This document shows positions 1-64,000 of a stretch of 64,000 bases of DNA, one piece after another. The notes beneath the pieces were generated by a model. It had not been told where the DNA came from, did not search any database, and saw nothing but the letters and a program-made list of their open reading frames with translations. The translations under genes were made by a program, and so were the position numbers. This DNA is from Daphnia carinata (lineage: Eukaryota > Arthropoda > Branchiopoda > Diplostraca > Daphniidae): positions 3,674,221 to 3,738,220 of the forward strand of contig NC_081336.1 of NCBI RefSeq assembly GCF_022539665.2. Direction: 5' to 3'. The first letter of the stretch is position 1. Each line of letters begins with the position of its first letter.

Positions 1-300
1 CAACTATATCAAGAAAGCGTCAAGATCAAAAGACAATTACATATACCAGTTCATGTAAGATTATGATTATTATTTTTTAACTTATTCAACCAATATTCTC
101 GCATAGTGTGAAATATAATAAAGAGATGTCAGCTCGCACCAAGGAAAGTACCAAAATAAATGTATTTTTTCCTTTTTCTCATTTCTTTTTTATTAAAAAA
201 TCTACACGATTAAAAAGGACACCAATATTTTTTTCTTTGGAACCGGCGTTCAAACTAGGTTATAATAGGTTAGGACTCATGAAATTCCCAATCAAAATTT

Positions 301-391
301 TAAGCCCGATAAAATAAGCCCGGCGTTAAAAAGTCGGGCTTAAAAAATAAGCCCAATAAAATAAGCCCGATGAAATAAGCCCGACTTTTTA
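301..391. repeat. AAGCCCGA-motif repeat cluster with inverted copies
   Basis: Six copies of a short AAGCCC/GGGCTT motif lie in about 90 bases, separated by AT-rich spacers. AAAAAGTCGGGCTTA and TAAGCCCGACTTTTT form an inverted pair that could fold back. The same TCGGGCTTA word recurs at 33007-33020 and 33361-33390, so this is probably part of a dispersed repeat family and not local slippage. Function unknown. Confidence 0.5.
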
Positions 392-1308
392 CAATTTTCA
401 TATATTTTGTTTAAATCACGAAAATTAGTTTGATTTTCAGGCAGAAACATCAAAGAAAACAAAGTAAATTTCACAGTTTGCCCAATCCAAAAAGAAATGG
501 CTATAAATTAAAAAAAAAAAATGTAGGGCACACAATGTAAGTTGCTGTCATGCAATAACTTATACAATAAATCCATCACAAATGGCAGCACTATATACGT
601 CTCCACGTTACGTCATTTTACGCAGAAAATGTTCCCCAACATTCTAGAAACAAAGATAAAAAACAGTTGAGCAAGTTACCTTACACATTTTTCACCTTCC
701 CGATTTAATAGGCAACTTCATTTCCTTTGAACATCAACCCAGTTTTGCCACACAAAAAAATTGGTTTCGGCATTTCTTTGTGTGTAGGGGATGACGGACG
801 CATCCTGGCATCGGACCAAAAGCAATAAAACCGATAAAGGATTGCGGTCTGCGGTCACATGCCTGCTCAAGCAATTGCTTCTATTCTGCAGCACGACCTT
901 CAAGCATTACATGGAAGCAGCTCATCATCGTCGTTATTAGACCTCATATTTTGGCTTCACAGAAGGGCATTTTGTTAGGAAATCTTCTCTACTAAAAAAG
1001 AAAGCAAAAACTGAGAGGAATTTTTGTTGATAAAAGCAACTTTGCAGTCCACGAGCATTGCGTATAACGGGTGCGCGACAGCACGTAAGCCGAGGGCAGG
1101 GATAGCGGATGCTTTGCAGAATAATATTGGCTTAATATCTTTTTTACAAAAAAAAATATTTAAATAGCATAACAACAAAAATTCGAACCCGTGAAAGCAC
1201 CATGGCAACCGCAAGCTATGCCACAGCGCCATACCTCACTCACATACTATATACATAAAATGCCTATTTAAATGGCTCACACCTAAAGCAAAGTTCGGCT
1301 GAAATGTG

Positions 1309-1380
1309 CGGTGTTGGCACAGTGGTTATCACCCACGCTTTGTATTCTATCGGTCCCGGGTTCAAGACCCGCAACATCTG
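1309..1380 (+). other. tRNA-like sequence (tRNA pseudogene or SINE head)
   Basis: An A-box-like TTGGCACAGTGG (1314-1325) and a perfect B-box GGTTCAAGACC (1359-1369) are spaced as in a tRNA gene. The 5' GGTGTT can pair imperfectly with AACATC at the 3' end. The central arm does not form a good anticodon stem, so this is not a working tRNA. It is either a decayed tRNA copy or the 5' end of a tRNA-derived SINE. No A-rich tail or target-site duplication was recognised. Confidence 0.5.
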
Positions 1381-2726
1381 ATTTCCAAGATCTCCACGCT
1401 CTCCTCAGTTTTCTAACACCAGTAGCGCGTACAGTGCGGCTAGCAGGTTAATAGGTAGGCAGGCTAGTCGTTTTTTAAAAATGGGAAATCCATAGGCCGA
1501 TCGGTATTGCTATACGCTCACGACGAAGCCGAAGCGAGAAATTTTAATGGCTCTTCTTATAGCTATTATATAAGAAAAATCAGTAGACTGATTAATGTAA
1601 CTGCTGAAAATCCAATATCGTTTCGTGTATATTTCTCCGTAATTTAAAGCTCTGCTCTTGATAATCGTAGTCACGACTTGAAAACACAAAAGACAAATCA
1701 CGAGTTGTTTAACAACCGAATAAATAAGAACATCTAAGAGCTGTAATAGTGAATCCGGTCTGCCGTTGATCATTGTATACAGTCACGCAATTTCCTGCCT
1801 TTCTTGCTAGTGTTGCATCGATTTCTGTCTAAAAAGAGTTAAGAGCCTTAAAACTGAATTTGATTGGCTGGATTTAGCTTTCAATTAATCAATTTTCATT
1901 AGCGCTGATGTCGAAACTTGCATAGTGCAAAGACAGTTGGCCAGCGTGTACGTTGCGGATGACCGCAGCTGGTCCCATCTTTTCTTACGACATCCCCACT
2001 GACGATGAACATTTGGAAGCACTAAAGAAAACAAGAGCAGGGAAACGAACCTTGAAATGAATGTCATAACGCATGAAGCAATCGACACTTCTTCAAGACC
2101 TTCTAGTTGATTTTCACTTTGCTAGTCTCCGGAATTTTCCCATTGCTTATTTTACGTTTCTAAGAGGCATCGCATGCAATTTATTAACTGAAATAAAGCA
2201 AATTTAATAGCCTCGTATTGTATTAAACTAAATCACGGTTCTGTCTCTTAAACTACTTACATCCTTGAAATATCGAGTAAATCCTATCTCGTAATCACCT
2301 TCAAAACTTTCAGTGGCTCCTATAAATCGGCGGAAATTAAACGCCATCATTTCGCAATGTGTGGGCGACGGCCAATTGTTTTAATTTTCGTTTTTTATGA
2401 TGGCATTTAATTAGAACAGTTGGCTTACTGTAGAAGCTCCCCCCAAAACCCTGTACCGGTCCACACAACGTGCAATGCCACTTTAGCGTGTCACACAATA
2501 GATGCGCAAAAGAAAGTGAAAGAAAAATAAATTCCAGACGTCACCTGTTGCATAGGGCGATAATGGGCCACCGTCAATTTGAAAATTCAAAGAATCAAAG
2601 GCGAAAAAACGTGCGGTGTGTTAGAGTCAATTGAACAAGGGCACCTTTCTCTCTTATCTATAGACCACGAAGGATCGATGTAAACAGTTCATTCGGTGCA
2701 CTGCAAAAAGTAATCGCTCGAGTTCG

Positions 2727-2763
2727 TATAAAAATGATGGTGAGCCCACAAACATACAACAGT
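2727..2763 (+). promoter_or_regulatory. core promoter of cuticle gene 2807-3818
   Basis: TATAAAAA at 2727-2734 is followed 33 bases later by CAGT (2760-2763), the TATA-to-initiator spacing seen before every cuticle gene in this window. The ATG micro-exon follows within 50 bases. Confidence 0.7.
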
Positions 2764-2806
2764 CCTCTTCAGCGTACTGAAAGACAAAAATCCAACTTTT
2801 GCCATC

Positions 2807-3818
2807 ATGAAAGTAAAACATAGATGCCGATTTCAAACGAACACTTTTATAACGAATTTACCTTTTTTTTCAGGTAGTACTCGTCATTGTAGCCACTGTG
2901 GCTGTTATCGTCGCAGCTGAAAAACATGGAAATTATCGTAACGTACCGAGTTACAAAACATCAAGCGCAGCTTACGATCAGCGTCAATACGAATCGACAA
3001 CCCACGCCACTGCATCGTACGAAGTTGCCGAAACCGAAGCATCCTATCAAGACGAGTCCATCTACACGAAAACGAACGCACGGTCATCGTACAAACCATC
3101 TTACGTTGCAACCACAACTTCGTATTCGAAATCCTCTTACGAGCCGTCAATTTCGTCTTACGTAAGTCAGCCGAAATATTACGAAACCACAGAGCCTGTG
3201 CGATCCTACACTTCGAAACCCGCCTACACTGGCTCCTCTTACTCTTCTCCATCTTACACGACGACAACAAGCGCACCTTACTCTACCAGCCAACGATATG
3301 CCGCTCCTTCTTATTCGAACAAACAAGATTCCTACGATGACGTAAGACTGTTTCATTTTTAAGAAATAGTACCTTTTACTGATAAACTGTTATCTTTGCA
3401 GAAGCCCATGCCTTACGCATTCAGCTGGGGCGTTAAGGACGAAAAAAGCTATAACGATTACTCTCACCAGCAGGAGAGCAATGGCAAAGTTGTGACCGGT
3501 TCTTACCGTGTTCTTCTTCCTGATGGCCGTACTCAAATCGTAACATATAAGGCTGATGAAAATGGCTACGTAGCCGACGTTAAATACGAGGGACAAGTCA
3601 AACACGATGAATACAAACCAACACCCAAGTCCACCTATAAATCCAGCGATGATGCGTATCAAGCAGAAGCCAAACGCGACAAAAACTACGAACCGCTGGA
3701 TCACACCAAAGCCTCATCCGGATACAACAATGCCCAGTCCTCCGGAACGAACTACGTTAAGTCGTATGACGTTCCAGCAGTTTACACGACATCGCCGTAC
3801 AAGCCGACTGAGTACTAA
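2807..3818 (+). CDS. R&R cuticular protein with Ser/Tyr/Thr-rich N-terminal half
   Basis: Predicted secreted chitin-binding cuticle protein of about 296 residues. Exons are 2807-2812 (ATG AAA), 2874-3341 and 3402-3818, with GT-AG phase-0 introns. Exon 2 opens with the hydrophobic signal core VVLVIVATVAVIVAA, then about 140 residues rich in Ser, Tyr and Thr with repeated SSY/TSY motifs. This differs from the Ala-Pro-Tyr repeats of the neighbours. Exon 3 begins KPMPYAFSW and carries the R&R core: GSYRVLLPDGRTQIVTYKA followed by DENGYVADV. The tail is short and has almost no YPKP repeat. A run of 14 C follows the stop codon directly, and a poly(A) signal AATAAA lies at 3957-3962. The family call is secure. 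Assignment to RR-1 or RR-2 is not, because crustacean members deviate from the insect consensus. Confidence 0.88.
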
Positions 3819-3962
3819 TCCCCCCCCCCCCCCTCGATGAAAACTGTACATGTAATCAGACAGACTGGCTACCCCATTTGATAAGTGAAAGAGAATCTTA
3901 TATAATAATAACTGAAAGACATAACACTTGGCGTTTCTTTATGTTTTACGGCAGAAAATAAA

Positions 3963-5437
3963 GCTTTTGATGAGAACATATCAACTACGAGTAAACTTTC
4001 TAGAGCATATTCTTCGTCCGTACCCCTGATGGAGATGTCAATTGCACGGTGGGACTGTGTCGAATCGTTACATTTTCAAGGTTTCGTTCTGCAAACAGTG
4101 GATTACTACCATCTAAGTTTTATAGACCGCTATGTTTCACGTAGCAATGGTTATGTTTGCTAATGACAGACGCGTTCCTTCTTTCAGTGTGTGCCACCTT
4201 GCCTTTTGTTTTCTCTCGTTTCCAGATGAGAGAAAACAGTTATACAATATCATATCCCCCCCATAAAAAGAAATGATTTTTGCGATTTTACGTACGCATG
4301 ACTTAAGAGAGGAAACGCCTTATTGTTGCGAATTCGCTGGGAAAACTAAATTCGCGAACGAAGTGGGACGCGACGATGTAATCTGAAAATCGTGCATCTT
4401 TCCGACTGAACTATTTTTTCCTTAATATTGTCAAAATTAAAACTCATCTTAAAATTTATTCTCTTTTTCCTTTCTGCCATACTTCGTCCCATTTTAAGCA
4501 CAATTTTATTCGTGTGTAGACTATGCACAAGTTATTACCAACTCTTTCCTATTTTAACTGTTTAGCAGTAACTATTTCACGTCCTACTTGAAACTTGGCT
4601 TCAGAATGCCAACAGTTTGAAGCGAATACTTCAGCGAAAGTTAAAAACAACAACATTCCTCGTAACAGTAAAGAGGATCGATGTAATGACTTTCTTGTGA
4701 ACCAAAAGCCTTTAAAGAGTAAAAATGTGTAGCGGCGTTATTTGGTACATAAAACTACGGGAAACATATAAACATGTTTATTCACTTACGTACCAGCGTA
4801 TATAGGAATTGGGTAACTGTTTAATTGTCGGAGCATCAGAGCAGAAATGTTCTTCCCAGGCCAACATTTGGAGCCCTTTTTGATGTTGACAACTTTCCCT
4901 CATCCTGTTCTACTTTTTCTTTCATTTTTTTTTCTCCCCCCTTGAATTCACCTGTTTTTTCATTAGTCTTATCATCTCGATGAAATTCTTCGTTTCCGGG
5001 ATCCTCGATATCTTCACTTTTCCTTTATTCTTTTAAGACCACACGCGTCTCATAACCCGAGAAATAAAATCAACGATGTACAGAACATTCTGTTTGACCA
5101 TACGGATCACTTGCTTATGGCTTAAGTGTTATACTTTCTAACAATGAAGAAGATGGGAAAAAAAAGAAAGTACGCTAGAAACTCGCCATAAAACGTTGCT
5201 TTGCAAACAATAATTAACAACGACGTCGAACAGAAGGGAACGTCTGTAGCCCATTACGTAAATTCAGAGAAATAAATGTCTGAGACAACGATATGTAATA
5301 AGAATAATTATATTTGTGTGGCGATTGGCGAAATAGCAGATATCATGTATAGAAAATTGGCTTTACATAAGTTATGAATGTGTTGCTGCGATCGCTTTTA
5401 AAAATATTTGAAAAACTCATTGCCCTCGGAAAGGTTC
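3963..5437. other. intergenic region between convergent cuticle genes
   Basis: This is spacer between the 3' ends of a plus-strand and a minus-strand cuticle gene. I see no coding exon, tRNA or repeat array. A canonical poly(A) signal for the minus-strand gene was not found close to its stop codon. Confidence 0.5.
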
Positions 5438-6325
5438 TTAAGCAGCATCGGTGGAAGTCTCCGTTTCGCTGGCAATCGGGGCAGCAACGGCCTCAGCAAT
5501 CGATTCAGTTACGACCACAGCAGCTTCTGCGTCCTCGGTGACGACTTCAACTGGAATTTCAGCCTCTTTCACGGGAGCAGCGGCTTCAGTGGTAGATGGA
5601 AACGGATAGCTTGGCTTAGGGTACGACGGGTACGAAGGACGGGGGTAGCTAGGGTATGCTGGACGAGGATAAGCCGGGTAAGAAGGTCTAGGGTAAGTTG
5701 GGTAAGATGGTTCAGGGTAGGAAGCTTTAGGGTATGCCGGTGGAGCGTAAGTTGGCTTGGGGTAGGCCGGAGCAGGATAAGCGGGCTTGGGGTAAGCTGG
5801 AGGGGCATACGCGGGCTTGGGGTAGGCTGGATAAGATGGTTTGTATTCAGGGTATTTGGCTTCTCCCTCGTATTTCACATCGGCGACGTAACCGTATTCA
5901 TCAGCTTTGTAGGTAACAACCTGTCGTCTACCGTCCGGGAGCACGACGTAGTACGTACCACTCACGAGTTTGCCATCGCTTGTCTCTTTCTGTCCGAAAT
6001 CGTTGTAACTTGCCTGGTCCAGTACGGCCCAATCGAAGCTGTACGGCATCGGGGCCTGAACAAAATTACGAAAATATTAAGTACAATAAGCATCTCATGT
6101 TTCAACTCGAAATTCAGATGTAGACGAATGACTTACGTAATCGTAAGACTTTCCGTAAGCAGGAGGAGGATAAGCCGGTGCCGGATAAGTTGGTTTCGGA
6201 TAGTAGGGCTTTTCGGAAGCCAAGGCAACTACGACCAACGTTGCGATGATGACGAACTGTTTGTAAAAGAAAATTATTAAATTTTGGTTTCCAAAATTCC
6301 AATGAAAAATGCAACTCACTTTCAT
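5438..6325 (-). CDS. R&R cuticular protein with YP repeats and acidic tail
   Basis: This is the only minus-strand cuticle gene in the window, about 247 residues. Exons (descending) are 6325-6320 (ATG AAA), 6256-6137 and 6055-5438, with phase-0 introns. Exon 2 encodes the signal core FVIIATLVVVALAS and a short YYPKPTYPAPAYPP linker. Exon 3 starts APMPYSFDWAVLDQASYNDF and has the R&R core (GTYYVVLPDGRRQVVTYKA, DEYGYVADV). It continues with about 18 YPxPAY/YPRPSY units and ends in an acidic Glu/Val/Ala tail finishing TSTDAA. The nearest relative is 14967-15846, which matches in promoter, exon layout, repeat order and tail. The pair is therefore a duplication with one copy inverted. Likely role: structural, chitin-binding exoskeleton protein. 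Confidence 0.9.
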
Positions 6326-6379
6326 GTTGGCTAGAGAAGATTTGTCTGATGTTTGCAATCGTCTGAAAGATGCGAACAC

Positions 6380-6418
6380 ACTGTTGGATCCTAAGCTTGT
6401 CCTAGTCCCCTATTTATA
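6380..6418 (-). promoter_or_regulatory. core promoter of cuticle gene 5438-6325
   Basis: On the minus strand TATAAATA (6418-6411) is followed by ACAGTG, with CAGT at 6383-6380, 35 bases from the TATA start. The stretch between them resembles that of the paralogue at 14868-14907 (shared GGAC..AGGACAAGCT). Confidence 0.7.
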
Positions 6419-6425
6419 CTCGTCT

Positions 6426-9400
6426 CGCTGGCGATCCATAAAGAAGGGCGTGGTATATAGTCGTCTTGCATGCAAGTCGGCGAAATTCGCACGAAGGGAG
6501 GAACTTGAAGAGCGTAAAAACAGAAAAAAAAGAAAAGGTGCACTACCGAACGTGTTACACTTGCTCCGCCTGCACGTTCAGTTACAAATTGCGCTAACAC
6601 ACCTAAGAATCTGGATTCTTTTTTTCTTTACTCAGGGACGATTGCATAGTTGAAAAAGAAAAACGACTGAACGAAGACGGTATCGCCTCGCTAATCCGGC
6701 CAATACGTTTCATCACGATAAACTTGACATAAAAAATTCGAAAGAAAAATTCCCACAAAACAAGATGTCCACAGTACATCAAGTTTTGATCGGTAGATTG
6801 TATTCTTCTGTGACAGTGACTTGGAAAGCGAAACATCGTCTATAACGCATTACGTATCGCTTTGATGGACAATAACGAGAAATCTGTTATTGAAAAAGCT
6901 CGTGCTTCGCAGAGCACAACCCAAGGTTTTAATCGGCAAGACCACAATAAGTTATACTCCGAAAATCTTAACCGAGTTCGCACTGTTTCAACAAGTAACA
7001 CATAGTTGTCAAAGCTTCAATACTTCAACCTCAATTTTTCCCCATATAAAAATTGAAATGTTAAGCCACGGCAAGTAATCCCTATGTAAGAGTCGATCGT
7101 ATAAGTGAGAGCGAATCGAATGATTTTGTTTTTACTGGACATCGAGAAGGCCGTTGCAATGAAGCAAATCTACAGGCCATTCAATAAAACAAGAGATCTA
7201 CATAAAATGATTAAATCATCCGACGTCCTTACATGTGCAACAACTAGGGACGTCGACTCCATCATCTGCTGGATCAACTTTGAATGGGCGGCATCGCGTC
7301 ATCGACATCCTTAACATTTTTCTTGCTCACAATGCGTGATTATCAATGGCCAACAGGCACCTGACCCTGACACGCCTTCTGGACAGGTAAATAGGTCTGA
7401 AAATGTTGCACGCATCTTGGTAGGTATAGCGGTGGTGTATGAGATACATCCAAGAGCATGTTACCTGGCCGTAATAAGAAAGGCTTTCCCAAAAGTGAAA
7501 TTTTTTTAGCCATCAGATGAATAATAGTCGCTCTTATTTAAAGAAAAAAAAATGCTTTTGAGGATTGGATGCGGACAACATGGGGGAATATACACTCTCT
7601 TTCATTATTGTAGACATAAGGCAAAGTGCCTTAGTTCCTTATCAAAAGTAATAAAGCCACAATGCAAAGCAAGTGCTGTGCGCTAATGCGCACCAGGCGA
7701 TGGCTACCCCAACAAAAGAGCGTTCAATGTGTTCTTTATTCTTTTTTTTTTCCTAAATAATTTCGGACACAGACTTGCGTCCTTCATCTTTTTAAGACCT
7801 GGTTTTAAAATGGAATTTTAACGATGCCGAAACACAAAAAAAATGAACCAGATCTTTAAAAAAAAGGTGATACGTGTATCATTAGCTGGCTGTCTTCTGC
7901 GTCCAGCATCTATTAAAGCAGGATAAAATATGGGCTACATTTTTGAAATTTAAAATAAAAGAATAACGGATTAAGATTCTTCCATTCAAGGGGATAACGG
8001 CATTTGTAAAGAAAGTCGTGACGCAATCCATAAGTGTGTCTTAGAAATCGAGAGCGTTGTGTGGCTACCATCACGACGCACTAACAAAGAGTTCATCAAG
8101 CAGCCACCCCCGAAAAATTGCTTATTTCTTATTGTATGTTATTTTACAGGTGCAACTTTGTAAGACGTCCATTCGCGTGGGATTTTGTGTGGGCAAAGAG
8201 GAATCGCTGAAACCCCCGGCCGTTCAATCCACAATCAAGAAAAGGGAGGTGATCAAACACGACAGGTCATTTGTTACGATTGTTGCGCTGAAAATACGTC
8301 AGTGTTCCCGCCCAGTATATCACAGCGGTAGGTCCAGGGAAAACCCCCCTGCTGTTTGAGATAAAAATGGGTACGAACAAATGTCAAACGAACGCGTCAT
8401 CATCTAAAAATCACCACAAATGCCATTGATGTCTTTGAATTCTCTGAGAAGTTCAAACACGCTGAATTAAATGAGTTTCAAAAAAAATAAGCCAATTGTT
8501 CTTGAAAAATCTGGAACAAAACGTGAAGAGTAGGTTACGTACCATTATTACAACTATATACTTGTTTATGGATCTCATGCTGTTGATGATATCTTTGCTC
8601 TGCTCCTCAACCCTAATTATACCATAATGACATTTTACTCTTTTTAAAAAAATCATTTCACTGTTATATTGAGCTATGCAAAAAAAGAGAAAACTTTTTA
8701 TGTTTGTCGGTCAGTGCGTACTCCCGATCTGATAGCGACGGTCACGGCCAGTTCCGAATGTCAGGTGATTATTTGTGCGCTGGCCTTCGACACGTGGCAA
8801 AGATCGCTCGATAACGAATGCGAGAGCGTTGATAAAATATCGATGAAAATCAAATAAAAAGAAAAGCAAATTGAATTTTTTTCAAACTTTCGATTAAAAA
8901 TGCGGGAAACGTTGTGCGGCTTTCACTGTAAGATAACACGTGGTGTATATCGGCCATCAAGCCAATAAATAATTTCCAACGGCATGTCGTATTTTTAAAA
9001 AACTTTAATCGTCTCCCGTCAAGTTTCACTTGTCGGTTAGTATAGAACAGAGCGTCGATGACGAAGGCCATCGTGTATAAACAACACGCTCCCGATGGAA
9101 GGCATCGCTAGAGATATCACGATTCTCCGGTAGCCATTCAATCCCGGCTTGAGAACTGCAACAAAAGGAAAATGGCATTTAATGGGTTCTATAAATAACA
9201 TATCTGTTTGAATGGATCCATACGTATGTGCGTGTTGCCGTTGTTTATGTCGATTTGCACGCCGGGATTGCGTGGTTCTCTTTCACGACGTGTGGCCAGA
9301 CACGCCTTAATGCCTCAAAGGAATTTCTTATGTCCTTTATGTTTTGTTGTCGTCCTTCTTATTCCCCACTAGCTCATAAACGAGCCATTAAACGCGGAGG

Positions 9401-10080
9401 GAATAGCATCTTTAAAAAAAAAATGATTCGGACTTGCATAGCCGCTATTGCGATTTGAGTCTCTCGCGTTTACGTATTCACGAAGTGAATTTCGTTATGC
9501 CAATATTTACAGCTATGAATATCGCCTACATTTGGGTAATCAAATCATAAATAAAAGGGTTTGTTTTCATAGTAAACCAAACAATCGGGCGTAGCGTTGT
9601 CTATACTGACCAAATGAAAAGCGAAATTTTCCCACTGTCGCCATCAAAGCAATTGACGGTCAAACAAAAGAAGATCGTCATTTTATCGAGCGTATCATAT
9701 CCAGTCTCTGCTGGAAGGCCTTCCATCTTAGCAGCTTTCCATTAATATTTACACAGTGGCTCGTCTTAAGCGCTGCACAGCTTGCGGAATAACGCGAACA
9801 TCGTTTTAGAAAATTAAAAGAATAAAGAACGAAGAAGAATGTACGAAACAAAGTCATAGGAAAAAGGAAGAGCATTGAGAAGTTTCCCGTTTCACATGGA
9901 AGGAAAGTTGGGTCGGGACAGTAACCACAAAAGTGAACGCGCAACACATTCACGACAATTGTTTCCATTTTTTGTGTTCCTGTCTCTCGTCTAATTTCCC
10001 TTTTTTTCTTAACCAATCCACGCCAATCATAATAATAATTCTCTGCTGCAATGAGTGACCGCTATTAGACCAATGCCAGC
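6426..10080. other. intergenic region, no gene seen
   Basis: About 3.6 kb between the divergent cuticle genes at 6325(-) and 10153(+). The open frames here are short, lack splice-compatible partners and show no known domain. No tRNA, tandem array or terminal inverted repeats were noticed. Confidence 0.45.
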
Positions 10081-10088
10081 GATACAAC

Positions 10089-10127
10089 TATATAAGAAAG
10101 AAATGAAGACCCAACAAATACATCAGT
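10089..10127 (+). promoter_or_regulatory. core promoter of cuticle gene 10153-10683
   Basis: TATATAAG at 10089-10096 is followed by TCAGT at 10123-10127 (34-base spacing), then the ATG at 10153. Confidence 0.7.
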
Positions 10128-10152
10128 TGTCCAATAACTCCTTCAAACAAAC

Positions 10153-10683
10153 ATGCAGGTATTTCATTCCATAAAAATTCAAATGTTTGACTAATCCCAC
10201 ATCGAATGATTCCCACTAATATTACATCAATTAGGTCCAAATTATCTTTGTTGCTGTTTTATTTCTTGCCGTTTCGATTGCCGAAAAGGAGCAATCCAAT
10301 TACAGACAAGTGAAACCCGCATACGAGCAGAAGGTAAATTAGTGAAAATACTTTAATTAAACTGAGAATAAAGACAATTAACATTTTTTATAAAGCAAGT
10401 AGCAATGCCATACGCGTTCTCCTGGGTAGTGAAGGATGAACCCAGTATCAACGATTATGCGCATCAGCAAGAAAGCGATGGCAAGGTGACCACTGGATCT
10501 TATCGTGTCGTCTTGCCGGATGGCCGCAATCAGATGGTGGCCTACCGATCTGATGAAAACGGATACGTTGTCGACGTGAAATTCGAAGGTGAAGCCAAAT
10601 ATCCGCACCATCAACTTTCCTTATACAACAACAAGCAAAGCTATCCCCTTCCTAAAGGCAATGCGGATATCCCGAAGGCATAA
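10153..10683 (+). CDS. short R&R cuticular protein lacking a YP tail
   Basis: Predicted secreted protein of about 130 residues. Exons are 10153-10158 (ATG CAG), 10235-10333 and 10396-10683, all joined in phase 0. Exon 2 gives the signal core VQIIFVAVLFLAVSIAE and a very short linker ending AYEQK. Exon 3 starts QVAMPYAFSWVVKDEPSINDYAHQ and has the R&R core with several replacements: GSYRVVLPDGRNQMVAYRS followed by DENGYVVDVKFEGEAKY. KAD has become RSD, and the Tyr-x-Ala position reads Tyr-x-Ser. The C-terminus is short (..PLPKGNADIPKA) with no YPKP repeats, so this is close to a bare chitin-binding module. A possible poly(A) signal AATAAA is at 11006-11011. Confidence 0.87.
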
Positions 10684-11011
10684 TATTTCAGATAAACACA
10701 CTTGAAGACTTTAGGAATGTGAACCCAACGGGTCTTATATTTGTATATACGTGCGATGAAATTAGTTGTAACTATTTGATCTGTACTGTACAATAGAATG
10801 TTTTGCGTGTCATGGAATGTTTAATTCATTGCTATATGAAAACAACTTGGATCTATCATAGCTATAGTATAATAGCCTCTGTTCTTTGCGTGAGTGGTTC
10901 ATTCCCAATTTATTCTTAGATTTTAAAGTTTTACTTTCACCTTTTTAAACTTAAGTGGTCACCTTTTCATATCAAACTTCTTTTACAGCAAGACATTGCC
11001 TGTCAAATAAA

Positions 11012-14000
11012 TAAACATAACAGAAGTCGGAACGATTCAGTGCTCAATGATGCATAATGCACGTACCAAAAGGCGTGGTCTTCCTATCGCTTCGCGAATG
11101 TTTGTTCAAATGCTTTTGTTATTTTCTTTTTACTCCTTTCTCCAAAACAAAAAATGCGGGGCCACGTCAAACGTGGAACTCATTTGTTAACTCCATTAGG
11201 AACAGAACAACAAGGACGCTCGTTTATCGGCTGACCGTCGCCTCGCTGGCTGGACAAAAATGCACTCACGATGACGTCAACTAATTGTTGCTAGTTTTGT
11301 TCTTTTTCAAACTCCCGACTGTTGCTATTCCACCCGAGTATATACAAAAGTATATTAGCCTATATATTTTGTTTGAAAATAGCCTTGGACGAGCCCGTCC
11401 GTCTTGTCAGAGGCGTCCCTATTCTTAAGTCTGTTGTTCACAAATGGCGAAATGGCTTAAATCATTGCCGAAGTCCATCTCGCCCTCCTCCCAAATAGAA
11501 ACCGAGAAAAATGAGAACCGTAATCCATGTTTCGAAGGGAGAAACGTGATGTTACATATTCCACGCGTATAGCCGTCAAATGTCGCTCTACATTTGTACA
11601 AATAAAGAGTTTTCAAATTCCAGCCAGAGGCTCCGATGAAAGTTGTTTCGCACATCCTTTCGAAACGAGGCGTGCCAATTTTTTTTTTTTTCTGGCTTCA
11701 CGTTTTGTATTCGATGGGGCCATCGAAATGTCACGATTTACTTCCAAAAGCGAATTACTGGACATGGAAAAGTCTCCAGCTTTAGCCAGAAGAGAAATGG
11801 GGCATGTCAGAATGACAGTGAATAGCTATACTGTATATCTTTTCAAACGATATTGGATTATGGAAGTTGCACATTTCGTTGCTGTGACGTACATATGGTA
11901 AAACAAATCCGAAAGAAATGACGTAACACTTGTATTTCACCGGTTATAATCTTGTTCTAGTATTGGCATTCAGTTTAAAGGGAAGTACAGTGTAAAACAA
12001 AAAGGAAGTTAAAATTTTCTCTTTGCGTTCGTTTCAATTACGTCACCACAATTTGCTAAAAATAGAAAGACAGCTAAGTAAGTTTTGTTAAATAGCCATG
12101 GGAAAAAAATGGCATAGAACTGTGCGAAAGAGAAATCCCGTCATGCTAAAAAATATGATTCGTTCATTATACAATTAGCGTCATGATCATCTGCCGATGC
12201 CATACAGTTCCACCACATTACGATGTTTTTTCAACGTCCGCATTTTACATCCGTAAATTTTGTCTGGCTGCTACACATTATTTTGGTTCCAGGTACTTGT
12301 GAACCGAACTCAATGTCAATGATGATTGTGGATGTGCGCTGGTGCGTGAATAACATCCGAGAATTTTTCCTTTTATTGTTTTTGGCTATTTTTGTTTTGT
12401 TTTTACAAGGGGGAAAATGTGTTGGGTAACAGTCCGGAATTCACGCGGCTGTGGGAATCGTGTCACTACGTGACCGTCAAAATGTAGCACGGTTCAAGCT
12501 GGGTTGAACGCGGCTTGAATAATAAAACCCCGTTTGCCCTTGTCGTAGTTTCATTGGGAAATTCCTGTTAATCTAACAGAACGAGTTACAAGTTTGTTGT
12601 GGGACTCAATAGAGCTATGAGTTTGTTAACAAGCCGATTATAATTCTACAGATCATGCTGGCCCCTATTGCGTACATGCATCCAATCGTAACATCTCGTT
12701 ACAGCCAGCTGACCGTTCATTACAAGACACGCAAAGTTTTTTTTCAGTTAATTATTACAACTATTTTTGGTTATTAAGAAAATTCACACAGATGAAAGCT
12801 AAAAACAACGAAATATGATTGAAGAAAAGATGAATCCCACTTGCGGTTGTTGCCCAGCTGTTTTCTGTAAGAGTGAAATAAATCAGTAGCCGTGTAACAT
12901 CCAATTCTTCCGTAAGATTTCTTTTGCAATGAGCCAGTAGACGACAGGAACCCGAACAAACTCATACACCGTGCAGCAAAACCGCAAAATGTTATTACGT
13001 CTAGACCTGATGCTACAAATGGCACAACGTCATGTCGAAAGAAGAAGGTTTGATGATGTCATCGATTGCGGCAGATGGGCTCTGGAGGACGTCGTTCTTC
13101 TAGACTGAAAAGAAGAAAACGAAAGCATCCGAAGTCTACAGCAACCTATATATATCAAGTTATTTTCACGGGGTTTTTCCTTTCCTTCGTGAATGCCAAT
13201 GTAGAGCGTTGCCATAGATACGACATGCGTCGCACCTGGCTCAAAAGTGGGACAATCGGCTCGAAAAAAAAGTACTCTGATGGCCTCGATCAAAGAGTCA
13301 TACAGTTTTTGTTCGGATGAGAGTAAGAAGCCTCGCCATTAAGCGCATTTTTACTTTTTAAGCAGAACCCTTAAAGCTCTTTACCTCTACTAAAAAAAAA
13401 TTACTCTAAATAAATAGGTGACCTATATTCTTCTAAAAGCACTGCCACTGCTCACCACTGCGTCCGTGGGTTAAGTAAATATAAATAATAAAACGATGTA
13501 GACAATTTGTGAAGAGGATGGCTTCTCGCCCCACCCTAGCCTCCGTCCACGCCTTTCCCGAAGGCCACTCGATTTGTTATTTGAAATGTCGGTCATTTTC
13601 TTTCATAGGTTAAAAAAACAAATAGCTAAAAAGACCTTCTTTATCAAGAGACGATGTTATGTCGTGTTTGCATAACTGGCCGTATTTTGTTCTATACAGA
13701 CACGCTTAATTTTTCGTTTTCCTTTTTCATGTCATACGACAATTGTTGTGACAAAATAGCTCAAATGCGTGTCGTATTGTTTGCTATTCGCCAAGACTCG
13801 CAGTTCTTGCTTTGATTAAAGAAGAAAGAATTAAAGAGACAATCACGAAGAGGAGGTTCGCGTCATTGTGTGATCTGTGAAGCGTTACGTTGTTCTTACG
13901 AAGGATCTACGGTTCTTGTTAAAAACCGTTCTTTTTAACTTGTGTTATGTATACACATGTCAAACATTGCGGTTTTGCGGGTTCGTGTGACGCAACCCAT

Positions 14001-14860
14001 TCACGCGGCATAGCTCGTCCGTTAAAGGCTTGTTTCACATTTTACGAAAAACCTTGAAATTGCAAGGACACCTCTTGAGTGTCATACCGTTTGATTTCTT
14101 TTCTGTGTGTCGGCACGTGATTCCGGGAATCAATAGCCGGAAAGGAGCTTGAACAAAACGTTGTTTTAGAACAGAGACCAAAGTAGAATACACAAATTCG
14201 TTTCCCTCGAATAGCCATCAACCGTGTAAAAAACCCCTGTTATTTCACTTCTTCATGCATGCCCATTTTATTTCTTTAATGAAATGGAATAAAATGTTTT
14301 GAATTGCTGAGAAGCCAACGGATGTCGGGAGAGTGAAGGTGAGCGACGAAATAAAAAGTGAAAGGATAATACGAAAAAAGAGCAAAATAATATTGGCCTA
14401 TTAAAAGTATAGTACGCAGTAAGAACTTCAATCTCATAAACATCAATGCAACAAACAAATGAGGGATATTAAAAATTAAAAAAAAAAAAAAAAGGTGTTT
14501 GCTGAAATAGTTCCAAAAGATCTTTAATTGCCCAACGTATACATATAGAAATGAAGCTCAACAAAAGGTGACGAAGACCGTAACAAACGCATAATGGGAG
14601 GAGGTCGTCTATGAGAAGGAGATGAAAAAGGAGAGTGTTACCACCCAGCAGGTAGGCAAATCGTAAAACTTGAACGCGGGAGGTGTGCCAGGTAGTTTTA
14701 AATCGAATCTGGTGTGTATAGAGAACGTTGTTTTTTCTTGTTGGGTTTTCCTTTTTCATTTTTTATTATGAGATGTTATTACCTGCCGAACAGAATTGCT
14801 ATAGTCTTCGGTTGGATGACGCCCTCACCCCGCCCTAATTTCTTCTTAACACTATAGGCA
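11012..14860. other. intergenic region, no gene seen
   Basis: About 3.8 kb with only scattered short open frames, homopolymer runs (T-runs near 11680, an A-run near 14480) and no splice-supported exon. The overlapping opposite-strand open frames at 13030-13320 share no similarity with any family I recognise. Confidence 0.45.
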
Positions 14861-14867
14861 AAACGAG

Positions 14868-14907
14868 TATAAATAAGGACCTAGGACAAGCTGGAGAATG
14901 CATCAGT
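14868..14907 (+). promoter_or_regulatory. core promoter of cuticle gene 14967-15846
   Basis: TATAAATA at 14868-14875 and TCAGT at 14903-14907, 35 bases apart. Confidence 0.7.
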
Positions 14908-14966
14908 GTTTTCACATTTCTTGGACGATAGCAAACACTAGCAAAATCTCCCTCTTCTAACCAACA

Positions 14967-15846
14967 ATGAAAGTGAGTTGCATTTTCAAATGCATCGTGT
15001 GTTATTTGCATTACACGGTACAGGTACAACCCTGAAAAATTGGATAAATTCATTTACTCTTTCCCGAATTCAGCAGTTCGTCATCATCGCCGCGTTGGTA
15101 GCCCTCGCCCTGGCCTCTGATCGCCCTTACTACCCCAAACCAGCTTATCCCGCAGCTGATGGATACGACTACGTATGTAACATTCTCAATATTCAATCTC
15201 ATATTTATATAAAATATCAATCAAAATTGCCGCCCCCCCATCGAAGGCTCCGATGCCGTACAGTTTCGATTGGGCCGTGCTGGATCAGGCAAGTTACAAC
15301 GACTTCGGACACAAGGAGACAAGCGATGGCAAAGTAGTGACTGGAACGTACTACGTCGTGCTCCCGGACGGCAGGCGACAAGTGGTCACGTACAAAGCTG
15401 ATGATTACGGTTACGTGGCCGACGTCAAGTACGAAGGAGAGGCCTCATATCCTGAATACAAACCATCTTATCCAGCCTACCCCAAGCCCGCGTATGCCCC
15501 TCCAGCTTACCCCAAGCCCACTTATGCTGCTCCGGCCTACCCCAAGCCAACATACGCTCCACCGGCATACCCAAAAGCTTCTTACCCGAGCTACCCTAGA
15601 CCTTCTTACCCAACTTATCCTCGCCCAGCTTACCCTAGCTATCCTCGTCCATCGTACCCATCGTACCCTAAGCCAAGCTACCCCGTTTCGACTACCACGG
15701 AGGCTGTAACTGAAACTGCCGCTCCTGTTCTTAAGGAAGCTGAGGAAGCAGTTGAAGCTGTTGCTGTTACTGAAGCTGTCAGCGAAGCCGCTGTCGCTGT
15801 TGCGGAACCTATTGCCGAACCGGAGACATCAACGGATGCCGTTTAA
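14967..15846 (+). CDS. R&R cuticular protein with YP repeats and acidic tail
   Basis: About 233 residues. Exons are 14967-14972 (ATG AAA), 15077-15172 and 15247-15846. Exon 2 encodes FVIIAALVALALAS plus the short YYPKPAYPAADGYDY linker. Exon 3 opens APMPYSFDWAVLDQASYNDF and has the R&R core (GTYYVVLPDGRRQVVTYKA, DDYGYVADV). YPKPAYAPPAYPKPTY-type repeats follow, then YPSYPRPSY units and an acidic tail alternating Glu, Ala and Val that ends TSTDAV. It is a close paralogue of 5438-6325(-). The tail type also matches the giant neighbour 16724-20057, so these three form one subfamily. AATAAA at 15915-15920 is a well-placed poly(A) signal. Confidence 0.9.
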
Positions 15847-15920
15847 ATCATCCCAAATCGAATAATATGTGAAGAAAATTTAAATGCCTTTCCACACATT
15901 ATATATGTAATTTAAATAAA

Positions 15921-16634
15921 GCTGATTTCATTGTGTTTACTCAAATAAAAGCTATTTTAATCAAATCACATTTGTTCTCACATCAAGCGGTGTTCTACTA
16001 TACGTTTGTAGGGATACACAGTTCAAAACTGAGATTCCCATTCGTGTAAAATAACAAGCATATCAAACAATAGCACGAAGGCAGCAAAACACTGAACTAA
16101 AAACTACGCAGGTTCCAGGAAATGAAGACTGGAACTACGACGGCAAACCAACAAGTGCGCGTGGGTCAAATAGATTGATTGCGTGACCCATAAACGTTCT
16201 ACTTCTACGCCTGAAGTGCTGTGTCCAAAAGCTGGAGCGATCGACATGAATCAATCGGAATAGACAAAATAAAATGGAAGGGCTTTTCAAGTTTAATCTC
16301 ACATGGAAATTGCGGAGCTGAAAGAAAATAATCCAACATCCAGTCAAGAGGGAGGGAAACAAAGCTTGGGCAGTCTATACTCATCTAGACGGCAATAAAA
16401 AGTCGATCTAAAGAAAGAAACGGTTAGACAAATGATGAGGGGAAAGAGGTTAAGGTGGATGAGAGAAAAAGAAAGTGAGGGTTTTCCTAACAATTTCACC
16501 CAGCTCTCCGAATAGGAAATAAGAAGTCCATGTTAGGGTAAAAAAGGTATACTTGCTATAACGATGCAAGATATGTATACGCAAATGGCCACTCCGCCCA
16601 TTGCGGCGTTTTGCCACTACGTGCCCGGATCACG
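15921..16634. other. intergenic spacer, no gene seen
   Basis: Spacer between two plus-strand cuticle genes of the acidic-tail subfamily. A second AATAAA lies near 15945. No coding exon or repeat noticed. Confidence 0.45.
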
Positions 16635-16673
16635 TATAAAAAGAGAACTCACTCCGCTAGAGATCCCATCAGT
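16635..16673 (+). promoter_or_regulatory. core promoter of giant cuticle gene 16724-20057
   Basis: TATAAAAA at 16635-16642 and TCAGT at 16669-16673, 34 bases apart, directly upstream of the ATG micro-exon. Confidence 0.7.
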
Positions 16674-16723
16674 GCGTTTACATCTGTGTTCGATCGCACC
16701 CACCGCATTTCCTCTTAGCCACC

Positions 16724-19700
16724 ATGAAAGTGAGTAGAGTTCAAATGATGTGCAATAAAAAAAAAAAGAGGATTGCATTTAATTTTGGTTCTTTTTTCTG
16801 TTTCACAGTTCATCGTTATCGCTGCTTTGGCAGCTGTTGCTTTGGCTTCTGAAAAGCCATATTACTCGAAGCCATCGTATTCACCTATGACTTACCACCG
16901 TAAGCCGAACATTCGAGCGTCGGACTACAAGAGTACGGCCTATACACCAACCTATGTGAGGTCTAACGATTCCGTAAGTTTTAAAAAAGAAAATGAATGA
17001 GTTTTGATGTAACAATAAGAGTTCACTTGGATGTATTTGACGATTGCAGCCGGCATCGTACAGCTTTGAGTATACCGTTTTGGACGATGAGACTTCAAAC
17101 AATTATGGACACAAGGAGACTAGTAACGGCCAAGGAGTTGATGGAGCCTATTACGTTGCGCTACCTGATAAGCGCACTCAGATCGTCACATACAAAGCAG
17201 ATAGTGACGGCTACGTGGCTAACGTTAAATACGAAGGAAAGGACAAACCTTTCGGGTTCAAATACGCCAAGTCGGCCAACTCAAAGCCCAAATATGCTTT
17301 CCCAACAAACTTTAAATCTTCCTACACTGCCCCGGCCTACCCGAAAGCCTCCTTCACCGAGCCTAAGACTAACTACGCTCCGTCGACTTACCCTGAAACA
17401 GCTGATGCAGAGCCGTCCTACCCCCAGCCAACCTATGTCCCATCGGTTTATCCGAAAGAAGCCAATCCAGAACCATCTTACAACAATCCTACCTACGCTC
17501 CATCGACTTATCCTAAAGCGGCTGATCTAGAGCAAACGTACGCCGGGCCTATCTATGACCTACCGGTTCATTCGAAGGAAGCCAATTCTACCTACGCTCC
17601 GTCGACTTACCCTATAGCGGCAGATTCACAGCCATCTTACTCCGAGCCAACCTATGTCCCATCTGTTTACTCGAAAAGGCGAATCCAGAACCATCTTACC
17701 CCAGGACTACCTACACTCCATCGACTTACTCTAAAGCAGCCGATTCAGAACCATCTTATCCCGAGCCTTCCTATGCACCAACGACTTACCCTAAAGCGGT
17801 TGACTCAGAGCCATCTTACTCCAAGCCAACCTATGCCCCATCTGATTACTCGAAAGCGGCGAATGCAGAACCATCTTATCCCAGGCCTACCTACGCTTCG
17901 TCGACTTACTTTAAAGCAGCCAACCCAGAACTATCTTACTCCAAGCCTACCTACACTCCATCCACTGACTCTAAGGTAGTCGGCGCAGAGCCATCTTACT
18001 CCAAGCCGTCCTATGCCTCATCAACTTACTTTAAAGCAGCCGACCCAGAACCATCTTATCCCGAGCCTTCCTATGCCCCATCGGCTTACCCCAAAGCAGC
18101 TGATTCAGAGCCATCTTACTCCAAGCCGTCCTATGCCTCATCGACTTACTTTAAAGCAGCCGACCCAGAACCATCTTATCCCGAGCCTTCCTATGCCCCA
18201 TCGACTTACCCTAAAGCGGCTGATTCAGAGCCATCTTATTCCAAGCCAACCTATGCCCCATCTGTTTACTCGAAAGCGGCCAATCCTGAACCGTCTTACC
18301 CCAGGCCTACTTACACTTCATCGACTTACTTTAAAGCAGCCAATCCAGAACCCTCTTACCCCAAGCCTACCTACGGTTCATCGACTTACCCTGACACAGC
18401 CGATGCAGAGCCATCCTACGCCGAACCTACCAATACCCCACCGGCTTACTCGAAAGCGGCCGATGCAGAGCCATCTTACCCCAAGCCTACCTATGCCCCA
18501 CCGACGGATCCTAAGGCAGCCTATTCGGAGCCATCTTACTCTAGGCCTACCTATACACCAACAGTTTATCCTAAAGCTGCCTACACAGAAAAATCTTATT
18601 CCAGGCCGACTTACGCACCTCCGGCTTACCACAGAATAGCCCATCCACAACCATCTTACCCCAAGCCTACCTACGCTCCACCGACGTATGCCAAGGCAAC
18701 CGATGCAGAGCCATCCTACCCCAAGCCTACCTACGATCCATCGGTTTACCCGAAAGAATCCAATCCAGAACCATCTTATCCGAAGCCTACCCACGCTCCA
18801 TCGACTTATCCTAAAGCGGTCAATTCAGAATCATCGTACCCCAATCCAGAACCATCTTACCCCAAGTCTACCTACCCTCCATCGACTCACTCTAAAGATC
18901 CCCATCGAGCACCTTCCTACCCTAAGCCTACCTATGCTCCACCGGCATACCCTAAAGCGGCCTACCCAGAACCATCTTACTCCAAGCCTACCTATGCGCC
19001 ACCAGCTCACCCTAAAGTGGCATACCCAGAACCGTTTTACTCCAAACCGATTTACACCCCACCAGTCTACCCTAGACCTTCTTACACTCCTCCAGCCTAT
19101 CCGAAAGTTTCCTACCCAGACCCATCTTACCCAAAACCTACCTATGCTCCGCCGACTTACCATAAAGCGTCCACCACAGAGAAATCTTACCCTAAGCCTA
19201 CTAACGCTCCACGCGTTTATCCTAAACATTTCAACCTTAAGCTCGCTTATCCAGTTAATGTCAAACTCGCCACCCTTCCAAAATACAAGCCTTCTTCTCC
19301 TGCCTACCCTGCTCCAGCTTACCCCACGTACTCTCTTCCTTCTTACCCATTGCATCCGAAGCCAAGCTACCCTGTTCCAGCTACTATTGAAGGGGAAACT
19401 AAACCTGTCGTAGAAGTTGAACAGCAACAGGCCGATGTGTTCGATTTGGTTGAACCTACTCCCGATATTTCGGTTGAGGCTGTTGAACCGGTTGATGAAG
19501 ACGTTGCTCCGGTAGCTGCCGAACCCTTTGCCGAAGACATTGCATCAGTGGCAGATCAACCGCTAGCTGAAGACATTACGTCAGTAGCTGCTGAAGCCAT
19601 CGCCACAGAAGCCCCTGAACCTGTTGCTGAAGATGTTGTCCCAATAGCTGAAGAACCGGTGGCTGAAGATCTTACGTCAGAAGCCGTCACACCGGATGTT

Positions 19701-20057
19701 GAAGGCATTGCCCCAGTAGTTGCTGAACCATGTGATGAAGGTGTTATCCCAGTCGTTGCTGTACCTGTTGCTGAAAACACTGGCGCAGTAGCAATTGAAC
19801 CTATTGCTGAAAACATTGCCCAGGTTGCTGAAGCCATTATCCCAATAGCTGCTGAACCTGTTGTTGAAGACATTATCGCAGTAACTACCGAACTGTTTGT
19901 TGAAATCGTTGGGTCGGTAGCTACTGAGTCGGCTACGGAAGATGTCGTGCCAACAGCCACCGATGAGGTCATCACTGATGTCGTGACAACTGAGGTAGCA
20001 GTTGAGCCAACAACTGATACAGATGTTGTGACCACCACGGCTGTTGAAATCCTTTAA
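16724..20057 (+). CDS. giant repeat-rich R&R cuticular protein with one frameshift
   Basis: Exons are 16724-16729 (ATG AAA), 16809-16973 and 17050-20057. Exon 2 encodes the signal core FIVIAALAAVALAS and a 40-residue linker. Exon 3 starts PASYSFEYTVLDDETSNNYG, so the usual Met-Pro before YSF is replaced. It has an R&R core with LPDKRTQIVTYKA and DSDGYVANV. About 30 copies of a 20-residue (60-bp) repeat of the form EPSYPKPTYAPSTYPKAAD follow, then YP-rich repeats. The end is about 200 residues of acidic Ala/Val/Glu/Pro repeats (AEPVAEDI-like). At about 17677-17679 the frame breaks: compared with sister repeats (TCGAAAGCGGCGAAT) the site reads TCGAAAAGGCGAAT, one base short. Upstream, the frame runs to a stop at 17977-17979. 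Downstream the correct repeat frame is open without a stop from 17679 to 20057. This is either a recent one-base deletion, truncating the protein, or a sequencing or assembly error. Intact length would be about 1060 residues. Confidence 0.8.
17401..19200 (+). repeat. 60-bp tandem coding repeat (about 30 copies)
   Basis: Each unit is 60 bases and encodes 20 residues of the form EPSYxKPTYAPSTYxKAAD. Units are diverged but keep period and codon phase. The exceptions are the one-base loss near 17678 and a partial-unit insertion near 18838-18860. Larger blocks of two to three units recur (for example around 18000-18230), indicating higher-order duplication. Confidence 0.85.
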
Positions 20058-23000
20058 ATTATGGATGCAGATCTTCAATGTGTGCGACAACAGCCGTGCA
20101 CTCACAATTTATTTATAAAGATAACAAGTTTTTCTAATTGTTCTTATAATTATACTAACCACCGCTTTGCCAATACAATTAAAATTATCTATAGTTTTAC
20201 TCGAATTGGGACAATTCTTATCGACTATCATACAGTGAAAGCAATAGATCTATTGGTAGTCTAATGTTGAAAGAAGAAGATACTCACCTTATTACTTAAG
20301 CACTCCATTGCTTTAACTTTAGGTCACCAGGTTTCTCTCATTAGGAAAAGAGTAAAATCTATTTCCTTCATATGACTCTCCTTTCGCTATTAAGGGCAGG
20401 AAATGGAGAATTCCAGGAGCTTTCACCGCAAGTCCTGCACTATATGGGATTAAAGAGAAGTCCAAATTATTCCACTGGGGAAAGTATAGATTGATGTCAC
20501 TTCTTCCTACACGTCTTTTTAGCTAAAAAGTGGAGTAACATCGATGTATACTAAGGTTTAAGGTTCTTTTGATCAGTATCTCCTTCTTGTACAATGGAAC
20601 TTTCTCCAGTTCAAGTTTGGATTAACCTATTGTGCAACTCAAACGTTATTACGTGAACAGAAAATAATGCCAGGGAAAAAGTTATAGTCATCGAGCGATG
20701 ATTTGATGTCATTCGCACAAAATTAGTTAATGAAATGATGGAGCTTTTGTCAATGTGTGCTTGCCTCCACAAGTGTTCCAGTTCGCAATCATTGTTGATG
20801 ACTGCCTTTGACTCAGAGAAAGCCGGAGATTCATTTCATTGCAAGTATTTTCCTTTTTTCCTTTAAAATATCCTTTTTTTTTCTAGGTCAGTGTTTTAAA
20901 CCGCTTGTTAAATGGTTATACATTTCTCGCGTCTAATGGCAAGGCCAGATTTCTCCTGTTTTTAAATATTTCTTATGGTACGTTGGCCTTGCATTTTATA
21001 TCCATGATCTTTACAGGCATGGCAAGTTCAGGAGACATTGGAATGCACACGTTAAAACATCAATCTTTAACGCGTAAAAACCATCCATGCTAAGAGGATT
21101 TACACTATAGGTTAGACGTTAAGATACATGACAAAATCATAGCAGAAGCTAATGGAACCAGTTAACCTACATTCCGCACGTAATGTAGTGAACTACAATG
21201 TGAAATCACGGGGTACAGTATACAGGTATCATTCGTTTAACGTGATTAGCAAAGATCGACATAATTCAATAGCATTTTGCCTTCAACGGATGCCCAAACC
21301 ATATATGTTTAAACAGTTTAAAATTTGATCAGAGAACTACACAAACAATTCGCATCTCTAATTTTCTTTTAGCTTACCTTTGGGATAACGTCTCTCAAGA
21401 AGAGTAAGCTTATTATGATGGCGTTGGAATTAACGGTAATGTACGAAATTTGATCCAAATTTCGATTTCAAGTTTTGTTCTACTTCTCTCGTTCTTTTGC
21501 TTTCCTATGTCAACTTGGTGTTGTCCGGCAGGACGTCTGGTTCGTCGAAAGCGTCAATACGGTATGTGTCTTTCCATACGAATCTCAATTGCAAAGTTAC
21601 AAACGTAAAAAGAAAAATAGGTTGGGCACAAGCGCTTTAATTGCATAGTGGGAATGTTGATGCGGGGAAACTAAGCCTAGCAGCATTGTTTGTACAAGCT
21701 CACGCAATTTATCGTTCGCTCTAATTGAAGCTATTAGTTTATAGAAATCGGTTAACTAGAGTACCCATTCAAGCTCGTGAATTAACGCTTAAATCCCGTT
21801 TAACTATCAATGGCCAGCGGTTGTACACACTGCAAATGAAACAAAATTGATAGTACGCCAATCCCAATGACTCCGGGAACAAATAAGAACAAGTTATAAA
21901 AACATGGAATCAAAACTAGTGATTAGATATTGAAGATCTGCTTTTAATAACCGTATCGAAGTAAGTTTCTTTTGATTTTGATCTATAATGTTAAATCAAC
22001 TGTAACTGAAAATGATGGTGGCAAGGAATCGCCCTTGGTGGCTTAGTTCCCAGTGTCCATATTACGAAATCGAATGTATTTCGGAAAAATTCCAACCTTG
22101 GATCCAACAACAATAGAGCCGCCCCACGAAAACAAAACGTTTCCATTCCTATGTAGGGTTCAAATTTGTCTTCCGATCCCTTTTACGAATGGGCCGCGCT
22201 TGTACGAAATCGTTAGCACAATGTATCGTCCGCCAAAATTGACTACCTCTTTGACCTTGTCTACCGTTTCTAGACGATAAACTAGGGTAACGGTTGTCGG
22301 CCTTGCACCATCTGTCACGGCAAATTGTAGGAAAATAACAAGTAGTTCCAACTAAACAGGACGTCAATTGTTGTAAATTCCCAAAGTAATCTAATCCGTC
22401 TCCTTCCCACCGTTGATTGCCTTCTAGTTTGTTTCCATAACGAATCTAACTGGTTTAAGTGGCAAACATGCAAGACAAATGAATCCATGTCTAATCTTAC
22501 TTAACAAAAAAAAAAAAACAGTTGACAAACGTGACAATTTACACAGGTGACAAACGTGTCCTTGAATTGACATTTCTTAATCGCGGTACAGCAATTTGTC
22601 TTCGCGCGATTTTAGATTTGCCTATAGACATTGTCGTCACGCTTCACGACTAGCAATTCATTTATATGTAAATCAAATGCTTCCTTTTACTATATAGTGC
22701 AGCAAGTTGATGAAGAAAAAAAAACTTGCAACCTTAACTAAGAATGTTGTACAACATGAATTGTAGGTGAATAGCCCAAGGCCAGTTTGCGGTAATGATT
22801 TAATCACCAAACGATCGTAAAAAAAGATAAACGTTTTTCCCTCATAACGACCGAAGGAAAACAGAAAAAGACCTATTCTTATGTGTGACGGAATATCGGA
22901 AGATTGGACACCCACTTTCGTGAAATTGTTGTTGGAATTCCTCATCGATGTATTCCAATAGCACAACAAAGAAAAATTTCGTTTGGGTGGCGAACAACGT

Positions 23001-23280
23001 GATTCAAGAACACAGCGGACCAAACAATTAAAGAGCCGGGGGAAAGTGAAAGGACCTGAGATTTTTCGGCATTGCCGCAGCTATGGCCGCTTTCGTATGT
23101 ACTCTAACAAGCTCACGATTGTGTAGACGATGGTGGAGAAACCAATACGAGACCCAACCCCGAAGTGATAGTCATTCTTTTTTTTTTTTTTTGAAGGAAT
23201 TATAGTCGTTACTTACACGTATCGTACGGGAAATGGAAAAGTGGGGTTCAGCAAGAAAATTATGTGTTGCAGCCTTGAAT
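20058..23280. other. intergenic region, no confident gene
   Basis: About 3.2 kb. A weak ATTAAA (20178-20183) may serve as poly(A) signal for the giant cuticle gene. A minus-strand open stretch around 22160-22367 has no splice partner or recognisable domain and was not called. Near 22524-22560 the word TGACAAACGTG occurs twice. Otherwise nothing recognised. Confidence 0.4.
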
Positions 23281-23288
23281 TTGGGTGG

Positions 23289-23327
23289 TATATAAAGACC
23301 AGGTGTCGACCAAGTTTATTCATCAGT
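23289..23327 (+). promoter_or_regulatory. core promoter of cuticle gene 23365-24472
   Basis: TATATAAA at 23289-23296 and TCAGT at 23323-23327, 34 bases apart. Confidence 0.7.
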
Positions 23328-23364
23328 TCCATTCCAAGAACAGAACAGCCTTCCTCTCCTCAAC

Positions 23365-24472
23365 ATGAACAAGGTAAATTCAGCTTGGAAAAATACAAAC
23401 AAAGTAGTTGAAAATTCATTCAATTTGACTTAAATCGACTTGGAAAACAGTTTGTTATTCTCGCTGCTTTGGTCGCTGTGGCTGTTGGTGCCGAGTACAC
23501 GACTCCGGCCTACCCAGCTCCAACTTACTCAGCGCCAGCCTACACTGAAGCAGCCTACCCGGAGCCAGCGTATTCTAAGCCAGCCTACGCCGAACCAGCC
23601 TACGCCGAACCAGCCTACGCCGAACCAGCCTACTCCAAACCGAAATATGAATACGTGAGCTTTAAAATTCCTAATAAGAAAACACAACGTTTCTTCTAAT
23701 CATAATGTGCGATCAATTGGAGCAGGAACCGATGCCGTACAGCTTTGAGTGGGCCGTCAAGGATGAACCTAGCTACAATGACTACTCCCACAAGCAGGAA
23801 AGCGATGGCAACGTTGTTACCGGATCTTACCGCGTTGCTCTTCCCGACGGTCGCACTCAGATCGTCTCCTACAAAGCTGACGAATACGGTTACGTCGCCG
23901 ATGTCAAGTACGAAGGTGAAGCCAAATACGACGAGTACAAGCCTGCCTACAAGGCCGCTTACACCACTGAATCTTCCTACTCAACTGAGGCTGCCTACGT
24001 CACTGAAGCGGCTTACACGAAACCCGCTTACTCTGAGCCAACCTACTCCAAACCAGCCTACTCAGAGCCAGCTTACTCTGAGCCCACCTACTCCAAACCA
24101 GCCTATACCGAGCCGACTTACTCCAAACCGGCCTACACTGAACCAACTTACTCCAAGCCAGCCTACACCGAACCCACTTACGCTGAGCCAGCTTACTCCA
24201 AGCCCGCCTACACCGAACCCACTTATTCTAAGCCAGCCTACACTGAGCCAGCTTACTCTAAGCCAGCTTACACCGAGCCGACTTACTCTAAGCCCGCCTA
24301 CACCGAGCCCGCTTACGCTGAACCCGCTTATGCTAAGCCTGCTTACAGCGAGCCTGCTTACTCCAAGCCTGCCTACACCGAGCCCGCTTACGCCAAGCCA
24401 GCCTACACAGAGCCCGCTTACGCCAAGCCGGCCTACCCTGAATCAAACTACCCCAGCAAACCTGCCTATTAA
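23365..24472 (+). CDS. R&R cuticular protein with long YSKPAYTEP repeats
   Basis: About 319 residues. Exons are 23365-23373 (ATG AAC AAG), 23451-23654 and 23726-24472. Exon 2 gives the signal core FVILAALVAVAVGAE, then YPAPTYSAPAYTEAAYPEPAY repeats with three identical YAEPA units. Exon 3 starts EPMPYSFEWAVKDEPSYNDY. Its R&R core is GSYRVALPDGRTQIVSYKA plus DEYGYVADV, followed by about 150 residues of 5- and 10-residue units (YSKPA, YTEPT, YAEPA). The tail closely resembles that of the next gene, 26335-27604, including the end PESNYPSKPAY versus PESTYSSKPAY. The alternating Lys/Glu repeats suggest charge-paired chain contacts in the cuticle matrix (inference). Confidence 0.92.
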
Positions 24473-25600
24473 ACGCAGGTGTATGACTTGAATGGCATTT
24501 CTCATTTGAATGACGGAACGCGAAAAGCAACGGATTTTGATCAACTGCGGTGTGAATGTTCTCTGAGCAGAGCCACCTTTGCCTCTCTATAATTATTCCA
24601 TAAGATAAATCTGTAATTTATAATACGTAATAACTATTTTCAATGAAATACAAGCTATTTGTCATATACAAACTAGGACGCAGACTTTTAAAAGCTTTCT
24701 CATTTCATCACAATTTAAGGACGACCCACAGGTTTCCATTTCATTCATAGAAATTAAAGGCAAATCATAAACGATTTCAAGATTTGAAAGTCTTTCTTTT
24801 TGCATGAAAGGACAGCTGTCAAACGGATAGAGACACAAAGGCAGGATACTTAACAATGACCATCCGCCAACCATGAAATGTTTTTAAAGAAAGTAACAAA
24901 GTGATTTGAAATAAACGGTTTACTATGCCACCCTTTATTTTGAAAAAAAAAAATATGGGTTTACATAATCATAGGAGAAACACAACCGCAAGAATAAGGA
25001 ATAATTACAAGACGTGAACCCTTTCAATTCCAATCGTCTTTAAAATTTCAATGATGGGTCCTTATTCGGGGCAATCATGGGCATCCATTGTGGTTAGGTA
25101 TTATCAATTGTCTTTATGCTTCGCTCAGGTGCGTAAGTAACCGTACGCTGCCTATCGAATTGAAGCGTATAACTTAATCGTGTAACAAAAAGCTTATGTC
25201 ATTCAGCCGTAACATTATGTGTTTATTCCGCGTTTCATCCACAGTCTCTTCCTACCTTTGTCTCAATTTGAAAATAGAAATTGAGTACCAACACCCTGAC
25301 AAAGTATTGACGTCATTTTACCTGATGAAAAGTATGTGGCAATGTGTGCGTCTGTACTCGCAACACATTTATGACGTAAAAGAAACTAAACGCAATCGAA
25401 AGTAGAAAACTGGAAATAACTGTATTGTTCCTCTAACAAACAAAAATGTGTGCTGTCGTAACGATGGGCTCCTTTTTTCAAGGTTGGGGTTGCACTACCT
25501 TGACAATAGAAAAAGAAAGAGGCCTACCCACCTCTTATGAACTAAAACTTACGATTACCAACTGCGTTTAAAGCAGTTAAAAGTTATCCAGAAAAAAGGG
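24473..25600. other. intergenic spacer
   Basis: 3' flank of the preceding cuticle gene and neutral-looking spacer. I see no exon, tRNA or tandem array. An AATAAA near 24910 is too far from the stop to assign with confidence. Confidence 0.4.
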
Positions 25601-26259
25601 GAACAGGTGTGTTCTATATAGAGTAGTGCGAAGGCTCTAACTGCCACTTTCTTGTACCAAATTTAACACTTAATATCTTATAATGCAGACAAGTTTCTTC
25701 AAGGTTTGCAGTGTAAGTGGTCACGCAAATGGCCGAGAAATCTTATCATTAAATCTTTCTGTCAGATGATGAACGACGTCGTGTAGTGCAATCACTATCG
25801 ACAGTTCAATTGCCTTACTTAAATTTTCCTTTTTCTTTTTTCTTTCATGTAGTACGTTCTTTCGAAATAAAGATTTATATCTGATGTTTAGTCATGTGGG
25901 GATTTTGGGATTGCGATTACTGCTCATTGGAGACGTAGGTTAAGCACGCGTTGGATAAGAAAAAAAAAACGGACGTGTATGGCATTGGTGATCGGGGAAC
26001 ATCGTCATCGTGCTTTCCCTTTCTTTTGCATCCGGTCGACTTGGAAGTGGGAAAGGGCTTTTTTCACTTGGCACCTTCAGCGATTTGGCAATTATCTCAC
26101 TGTGAATCGCGCGTTAGCGCGTGATTCAGGGTATCGGGAATAGGCGGACGCTCTCTTTCTGCTCACGTTCACTAACTTTGTGTCGCAAAATGAAGCATGC
26201 CCTCGCTGCCCTGAAGTGATATACGCAATCACTTACGGCCTTGGGCTTGAGCTTTTTGG
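25600..26259 (+). promoter_or_regulatory. conserved upstream block shared with gene at 37113
   Basis: This stretch aligns by eye with 36400-37037 upstream of 37113-37931. It includes long shared words such as ACGCTCTCTTTCTGCTCACG and ACGCAATCACTTACGGCCTT. Inside it, 26104-26127 is an almost perfect palindrome (GAATCGCGCG..CGCGTGATTC), which is diverged in the other copy. The alignment shows that the two genes duplicated together with their 5' region. Retention of long blocks may mark regulatory elements. Confidence 0.6.
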
Positions 26260-26296
26260 TATAAAAGACTGACCAAGTTCGTTTTCATTCATCAGT
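26260..26296 (+). promoter_or_regulatory. core promoter of cuticle gene 26335-27604
   Basis: TATAAAAG at 26260-26267 and TCAGT at 26292-26296, 32 bases apart. Confidence 0.7.
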
Positions 26297-26334
26297 TCCT
26301 TTGCAGAACGAACCAATACACACCTACAATCAAC

Positions 26335-27604
26335 ATGAACAAGGTAAGTGATCAACGGCATAGCCCTGCATTTTCTGAAAAAGCAGCATTTTATTTATCC
26401 CGCTAGGATTTTCCATTGAGGATTAACTTGCATAGCTTGGAAAATTTTTTGGAACATTCAAGGAAATATTGCCAATTGTAATTCGTGTTTCTCTTATGCC
26501 CACCATCCAGTTCATTCTTATGGCCACATTGTTTGCTGTGGCTATGGCTGCCGATGTTCCAGCATATTCTAAGCCATCTTATCCAGCTCCGGCTGCTTAC
26601 CCAGCACAGGCAGCTTACCCAGCTCCGGCTGCTTATCCTGCTCCGGCTGCTTATCCTGCTCCGGCTGCTTATCCTGCTCCGGCTGCTTATCCTGCTCCGG
26701 CTGCTTATCCGGCTCCAGCTCCAGCTGCTTACCCGGCTGCAACTCCAGCTTACTCTGCTCCAGCTCCAGCTTACTCAGAGCCAGCCCCGGCTTACCCCAA
26801 AGCAGCTTACGAAGAGCCATCATACAGCAAGCCTGCTGTAGAAGATTATGTATGACTAAGTTATAAAATTCAGCTTTACGAAATATCATTCATCATTTGC
26901 GCGTACGATTATTACAGCCACAGATGCCATTCAGCTTCGCCTACGAAGTTAAGGACGATCCCACTTACCAGGACTTTTCACACAAAGAGAGCAGCGATGG
27001 CAAAGTCGTCACTGGATCTTACCGCGTCGTTCTTCCCGATGGTCGCACCCAAATTGTCACCTACAAGGCCGATGAGAACGGATACGTCGCCGATGTAAAA
27101 TACGAAGGTGAAGCCAAATACGAGGAATACAAACCCGCCTACAAACCCGCTTACACCACTGAGTCTGCCTACTCAACTGAGGCTACCTACGTTACTGAAG
27201 CAGCTTATGCCAAACCTGCTTATTCTGAGCCCAGCTACTCCAAACCAGCCTACTCCGAGCCAGCTTACTCTAAACCTGTCTACACTGAGCCAGCTTATTC
27301 TAAGCCTACCTACACTGAGCCGACTTATTCCAAACCAGCCTACACCGAGCCAACCAACTCTAAACCAGCTTACACTGAACCAGCTTACTCCAAGCCAGCC
27401 TACACCGAGCCCGCTTACTCTAAGGCAGCCTACACTGAACCAGCTTACTCTAAACCAGCTTACACCGAGCCTGCTTACGCCAAGCCAGCCTACACCGAGC
27501 CCGCTTACGCTGAACCCGCTTACGCCAAGCCTGTTTCCGCTGAGCCTACTTACGCCAAACCCGCCTACCCTGAATCAACCTACTCCAGCAAACCCGCGTA
27601 TTAA
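26335..27604 (+). CDS. R&R cuticular protein with Ala-Tyr-Pro N-terminal repeats
   Basis: About 344 residues. Exons are 26335-26343 (ATG AAC AAG), 26511-26849 and 26918-27604. Exon 2 encodes the signal core FILMATLFAVAMAAD and about 95 residues of AAYPAP repeats. Several of these are identical 18-base units between about 26625 and 26705, so this stretch is prone to slippage. Exon 3 starts PQMPFSFAYEVKDDPTYQDF, with R&R core GSYRVVLPDGRTQIVTYKA and DENGYVADV. About 140 residues of YSKPAYTEP repeats follow, ending YSSKPAY. Exon 3 resembles 23365-24472 in its tail and 37113-37931 at its start. A poly(A) signal AATAAA may be at 27918-27923. Confidence 0.92.
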
Positions 27605-29470
27605 TTAAGGATGCATGACTTCAGTATTGTTTGCCGATTGAACGAAGGAACTGCGGAAGCAACGGATTTCTAACAACTGCGTGTTGTTAGAGCAGAGCCA
27701 CTTCTTTGTTTATAATCATTTCGCGAGAGGGGTTTGTAATATATTAGACGTAACTATTTTCAATGAAATACAAAACTCTTCGAATGTATTTTCTCCAAAA
27801 CTTTTAAACGTTTTGTCCGTATAACAGACGTTTCTACATTGTAGAGATCTTGAAGTAATTGAAACTAGATTTTAAACTTCTTCGAAAATTTTTATTGACG
27901 CTAGATAGCAGCATGTTAATAAAAGGGAATGTTCAGTTGAAGGCAATAAAAAAAAAGTTTTACTGGTTACCCAATTGACAACAGGCAACAAACTCGAATC
28001 ATAAAGCAATTTTAAAAAATATTAAAGAACCTGCAAAATATAAGAAAAAAGTTGATTTCCTTTGAATTAATTCGCAACAATCTTGAACAAATTTTATTCT
28101 TTACTACAGAGTAATTCTTATGGCCACCAGATGGAAAATGATGTTCCTACTTCTTTTTGTTGGCTCGTTTTTTTTATCCAATGTGATATTTGGCAATGCT
28201 GCGTGAGCATAGTTCTTCCGGTTCGCGCGTTTCGCGCAGACATCATTTCGCCTGTCGAACAGCTCGCCATAATAAAAATCGTTTACCAGGTTCACATGGA
28301 GGAAATCTCACCACAGTCATCAGCTAATAAATAAGGGCAAGTAGGTGCAGATTAAACTTAAAAATGTTAGCTAAACATTTATAGTATTTGTAGAACCTGA
28401 TGAGATGTAAAACTAATATTCAGCTTAAAAGCTTACTTAATTAATGTTTGCCTGTCATGAAGCTAAGCATTCAGAGCTTTTACTTATTGGGGGTTTAATG
28501 ATTCAGAATTTACTGCTGAATAACAGCTACTTTAAAAAAAAATGACACCTAGGTGAAAGTATGCCCCAAACTCTCCTATAATTAACAGCTGATATTTTCT
28601 ACTCATACAAGATATACACTTGAATTTGGTAGTTTGTTCTTAATTTGGGTAGTTGTTTAAGTTCTTGTCTGGGCTTATTTGGAATTAAATGATTTATTCA
28701 TTTGGGTTTCTGACATTTAAACAGATTGCTGAATTTACAGTCATGTAGTTGAATAATCTCATGTTACAGCTGAAAGCGAAGGCAAAACTGGTAAATAATT
28801 CTTTATTTGCTTATTTGCTTGTTTTTTTTTTTTAATACCATTGCTGTAATTTTAAAGTGTTTTCTGTTGCATACAAAACGTTTGGAAGACAAGATTCAAG
28901 TAGGGCATTGAACATGATATGCAAATAAAAGGTAATGTCGGAATAGCATTCAAATGAAAAGCGTCTGTTTGTGAAAGGAGCCCTTGGTCGGTATTCGTAG
29001 TAGTGATTGAATCGTCTAAAAACCAATTTTTACTATATTTTGCGTCTATGCAGGATGGAGCTTATCTTCACACAACCAAAGCCCACGAAGTACGTACGTA
29101 CCAACGCGCTGCGGAGTAACTGGTTATGGCAATATTTTGAACTCCTCCCTGATCAGCTATGATGGGGCGTGGAATTAATCGTATGAAATGGCAGCTGAAA
29201 GGGCGCCACCCGCCCCGTAAACGACGCTCTCGAATAACATATCAACACAATCAATGCGGAGCAGAACAAGGTACCTGTGCTTGAATTTGCGAAAAAGAAT
29301 TAATGCACTTCGTCCTTCAACTAGTTTTGCCGTTACGTTTTTAAATATTTGTTCCTAGCATATTCTCGATTTGGACAAACAGCATCAGAGTGGATAAAAA
29401 AATTTAACTCTGTAGCAGTGGCACATGACATTTGTCTCAACAATAGGTGCTGAAAGCAATTGCACATCAG
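27605..29470. other. AT-rich spacer, no gene recognised
   Basis: Start of the repeat-rich island. No splice-supported coding exon was found. The open frames at 28083-28334 (+) and 28104-28295 (-) overlap each other and match no known family. Confidence 0.4.
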
Positions 29471-29479
29471 GTAGGAATG

Positions 29480-29880
29480 GAAATTAGCAGACCATGGGGC
29501 GTTGAAGCCGTCGTATACCAGGGGATTGCACAACAGATAGCGCTGAAAGGAAATGGGCAATAGATGGCGTTGAAACGTTGAGGAAAATGCGCAATTGATG
29601 GCGTTGAAACGTTGAGGAAAATGCGCAATAGATGGCATTGAAGTGATGCAGAAAGTGCGCAATAGATGGCATTGAAGTGATGCAGAAAGTGCGCAATAGA
29701 TGGCATTGAAGTGATGCAAAAAGTGCGCAATAGATGGCACTGAAGTGATACAGAAAATGCGCAATAGATGAATTGAGTGTTGGAGAAAATGCTCAACAAA
29801 CGGCGTTGAATACAGAAGAAGTTGCTCACTAGATGGCGGGCAAGTGTTGAGGTTGCGCAATAGATGGTGCTGAAACCCTA
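29480..29880. repeat. 34-bp minisatellite
   Basis: About eleven tandem units with period 34 bases (measured 29641 to 29675 to 29709). Each unit contains GCGCAATAGATGGC followed by a GTTGAA/ATTGAA word. Central units (29630-29760) are nearly identical and edge units are diverged, as expected for an expanding minisatellite. Because 34 is not a multiple of three, open frames appear in several frames on the minus strand. They are repeat artefacts. Confidence 0.85.
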
Positions 29881-32213
29881 GAGATGTCACTGATGATGAT
29901 TGCATACGGTTGGAAGAAGTTGCATGTCAAATGGGTTCTCTAAGTTTCGGACTCTATTTCGAAAAATATCCTTGTCTCAATAAGGTATACTCTGTGCGCG
30001 TGTCACGACCAGCAAGTAAAAGGAGAATGTTAAATTCCATTTGCCGCAAGTGAGTGTAAAAGTTTATGGAACTATTGTGAAAGATCATTTTTTGTGTCAT
30101 AAAAGTATTAACTATTGGTTTTGCAGGTCCTGTTACGTACTACCCATTCTCACGCTGCGTTTATAGTTGTGTGCCGCCCAATTCGTTACCTTCACCTATT
30201 TGCGAAGAGAACATCTGCTTCAAGGAAGTACATTACTGCATAGTGCATTTTTGAGATGATTCAAGCCTAAAGGACTTCTATCTCAATGGCTTCCAGCAAT
30301 GTGGTAGTCTGATAATCAATTTCGAGTTTGCCTTGTTGGCGTTATAATTTTTACCATTTTTCATTCAGTATCAGCATTTATGGTTCAACAGCTATGTGGA
30401 AAGCTATAATAAGAGAATTTAAACTGTTGGGTAAAAGGAAATCCATTGTTTATCAAGCTATGGAGTTTCATGATGGTGGTAATAACAACTATGCTGGTTC
30501 TCTTTGTGCATATTAGCTGCTGAAACTGAATGCAAATTTTCTCAGGTGTGAAAGGCTGTGCTTGTTGGATGTTTAAGTTATGGGCTGACATAATTTAGCT
30601 TTTCTTGTGGTTTAATGCTTAGTTTTCCCAACTGGTGTGATCTTAGAACCAGTGACTCTTATTTCAATCATAATGAATTACTCAGAGAATAGGTTTACTA
30701 GATCTGTTTTTGCCATCCGTCTAAAAAAATTTAGAGCTTGGACACAATCATGGAAGCAGCAACATGGACTGATTTTGAAAAGCTGCAATCCCATTTATTA
30801 TTTGATCCTTTCTGTAAGTTTTTTGTAACAAATTTTTGTTTCCTCCATCTTAAATCGTTTTAATTAATCTACGCAGTGCCGAGACGTCAACATGTTGCTG
30901 ACGTAACAACCATGAAACAGACTGTACGTCTGTATTAGTGTCGAACACGGCCATAGCAATTCACTTATCATTGACACGCACATAGGCAGTACGAAACCTT
31001 TCGGCATGGTCATAGCCGTCCACAAGTTTTGGCTATTCCAGTTTAATGGTGTTAGTAAAAAGCTGATAACCTGGAAGCCCGATTAGCGCAATCGGTTTCA
31101 GTTAGCGATTGGAAAGATGTGATCAACAATGATAAACCACTGCGCGGATTCTTTTTCACCATCTATGTACATGATACTAAAAAAGTAACAGTCGACTGAA
31201 ACTATATCAGCAATGAGTAAAAAAAAATTATTTTTTATTCATTATTATTATTATATATTTTTTTTGAATTCCTGAGATATCCATAACTGACATCGCATCG
31301 GATTTGAAAGTAACACGAACATCCATCTATAATGGCATAGAGCGCTAATTTCAAACCGAACGCTGTTGGTGTTATGTTGTAACCATCATGTGGGCAGAAG
31401 GATACTCTAATCCATTCAGTGTCACGGCACAGGAAACCCAATTCTGTCGAAAATCAAGAGTTCTGTTGGCACTCATAATACTGGTAAATCTTGATTTTAT
31501 TGAAGTTTTGGGCTTTCATTGTACATCTTTGCAATTTTGCGCAGAATATTGGCTTTATTTAGATGGACCTTCAATTAAGCAAAGAGCGATTTCAGTGTGG
31601 CATTATGAACACTGCAAAAGGATGAAAATTCCGTAATGCTTACATATTAAGTGGCTGATGAACAACTTAAGAAATAATTTGAGCAGCCCAAATTCCTTTT
31701 TCTGCACGTCTTCCATCTAGGTTTTTTGAGGAACTTGTAGGCGGCCATACCATCAACTTCCATAGAACTTCGACAAAAACGAAAGTAGTCCTGGCATCAA
31801 GTGTTGTGTTTTGGCCACTTCTTCAAACCCAAGGACTGGCAAGTAGAAACTCGTATACGTGGGCGTAAAAGGAAAGCTGAAAATACTTTCAGCAATTAAT
31901 GAAGTATGGAGCAACTGATGAGCTTTAGTCATTTTAAGTGTTGTTCATTATAGATTATCCCTCATTTCTCCATTCCGGACGCGTCGAATTTAAATGTGTG
32001 AGAAAATCAGAAGGATCATTCAACAGTCTGTAGATATGATCGGACATAGACAAGGCATTACCGAAATAGACCTGTAGTGGATCGATGGGCACGTCCGTTC
32101 GACGAATCGATGGTAGACAGCAAGGTGAGTTTCTTGACTAAATTTTTAAAAAGATATAACATCAGTCTTTTTCTATTTCAATCGATATAAAAAAATTAAT
32201 TACATAGTAGTAC
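29881..32213. other. spacer in repeat island, no gene recognised
   Basis: AT-rich DNA with an ATT/ATA microsatellite around 31225-31262. No coding exon could be supported. Confidence 0.4.
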
Positions 32214-32890
32214 AACAGTAAACAATGCTGCATAGGTTAGTAATCTGGAGAGATGAAAATTATAGCATAGTGTAGGTACATAGAGAATACTAGCTTTGGT
32301 GATGAAAAAGGATTGTGTCAGTGATAATCTATATGGCAGGCTTTCAACAGGCAGTCTGCTGCCTCCACGGTATAACCTTCCAGTTAGTGATTCAATTCAA
32401 GAGTTGAAAAATAGGAATAAACATCAGACTAAATCAAATTGTGAAAAACTACTAATGAGCTTGACCTTGCAAAGAAATCCTGTAAATCCTTGCAAAGCAA
32501 CCTTCAACTCCAGGTAAGGTGAAGCATGAAAGTAATACTTTTGCTGTACAGTTACAAACTGTATTGCGTTTTACCCTCTAGAGAAGAATTGAGATATGAT
32601 AAAACAACAATTATCAAGAAGTTTCTAGTTTTCAAATTTACAACCTGAATACCGATTTCTTTGCTAAAACCAGGTCCAACTTTACGTGGCTTCATAACTG
32701 TTTTACAGCTTCCAAGTTCTAAATAGTAAAGTTCAGAAAGCAATGCCGGCATATGAATAGTTGTAATTTGTAACCTACTTTTATTGTAAATATACCAAAA
32801 AAATGGCAAAATCTGTCGAAAACACAGGTTTCACAACACCAAGCAGTCCAGTAGACCATGACAGACGACGATGCTGTTCAGTTAAATGGG
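32214..32890. repeat. direct repeat copy 1 (about 680 bp)
   Basis: Aligns by eye over its length with 35470-36165 in the same orientation. Shared landmarks, in order: AGTAATCTGGAGAGAT, GGTGATGA, AGTCTGCTGC, AAATAGGAATAA, GAGC(T)TGACCTTGCAAAG, CAGGTCCAACTTTAC, ACTTTTATTGTAAAT and CAGACGACG. Copies differ by many substitutions and small indels, so the duplication is old. No coding capacity recognised; probably copies of a dispersed element. Confidence 0.7.
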
Positions 32891-32989
32891 CATTTAATAG
32901 GCACAGAAATAATTTTAAAACCTGAAACATAGGCATACTGAAATATTTTTAGACGTTTTTTGTGAATAATCGACGTACACATTACAGTA

Positions 32990-33405
32990 GAAACCACAGA
33001 AAAATTGTCGGGCTTATTTTTAATTTCCATGACGACTTTTCCTATTTTTTGCACGAATATTCGGTGTAATTCAAGAAACGGCTAACTTGACAAAAAAACG
33101 AGTAGCTTTTTCTGAATCAGCGTTAAATTTTGGTTATACTGTGTGATTTTCATCAAATTCCAAGAGGTGTCATTTTTTGGTCGATTTTGACAAAAGTGGT
33201 AAGGCTATAGCCTTTGCACTTTTTCATTTTTGGATAAATTTTAAATTTCGCTTAAAATGCATGATTTCGATTCAGAATTGAATGCGTATCTCGGAAATCA
33301 AATTTATTTTCCCATGGGCCTTATGGTTTTTTAATTAAGCGCAAAAAACGAAAAAATAAGAAAAGTCGGGCTTATTTAGTCGGGCTTAAAAATTTTTTCT
33401 GCAAA
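32990..33405. repeat. segment bounded by TCGGGCTTA motifs
   Basis: GTCGGGCTTATTTTTA at 33006-33021 and AGTCGGGCTTATTTAGTCGG from 33364 bracket about 400 bases of AT-rich DNA. The same word family occurs in a cluster at 301-391. Likely fragments of one mobile element family; ends and target duplications were not resolved. Confidence 0.4.
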
Positions 33406-34702
33406 AACTGACACTCATCAGACATTGGTTGAATATCCAACATATACTCAAAACTGAATGCTGAATCCGAACAAATTGCTATTTTTTCCCTAAATCAATT
33501 GTTTTTGAAATATATCGAATATTTGATGCAATGCTAGCGCGCCAGTACGCTATAGCGCTACGCAGCAGAGAAATATTAGGGATCAACCTAAAAATATTTT
33601 GGTGGACTCCATTTTCCGCAGACATCTAGCGGAGAAATCAGCTATTGCTCAGCGATCTCATGGAAATGATAGATTGTCACTTATTCTCGTTTGGCGTCGA
33701 TCGACGGTGGTAGCCATGTTGGACGTTCTGCTTGCCCCGCAGTTGAAATCTCGTAAGTTTTAATGGATGTAAGTATGCAATGCTATTATTTCTCCTGAAG
33801 ATTGTACTCGTTATGTTAATTAGCCGTTTTTAACTAAAATTGTGTCAAAACTGAAAACTGAGCGTGTCATAATTTTGTTCGAGACACCAAGCTGACGAAT
33901 TTTAAAATGGTAAGAATGGGTAAACATTTGGTTTGCTAACCAATAGTTACTTCATTTTAGTAAGTTAAACATACACCTTTTATTCTCAATGTTTTTATTT
34001 AAAGATAACAGTTGTCTGTGTGAATGCTTCACACTTGTTAATATTTTTGCAGGTTTGGTTATGTGCTGCAGCGAAAGGCCATGATAAATTGTTGGTGTGA
34101 TTGGTTCCAGTTGGTTCGGTTAGCAAGAGAAGTGGCATTCCTATGTTTTTCCGAAAACATCTTTCAGGAAATAAATGCCTTGTGATAGATTGTTAGCCTA
34201 AAATAAATTTTCGAAAATTGTTTAGTGGCACTTAAGTTTTTTATTGATCTGTTCACATTGGAGAAATGGAAGTAAGATGTAATTGCTAAAAACTTAGTTC
34301 TTTGGCTGTTGCGAGCAGGTAATGTGTGCCAATGAAGGAGATTTAGTTTTCTGTACTTTGTAGTTACAACTACTGGTGTTCATCAATTGTAAGGGAGAAC
34401 CAGGGTAAATGTCTTCATAAATTTGCGTAAAAAGAAAGTCTTTGGTTATCGTATTTTCGTTGTTCAACGGTATTTTGCCTGGTGACAAATGAAAATCGCA
34501 AATTTATTCATCTAGTGATTGCTTTCAATAGTAACGTTTTTGTAAGGAGCGAACAAAAATGAAATACAAGTTACAAAATTATATGGTGAAATTAATTTAT
34601 TGTCCCACCTCCGCCCACATTCCACCACTGATTTACATATTATGACAAACAACACATCATACAAAAACATACATATATACAAACATAAATACATACACTA
34701 AG
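33406..34702. other. spacer in repeat island, no gene recognised
   Basis: No coding exon supported. The stretch 33530-33720 is less AT-rich, but no domain or RNA structure was recognised. Confidence 0.35.
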
Positions 34703-35042
34703 TTAACTCGTTGGCTGCCAGGCCACGCAACCGTTTGGTTGCATTACTACATTCGCTACGCATCGCTCAGAAGGATCCGATGAAAGGGGGACTTGTCCGA
34801 AGACAAGTCCGGGCTGACGCGGCAATGGAAACCTTTACGGGAATGCACACCCAAGATTTCCATCACCGAGCCGACAAAGGGAAGTCCCTACGGGTGCATT
34901 GCCTATGCGCCATACGGCGAATCTTGGGCAGTGGCGCTGCCCCACCCCATGGCACATAGACCATGGAGCAGAACAGCGCGGCCCGTCCCTACAAGCTAAC
35001 AAAAAAAAAGGGGAGAAAAGTGGGTGGCAGCCAACGAGTTAA
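34703..35042. mobile_element. piggyBac-like MITE with TTAA target sites
   Basis: The 340-bp segment starts with TTAACTCGTTGGCTGCCA and ends with its exact reverse complement TGGCAGCCAACGAGTTAA. The TTAA at each end fits the TTAA target-site duplication of piggyBac-type transposons. The terminal sequence resembles the TTAACCCTTT..CTGCC ends of many family members (general family knowledge). The interior is GC-richer than its surroundings and contains the hairpin GGACTTGTCC..GACAAGTCC (34789-34810). It has no transposase, so it is non-autonomous. The open frame inside is not a gene. Confidence 0.8.
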
Positions 35043-35149
35043 CTTAAACCATACATTACAATACACACAAAACAATATAAAGCAATACCACAAGTTCCAA
35101 GATGAGATGACGCGAAGCGAAGATGAAACAAGCGACGGGTGAAAATGAG

Positions 35150-35345
35150 ATCACGATGAGGCCACAACCATGATGAGTCCCCAATGAGGCAACGGCGAAG
35201 ATGATACCACGCCAAGCAACGGCAAAGAAGAGTACAGCCAGTCCACGATGAGAAAACGGCGAAGAGCAGTCCACGACGGGGCAGCAGCGAAGTGCAGTAC
35301 ACGAGGCTATGGTGAAGTTGAAGTGAAGTTACGATGAGGCAGCGT
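35150..35345. repeat. degenerate ~28-bp tandem repeat next to the MITE
   Basis: Units of the type CAGTCCACGATGAG..AACGGCGAAGA recur about every 28 bases, most clearly at 35235-35300, with drift on both sides (35100-35380). They sit directly beside the right end of the foldback element. Open frames on the minus strand through this stretch reflect the repeat. Confidence 0.5.
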
Positions 35346-35469
35346 CAAACAGGAAAAGCGGCGCAGATGACGCGAAGATGGCGGAAACACAGGACTTGTT
35401 TGTTCACAAGTTACGCTGTGTACACAAAAAATTAAAAGAAACAAAAAACATGAAACAATGGCATAATAG

Positions 35470-36165
35470 TATAACTGTAAAGAGTGCTGCATAGCACTAG
35501 TAATCTGGAGAGATAAAAATGAAAAAAATAGGCTAAGTACATACGGAATGCACGATGAATATGGTGATGATAAAGGACTGGATCAGTGAAAATCTTTTTG
35601 GCAGGTTTTCACAGATAGTCTGCTGCTTCCACCACATAACCTTTCATTAATGAATGGTGTAATTCAAGAGCTGTAAAATAGGAATAAGCATAACAACAAA
35701 TCCAATTGTAAAAAAACTACTGGTGAGCCTGACCTTGCAAAGGGTCCCGTAAATCCTTACAAGTCAACTTCCAGTGCTGTATAAGGAAGACACATCAAAG
35801 TAATACGATTGCTGTATGATTACCAAAACTTTTCTGCTTCTACAGAGAAGAATTGAGAGATTGTAAAACAACAATTGTCAAAAAACAGTATTTTTAAAGT
35901 TACAATCTGAGTATTGATTTCCTTCCAGAAACCAGGTCCAACTTTACATGGCTTCATTCCTGTTTTACATCTTCCCAGTTCTAAATAATAAAGCTAAGAA
36001 AATGATGCCAGCATAAGTATAGTTTTAAAATGTAACTTACTTTTATTGTAAATGCACAAGAAAAAAAAATGTGAAACTTATCAAAAACACAGAGTAAAAA
36101 AACTGCACTTCTGCAATACCAGCAGACAATAAAGACCTGAAACATGGCAGACGACAGCGACATCT
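35470..36165. repeat. direct repeat copy 2 (about 690 bp)
   Basis: Same-orientation partner of 32214-32890, about 3.25 kb downstream. Both copies begin near GCTGCATAG..AGTAATCTGG and end near a GCAGACGAC word. The MITE and the TCGGGCTTA-bounded segment lie between them. Confidence 0.7.
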
Positions 36166-36399
36166 GAAATAATTCGAATAATAATAATAATAATGAACTT
36201 ACCAGTAGCCAGTCCTAATAAAAACGCCTCTGAATTATAATAACTCAAAATCTATCCGTCGCAAAGGACAAAAATTGCAATAATTCTGATCCAAATTACA
36301 TTTTGCGGCAAAGTATACGTAAATGATGCGCTGGATCAAGCATGCTTGGATGCTTGAAGCCATTTTTTTCATGATACTCAAACTACGAAGTGCTCTTTA

Positions 36400-37037
36400 C
36401 GTAGTAATAGGAGCGCTTTAACTGCCAATAATATCATTTATCAAATCTACATACGCGTAATACTTTCCAACGCAGAAAGTTTTTTTTCGAAGTTTGCAAC
36501 ATCAGTGCTCGCTTAAATGGACGGGCCCTTTAATCATTAAATATTTCTGTCAGATGGCGAAATTTGTCGTTATAGTGCAGTAAAACACGAGAATCGGATT
36601 TTATTTAATTATTTTCTTTTTTTTTCGACTACATCCTTTCAAAGTAAGTTCAGATCCATATTTTTTGTTCTTTACGTTGGGCTCTGCACTTGCGTTTGCT
36701 ATTCTCGGGAAACGTAGATGAACGCGGGTGGGATAAGGAAAGACGGACGCGTATGGCATTGGTGATGCGCAGAATATTGTCTGCCATTATGCTTTCCCTT
36801 TCGTTTTCATCTGGTAGATTTGGAAGTTATGAAGACTTTTTCACTTGGCGCCTTAGGCGACTTGGTAATTATCTCACAGCAAATCGCGCGTTGGTGCGTG
36901 ACCCAGGGTATCGGAAATGGGCGAACGCTCTCTTTCTGCTCACGTCCACCAACTTTTTATGTCGCAAAATAAAACGTGCCCTCATTGCCCTAGAGTGTGA
37001 TACGCAATCACTTACGGCCTTGTGCTCGAGTGTTTGG
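36400..37037 (+). promoter_or_regulatory. conserved upstream block shared with gene at 26335
   Basis: Counterpart of 25600-26259. Conserved stretches include TTCTGTCAGATG, GGGTATCGG, ACGCTCTCTTTCTGCTCACG and ACGCAATCACTTACGGCCTT. The long open frame crossing this block (36690-37049) is not conserved as coding in the other copy and is not considered a gene. Confidence 0.6.
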
Positions 37038-37074
37038 TATAAAAGATAGACCAACTTCGTTGTCATTCATCAGT
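37038..37074 (+). promoter_or_regulatory. core promoter of cuticle gene 37113-37931
   Basis: TATAAAAG at 37038-37045 and TCAGT at 37070-37074, 32 bases apart. Confidence 0.7.
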
Positions 37075-37112
37075 TCTTTTGCAGAACGAGCCAGCGCGCA
37101 CCCTCAATCAAC

Positions 37113-37931
37113 ATGAAGAAGGTACGTGATCAACAGCATTTTCTGCATTTTTTGGAAAAGTAGTATTTAATTAATTCAAAATTGCGGATTAACTTGTTTA
37201 CCTAGACCAAGTTTTCCAAAGAAAAGCGTAATTTATTACTTCTTTCCACTTACGTTCATCATCCAGTTCGTTCCTTTGGCCACATTGTTTGCTGCGGTTA
37301 TGGCTGCCGCTGATCCATCCTATTCCAATCCGCCATACCCAGCTTTGAATGCTTATCCATCTGTAGCTCCAGCTTATCCAGTCCCGATTCCACCTTATCC
37401 AGTACCAGTTCCATCTTATCCTATTCCGGCTTATCCTGCACCGGTGCCTGTCCGCTCAAAGCCGGCCTACGAACAGCCAGCTTACAGCGAACCTGCTGAA
37501 GAAAATCACGTAAGTTCTTTATTTCAAATTCAAGTAATGTCAAATATAATTTACTGTTTACCGAACGATTATTATAGCCACCGATGCCATTCAATTTCGC
37601 CTACGAAGTTAAGGATGATGCTAGTTACCAAGACTTTTCACACAAGGAGGTCAGCGACGGCAAAGTCGTCACTGGATCTTACCATGTCGCTCTTCCCGAC
37701 GGTCGCACCCAAATTGTTACTTACAAAGCTGACGAAAATGGATACGTTGCTGATGTGAAATACGAGGGAGAAGCCAAGTACGACGAGTACAAACCCGCCC
37801 CAGCCTACCCCAAGCCCGCTTACCCAGCTGAGCCCGCCTATCCCAAATCAACTTATCCAGCGCCATCATACCCAGCGCCAGCTTACTCAGCGCCAGCTTA
37901 CCCAGCGCAATCATACTCCATGCCAGCTTAA
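37113..37931 (+). CDS. R&R cuticular protein with premature stop in its tail
   Basis: About 201 residues as read. Exons are 37113-37121 (ATG AAG AAG), 37267-37509 and 37578-37931. Exon 2 has the signal core FVPLATLFAAVMAAAD and a YPVPIPPYPVPVPSYP linker. Exon 3 starts PPMPFNFAYEVKDDASYQDF with R&R core GSYHVALPDGRTQIVTYKA and DENGYVADV, then YPKPAYPAEPAYP repeats. The stop TAA at 37929-37931 sits where the repeat predicts TAC (CCAGCTTAACCAGCC). The following 25 codons are open in the same frame, continue the Tyr-Pro pattern and end in TAG at 38007-38009. The ancestral protein was therefore probably 26 residues longer. AATAAA lies at 38093-38098. Sister gene: 26335-27604, with a shared upstream block. 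Confidence 0.88.
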
Positions 37932-38098
37932 CCAGCCGAGTCCGCATATCCAAGCACTTACCCCAATCCCGTGTACTCTGAACCCTCTTACCCTAAGTCA
38001 GCCTATTAGAATCCTTACGCCCCACGATTAAGCAGAAGTCCATTTCTTTTTATCAAATGGATCATGTAACATAATGAAATATCTCGAAAACAAATAAA

Positions 38099-39141
38099 TA
38101 TAGCTGTCGATTTAGAAAAGAACTTTGTGTGCTGTTCCATTCGATTTTCGCCCTTTCTTTTATACCACAACTGCTATGCAATTATTTTTTCCATGAATCT
38201 ACAACTAAAAAACAATCGAAATACTAAACAGGAAAACGATTCCCGTTTACAGCACGTATTGAAACTGTCATGGCTCTTAAATTCGCGCAGCGATGCCGAC
38301 AAACCTGGTATTTTCGCTAGTAATGAACGAAAATTTTCAAAGGTATTCCTAAAAAAAAATGTTAGTCAACGCTTATGTGCGCCATTTTCGATGTCCTCGT
38401 CAGTTCACGCTTTGTCGTGTTTCACAAGTTCGGGATAGGCTAAGTATAAACTAGGACATTTGCTGGCGATTTGCATCGATCACGAGAAATGATAAAAATA
38501 GATTAGTCTGTTGTCCTTACTTTCCCATATTAGCAATCCTGAATTCCTCGTCCGCATACCAAGGCTGTCTCGTGATTTTTATCGTTTGCACCACAACTAA
38601 TCAAATCACGAAGGCTGCAATAGATTCCATCAACGCGATCTTGCACGTAGCGCACCTTGCATAGTTTTAAAAATATCTTACGCTTTCATTCAATATTAAT
38701 TTCTTAATCAAAACGATTACCATCCACCAGAATTCCAATCAGGTTGACAAGGTGATCCACGCTATTAGCGTCACGATGCTTGGTCATACTGAGAGGTCGT
38801 TCTCATTGGGCATGCGAAGCGAGAACTCCGCTATTGATTCTGTCCTTCGTGTAGCCAATGACCAAGGTAAACACCTAGATCGTGTTAGTACTTCAAAAGT
38901 GAACGCAAAACAAATTATTCCTGACGGGCAAATTAGATCCCTTTATGACAATAACTTAAACAAAAAACAATCCTTTTTAAAAATTCTTACTCATAAATAC
39001 AAAAGTATAAGCTCAACATGATGTAAACAAAATTAGATCACGGTTCTGCGTCAAAAAAGGGAAACAACTGAAACATTTTTGTTAGCAGCTTTTCGTGATT
39101 AAATGTTAACATTCCAACAAAAATCCCTTGGCAACAATTCC
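38099..39141. other. intergenic region downstream of the SNO-like gene
   Basis: Spacer between the plus-strand cuticle gene and the 3' end of the minus-strand SNO-like gene. I looked here on the minus strand for the missing C-terminal exons of that gene and found none I could align. The plus-strand open frame at 38752-39021 was not recognised. Confidence 0.4.
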
Positions 39142-42100
39142 TTAACATCGTACCTTCAATTTTTTGGACTGAGTCATGATTACTGCGATAGTATCCGTAA
39201 AATATTTGAAAATTTTGGTCTGAAGTTCGATAGGGATACCAAGAATCCGATTACGGAATTTGGAAATATTGGTGTAATCTTTATCCAGTGTCAAAGCCTT
39301 TGCATTCCTTTCACTAGGGCAAATCAGTCCAACGCTAATTAGGGCAACTTTCAAATCTAATATATGAATAATAAACAAAAGAACTAATTATAAGAGCGAA
39401 TAAATCACATAAGCGATATTAGAAAATAAAAAACTACCTTTGAAAAAATTTCCTGGATAATCAACAGGAGGTGGAACTATGGGTTCTTCAAAACCAAGTA
39501 TTGCGTTCATTACAGCATCAAGCGCTGCCCGTCCATCTTTTGTGTCAAAATCAAATCTGAAGCGACCAGACATTTCAAAAACAGAGCCACGTGCAACTGC
39601 GCCAAGGTTAATGAGACGATTGGCGATGACTGATGCAAAAAGCCTCTCACCGGCCAAATCTGAGGCTAAGAAAACATACTCAGGAGCTGTAACCTAAACA
39701 GAAATCCAATAACATAATTTAAATGCATTTTAGGTAAATTATGCAGGCTGCTTAACACGATTTACTTGATTACTGCGGTGTGTCCGACCCAGCTGTTGCA
39801 ATGTCCGGTCACTATCCAAAGACAAGTCAAGTGGAATGTGGAGGCGAGTACGCTGATTTTTCACTCGTCGATCAGCCTGGTTAAACGCAAGTTTTCATTA
39901 TTTTATGCCTTAATACACAAATCGTAAGAAGAAACACAAAAAAGAACTCGCACATGAAGTGAGATTCCGTTGCTGACAGTCTCAGAAATAATGGCAATGT
40001 TCTTGTTGCCATTCATAAAACGTTCTTTCTCGTGCAAGTTGATCTTTTCTAACGGGACGCCAGTCTCCGAACGAGATTCGTACTGTACCTGAAAGTAAGT
40101 GGAAGGATAAGTGAATTTTAAATAGTTTCTCTTTAGCATTACGAGATACCAAGCCATCATTTTTCTGAACGACACGTCCTTTTCGTTCAGTAATTTCTGC
40201 CACGTTTTCAGGGCCTCCCAATTCGTCGACGAGTTCATCAAGGACATTTCGTGGAAGCATAGCTCCAAGCTTCTCGATTTCTCCCAGCAGTTGCTCCTTG
40301 ATCCAAGACGTCTTCTCATGCAAACTCATAGGATCTTTATCCTTCCCTTCATCCGACTTTTCGAGCTCTTCGTTTGTTTCATCATTCTGTTCACTCATTT
40401 CATAATCTGAAGTATGGTCGGCTGGATTGGCTTTCTTCTTTGTTTCACTCTTGTCGGTGCGCCGCATACAACGTTTCCGTTTTGTTCCACAACTTCCTAA
40501 ATCTTTAATACCTCCAATGATTAGTGCCACAAACTGTTTATTTAAAAAAATTTTATTTACCATGGCCTCCTTTCTGACATGTTAGGCTTACATCCAGTAC
40601 ATCTCTTAAAGTGGCACTTCTACTTGACACGCCTTTTGAACGACTTGTCGCTGGGAAATACTTCTGGATTAACGACAGCAAGATCCTTTTCGTGGGTGAA
40701 ACAAACTCCGATAGTTCACCTTGGCTATTGGTCTGCTCAAGTGTGCGTGCTTCGGCCGTTGAATGGAGGCCAATCACGACGCATTTACCACATCTGACAG
40801 CCTCACTAGCTATCTTGACCGCATATGATACTTTAGCCGAGATGCACAGGCACTTGAAAAACCTCTGATGTGCCAACCAAAATTGCGTCCACATTGTTTG
40901 GCGTTCTCTTGGTTGGGCATTTACGAGATCTGCCACCTCTGCAAAACACTTTCGGAACTCAGTCCACAACTTAATAGAGTTGCCATACACCTTGGCCAGC
41001 TTTGGCGACAGAACCACTTCTTTGATTTTAACGTTGGCGCCCTTGTAAGAAAGTTGGCGAGCAATGTACATCCCGCATTGCTTCATTTTTCGCACCATGA
41101 CTTCAACATCGTTCGCCTTACTTTTTTCGACGGCTAAAACGAAGCTGCTAAACTCTGTGGTGAAGCATAAAGTTTTGTTATGATTGATTGGATTTCAAAA
41201 AAGGAAGATTACCTCTTAACGATGTACCCTGTCCCCAAAGACCGAGACGTACCATATACGCCATTTTGCGGGGTTCTGAAAATCCAGTCGAAGAAATATA
41301 GACTACTCTCGCATTTGGCAATTTTTTCTGCAACACAGAGACGGCCAAATCTGTTTTACTTATCTTGCTGATAGCCAGCGCTTTCCCTTCGTTATGACAT
41401 TCATCAAAGATGATGACACCATCAAAATCTTCATGAAACCACTTTGACAGCTGATCAAGGCGGGTCAGGCTAGTTTCAGCGGATCTGGAGACCCCGATCA
41501 AATTCGAGTAGGCACAGAATAATACACCCTTTTCCGGGATTTCTGAAGAACAAGTGTCTCCGGTAGATACGTTTTGGTACTTCAATTTGTTCAAGGCATG
41601 AACAGCGATTTCACGGGCTCCAATGTCTTGCAAATCCCGCTCGGCATCATTTTTGAGATCATTTGATGATGAGATCCATATGGCTTTGTAGCGTCCTTGT
41701 TGGTAATTCTCGAAAATAATGCCAGCAGCAATTCGACCTTTACCGACACCAGCGCCGTCTCCTACAAGGTATCCAGCGCGGGAGCCATCTGGTAACTTCC
41801 GTTCGTGCCTCTGAGACGCATGGGTGATTGCTTCCAACTGCATAGCTGAAAGTGCTCCACTGTCTATACATTTCTTAGGAAGTGATAGTTTATACCAGAT
41901 GTCTGGCGAGTTCACACTGGCCAATGAAGTAGTTTCAACGATCGGATTGGGATGCCGCGCTCCTTCAATTTTAACAGCTACGTAATCTACATAACTTTCT
42001 ATTTCCTTGTCTGTTTCCACGTTTTCTTCATCTTCACTTTCATCTAATGAGATGCAGACGACTTCTTTCTTTGTTGCAACTGGAACGTCCAGCATTGTTT

Positions 42101-43389
42101 GAGAAATTTCCATTCCAGAGCACTCGGTCGATAAAGAATCTTCTGCAGGCGCAGTAACGTTAACGGGCATCATGCTTTCTGACGTGAGAACATCTAAGTT
42201 CGGTGCTTTTCTTGTATCGATTGGCCTAAGGTTATCGGTAGCTCCCTCGTGAGGAGAGTAACCTGGAAACAGTTCAATAAATTAAACGAAATGGTCAAGA
42301 TATATCGTATATAGTTCAACATTACCATTTTCACGTACTAGGTCCTCTGACTTGTTTTGTACAATACCAACATTTTCGATTTGTGGTAATTTATCATTAG
42401 AGTCCTCCTTTTGCGGTTCACCGACATTGTCATTTTGTATCATATAATCTAGTGGCATCTTCCTATGGTAGTAAACCATGAAAACGTTACTTACAGAGAT
42501 GAGTTAGAAGTAGTTCTAGGTTACTCACTTGATGAGATCAACAATTCCCAGTTGGAAAAAGTGCCAGCTTAAATCTTTTCCATCAGGACACTTAAGCTTA
42601 ACCACTTTAACTGAATCCATCACGTCTTCCACTACTTCCATGATGAAGACATTGGATTTTTTATCAAAAAAATTGATAAGCTTTTGTTTTGTTTCTTCTT
42701 CCCACATCCCTCTTTGACTGCGAGGAGTGACGTCTGCTAATTTTACTTTGTAAGCAAAAAATGGGCGGCAGCTAAAAGCCGCATCGATAACTTTGCACGC
42801 GTTCTGAGATCGATTGACCCGAATTTCATCTCCATAGTCAACGAAATGGACTCCAGTGTCGCTTTCTGTAACATCGGTGATTCGACATCGGTAATAACAT
42901 TCGTCGTAGGGCCACTTGGCGAGGCAACTCATTCCTGTTAAAGGCACTGAAATTGATTTGCAATTGACTGCTGATGTTTGGATTTCTTCCATCATAATCT
43001 GTAGAGATTCCATCGAACACGTGTGTTGGACATATATTTCGTCCGGGGAAATCACATGTGAAACTAGAACTTCGTTTGTGTTCAAATACGATGTCTTCGG
43101 ATTCGTAAAGCATTTTTCTCGTAAACTGCGTCTAGGTCGAGCTTCGTTCCATGCCTCTCGATTCAGTCGGGTTTTCGGTGGTGTACGGCCTGTTAATAAT
43201 TTAAGTATTGAGTAAATACAAGCTAGTAAGACAAGTATGGACAAAAAGACCTTTAAAACTGGAGCCGATTTGGCGAGATGGTGAGCCAAAATAGTGGCGG
43301 TATTCTCTAGTTCCAGGTGATACTACAAGCAACTGCATCCTGGGTGGGTGACGGCGTGAAGAAGTACATACGTCCCCAATACGTTTCAT
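39142..43389 (-). CDS. predicted TM-Tudor / strawberry-notch helicase fusion
   Basis: Ten exons on the minus strand: 43389-43372, 43322-42529, 42462-42326, 42262-41213, 41154-40592, 40533-40150, 40088-39954, 39876-39766, 39693-39438 and 39356-39142. All introns are GT-AG, 49-81 bases, and frame-compatible; about 1220 residues. Residues 29-49 form a membrane segment ([20 protein letters not shown]). Residues 88-270 resemble an extended Tudor domain of the TDRKH/Papi type ([39 protein letters not shown]). Exons 4-10 match the SNO/SBNO family: Walker [10 protein letters not shown] (484-492), DECH box (603-606), [57 protein letters not shown] (1054-1064), [15 protein letters not shown]. Departures from the family: GKGRIAAG for GKGRTIAG, DECHNEG for [16 protein letters not shown] for ASATGASEP. 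The C-terminus stops soon after the FKYFTDT motif, so roughly 200-300 family residues are absent. Alternatively the Tudor part ends at the in-frame TGA (42527-42525) and a separate SNO paralogue starts near 42479. Confidence 0.72.
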
Positions 43390-44858
43390 GATAGTTATTT
43401 AAAGCCTACTGAAAAATAATGGTATTACTAATAAATAATATGTAATGCAAGATTATAAACTGGTTTCACTCAAGCTCCAATGTGATGTAATGAGAGGTGG
43501 GAAACAATAAGATCGGCTAACACAGTTTTGAATGAGAGGTAAATGAGGTCATAAGTTCAAGAACGGAGGGCTGCAATTTGCCAAACTCAACTTTTCAAGG
43601 TGAAGACAATTTCACTTAGTACTGTCCAGGAAAATGGCCGCCTTCTCGAGACGTTTTCTTACTTTGTAACATTGCTCTGATACTGTTAAAACTCCTTGCC
43701 ATTTATAGACTTCTTTCTTCATTTGGTAAAAACCTAAATTACGTACTCTGCCCATTTTTGTATGTACATGCCACTTCTACCTACGGTGGTAACCCTAATG
43801 TCATCAACACTAACTTTTTGGGTGGTGTTACATGACAATCGGGTTTCAAGTTATTTAGCTAGGCCTTACCTGACGATTTGTGTCTCAAAACATGAATAAT
43901 ACTTTAGTGCAATACGACATAAGTTCCACGATCAGCACCATGTCAGCAGATCACGTGCTTACTATAGTGAATAGAATATTTTTTGACCAGCTAACGTTTC
44001 AAAATCCGAGTGGGTGAAGAAATCTCACACAATCAGAATTTACTTACTTTCTATATTGTCACTGATTAAATCCTGTTCATTTCTGCAACAAAACCTGTGC
44101 GTTTTGCACGAGAGATAAACATTTGTTTCAATGACTCGAGGACTAATCGGGAGTCAGAGAGAGCCACGAGAAGGGGTAAGCAGCAGACCAACTAGTGGCT
44201 CCTACCCTGGTGTGGTGGTAAATTACGTAAACAACTGAAGAGCACAGCATCGAGTTTCCAGTCTATCCTTGTTCGATAGTACTCTTTTGCGTTGTGTGTA
44301 CTGTTGAATTTGAAAAATTGCTTCGCTGTTTATTCTTTTTTACTGAGTAACTAACTAATTTATTATATTAGTTGTTGAATGGAGTCGACAGATCCATGTA
44401 ACTGTAGTCTTGAATGTGTTGAATAAGTCAATCCACCCAAATTCTTTCATAGTTTACCGAAGAATACAGTTTTTGCAACGGTCAAAGGACCATATTTTTG
44501 CGTCTGGAGGATGCATGTCAATATGGAGTATTAACGACACCACCTTCTTCATCAATTATATTTATCCTTATTAAAAATTTGAAATTTTGATTTACGTAGA
44601 AGTTGTCTTCCGAACACGTTCCGGAATTCTGGCGGAGCAATAAATATGAGCATCCAAGCCAAGTGCGATAGATAACTGTTTCGTTCATTAAATAAACATA
44701 TGTGTATTTTTGTCAACCACGTGGAAGTAAGGTATCAATAAGTTCAGTCTCAACTGATGGCGTTCCGTGTTTAAAAAAATTTCCTTCAATTCAATAGCTT
44801 TTTTATACTGTTTTCGATAACTTTTTTTCCTAGAAACAAAATGCAACAAAAAAATGTT
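43390..44858. other. intergenic region between two minus-strand genes
   Basis: 5' flank of the Tudor-SNO gene and 3' flank of the CD36-like gene. No exon or RNA gene recognised. Minus-strand AATAAA-like signals near 44330-44363 are possible poly(A) sites for the CD36-like gene but are about 500 bases from its stop. Confidence 0.4.
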
Positions 44859-47317
44859 TCAGTTTTTAAACTTGTTAACGTTAATAATTGTAGCTCTGAC
44901 TTTGTGAAAGTGAAAAGCAATTAGGAAGGCGCCCACAACCGCTAGCACCAATCCTATGGCGAAGAGTGTCCAAAGCACAATTTCGATGACAGTGAACAGA
45001 TTAAACTTTTCCGCATTTGCGTCATCTATCATGGCGTTCTACACATACAATTAGCCTCAGGTTAACAGTAACAAAATTAAAACAAGGTTACATCGTATGA
45101 CCTACCTCTTCGTACCAAAGTACAGGTAAGAAAACTCTTCCCTGTAGATTCGCTGTGCCCGACAGGCGAGTTTTCCGAACATCGATACTTAGTTGAACTC
45201 GTTTAGACGCATACAGCAAAGTATTCGTTCGCTGCGTGTACAAACAGAACATATGCGATAATTTACCATTGTTTCAAAATGAAGGAACACTGACCTCCTC
45301 TAAAATCAAATAAGTTTCATGTTTCGCTTTGTTGGGGCTCAGCCCTTCTACTCCGTTGATGTACCTGGGATCGCCGTTAAAAAAATGCGGATTGGAACCA
45401 ATCAACGGAGCTCCTAAACACACAAAAATAAGTAAATTTTACAACTCAGACTTCCCAAATGTAAGTAGTTCTCTGCTTACCTCCATAACAAGCTCCGATG
45501 AAAAGGGCACCAGTGTTAGGACATGTTCCTTCATCGTCTTCGTCTAAGCAAAAGCATTCATTTTCTGGCGCGTTTGTTCGGTTTTCCAGCACCGATTTTG
45601 GAAGAATGAATCGCCGTGCCGGCAAGTCTCGAAATGTTTCGTGTTGTTCGTAAACAGTGTAAACCGTCCTGTGCGAAACAGTCAGTTGAAGAAAACGAAT
45701 TTAATCAAATTGAGCTAAAATGATACACTGTTTTCTGCAGCTTACCGACACAAATCAGTTTGATAAATCCAAATCTTGTCATCAACATCGATGCCATATG
45801 GAAATACGGTTCCTTGGGGTAGTTGGTTAAGAAGGACAAATTTTAATTAACTGTACAGGTATTAAATATAAAAAATTTTAATGGGAGTTTCGTACCATCC
45901 GTTCCTTGTATTTCGTTACAATAGGATTTTTCTCCTGGCCAGTAGGGCAGGTACGCAGAAGAGTTTTCAAGGGTTTTACCCCAAGCTTCAATATTAGCAA
46001 AGAGTCGGTAGTCGGCTGTGCCTCGGTTGACTAGAAAAAGGCCATCGTTCGTGTCATTTTTCTGCATATCGGATTGCAACAAGAGACAACGTTTTACATT
46101 ATTGATGTGCCACCAAATCACACGCGGAAAAGGCAAAGTAAGTAAACTGAATGGGAAGCTAACCGCTTTGAAAAGACCTAGTGTTACGCCCTCATCGATG
46201 ATGTCCGGTGGTAAATCAGGTAAAAATGGAAGATCGGGTGGCCTGTCTGGAAAAAATGGAGGCCATGGATTAAAGATATCCTGAATCCTTAGATACCTGT
46301 ATAGGGAAGAAAAAAAAAGTACAGAATTAAAATTTCAAGCACCAGCTAACTGAAAACTTTTCCTACTTACAGCTCAACGTACGTATCCAGTGGCCATCCT
46401 TTAAATATCAGCTCATCTGCTGTGACTGTCATGAAAACAGATTCGCCTCTTTCTTTCAAAAAATTGTCAATCAGATTGACTGCTACATCGGCAGCACTAT
46501 CGTTAGTTGGCAAGCGATCCAAATATGATGAAACGGTCTGCAAATAACAAACCACATCTTTACTCCAGCGATTTCAAATTTCACGAGAGAAATCGTTGCC
46601 AGCGAAATTACATAGGAAACGTATAAATTGTTGATATTCTAAATGAAACTCACCATGTAAATAGGGTTGACGGTGGTGATTACATCATCGAGGCTGAGGC
46701 CTGGACCGCTCGTATCTTTCTCAATGCATTCAAACCGATAAGTTACCGATCACACTAATGCTACTTTAAATTCAGTTGCATGGCTAAGATATTTTTACCT
46801 TTGCTGAAATAGTACAATCGATGCTCTCTGTAATAAACACGGTCTGGGGGATTTTCTTCAACGTTAGTGTCCTTATTGCGATACTCCCTTCAGACAAAAT
46901 ACAGAAATTAAAAACATGGCATAATACCAGCAATGTAATAGCATGTTGTTACCTGTACGAATAAGGTCCGAGTTCGACAACAATGGGTTTCGTACCGTTT
47001 CGAACGACATCTTCATAATTCGTGCAATTGAAAATGTAAAAATCAGTGTAAATGGGGTACGGAGGATCATGCCATAAATTCCAAACGAAGTTGCCCTCTT
47101 CCAGAACCAGAGTCTGCGATGAAAATTGACAACATGAAATGCTTTTGATCCCTTGTTTAAGCAATGTTTTACGACCTTAAAATGAAATTACCTTCTTGGA
47201 TACGCTGGCAATGATCCCTGGCATTGCCGCCCATCCTATAATCGCAATCACAATCGTAAACACAGTTCCGAAAATGGTAACAATTAGCCCATTTTTGTAC
47301 AGCGATTCAATGCACAT
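44859..47317 (-). CDS. CD36 / scavenger receptor class B family protein
   Basis: Complete twelve-exon gene, about 527 residues, the usual length of the family. Exons (descending) are 47317-47192, 47113-46953, 46887-46799, 46715-46654, 46537-46371, 46296-46164, 46061-45896, 45812-45746, 45668-45481, 45413-45295, 45231-45106 and 45038-44859; phases agree throughout. Topology is typical: an N-terminal membrane segment (GLIVTIFGTVFTIVIAIIGW), a large ectodomain and a C-terminal membrane segment (IEIVLWTLFAIGLVLAVVGA). Landmarks are DPPYPIYTDFYIFNCTN, PIVVELGPYSYREYR, NDTNDGLFLVNRG, AYLPYWPGE, NEIQGTDG, and six ectodomain cysteines (SYC, DLC, ECFC, GTC, GAC) in the family pattern. N-glycosylation sequons occur (NCT, NGT, NDT, NSS, NRT). 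Members of this family bind lipids, lipoproteins, carotenoids or apoptotic cells (known). The specific ligand and subclass (emp, croquemort, SNMP or SR-B) cannot be decided here. Confidence 0.92.
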
Positions 47318-48102
47318 TGCGTGTTCAACTGTGCGATCGGATCGCAGTCAATGAAACTGACTTATAACGTTCTAAACCTTTATGTGCTACTAATAATCCT
47401 GTCATGTTCTTCAGTGTTTATTTTATGGGCGTGTTGGTTCTTGATATTGGGGACCGTGCAGCTCGCCACAGCCACTGGGTTTGTTTTGATGACGTGAATG
47501 GATCCTATCTAAAAGAAAAATTTCTATTAGGTTTTCATATCTAAAAGCGAATGCGAGTGGAGGATACAAAAGGAAAGGATGGTTATTGGTTTCCACGTGC
47601 GGGGCATAAACAACCAAACAAAAACAGTGCTATCTTCAAGTTATTTTCCTGGCTTTAACGGTCCTGCTAGGGAAATAGTTTCTAGCGTTTTGTCAATAAA
47701 GATTGTTAGATAACACGTCGATCAGAGACAGTGAAGGAATGGGTTCGTTACGATCGACAAGATAAGATGTCAATAGCGTAACACAAATAAAAAAGGGCGC
47801 AGAGAAGAAATTATAACGTTTAAAGTTTAGGCAAATGACAGTCTGAGACGGACTAACGATAGCGATAAAGCCGAATAAAGTCGCTGTCAACCACAACGAA
47901 ACCGCGCAAAGTAAAACTTGGCTAAATGCAAACAGAGAGATTATTTTTTTTTTCCTTTTTTTTGGATGGAGAAGGAAAAAGCATGCACTACTCCAGCCAA
48001 AACATTTGTGAGATAGGGGAAATTAGATTGTCATAACGAAGGAAATTCTGCATAGTTCTTATCGAATTTTCTCCATAAAAATCTACCTATAGACTATGCA
48101 TG
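47318..48102. other. 5' flank of the CD36-like gene
   Basis: No supported exon. The minus-strand open frame at 47423-47617 lacks a recognisable domain and could be intron or untranslated exon sequence. No TATA box was identified for the CD36-like gene. Confidence 0.4.
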
Positions 48103-48421
48103 TTTAGTTGGCCTTAAGCAAATTGTTATAAGGTTCGTACGGACCCAGTAATTTGAGTACCCTGTGATATAAAAAAACAATTGCTGTATTCACGGAAAGG
48201 GATGTTAAAATAATATGGGGAGTTGTTTTCTTGGGAAACATACCATAGATATTTGTAAAATGCTAAATTCACGTGAGTCCTTGTGTCGAATTTTAACCGA
48301 GTCCTTGTGTCTAATATCAAACGTGGTTCCGTTCCCATGATGAAATCAAAGACAATCAACCACTTTGACTTACCCAACCATGCGAAGGGAGAGTTGTAAA
48401 GAGACTCTACACCTTGATCAC
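48103..48421 (-). CDS. unidentified 3'-terminal gene fragment (two exons)
   Basis: Two minus-strand exons can be joined: 48421-48244 (acceptor ATTATTCCAG, donor TATG|GTATGT) and 48161-48103 (acceptor TATATCACAG, stop TAA). The encoded end includes GDQGVESLYNSPFAWLG, then after a possible further intron RTHVNLAFYKYLW and VLKLLGPYEPYNNLLKAN. I do not recognise the family. A 13-base word GACACAAGGACTC is directly repeated 24 bases apart (eight codons). No upstream exon or start could be found before the cuticle gene promoter at 48841, so this is probably a truncated or relic gene, or a chance open frame. Confidence 0.3.
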
Positions 48422-48840
48422 CTGGAATAATCTTAGTAGTTATTCTACAAAGTTAGAAAAAACTATTGCAACAGGACACGGCTAACTATATAATCGAAGA
48501 AAAACATTGATTATGTTTTCTATACTAATGGCACTCGTATCTTTTCTGTTATTCGAGAAAAGGTTTGGATTCGGACAAGGCATTTGTTTAACTGAAAGTG
48601 AACGTAAACATGTTGACGGATGACTTAAAACGATCCGGATTTTCTTCAACTCTCTCCTTTTCGGTCCATATTCTGATGCTGTTTTTTTAAGGACAACTTC
48701 AGCGAGAATTTCAACATTACGAAATAAATCTGCTACACTGCTTCATTGGCTTCACACCATCCGTATCCCTAACCACGGAGTCTTGGGTGTTCTCGCCCTT
48801 GCGGTAGAGTCAACGCAATCTCATTCTTAGTGTTTTTTGC
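48422..48840. other. spacer upstream of cuticle gene 48919-49639
   Basis: Nothing beyond the cuticle gene's upstream region is recognised. Minus-strand frames here do not connect convincingly to the fragment at 48103-48421. Confidence 0.4.
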
Positions 48841-48878
48841 TATAAAAAGACAAGTCAGTTCCATCACCATTCATCAGT
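48841..48878 (+). promoter_or_regulatory. core promoter of cuticle gene 48919-49639
   Basis: TATAAAAA at 48841-48848 and TCAGT at 48874-48878, 33 bases apart. Confidence 0.7.
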
Positions 48879-48918
48879 TCTTCTGCAGAACATCTCAGTA
48901 ACACACCTTTGATTCAAC

Positions 48919-49639
48919 ATGAATAAGGTACGTGACTAAAACAGAAATCAGAGTTCCAACCGTGGGTCGTTGTTCTACAATATTACGTACCAAATCATTA
49001 TACCTATCTTTCTCTATTAGTTCATTGCTCTAGCTACAGTGTTCGCTGCAATTATCGCCGCAGAACTCCCTGTTAACGCCAAGCCTTCCTACGCCAAGCC
49101 ATCGTACCCATCTCCAGGTGCTTATCCTACACCGTCTCCTGCCTATCAGAAACCAGGCAATGAACGACCAGCCTACGGCAAACCTGCCGAAGCAAGCCAC
49201 GTACGCCCAACCTTTTACAATGAAGTTTAAACGTAACAAACTCTTACCTTATGCTTACAAAATGTATACGCAGCCTCTGATGCCGTTCAGCTTCGCCTAC
49301 GAAGTTAAGGACGATCCTACTTCCCAGGATTTTGCGCACAAAGAGAACAGCGATGGTAAAGTCATCAGCGGATCTTACCGTGTTGTTCTCCCCGACAGCC
49401 GGATTCAAATCGTTACGTACAAGGCGGACGAGAACGGATACACCGCTGATGTGAAATACGAGGGAGAGGCCAAGTACGACGAGTACAAGCCCTCCGCAGC
49501 TCCGGCTTACACCAAACCGAATTACTCCGCCGAGCCGGCTTATCCCAAGCCCATCAAATCAGATCCTTCTTCTTTCGCTAAGGCCGCTCATCCCAAGCCA
49601 GCTTATCCCAAGCCTGTTAGCCCAAAGCCTTATAATTAG
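48919..49639 (+). CDS. R&R cuticular protein with short tail
   Basis: About 184 residues. Exons are 48919-48927 (ATG AAT AAG), 49021-49200 and 49274-49639. Exon 2 encodes FIALATVFAAIIAAE, then NAKPSYAKPSYPSPGAYP and the conserved ending PAYGKPAEASH, which is shared in form with 50565-51654 and 54099-55191 (..KPAEEDH). Exon 3 starts PLMPFSFAYEVKDDPTSQDF with R&R core GSYRVVLPDSRIQIVTYKA and DENGYTADV. DSR replaces DGR, and Thr replaces Val in GYVADV. The tail is short (..KPAYPKPVSPKPYN), stop TAG. It belongs to the MPFSFAYEVKDDP subgroup with 26335, 37113, 50565 and 54099. Confidence 0.9.
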
Positions 49640-49979
49640 AAGCATCTGACTGAACTATATGTGTTACGTTCCCTACCATCTCTTTCATCGAAACGGACTG
49701 CGTCTATTTATTTGAATAACCTATGACAATACACTTTCCTTTTGCAAAGAAATCAAATTTTTAAAATTCCAACTCAAGAAACCAAGACCTGCCAACGTTT
49801 AGGTTTACTTATGCCACCGGATTTCTAGTTTCTTTTTCTTAAACGGTTGACCACCAATCTGTACATGTGCAACTATAACAGCTTGACATCTTGCTATTCG
49901 AGAAACATAGCTCAATGTCCGTGACTTCCCTCCTCTCAATAGAGGATACACTTAATCAATAGTGTTGTATTACATCGCA

Positions 49980-50077
49980 GCCTTCTTAGCTCAGTGGTAG
50001 AGCGCTGGTCTCGTAATAAGCTCTATGTCAAATTGCAAGTCAACCAGCGGTCAAGAGTTCAATCCTCTTAGAAGGCA
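49980..50077 (+). tRNA. tRNA-Thr (anticodon CGT) with a 26-base intron
   Basis: The acceptor stem GCCTTCT (49980-49986) pairs perfectly with AGAAGGC (50070-50076), discriminator A at 50077. The D arm is TAGCTCAGTGGTAGAGC. The anticodon stem CTGGT (50005-50009) pairs with ACCAG (50043-50047), and the loop CTCGTA(A) carries CGT at 50012-50014. The T arm is AAGAG-TTCAATC-CTCTT. An intron of about 26 bases (50016-50041) lies at the canonical position, one base 3' of the anticodon. The fold is complete and looks functional. Confidence 0.92.
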
Positions 50078-50484
50078 AACAATGGAATGAATTTTAATTA
50101 AGATTAAAGAAAAATGTTATTTTTATAAAACAAAGTCAGTTGCTATGATGTAAAAACCATGAAGTGCTCTAAAGACAGTCCTATTTTCTGTTAGACTTTA
50201 AATTGGCATTAAATTATTGCCATAAAATTTAATGCGTTTTGCCGGACGACGACGACGACGAAGCTCGCGTATTTGACAGCTGCCCAGCTCTCTCCATAGT
50301 ATGTTTAATACTTTCGCTGAATTTCTAATCGTGCGCTAGACGAAAGCGCAAAGTCCAAGGTGGCCTCTCCCTTTTTCATCGGCCGATACCTCCGCAAAAT
50401 GCGTAACACACACTCGGACTTGCTTTCCTCTTTGCGGTTGAATAGACTATATATTTTCGTGAACCCTTGGGCTTCGAATTTCGG
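50078..50484. other. upstream region of cuticle gene 50565-51654
   Basis: Contains a GAC trinucleotide run (GACGACGACGACGACG near 50246). From about 50290 it aligns with the upstream region of the twin gene (53810-54018; shared TTTCGCTGAATTTCTAATCG and GGTGGCCTCTCCCTTTT). Confidence 0.5.
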
Positions 50485-50521
50485 TATAAAAGCCTGTCAG
50501 AAATCATTTTCATTCATCAGT
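50485..50521 (+). promoter_or_regulatory. core promoter of cuticle gene 50565-51654
   Basis: TATAAAAG at 50485-50492 and TCAGT at 50517-50521, 32 bases apart. Confidence 0.7.
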
Positions 50522-50564
50522 TCTTTTCCGGAACATTTCAAGTACACTCCTACAACTTCCAAAC

Positions 50565-51654
50565 ATGAACAAGGTATTTACAAAACTAATTTTTGAAATA
50601 CACTTATTATGTTAAATTCCGTCCGAGTCTTGGATTTGTTGTAGTCCTTAATTATCAACTATCAGCCGTTTAAATTTACCAACACAATTTGTAAGTCGTG
50701 TAATAATCTTTGTCTTTGTATTACGATCCAGTTCGTTGTTTTGGCCACATTGTTCGCTGCGGCTATCGCTGCCGAGTTGCCAGCTTACTCGAAGCCGTCG
50801 TACCCTGCACCAGCTTATCCAGCTGAAGCTTATTCAACTTCGACTCCTGCTGCTTATACAACCAAGGCTGCTTATCCGGCACCAGCCCCTGCTTACCAGA
50901 AAGCAAGCAGTGAACAACCAGCCTATAGCAAACCTGCCGAAGAAGATCATGTATGACCATTTTCCCATGAATGTTTTAATAGCCTCATTTCTCATTCGAT
51001 TTCTCTTGCTCGTTCCTACAGCCACCGATGCCATTCAGCTTCGCTTACGAAGTTAAGGACGATCCCACTTACCAGGACTTTTCGCACAATGAGAACAGTG
51101 ACGGCAAAATCATCTCTGGATCTTACCGTGTATCTCTCCCTGATGGCCGCATTCAAATTGTCAGCTACAAAGCTGACGAGAAAGGATACGTCGCCGACGT
51201 GAAATACGAAGGAGAGGCCAAATACGACGAATACAAACCCGCCGCTACCTCGGCTTATCCCAAATCAGCATCTCCAGTGGAATCGGCCTACCCTAAGCCA
51301 GCCTATCAAACTGAAGACGCTTATTCCAAGCCCGTTTACACAACTGAAAAGGCTTACCCCAAGCCAACATCCTCTGAAAAGCCTTCCTACTCCAAGCCTG
51401 CCTACACAACTGAAAAAGCTTATTCCAAACCCGCCTACACGACTGAAAAAGCTTATTCCAAGCCAACCACCACTGAAAAACCCGCATATTCCAAGCCGGC
51501 CTACCCAGCTGAGCCCGCTTACCCTAAGCCTTCTTACCCAGTCGAGCCTGTCTACCCCAAGCCTTCCTATCCATCGGAATCCGCGTACGCTAAGCCCACC
51601 TACCCTAAGCCAGCCTATCCATCTGAGCCAACTTACCCGAAGCCTTCCTATTAA
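50565..51654 (+). CDS. R&R cuticular protein, tandem twin of 54099-55191
   Basis: About 286 residues. Exons are 50565-50573 (ATG AAC AAG), 50732-50950 and 51022-51654. Exon 2 encodes FVVLATLFAAAIAAELP and the YPAPAYPAEAY linker ending KPAEEDH. Exon 3 begins PPMPFSFAYEVKDDPTYQDF with R&R core GSYRVSLPDGRIQIVSYKA and DEKGYVADV. The tail mixes TTEKAYSKP repeats with YPAEPAYPKP units. It is almost identical to 54099-55191 through exon 2, intron 2 and the R&R part, and differs mostly in tail repeat number, so the duplication is recent or recently homogenised. AATAAA at 51758-51763. Confidence 0.92.
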
Positions 51655-51763
51655 ACCTGAATATTGTTGTGGAACATGATTATGTAAACAAAGGCAATTC
51701 ATCAATCTCAATTCTACCGGACACGTTTTGTAATTTAAACAAAAGATTTGAAATAACAATAAA

Positions 51764-54018
51764 CATATGTCTCATTGAAATTTTTGTTTTCTTGCCTCGT
51801 TCGACACGAACAGCTAGTGTAACAAATAAACTTATACAAACAGAAGAAAGAGGCTTACTCTGGCTTTAGCCTATCCTTACTCATCCTCGCAAAAATTCTC
51901 TTCGATTGTAACGAAGAGAAATTTGAAATGAAAAAAATATGGCAAAAGAAAGAGTAGATTGTCGAGTTAGAAGTTGTTTCACGACCGCTAGATAGCCTCA
52001 CCTTGCTCTTCGTGCGTGCGTATTCTACCTGTCGGTACTTGCACGACGATCGACGATCAACTTAACTTTAATCAAATCCTCAAACGGCACATGCTAGGCA
52101 ATAGATTCACGGGGCTATGTCCGATACTCTTCTGTTGCTGTGTACCTCACTGTACGTTCTGCTAGTGCCTTTTAGCACTAATCATCAATCCAAAATTAGT
52201 TTAGCACGGGAATTGATTCAGGAATAATGACGACAACTAGGAAGTTAGATCTAGCCATAGCAAGACAAGTGCGCGGAATACATGCATAAACAAAGACTCG
52301 GAGGAAACAGCATTTGATCCTGAACTCCTTTCGCAGAAAGAAGCGAACAAGGTAGAGAACATTTCATGAGTTACAGCGTTCATCTGACCGGCCACACATA
52401 TCCTGCGACGGACAGAAAGATCGCCTCCTACCTCCCATTAAAGGAAACCATGGGTACCGACAAGAAAGAGCCCTTCCTACGAGAACGATGAATACTCATA
52501 ACTTTGTCCAGGGAAAAGGGCTTGTTAGACTACGATCGCAAACCCCCCAAATTCGCGTATTACCCAATATGAGGCAGGATCGGTGTCAACATCATCCGTC
52601 GTAAAAACGTCTACAAGTACTTACGGCCCATGCCAAACACTGAAGTAGCGATCAAACAAGGAGCGATCAAACAAGGAGCAATCCCAACAGCTTCTGCCCG
52701 TTGATATACTGATACCAATCGGCGCTATTTGCCATGACCCAATTGAACGACTAGTGAACGTGAGTAAGAACTTACTTTGAAACCACCACGAGCTTGTGAA
52801 ACGGATTTCTGTGTTTGATGGTTCGGGAGATAGGATCCGTCACTGGTGGATGCATAGGGCGAAGCTATGCCACAAAGCTTCAGCTTTGAGTTCCCAGTCA
52901 GCTAATAGAGCACGAAGTCGAACAGCAGATGCAATCGTAATGACGAGGCGAAGCAACAGGAGATGTTAAGGCCAAGACGTCACAGTTTTAGGGACCTTGT
53001 AAACTAGTAATGTCCGAATATCATGTGCTTTGAGATGAGTCACTGAAATATGTGGTTGACTGACTGCTTTACCATTACGAGGGATTGTCAAATGATTGGG
53101 CAATCACGGAGGAAACCAACACGCAAGTGCATAAGGTATTCACTGTGATGTAATGTTGATATAATTAAGCAGAAAAGCCAACCATGAAAACAAAGACGGT
53201 ACAAACTTATTGGACTAGACCTTAATTACAGGTGTGCCTGGTGAACTCTGTGTTGACGACAAGTGAAAAACGGACAGTAGGTTGTCCGTTCCCCTAGTCC
53301 GTTACTTCCTCCCGGCCTTGCCGATAGACATGAATAGCCTTAACAACAGTAATATATTGACATAGACGAGAACGTCCTCGACATTCTTTCCTTTGCCAAG
53401 TTTGGTTTATTACTACGTTGCGACAAAGTTCCAAAGAACATACCACATTTATTGGACCATACCTTTTTGTCTGGGAAACCTTTTGTTTTTCCCTTTTTTC
53501 TTTGTTTTTATCAACCTCCTCCTCAAAAAACTTAAAAAACACAAAATGCGAGATCCTTGGCTTTTCTGGAGTAAATACGCCCACTTGAGGCACGTATTTG
53601 CATAGATATCACGAATGCCTTCGGGGTCATTTACTCCCTTAGACAAATTAAACAAAGTGTCGCCATAAATTATCCGAGAATGAAAAATTATACTGCGCCC
53701 CTGTACTGACAAACAATGTGATAGAAATGAAACTCATTTTAAGTCATGATGATACAAGTTATTGATACCGTCTTTTCAGACCGATTGGCCATTGATGGGT
53801 CCACCTATCGATGCCCCTCACTCTCTCCATAGTTTGAATCGTACTTTCGCTGAATTTCTAATCGTGAATTGGGCGTCAGCATGTAATTCGCATGGTGGCC
53901 TCTCCCTTTTACCGGCTCTTTCGTTCACGAACTATACCGCGCATTTGAATTATACTTTCCTCTCTGCGGTTAGAAGTGGACAATATTTTTGAATGAACCT
54001 CAGGGCTTGCAATTTCAG
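51764..54018. other. spacer between twin genes, possible decayed element
   Basis: About 2.2 kb. The part 52250-52990 is less AT-rich than its surroundings and has many stop codons in all frames, as expected of a decayed transposable element, but no domain is recognisable. A 15-base word GATCAAACAAGGAGC is repeated in tandem near 52650-52680. The last 200 bases match the upstream region of the twin gene. Confidence 0.35.
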
Positions 54019-54055
54019 TATAAAAACTTGTCCGAAATCGTTTTCATTCATCAGT
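54019..54055 (+). promoter_or_regulatory. core promoter of cuticle gene 54099-55191
   Basis: TATAAAAA at 54019-54026 and TCAGT at 54051-54055, 32 bases apart. Confidence 0.7.
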
Positions 54056-54098
54056 TCTTTTCCGGAACAATCCAAATACACTCCTCCTTCTACCAAGA

Positions 54099-55191
54099 AT
54101 GAACAAGGTATTTGTGAAAAAAATTTTTTTAAATACACTTATTCTCTTTAATTCCGTTGATGCTATCCTATTTAACTCACAGCTATCGGCCATTTTATAC
54201 CAACTCAATTGTAACTAGTGAAATAATCTTTGTCTTTGTATCTCCACCCAGTTCGTTGTTTTGGCCACTTTGTTCGCTGCGGCTATCGCTGCCGAGTTGC
54301 CAGCCTACTCGAAGCCGTCGTACCCTGCACCAGCTTATCCAGCTGAAGCTTATTCAACTCCGGCCCCAGCTGCTTATACAACCAAAGCTGCTTATCCGGC
54401 ACCAGCTCCTGCTTACTCGAAAGCAAGCAGCGAACAACCAGCCTATGGCAAACCTGCCGAAGAAGATCATGTATGACCATTTTCCTATGAATATTTAATA
54501 GTCTCAATTCTCATTCGATTTCTCTTGCTCGTTCGTTCAGCCACCGATGCCATTCAGCTTCGCTTACGAAGTTAAGGACGATCCCACTTACCAGGACTTT
54601 TCGCACAATGAGAACAGTGACGGCAAAGTCATCTCTGGATCTTACCGTGTATCTCTCCCCGATGGCCGCATTCAAATTGTCAGCTACAAAGCTGATGAGA
54701 ACGGATACGTCGCCGACGTGAAATACGAAGGGGAGGCCAAATACGACGAATATAAACCTGCCGCTGCCCCGGCCTACCCTAAGCCAGCCTATCAAACTGA
54801 GGACGCTTATTCCAAGCCCGTTTACACAACTGAAAAGGCTTACTCCAAGCCAACCACCACTGAGAAGCCCGCATATTCCAAACCAGCTTACCCCGCTGAG
54901 CCTGCTTACCCCAAGCCCGCTTACCCCGTTGAACCTGCCTACCCCAAGCCCGCCTACCCCGCTGAACCTGCTTACCCCAAGCCCGCCTATCCAGCTGAAC
55001 CTGCCTACCCCAAGCCCGCTTACCCCGCTGAACCTGCTTACCCCAAGCCCGCTTACCCCGTTGAACCTGCCTACCCCAAGCCCGCCTATCCAGCTGAACC
55101 TGCCTACCCCAAGCCGACCACCACTGAGAAGCCTGCCTACCCAGCTGAACCAGCTTACCCCAGGCCGTCTTACCCTAAGCCCGCTTATTAA
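54099..55191 (+). CDS. R&R cuticular protein, tandem twin of 50565-51654
   Basis: About 292 residues. Exons are 54099-54107 (ATG AAC AAG), 54252-54470 and 54541-55191. Exon 2 has the same signal core and linker as its twin (FVVLATLFAAAIAAELP, ..KPAEEDH). Exon 3 has R&R core GSYRVSLPDGRIQIVSYKA and DENGYVADV. The tail is dominated by a homogeneous 10-residue (30-bp) unit, YPAEPAYPKP, with near-identical copies from about 54880 to 55110. This array is much cleaner than in the twin and indicates recent local expansion. No canonical AATAAA was found close to the stop. Confidence 0.92.
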
Positions 55192-57587
55192 ATCTGATCT
55201 TAAAGAAAGTATCCTCGTGAAAGATTGAACCCATCATCCGCTTCCTTTCACGCAAAACCTTCTGTAATTTCAGTAAATTATTGTAATTAATATAAACACA
55301 GTTTTCACTCGCAAGAATGAATTGTTTTTTATTTGTTTTGTTTTTTACAAGTTGAATACGCCAAGGATTTCACGGCATGCGTACGAACCGAGCAAACAAA
55401 AATTCCACGTAGAAGTTAGCACATCTCTACATGGAAGAAAACGTTCGCTAATTGGTACTGTTCTCGATTTGTATCTTCCTAGTCTTTAAGAATTCGAAAC
55501 AATCAAAAGAAACTCAAACGGGCAAACAAAAAAAACAAAATTTCCTTAAAGCCATTAGCAGATAATAACCCACATTAAGAGCCAAAGTCGTAAAAACAAT
55601 TACGCATACACTTTCCCTCTTTCACTAGCTTATAATAGCTGTATGTTATGACGGATCTAGTGCCCTTGAACAGGTCCTTTGAAATAATGCTGCGGATGAC
55701 GTACGATGCGTTTACAGAGTCGCAACAATCACGACACAAAGATCGTATATGAACTAGGTTCGCAATCACGAAATGTTTACCTCCCCCCCCCCGAAAAAAA
55801 TTTCTCTACATCACGGTCTGGTGGTCTAAATCTCATCGGTTATCCGCCCGGCTAATAACTAGGTCACGCTGACGTCTTTACATGTAGCGCGGACATCGCT
55901 TGAATTTTAACACAATCAGAGAAATTTTTTGAATATAATATTCAAACTCGAAAAACTTTCAGTCTGCATATTATATGAATCGTCTAACTACGGCAATTGC
56001 AATTGACCAATTATGGAATATGAAACGCTTATCGGCCAAGAGAAAGAGAGAGATGATGATGTGTTGAACGCGAAGATGGGGGCCAACGGCACTCGTACAT
56101 CAAATAACATTCCAAGTATGACGTAAGCAAACATTTGCGCTTTTCTCGTGAACCTCATCTCATCAACGGGAGGGGGGGGGAGGTTGATGGCCTATTTAAA
56201 TTCAACCGCCGAACGGGCACATACGTCGTCATAAGCCGTTTTCATGTTTGCGGATTTCGTGTAGTGACGTAATAGCGCGAGAAAGAGAATCCAATTAACA
56301 GGGCTCGCATGCGCAAACAACGGGATGCTTCTATCGATGTTCAATCGCAATTCGTGAAACTGCGCAGTGCGATCCAAGTGGATTGTAATGTTTATTTTGG
56401 CGTTGCGATTGAACGCCATGTGCGTACGTAGAGGAGAGCACAAGCGAAAGTTATTCAAATTCGTGTGCCATTACCTTTACTTTTTATTGGTACTCTATAC
56501 GTTTTCCTCGCCTGGAGCCAGCATGTGTTTTGACACCAACCCCACCGTTTCATTCACTTTATCTTTTCACTACTGCTATTAGGATGTATATAAACAAACC
56601 AGTGGCCGGCTTCTTCTTTGAATAATCAAAAATCGGGCGGGGAGGGAACACCTGACACGTCATCAAGAAACCGGGAGAAGAAAAAGCCCGTCTCTTATAA
56701 TAATTCCACGTCTAATTGAAGCTCTCCCGTTCGTAACAGATCATGACGCCAAAACACTGCCTACGAAACAATAGCCCAATCGAGGGCGTGAATTATGCGC
56801 GATTTATACAAACAATAGCCAATTAGCCATTGCGCACGATTTTTTTTTTCAATATGGTTGATCAGCCTTCGGGCTGTGTAATTTCTGCAGTCAAATACGC
56901 ACCTACTGTATAATAACTACTTTTGATGCCATCGGGCATCACTTTTTGATTTCCTCCGCATAGAAGAGAGTTCCAACAGGACGCCCCGCAACGTCTTCAA
57001 CTGCTTCTGTGGCCTTTTGTAATAGGAAAAATTTCATTTTATTTTTCTTTTATGGACAATGGAGCCGAACGACTAGACCTAAATTTCGCGAAAAAAATGT
57101 TCCCACGAGGAAGAGAAAATTCATCTCTGACTTGCGAGCGAAGGTTTTCCAGTCGAGACTTAAACGAACTGAAGATGAGAACCAGACGCGCATGGCTGAA
57201 CGCTCCATAAGCGGGTCTGCGTATCTTTAGAATTTTCTTTGCTCGGGAATAATGACACAGTCTAGAGAAGACCGTACGGAAAGAGAGGGGGAGGATATTG
57301 AAAAAAAAAAAAAAAAGTGAAAGGATAGGCTTGGGAAATTGCGATGATGCCACCGGCTGTCACTGCGGGAGCTGCCAAAGGGCATCTAGAACACGTCTGG
57401 GCATAAATACCTGGGAACTGGGCCAATAACGTTTAACGATATTATTTTCTGGTGCAATTTCCTTTCAGCCGGGCTGCTGTTGGCTATTGGCATCCCATAG
57501 AAAGGGAAAAGCACGTCAGGTGACAGGTAAATAATAACAAGATCGCCAACAGCAATCTTGGGTGTGTTCCGTATCGACCAGATTTCG
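55192..57587. other. intergenic region, no gene seen
   Basis: About 2.4 kb. Contains a hairpin with a G-rich loop at 56161-56189 (CATCAAC, 15-base G-rich loop, GTTGATG) and a long A-run near 57300. No coding exon recognised. Confidence 0.4.
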
Positions 57588-57627
57588 TATATAAAGGCGA
57601 ATGGAAATGGATTGGAAACACATCAGT
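57588..57627 (+). promoter_or_regulatory. core promoter of cuticle gene 57670-58147
   Basis: TATATAAA at 57588-57595 and TCAGT at 57623-57627, 35 bases apart. Confidence 0.7.
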
Positions 57628-57669
57628 TCGATTGTAGAACAAACAAAGAACAAATTCTACCAAGCAACA

Positions 57670-58147
57670 ATGAACAAGGTATATCCAGTTATGTCCTAAA
57701 CTTTAATTTGAAACATTCTAACGTTTCGAATCGTTCGCAGTTCATCGTCTTTGCCACTTTGATCGCCGCGGCTGTTGCCGCTGAGCTTCCCGGTTACGCA
57801 AAGCCTTCCTACCCAGCTGCTGGTTATGCCAAGCCCGAGGAATACGTAAGTTACAGATTAAATAATTATATCCAACAGGAATTAAGGATTCAAATTGATA
57901 CTTTCAGGCTCCGATGCCGTACAGCTTTGATTGGAACGTCAAGGATGAGCCAAGCTACAACGACTTCGGACACAAGGAGACGAGCGATGGCAACGTAGTC
58001 ACCGGATCTTACCGCGTCGTTCTTCCCGATGGCCGCACCCAAATTGTCACCTACAAGGCCGATGAGAACGGATTCGTCGCTGACGTGAAATACGAAGGAG
58101 AAGCCAAGTACCCCGCACCCGAATACAAACCGGCCTCCAAATATTAA
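57670..58147 (+). CDS. minimal R&R cuticular protein
   Basis: About 117 residues, one of the smallest in the array. Exons are 57670-57678 (ATG AAC AAG), 57741-57845 and 57908-58147. Exon 2 encodes FIVFATLIAAAVAAELP and a brief GYAKPSYPAAGYAKPEEY linker. Exon 3 begins APMPYSFDWNVKDEPSYNDF with R&R core GSYRVVLPDGRTQIVTYKA and DENGFVADV, and ends a few residues later (..PEYKPASKY). There is no repeat tail. Its core is close to the cluster consensus, making it a good reference member. Confidence 0.92.
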
Positions 58148-61080
58148 ATGAACTCCAATTTACAAGCAGATTCTTTCTTTTTTAATATAAAAATTCAAAT
58201 CCCGTTCGCTCAACACAAACAAAATTTGATCGGATAAAAATTTTTCATTTCCGGAACGTAATTTTCTTTTGCCCATTCGAGCTTTGGATAATTTATGTCT
58301 TTTCTTTTTCAACGTGTAAAACATCCATTGTGAATACACAAACCCACAGATTTGTATAATAATGAGCTGACATTGGGTCATTCCGCTTTCTTTTACACGA
58401 GCACCGGATCCATCTTTTTCCCGACCGATCACGGGTGGTCTTTCTCGGACCAGCGTTTCCAATTCGAGAGACGTTTCTATTACAAAGCAAAAAAAAAACA
58501 TGCATATTTAAAATGTTGTACACACACATACCTCAGCCGTTAATTGTTCGTACATTTTTGCACGGTTAACGGAATTACTTGAACCACTTCTTTTTTCAGA
58601 TTTAAATATGTTTCTCTTGCCCCGTCCAAACTTTCACTGGCCATTTACACGAAACGTGGCAGTCCATTCTTCTGAAATTTCTCTCTGTTTCTTCCGTTAA
58701 AATGTTCAATTACACACGAAGGCCGAAAGAGCTCACGTCGGGTAATAATAAAGCGCTTTTTCATTATCATCGTATGCACTTCATTACAGAAACTAACTTG
58801 TGGCATCATGAACTAATTGTGCACGTTTTTCGCCATGTCAAAAGTCGCTTTATTATTATTCATTCTGTACTACTCGCCTTTCACTCCCATTCTTTCCTTT
58901 CTCTTGCTAAGATGCTGCACTGTTGTATCACAACGAAACAGTCCTGTCTAGTCACAATCTTTTCCTTTCTTCTTTAAAATTTCCACCATCATCTATTTAA
59001 TAATTTTTTCTTTCCCCAGCCTGTAAGACGATGGCCTTATCGCATAACTACCTGCTGGTATAGCAAAAGCCTCCAGCCTCCGCGGCGGGACGTCCGCACA
59101 GATATGAACCGCTGATTCTTGGCTGTGTGTGAGCTACATGATTTCCGATTCATTAGAGCAGGACACGCAAACGAACTGCCATCCTCTACACGGATAGTAT
59201 ACAACCCACACGAAGCATTTTTGTTTTTTTTGTTTTTTTTAAACAAAAAATATGTATGCATTGAATTTACATACAACCCCATTCACCTCCATCTATTTTC
59301 GTGTGTGTCATCTTCGATATGTTGCGCTGTTTTCCCTTTTTGGGATTTTTCGTTCAACTTTTCGTTCGTTCGCGGCCAAAGAGGAGGAAAGTGTGCACAC
59401 GAAGCTGTAAAATGCAAGAAAATGGCCTAGAGTTTTTACAGAGTTTATATGACCTCAATGTGAAATGACCCTGTCGCTATAGTTTCTAAACAAAACATTT
59501 TTTAGCATAAAAATATATATAAGCAATTGATAACACGGGATGAGAGCATGGCTGTTCGAGAAAGGCGACCAGCAAAACATGAAGACCAACTGTCAGATCG
59601 AAAAGAGCGAACGAAGACGTGACCGCGGTACCGAAAAACAGCGCTTCTGAATCGGTCGTGATGTTGTGCTCCGATATGCAATGCACAAACTTAACATTGT
59701 ATACGAATTTGCATACGCGGGGAGTGAAACTATTATGGTATATACCTACTTTTCTCATTGTTTTCTAATTTTTTTTTCTTTCCCTCTCTTTCAGAAATGG
59801 TAGAACCCAAAAATAGAGAGAGCCCATCGTAAACATTTTAAGGAGAACGTCCCGAATCTTCGTCTTCTGAACGTGTTTCAATAGATCGAATCAAAGACAA
59901 AGAAGGGAAGAAAAAGAAAAAATTAATATCCACTCGCTTTCGTTCGTGATCATGTCAGCCGATTGAGAAAAAAAGAATCGAACAGTTAGAAAAAAAAAAA
60001 AAAGTATAGAAAACAGCAGTTCATTGTGCATGTCGGGTGCGCCTGTCACGACTACCGTCCGCACAATACGTTGCCTAATAGAAAATTGCTGGTTGAGTCC
60101 CTTTTTCTATGTGTGCATCGGTCGTTCTCGTGAATCCCGCGTTTTCGTAATTCTACATACAGCGTAACAGCAATGACATCGCACCATTGGAAATCAATGG
60201 ACAATTGTCTCTTAAGGAGGTGTACAGGTACAAATCCAAGGCAACTCGACTTGTTGACCTTGCGGTTCAGCTATAAGATAATAAATAGAAATTCTAATGC
60301 TTTTTTTTTTGTTGTTGTACTTCTTCTTTTGTTGCAATTTCATAGTGAGAAATGACATGACCTTTGTAATTCATTGAGTTGGAACATACGTTCATTTTTA
60401 GCTGTGAATCACGTCAGCTGGTTGTGGAAAATTGTACCACACGCAATTGTCGTGGTGAGGAAGATCCACTGTTCGTATCTATAACAAGAGCTAAAAATAG
60501 CCCATCAATTTGTGTCGATAAAGGAAAGAAACCAAAGTACACAAACGAACAAAAACAAATTCTATATAAAGCAGTCCCGCGTGAGGAGAGAAAACAAAAA
60601 AAAAAGGCCACGCACCATAACGAAAGAACCTTGATGTGGTCCGCACGCGAAGGAGGCCGATGAAAACGTGACGAATCAGAATGTAAAGGCCTTAAACACA
60701 CACGCTGTATCAATACATTAAATAATTGGACCACGGTTAAATAGCTTATAGGAGCGCGTGAACAGAGCACACAAATATACCTTATGGTATAGACTATGTG
60801 CGGTTTCATTATGCGTGAGTAACACGTGTTTCATAATAATGCCATTGAGAATAATAAGGAAACTCCGACTTGCAATCTGGCCGACTTTAATACAATTCAA
60901 TTCCCCTGCTGTTTTTGTCTTGAATTTTTGTTTTCGTTCGGAATTTGGGGGAGGAAAAATGTCACCAAACCAATGGGAAGAAGAACCAACTGCGAATAAT
61001 AACAATAGAAAAATTACAATAATTTATGCACAGGTTTGTTTCAATTCAAATAAAACGCGGGGCTTATTATGTAGAGCGTT
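58148..61080. other. intergenic region, no gene seen
   Basis: About 2.9 kb of AT-rich DNA with several homopolymer runs. Short open frames on both strands have no splice partners or known domains. Confidence 0.4.
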
Positions 61081-61088
61081 GGCTCTAG

Positions 61089-61125
61089 TATAAACTCGTG
61101 GGCAAGTAGCGCAATGCGATTCATT
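61089..61125 (+). promoter_or_regulatory. core promoter of gene 61185-61744
   Basis: TATAAAC at 61089-61095 and the initiator-like TCATT at 61121-61125, 32 bases apart. The same TCATT variant occurs before the last cuticle gene (63531-63535). The conserved spacing supports a real gene downstream. Confidence 0.6.
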
Positions 61126-61184
61126 CTGTCCCGCACTTGGCATTGAGACTTGTCAACATTTGCAATCGTGCAACACAATTCACG

Positions 61185-61744
61185 ATGAACAAGGTAAGTG
61201 TTTATCTCTTATCAACATATCATTAAAACACTCGTATTTTTTACTTAATTGTTAATAATATATGTGTGATGTAAAAAAAAAAAGGTCGTTCAGGTTATCA
61301 CATTAGCGGTCTTAATGGCAGTCACGACGTCAGCGCGACGCTGGCACGACCATTACATCCCTGATTCCTTGGCAATGGAAAATTCGCCACATATCAGCCG
61401 CGTTATGGTATACAATAATTACTTGAGTTCTCAGTTGATTAACATCTAGTACTATAAGGCATCCTGATATTTCATTTTAGCCACCACAGTCCTATCCTTC
61501 TGGCTGGTTTATCAAACGGGATTCGGATGTCCACCGTGAAACGACATTCACGTCCGGCGGTAGGCAGCCTATATCCAACAGTTACAGACATAGGGAAGCG
61601 AATCCAGCTGGCCTGAAACATCAAAGCTCAATCGATAACGTTGGCGGTTTCTTTGATAATCGAAGATTTCTGACCGATCTTTCGGATAACAAACGTCGTC
61701 AATCTTTCGAGCGATTTCACCCAACGAGGATTGTGCTAGGATAA
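61185..61744 (+). CDS. novel small secreted protein with cuticle-gene exon plan
   Basis: Three exons are inferred from splice sites: 61185-61193 (ATG AAC AAG), 61285-61407 and 61481-61744 (TAA). Both introns are phase 0, giving about 131 residues. Exon 2 encodes a signal-like stretch (VVQVITLAVLMAVTTSA), then RRWHDHYIPDSLAMENSPHI. Exon 3 starts PPQSYPSGWFIKRDSD and is rich in Arg, Asn and Ser, with dibasic sites (KR, NRRF, NKRRQSF). No R&R core or YP repeat is present. Promoter type, micro-exon, phases and position all match the cuticle genes. From the Trp of exon 3 to an SYR word is 28 residues, exactly the R&R spacing (W..K..SYR), so a strongly diverged R&R module is possible. A secreted peptide precursor is the alternative. 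I do not recognise the family. Confidence 0.6.
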
Positions 61745-63498
61745 AAGAGCCAATCCTATAATCTTGACTGTCCACTTTATCCTTAAACGTCTTGCGAGTT
61801 TCGAGAAATAATTTGATGGATTTAATGGGCGGTGATTCTAATCCGCCTCTCGTTGTACCGCTCAAAGAAACATGGATGTGCGTTTAGCTGCCACTTTCGA
61901 AAGATTCGATTGGTTCATTGATATCATCACTTACGAAGCTAATTCTTTTCCCACTTCGCACTTGATCACACCCATTCACTCAGTATATATATATATATAT
62001 ATTATTTTTTTTTTTTCTTAACCGTCCTCGAAAACCCGTGCCGAATGTGGCGAATTCACGATTTCTCCTTTTTGGCCGATTATAATCGCAGCCGATTGCG
62101 GCAGAGAACGTTTGAAAGTTTTTGTTTCCTATAATTACTATTTATGAAAAATTTGTAATAAATGTGGAATGCAATTAGATTTTGCGGCCATGCAAAATAT
62201 TTCCAGCAAAAAAAAAAAGAGCCTTTGACAGGCCATCGGTTGAATCAGTGTTACTCTTATTAGATAGGCGGGATTTTGAAGTGCACTTCGGCTTTCTCTT
62301 GAAAAGCCTTTAACGACCTACTCGAGAGTTCGCACGATTCCCGAATGAAAATGACGAATCGGATCGATAATGGACGATTAGCGAACCGCCCCATTGTCCG
62401 ATATTATCACGTGAACGTGCCGATTTGTTTTTTTTTTAAATCAACCGTTATTGCGGTACAACTAAATCGTTGGCTCTTTCGTGTGTGTTAGCCAACCCAA
62501 ATTTTAGACAGGAATTTCAGAAAGAGATGGCATCGTTTCAGATTCACACGGCTGTCCCGTTACGTATACGCACTTTTCAAAACGTCAGTAAAAGAATGAA
62601 AAGTAATTAGAAAAAGAAGAAAGTGAATCCAGACCAGACGTGAAGAAACAGTAGGGAACATGCAGGAGGCTGATGTATAAGAACATTCACGGCCAGAGAA
62701 AACATTTTTTGGCAGGAGCAGGTTGAATAAGAGAATGTATGGAAGATCTGGAACAAGATGAAGACAAATAAGGTGCACAATATAATCATATAATAGTCCT
62801 ATTTTTTTCACACACACAAAAGGGTTTTTTCACGGCCTTTTGGGGAAAGTGGAGTCGGGATGTGTACTCGCCAACGACGCCGACGTGATTGTATTACATA
62901 ACAATCGCATAGAAGCAGCAATGCGTTACATTTCTTCTTTTTTTTTTAGCCTTCACTTGGCTAAGCGATTGGCTCGCGGGTGTCATCGGAAATAGAAAGT
63001 GTTGCATCCTACATTTTTTATTATAGGTTTCGGGAAAAACTACATTTCATAAAAAATAAATCTAGAAGCTTCATAAACTAGGGCGGGCTACGTTATATAC
63101 CATGAATTCGTCACGTAATCAACGAAGGAAAAAATTCGATAGCCACCAATTTATTTTGAATAGCTTTGCCCCACAATGCATTAGAGCTTTTGTGGGCTAT
63201 ACATACCTACCGCAAATGCGCAATTATCGGAAACCCATCGCCATAAAAAATTATACGATCGGATTCCCAAAATGTCGGCCAATGACGTGTATTATGCGCC
63301 ATGTATAGCGTCTCACTCGGTCAACGAAAGTTCTGGAGAAAAAAAAACAAAACAGGGATAGCTGTTCGACGTGCGCGTGGCTTCTTCGTATAACAAATAA
63401 TTACATGTTTGGTTTTCAGTGGCCACCTGTGTGAACGACGTATGAGGTCTACCGAAACGGAAAGTGGAATGCATCACGTTTGAAAGGAATGCCTTTAG
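61745..63498. other. intergenic region with TA microsatellite
   Basis: A (TA)n run lies at about 61985-62003, followed by a T-run. No further gene, RNA or repeat array was recognised before the last promoter. Confidence 0.45.
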
Positions 63499-63535
63499 TA
63501 TAAAGAGCCGATGCGATTCATAGCCAACCATCATT
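63499..63535 (+). promoter_or_regulatory. core promoter of cuticle gene starting 63585
   Basis: TATAAAGA at 63499-63506 and TCATT at 63531-63535, 32 bases apart. Confidence 0.65.
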
Positions 63536-63584
63536 CACTTGCACTTTCTTGCAAACGAAAAATCAAGTCTCTTCATTCACAAAA

Positions 63585-64000
63585 ATGAACAAGGTATGCA
63601 AAAATGTTCTTTTTACAACACTAGGTTCATATTTAGCCCTCAAACGATGCATTTTTGTGGGTGCCTATCCGCGATGGGTTCATTTTTAACAATAATTAAT
63701 TCCTCTTCTTAGTTCATCATTGCTGCTGCGTTGCTGATGACTGTTGCTGTTGCTGCGGCTGCACCACAATCCTACCCTTCTGAGGCCAGCTCCAAGCCCT
63801 CCTACGATGACGTAAGCTTCAGTAAAATCTAAGTTACCTGTGATGTCATACTACAAATGGCGTTTAATCTTAGGCTCCAATGCCGTACAGTTTCGACTGG
63901 AGCGTGAAAGATGAGGAGAGCAAGAACGACTACGGCCACAAGGAGAGCAGCGATGGCAAAGTCGTGACCGGATCTTACCGCGTTGCCTTACCCGACGGAC
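63585..64000 (+). CDS. R&R cuticular protein, 3' end beyond the window
   Basis: Partial gene. Exons are 63585-63593 (ATG AAC AAG), 63713-63811 and 63874 to beyond 64000. Exon 2 encodes the signal core FIIAAALLMTVAVAAAAP and a short linker SYPSEASSKPSYDD. Exon 3 begins APMPYSFDWSVKDEESKNDYG and reaches GSYRVALPDG of the R&R core before the window ends. The linker end SYDD, followed by GTAAG, resembles the exon 2 end of 2807-3818 (DSYDD). The gene continues to the right, so the array is longer than this window. Confidence 0.9.

Follow-up and report, generated by a model that had tools for sequence, protein, structure and literature searches.

Tudor domains are modules that usually recognize methylated arginine on germline proteins. 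In Spindle-E/TDRD9 and TDRD12/Yb they are combined with a superfamily 2 helicase-like ATPase, the helicases of these proteins being of the DEAH/DEAD type and their domain order differing from the one described here. A Tudor domain and an ATPase also occur together in the predicted product of a gene that we analyzed in Daphnia carinata, within a window of 64 kb (the whole stretch of DNA under analysis, 64,000 nucleotides), but in this case the ATPase is of the strawberry notch (SNO) type.

The predicted protein, hereafter Tudor–SNO, resembles strawberry notch, SBNO1 and SBNO2, a family of nuclear cofactors of Notch/EGFR targets, in its AAA_34 and Helicase_C_4 domains, in its ATPase motifs and in six intron positions of the canonical D. 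carinata gene. Unlike these proteins, it carries a Tudor domain in place of the canonical N-terminus, has no SBNO domain (PF25373) and has evolved much faster. The association of a SNO helicase with a reader-type domain in a single protein is also known from Arabidopsis FORGETTER1 (FGT1), a SNO ortholog that an excerpt of PMC5040591 presents as a nuclear protein and a partner of chromatin remodelers, whose PHD finger contacts histone H3. FGT1 differs in being a plant protein, and its reader is a PHD finger rather than a Tudor domain, located internally (aa 667-757 as cloned, according to the same excerpt of PMC5040591). The Tudor domain of Tudor–SNO is of the extended (eTudor) type found in the maternal Tudor protein of Drosophila and in MYND-Tudor proteins such as Vreteno, the group to which its best PDB matches and closest in-genome paralogs point, but these scaffolds apparently lack a helicase, whereas Tudor–SNO pairs one Tudor domain with an ATPase. 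TDRKH/Papi also has an extended Tudor domain; unlike it, Tudor–SNO has neither a transmembrane anchor nor a KH domain. Part of a study of Bombyx Vreteno indicates that single eTudor domains are able to link two piRNA factors to each other (PMC10711660).

The union of Tudor and SNO creates a new domain architecture out of known families, and the protein is already public under a generic name. Our literature search, whose scope left out subscription journals and preprints, found no discussion of this combination, and strawberry notch and Tudor appear as separate genes in an excerpt of PMC3656729.

Gene model and domain architecture

Eleven exons on the minus strand, running from 43389 to 38803, splice into a product of 1236 aa that agrees letter for letter with a public D. 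carinata protein of 1236 aa recorded as "protein strawberry notch-like" (P0001; Table 1). All ten introns have GT-AG ends. The first nine are 58-81 nt long, the range into which the first-pass annotation had fitted the 66-nt intron at the join, and the last falls outside that range at 279 nt. The gene had also been taken to end at 39142; the public model instead splices at 39153 and adds a final exon (38874-38803), whose short tail is missing from the D. magna homolog. At the other end, an in-frame TAA (43401-43399) lies ahead of the exon 1 ATG at 43389, and 36 of the 46 residues read from this ATG are identical in D. magna.

Table 1. Features of the Tudor–SNO gene, in window coordinates
Feature	Position	Strand	Basis or comparison
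Exon 1: ATG and first 46 residues; no domain recognized	43251..43389	-	P0001 residues 1-46
Intron 1: 61 nt, GT-AG	43190..43250	-	Absent from P0001; D. magna P0002 splices at the same residue
Exon 2: eTudor domain, with the Pfam TUDOR core at 43082-42735	42529..43189	-	Pfam; match in the PDB to eTudor domains of Drosophila Tudor (E 5e-13)
Predicted methylarginine cage stretch: W139, Y145, F162, Y165, D167 (Asn in other eTudors)	42822..42926	-	Alignment to PDB 3nth/4q5y
Fusion intron between Tudor exon and SNO part: 66 nt, GTGAGT...CATAG, phase 2	42463..42528	-	Splice sites and P0001 match
Exon 3: linker	42326..42462	-	P0001 match
Exon 4: end of linker and most of AAA_34; Walker A 41762-41733, DECH ending at 41394	41213..42262	-	Pfam; P0001 match
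Exon 5: last part of AAA_34, then middle region	40561..41154	-	P0001 match
Exon 6: basic stretch (NLS-like by eye, 40488-40432) and start of Helicase_C_4	40150..40502	-	P0001 match
Exon 7: Helicase_C_4	39954..40088	-	P0001 match
Exon 8: Helicase_C_4, with 11-residue motif at 39798-39766	39766..39876	-	P0001 match
Exon 9: Helicase_C_4	39438..39693	-	P0001 match
Exon 10: end of Helicase_C_4	39154..39356	-	P0001 match
Exon 11: brief C-terminal tail with the stop codon, where canonical SNO has the SBNO region	38803..38874	-	P0001 match

The domain search suggested by the first-pass annotation returned a Tudor domain together with both SNO ATPase domains. On P0001, Pfam places TUDOR at residues 83-198 (E 8e-16), AAA_34 (PF13872) at 415-720 (E 1.6e-115; 385.7 bits, cut-off 27 bits) with a ResIII match overlapping it, and Helicase_C_4 (PF13871) at 946-1213 (E 1.4e-85, positions 1-263 of a profile of 271). 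Apart from the SNO-type pair and ResIII, Pfam lists no DEAD/DEAH model, and no KH domain is matched at E 0.01; NCBIfam assigns no family to P0001 or to its D. magna homolog. The latter (P0002, "protein strawberry notch isoform X1") shares the domain set of one Tudor, AAA_34 and Helicase_C_4, and its alignment to P0001 covers 96% of the query at 82% identity. The Walker A, DECH and QQLGRTxRSNQ (QxxGRxxRxxQ) motifs are kept in the fused proteins of both species; in motif III, SAT is changed to SST. The SBNO domain PF25373 is absent from P0001 and P0002 in Pfam searches and present in the SNO protein of D. galeata (P0004). It is a usual but not universal companion of these domains, being missing in 9 of the 120 SNO matches listed, a count that includes P0001 and P0002 and perhaps some fragments.

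Origins of the SNO and Tudor halves

The SNO half derives from canonical SNO as a duplicate that carries introns, in which both ATPase domains are kept and the SBNO domain and the canonical N-terminus are lost. The D. carinata genome contains one other AAA_34/Helicase_C_4 gene, the canonical SNO on contig C2 (about 5,648,200-5,653,300), and a third, weak match lies on contig C7. The canonical gene was modeled with 13 exons encoding 1386 aa, which align along their length with P0004. Six introns of the Tudor–SNO gene share both alignment column and phase with this gene, so the SNO half arose by duplication at the DNA level; these shared introns rule out a retrocopy. Around the shared intron near residue 860, conservation is poor. 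P0001 and P0002 group with the D. galeata and D. carinata SNO proteins and two other sequences (SH-aLRT 98) in a quick maximum-likelihood tree built from 44 rows, on a long stem of 1.44 changes per column; their own branches measure 0.17 for D. carinata and 0.091 for D. magna, a roughly twofold difference. PF25373 has a single match in the D. carinata genome, at the canonical gene, and no credible match to the canonical C-terminus was found in the window beyond the common exon 10.

Several comparisons identify the Tudor half as an eTudor domain: it is recognized by the Pfam TUDOR model, its alignments with paralogs extend past the core, and it matches eTudor chains in the PDB. Its nearest relatives among D. 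carinata exons are at C2:5973650 (32% identity, E 1.6e-24), in a gene that also carries a MYND finger and another Tudor match, and at C7:5866541 (33%, E 3.6e-22), in a multi-Tudor gene. The MYND and Tudor make-up of the former is presumably that of Vreteno/TDRD1-type proteins. Eight PDB matches were obtained, the best to Drosophila Tudor (4q5y, E 5.3e-13), followed by mouse or human TDRD1. The weakest are chains 5ygb and 5ygc (E 7e-4 to 9e-4), named GH18329p, which we take to be Papi. An AlphaFold model of the Tudor exon built from a four-row alignment was unusable (pLDDT 36.8).

Alignment to 3nth and 4q5y predicts a methylarginine cage whose positions W139, Y145, F162 and Y165 are aromatic in both species. 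The cage spacing, 6-17-3-2, is the same as that of F740-Y746-Y763-Y766-N768 in SND1, where we take Y746 and Y763 to be cage positions. In an excerpt of PMC3281842, F740, Y766 and N768 of SND1 are given as cage residues, and binding is stated to weaken severely once the hydrogen bond made by N768 is disrupted. The fused proteins of both species have an aspartate, D167, where Tudor and SND1 have this asparagine. Given the importance of the N768 contact in SND1, methylarginine binding by the predicted cage is possible but uncertain.

The combination of the two halves has a narrow distribution among the proteins searched. A query with residues 1-420 of P0001 against 2392 candidates returned four proteins, namely P0001, P0002 and a pair with multiple Tudor domains, and TUDOR occurs in P0001 and P0002 only among the best 120 of 182 matches. 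For neither D. carinata nor D. magna does the canonical SNO appear among these best 120 of 182 matches; the database thus seems patchy, and the lack of a fused protein from D. pulex or D. galeata means little. The animal genome searched was that of D. carinata.

Candidate roles of the fused protein

The explanation that we favor overall, with moderate confidence, is that Tudor–SNO is a lineage-restricted chimera formed through SNO duplication, with no anchor, in which the Tudor domain would bring a SNO ATPase to methylarginine targets. The Tudor domain would dock on methylarginine (or unmethylated Arg-Gly) tails, which may be those of PIWI, Sm or other germline ribonucleoproteins, or of chromatin proteins; once docked, it would bring the SNO-type ATPase to these partners, and the ATPase would act there, while canonical SNO would retain the ancestral job in Notch signaling and transcription. 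The basic stretch of the middle region is retained, which suggests that the fused protein may be soluble and reside in the nucleus or in germ granules.

Two narrower proposals differ in the partners that the Tudor domain would recognize, and we regard both as rather unlikely. Tudor–SNO could be a nuclear transcription cofactor working alongside canonical SNO, its Tudor domain reading methylated histones or Sm and not PIWI. The preserved basic stretch would suit such a role, and the available part of PMC5040591 offers FGT1 as a precedent for a nuclear SNO protein with a reader domain, the PHD finger that binds histone H3. The Tudor domain, however, is of the type found in germline scaffold proteins, from which we infer a possible germline or piRNA role. 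In the other proposal, which is equally tentative, the protein would be a Tudor-helicase germline factor: a SNO ATPase would have been captured by an eTudor domain, with loss of SBNO, and would work on PIWI/piRNA or other methylarginine-tailed ribonucleoproteins, in convergence with Spindle-E/TDRD9 but with an unrelated helicase. A piRNA cluster annotated as TDRD6 and three helicase-gene clusters are reported for D. magna in an excerpt of PMC9175491.

Within our favored explanation, the open reading frame and the fact that the domains are better conserved than the linker suggest a working, fast-evolving gene. Between D. carinata and D. magna, identity reaches 272/306 in AAA_34, 190/225 in the middle region, 240/266 in Helicase_C_4 and 147/183 in the eTudor domain, against 94/148 in the linker (Fisher p 8e-10, 6e-6, 1e-10 and 8e-4, respectively). 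For exon 1 and the stretch ahead of the Tudor domain, conservation does not significantly exceed that of the linker (p 0.07 and 1.0). When neutral change was simulated, 150 or more substitutions introduced a stop in every one of 200 runs.

The fused gene could instead be real but a decaying or nearly functionless duplicate, as its long stem branch (1.44), the loss of the SBNO domain, the SAT to SST change in motif III and the faster D. carinata branch might suggest. A comparison with a partial copy on contig C7 points the same way: changes are even across codon positions (28/245, 23/246 and 24/247, with 45/352 in noncoding sequence), with no third-position excess and thus no sign of recent constraint. 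Set against this are 1236 open codons interrupted by ten GT-AG introns, conservation of the domains above the linker between species, and ATPase motifs retained in both, and we consider decay improbable.

The join, the supposed anchor and the meaning of the fusion

The first-pass annotation had proposed that a Tudor domain and a SNO helicase are encoded together in a single gene, and this claim stands up to comparison with the public record. The Tudor exon ends at 42529 with the donor GTGAGT, the intron (42528-42463) measures 66 nt and ends in TAG, and the exon opening at 42462 is in the frame that continues into the SNO-like ORF, as part of the exact match to P0001. The identity with P0001, the D. 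magna homolog, the continuous frame and the canonical splice sites support a single fused gene, as far as public gene models can establish its splicing; the models of the two species possibly come from one pipeline and could therefore share a joining error.

Such an error would mean that a small Tudor gene and a neighboring SNO paralog, with separate or overlapping transcripts in life, were merged by a gene predictor. The proteins are known as predictions only, one pipeline may have produced both models, and ATGs are available near the start of the second part, at 42479 and 42458. The in-frame join is nevertheless kept in two species, and the Tudor TGA (42527-42525) is separated from the next ATG, at 42479, by only 45 bases, as had been pointed out. 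Moreover, a query with just the first 313 residues turned up no relative, and hence no free-standing version of the Tudor part, among 401 candidates (about 170-550 aa). A merger of neighbors is in our view quite improbable.

The fused protein has no membrane anchor. The 17-residue hydrophobic stretch on which the label "membrane-anchored" had rested is a translation of intron 1 (43250-43190), which is spliced out in the models of both species; in D. magna, P0002 joins the same residues across the site (VKG|RTPPK). The frame of this stretch opens after a stop ending at 43323, with a methionine neither before nor inside the stretch, and if intron 1 were retained, reading from the ATG at 43389 would run into a TAA at 43203-43201. 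Intron 1 is 46% T, and its open-frame translation has a hydropathy of 2.46 over 17 residues, the highest among the ten introns. Introns 7 and 10 give 1.89 and 1.97 when translated, which indicates that hydrophobic stretches of this kind arise in introns of this gene without meaning. The spliced protein peaks at a hydropathy of 1.19 over 19 residues and contains no hydrophobic helix. The intron 1 donor, GTCTTT, looks weak by eye.

That a membrane-anchored Tudor domain of the TDRKH/Papi type tethers the SNO helicase to mitochondria, as the hydrophobic open stretch directly ahead of the Tudor code and the presence of 5ygb/5ygc among the PDB matches might suggest, is very hard to credit, since the stretch is an intron in a frame with no start codon and is removed in both models, the spliced protein has neither a transmembrane segment nor a KH domain, and Drosophila Tudor is a far better match (E 5e-13); the membrane piRNA site proposed for the helicase is accordingly unsupported.

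Returning to the lineage-restricted chimera with a soluble product, Tudor–SNO would, if expressed, represent a conserved nuclear helicase family in which a duplicate was re-targeted by capturing a domain while the original gene persisted. To our knowledge, the biochemical substrate of SNO-type ATPases is not settled, and knowing what the Tudor domain binds would indicate possible targets of these enzymes. The same gene is present in D. magna, a laboratory species, and the fusion is therefore testable there.

C-terminus and neighbours of the fused gene

In D. carinata, the Tudor-strawberry notch (SNO) fusion protein ends in 24 residues encoded by a minus-strand exon that follows a 279-nt intron. 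These residues are missing from the D. magna homologue (P0002), which stops at the preceding KK, and either the D. carinata or the D. magna gene model may be wrong at this end.

On the same strand as the fused gene, and upstream of it, lie CD36-family exons, one piece of which (46949-47176) matched the family with an E-value of 2e-19, the other two falling under the cut-off. Many ORFs at 2853-28000 and 37171-58000 of the window carry cuticle-protein-like sequence and Tyr-Pro repeats, and Chitin_bind_4 was confirmed in both of the cuticle-like ORFs tested.

Features in the window and on other contigs of the D. carinata genome (G000)
Feature	Location	Strand
Terminal exon, fused gene	window 38803-38874	minus
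CD36-family exons	window 45843-47176	minus
Chitin_bind_4 ORF	window 37578-37931	plus
Chitin_bind_4 ORF	window 5438-6076	minus
Canonical SNO gene	C2:5648211-5653314	
MYND-Tudor gene, Tudor match	C2:5973650-5974249	
Tudor matches	C1 ~8,108,700-8,113,975	
Tudor matches	C1 ~8,189,200-8,202,800	
Partial copy	L022 3613-5142 (C7 ~1,352,600-1,354,150)	
DDE_Tnp_4 transposase ORF	L022 2776-3399	

Tudor and SNO relatives

Of the two Tudor sequences closest to that of the fused gene, one lies in the MYND-Tudor gene, which shares a contig with the canonical SNO gene, ~320 kb away. Because Tudor matches recur with equal scores on opposite strands in the two C1 stretches, a multi-Tudor gene appears to have been duplicated there in inverted orientation.

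A partial copy on C7

The region of exons 5-10 and some introns of the fused gene recur on C7, copied incompletely and rearranged, next to a transposase ORF. The Tudor part was not found in this copy. Its five pieces are 84-94% identical to the fused gene, and since the differences are spread evenly across codon positions, the copy is probably a dead fragment.
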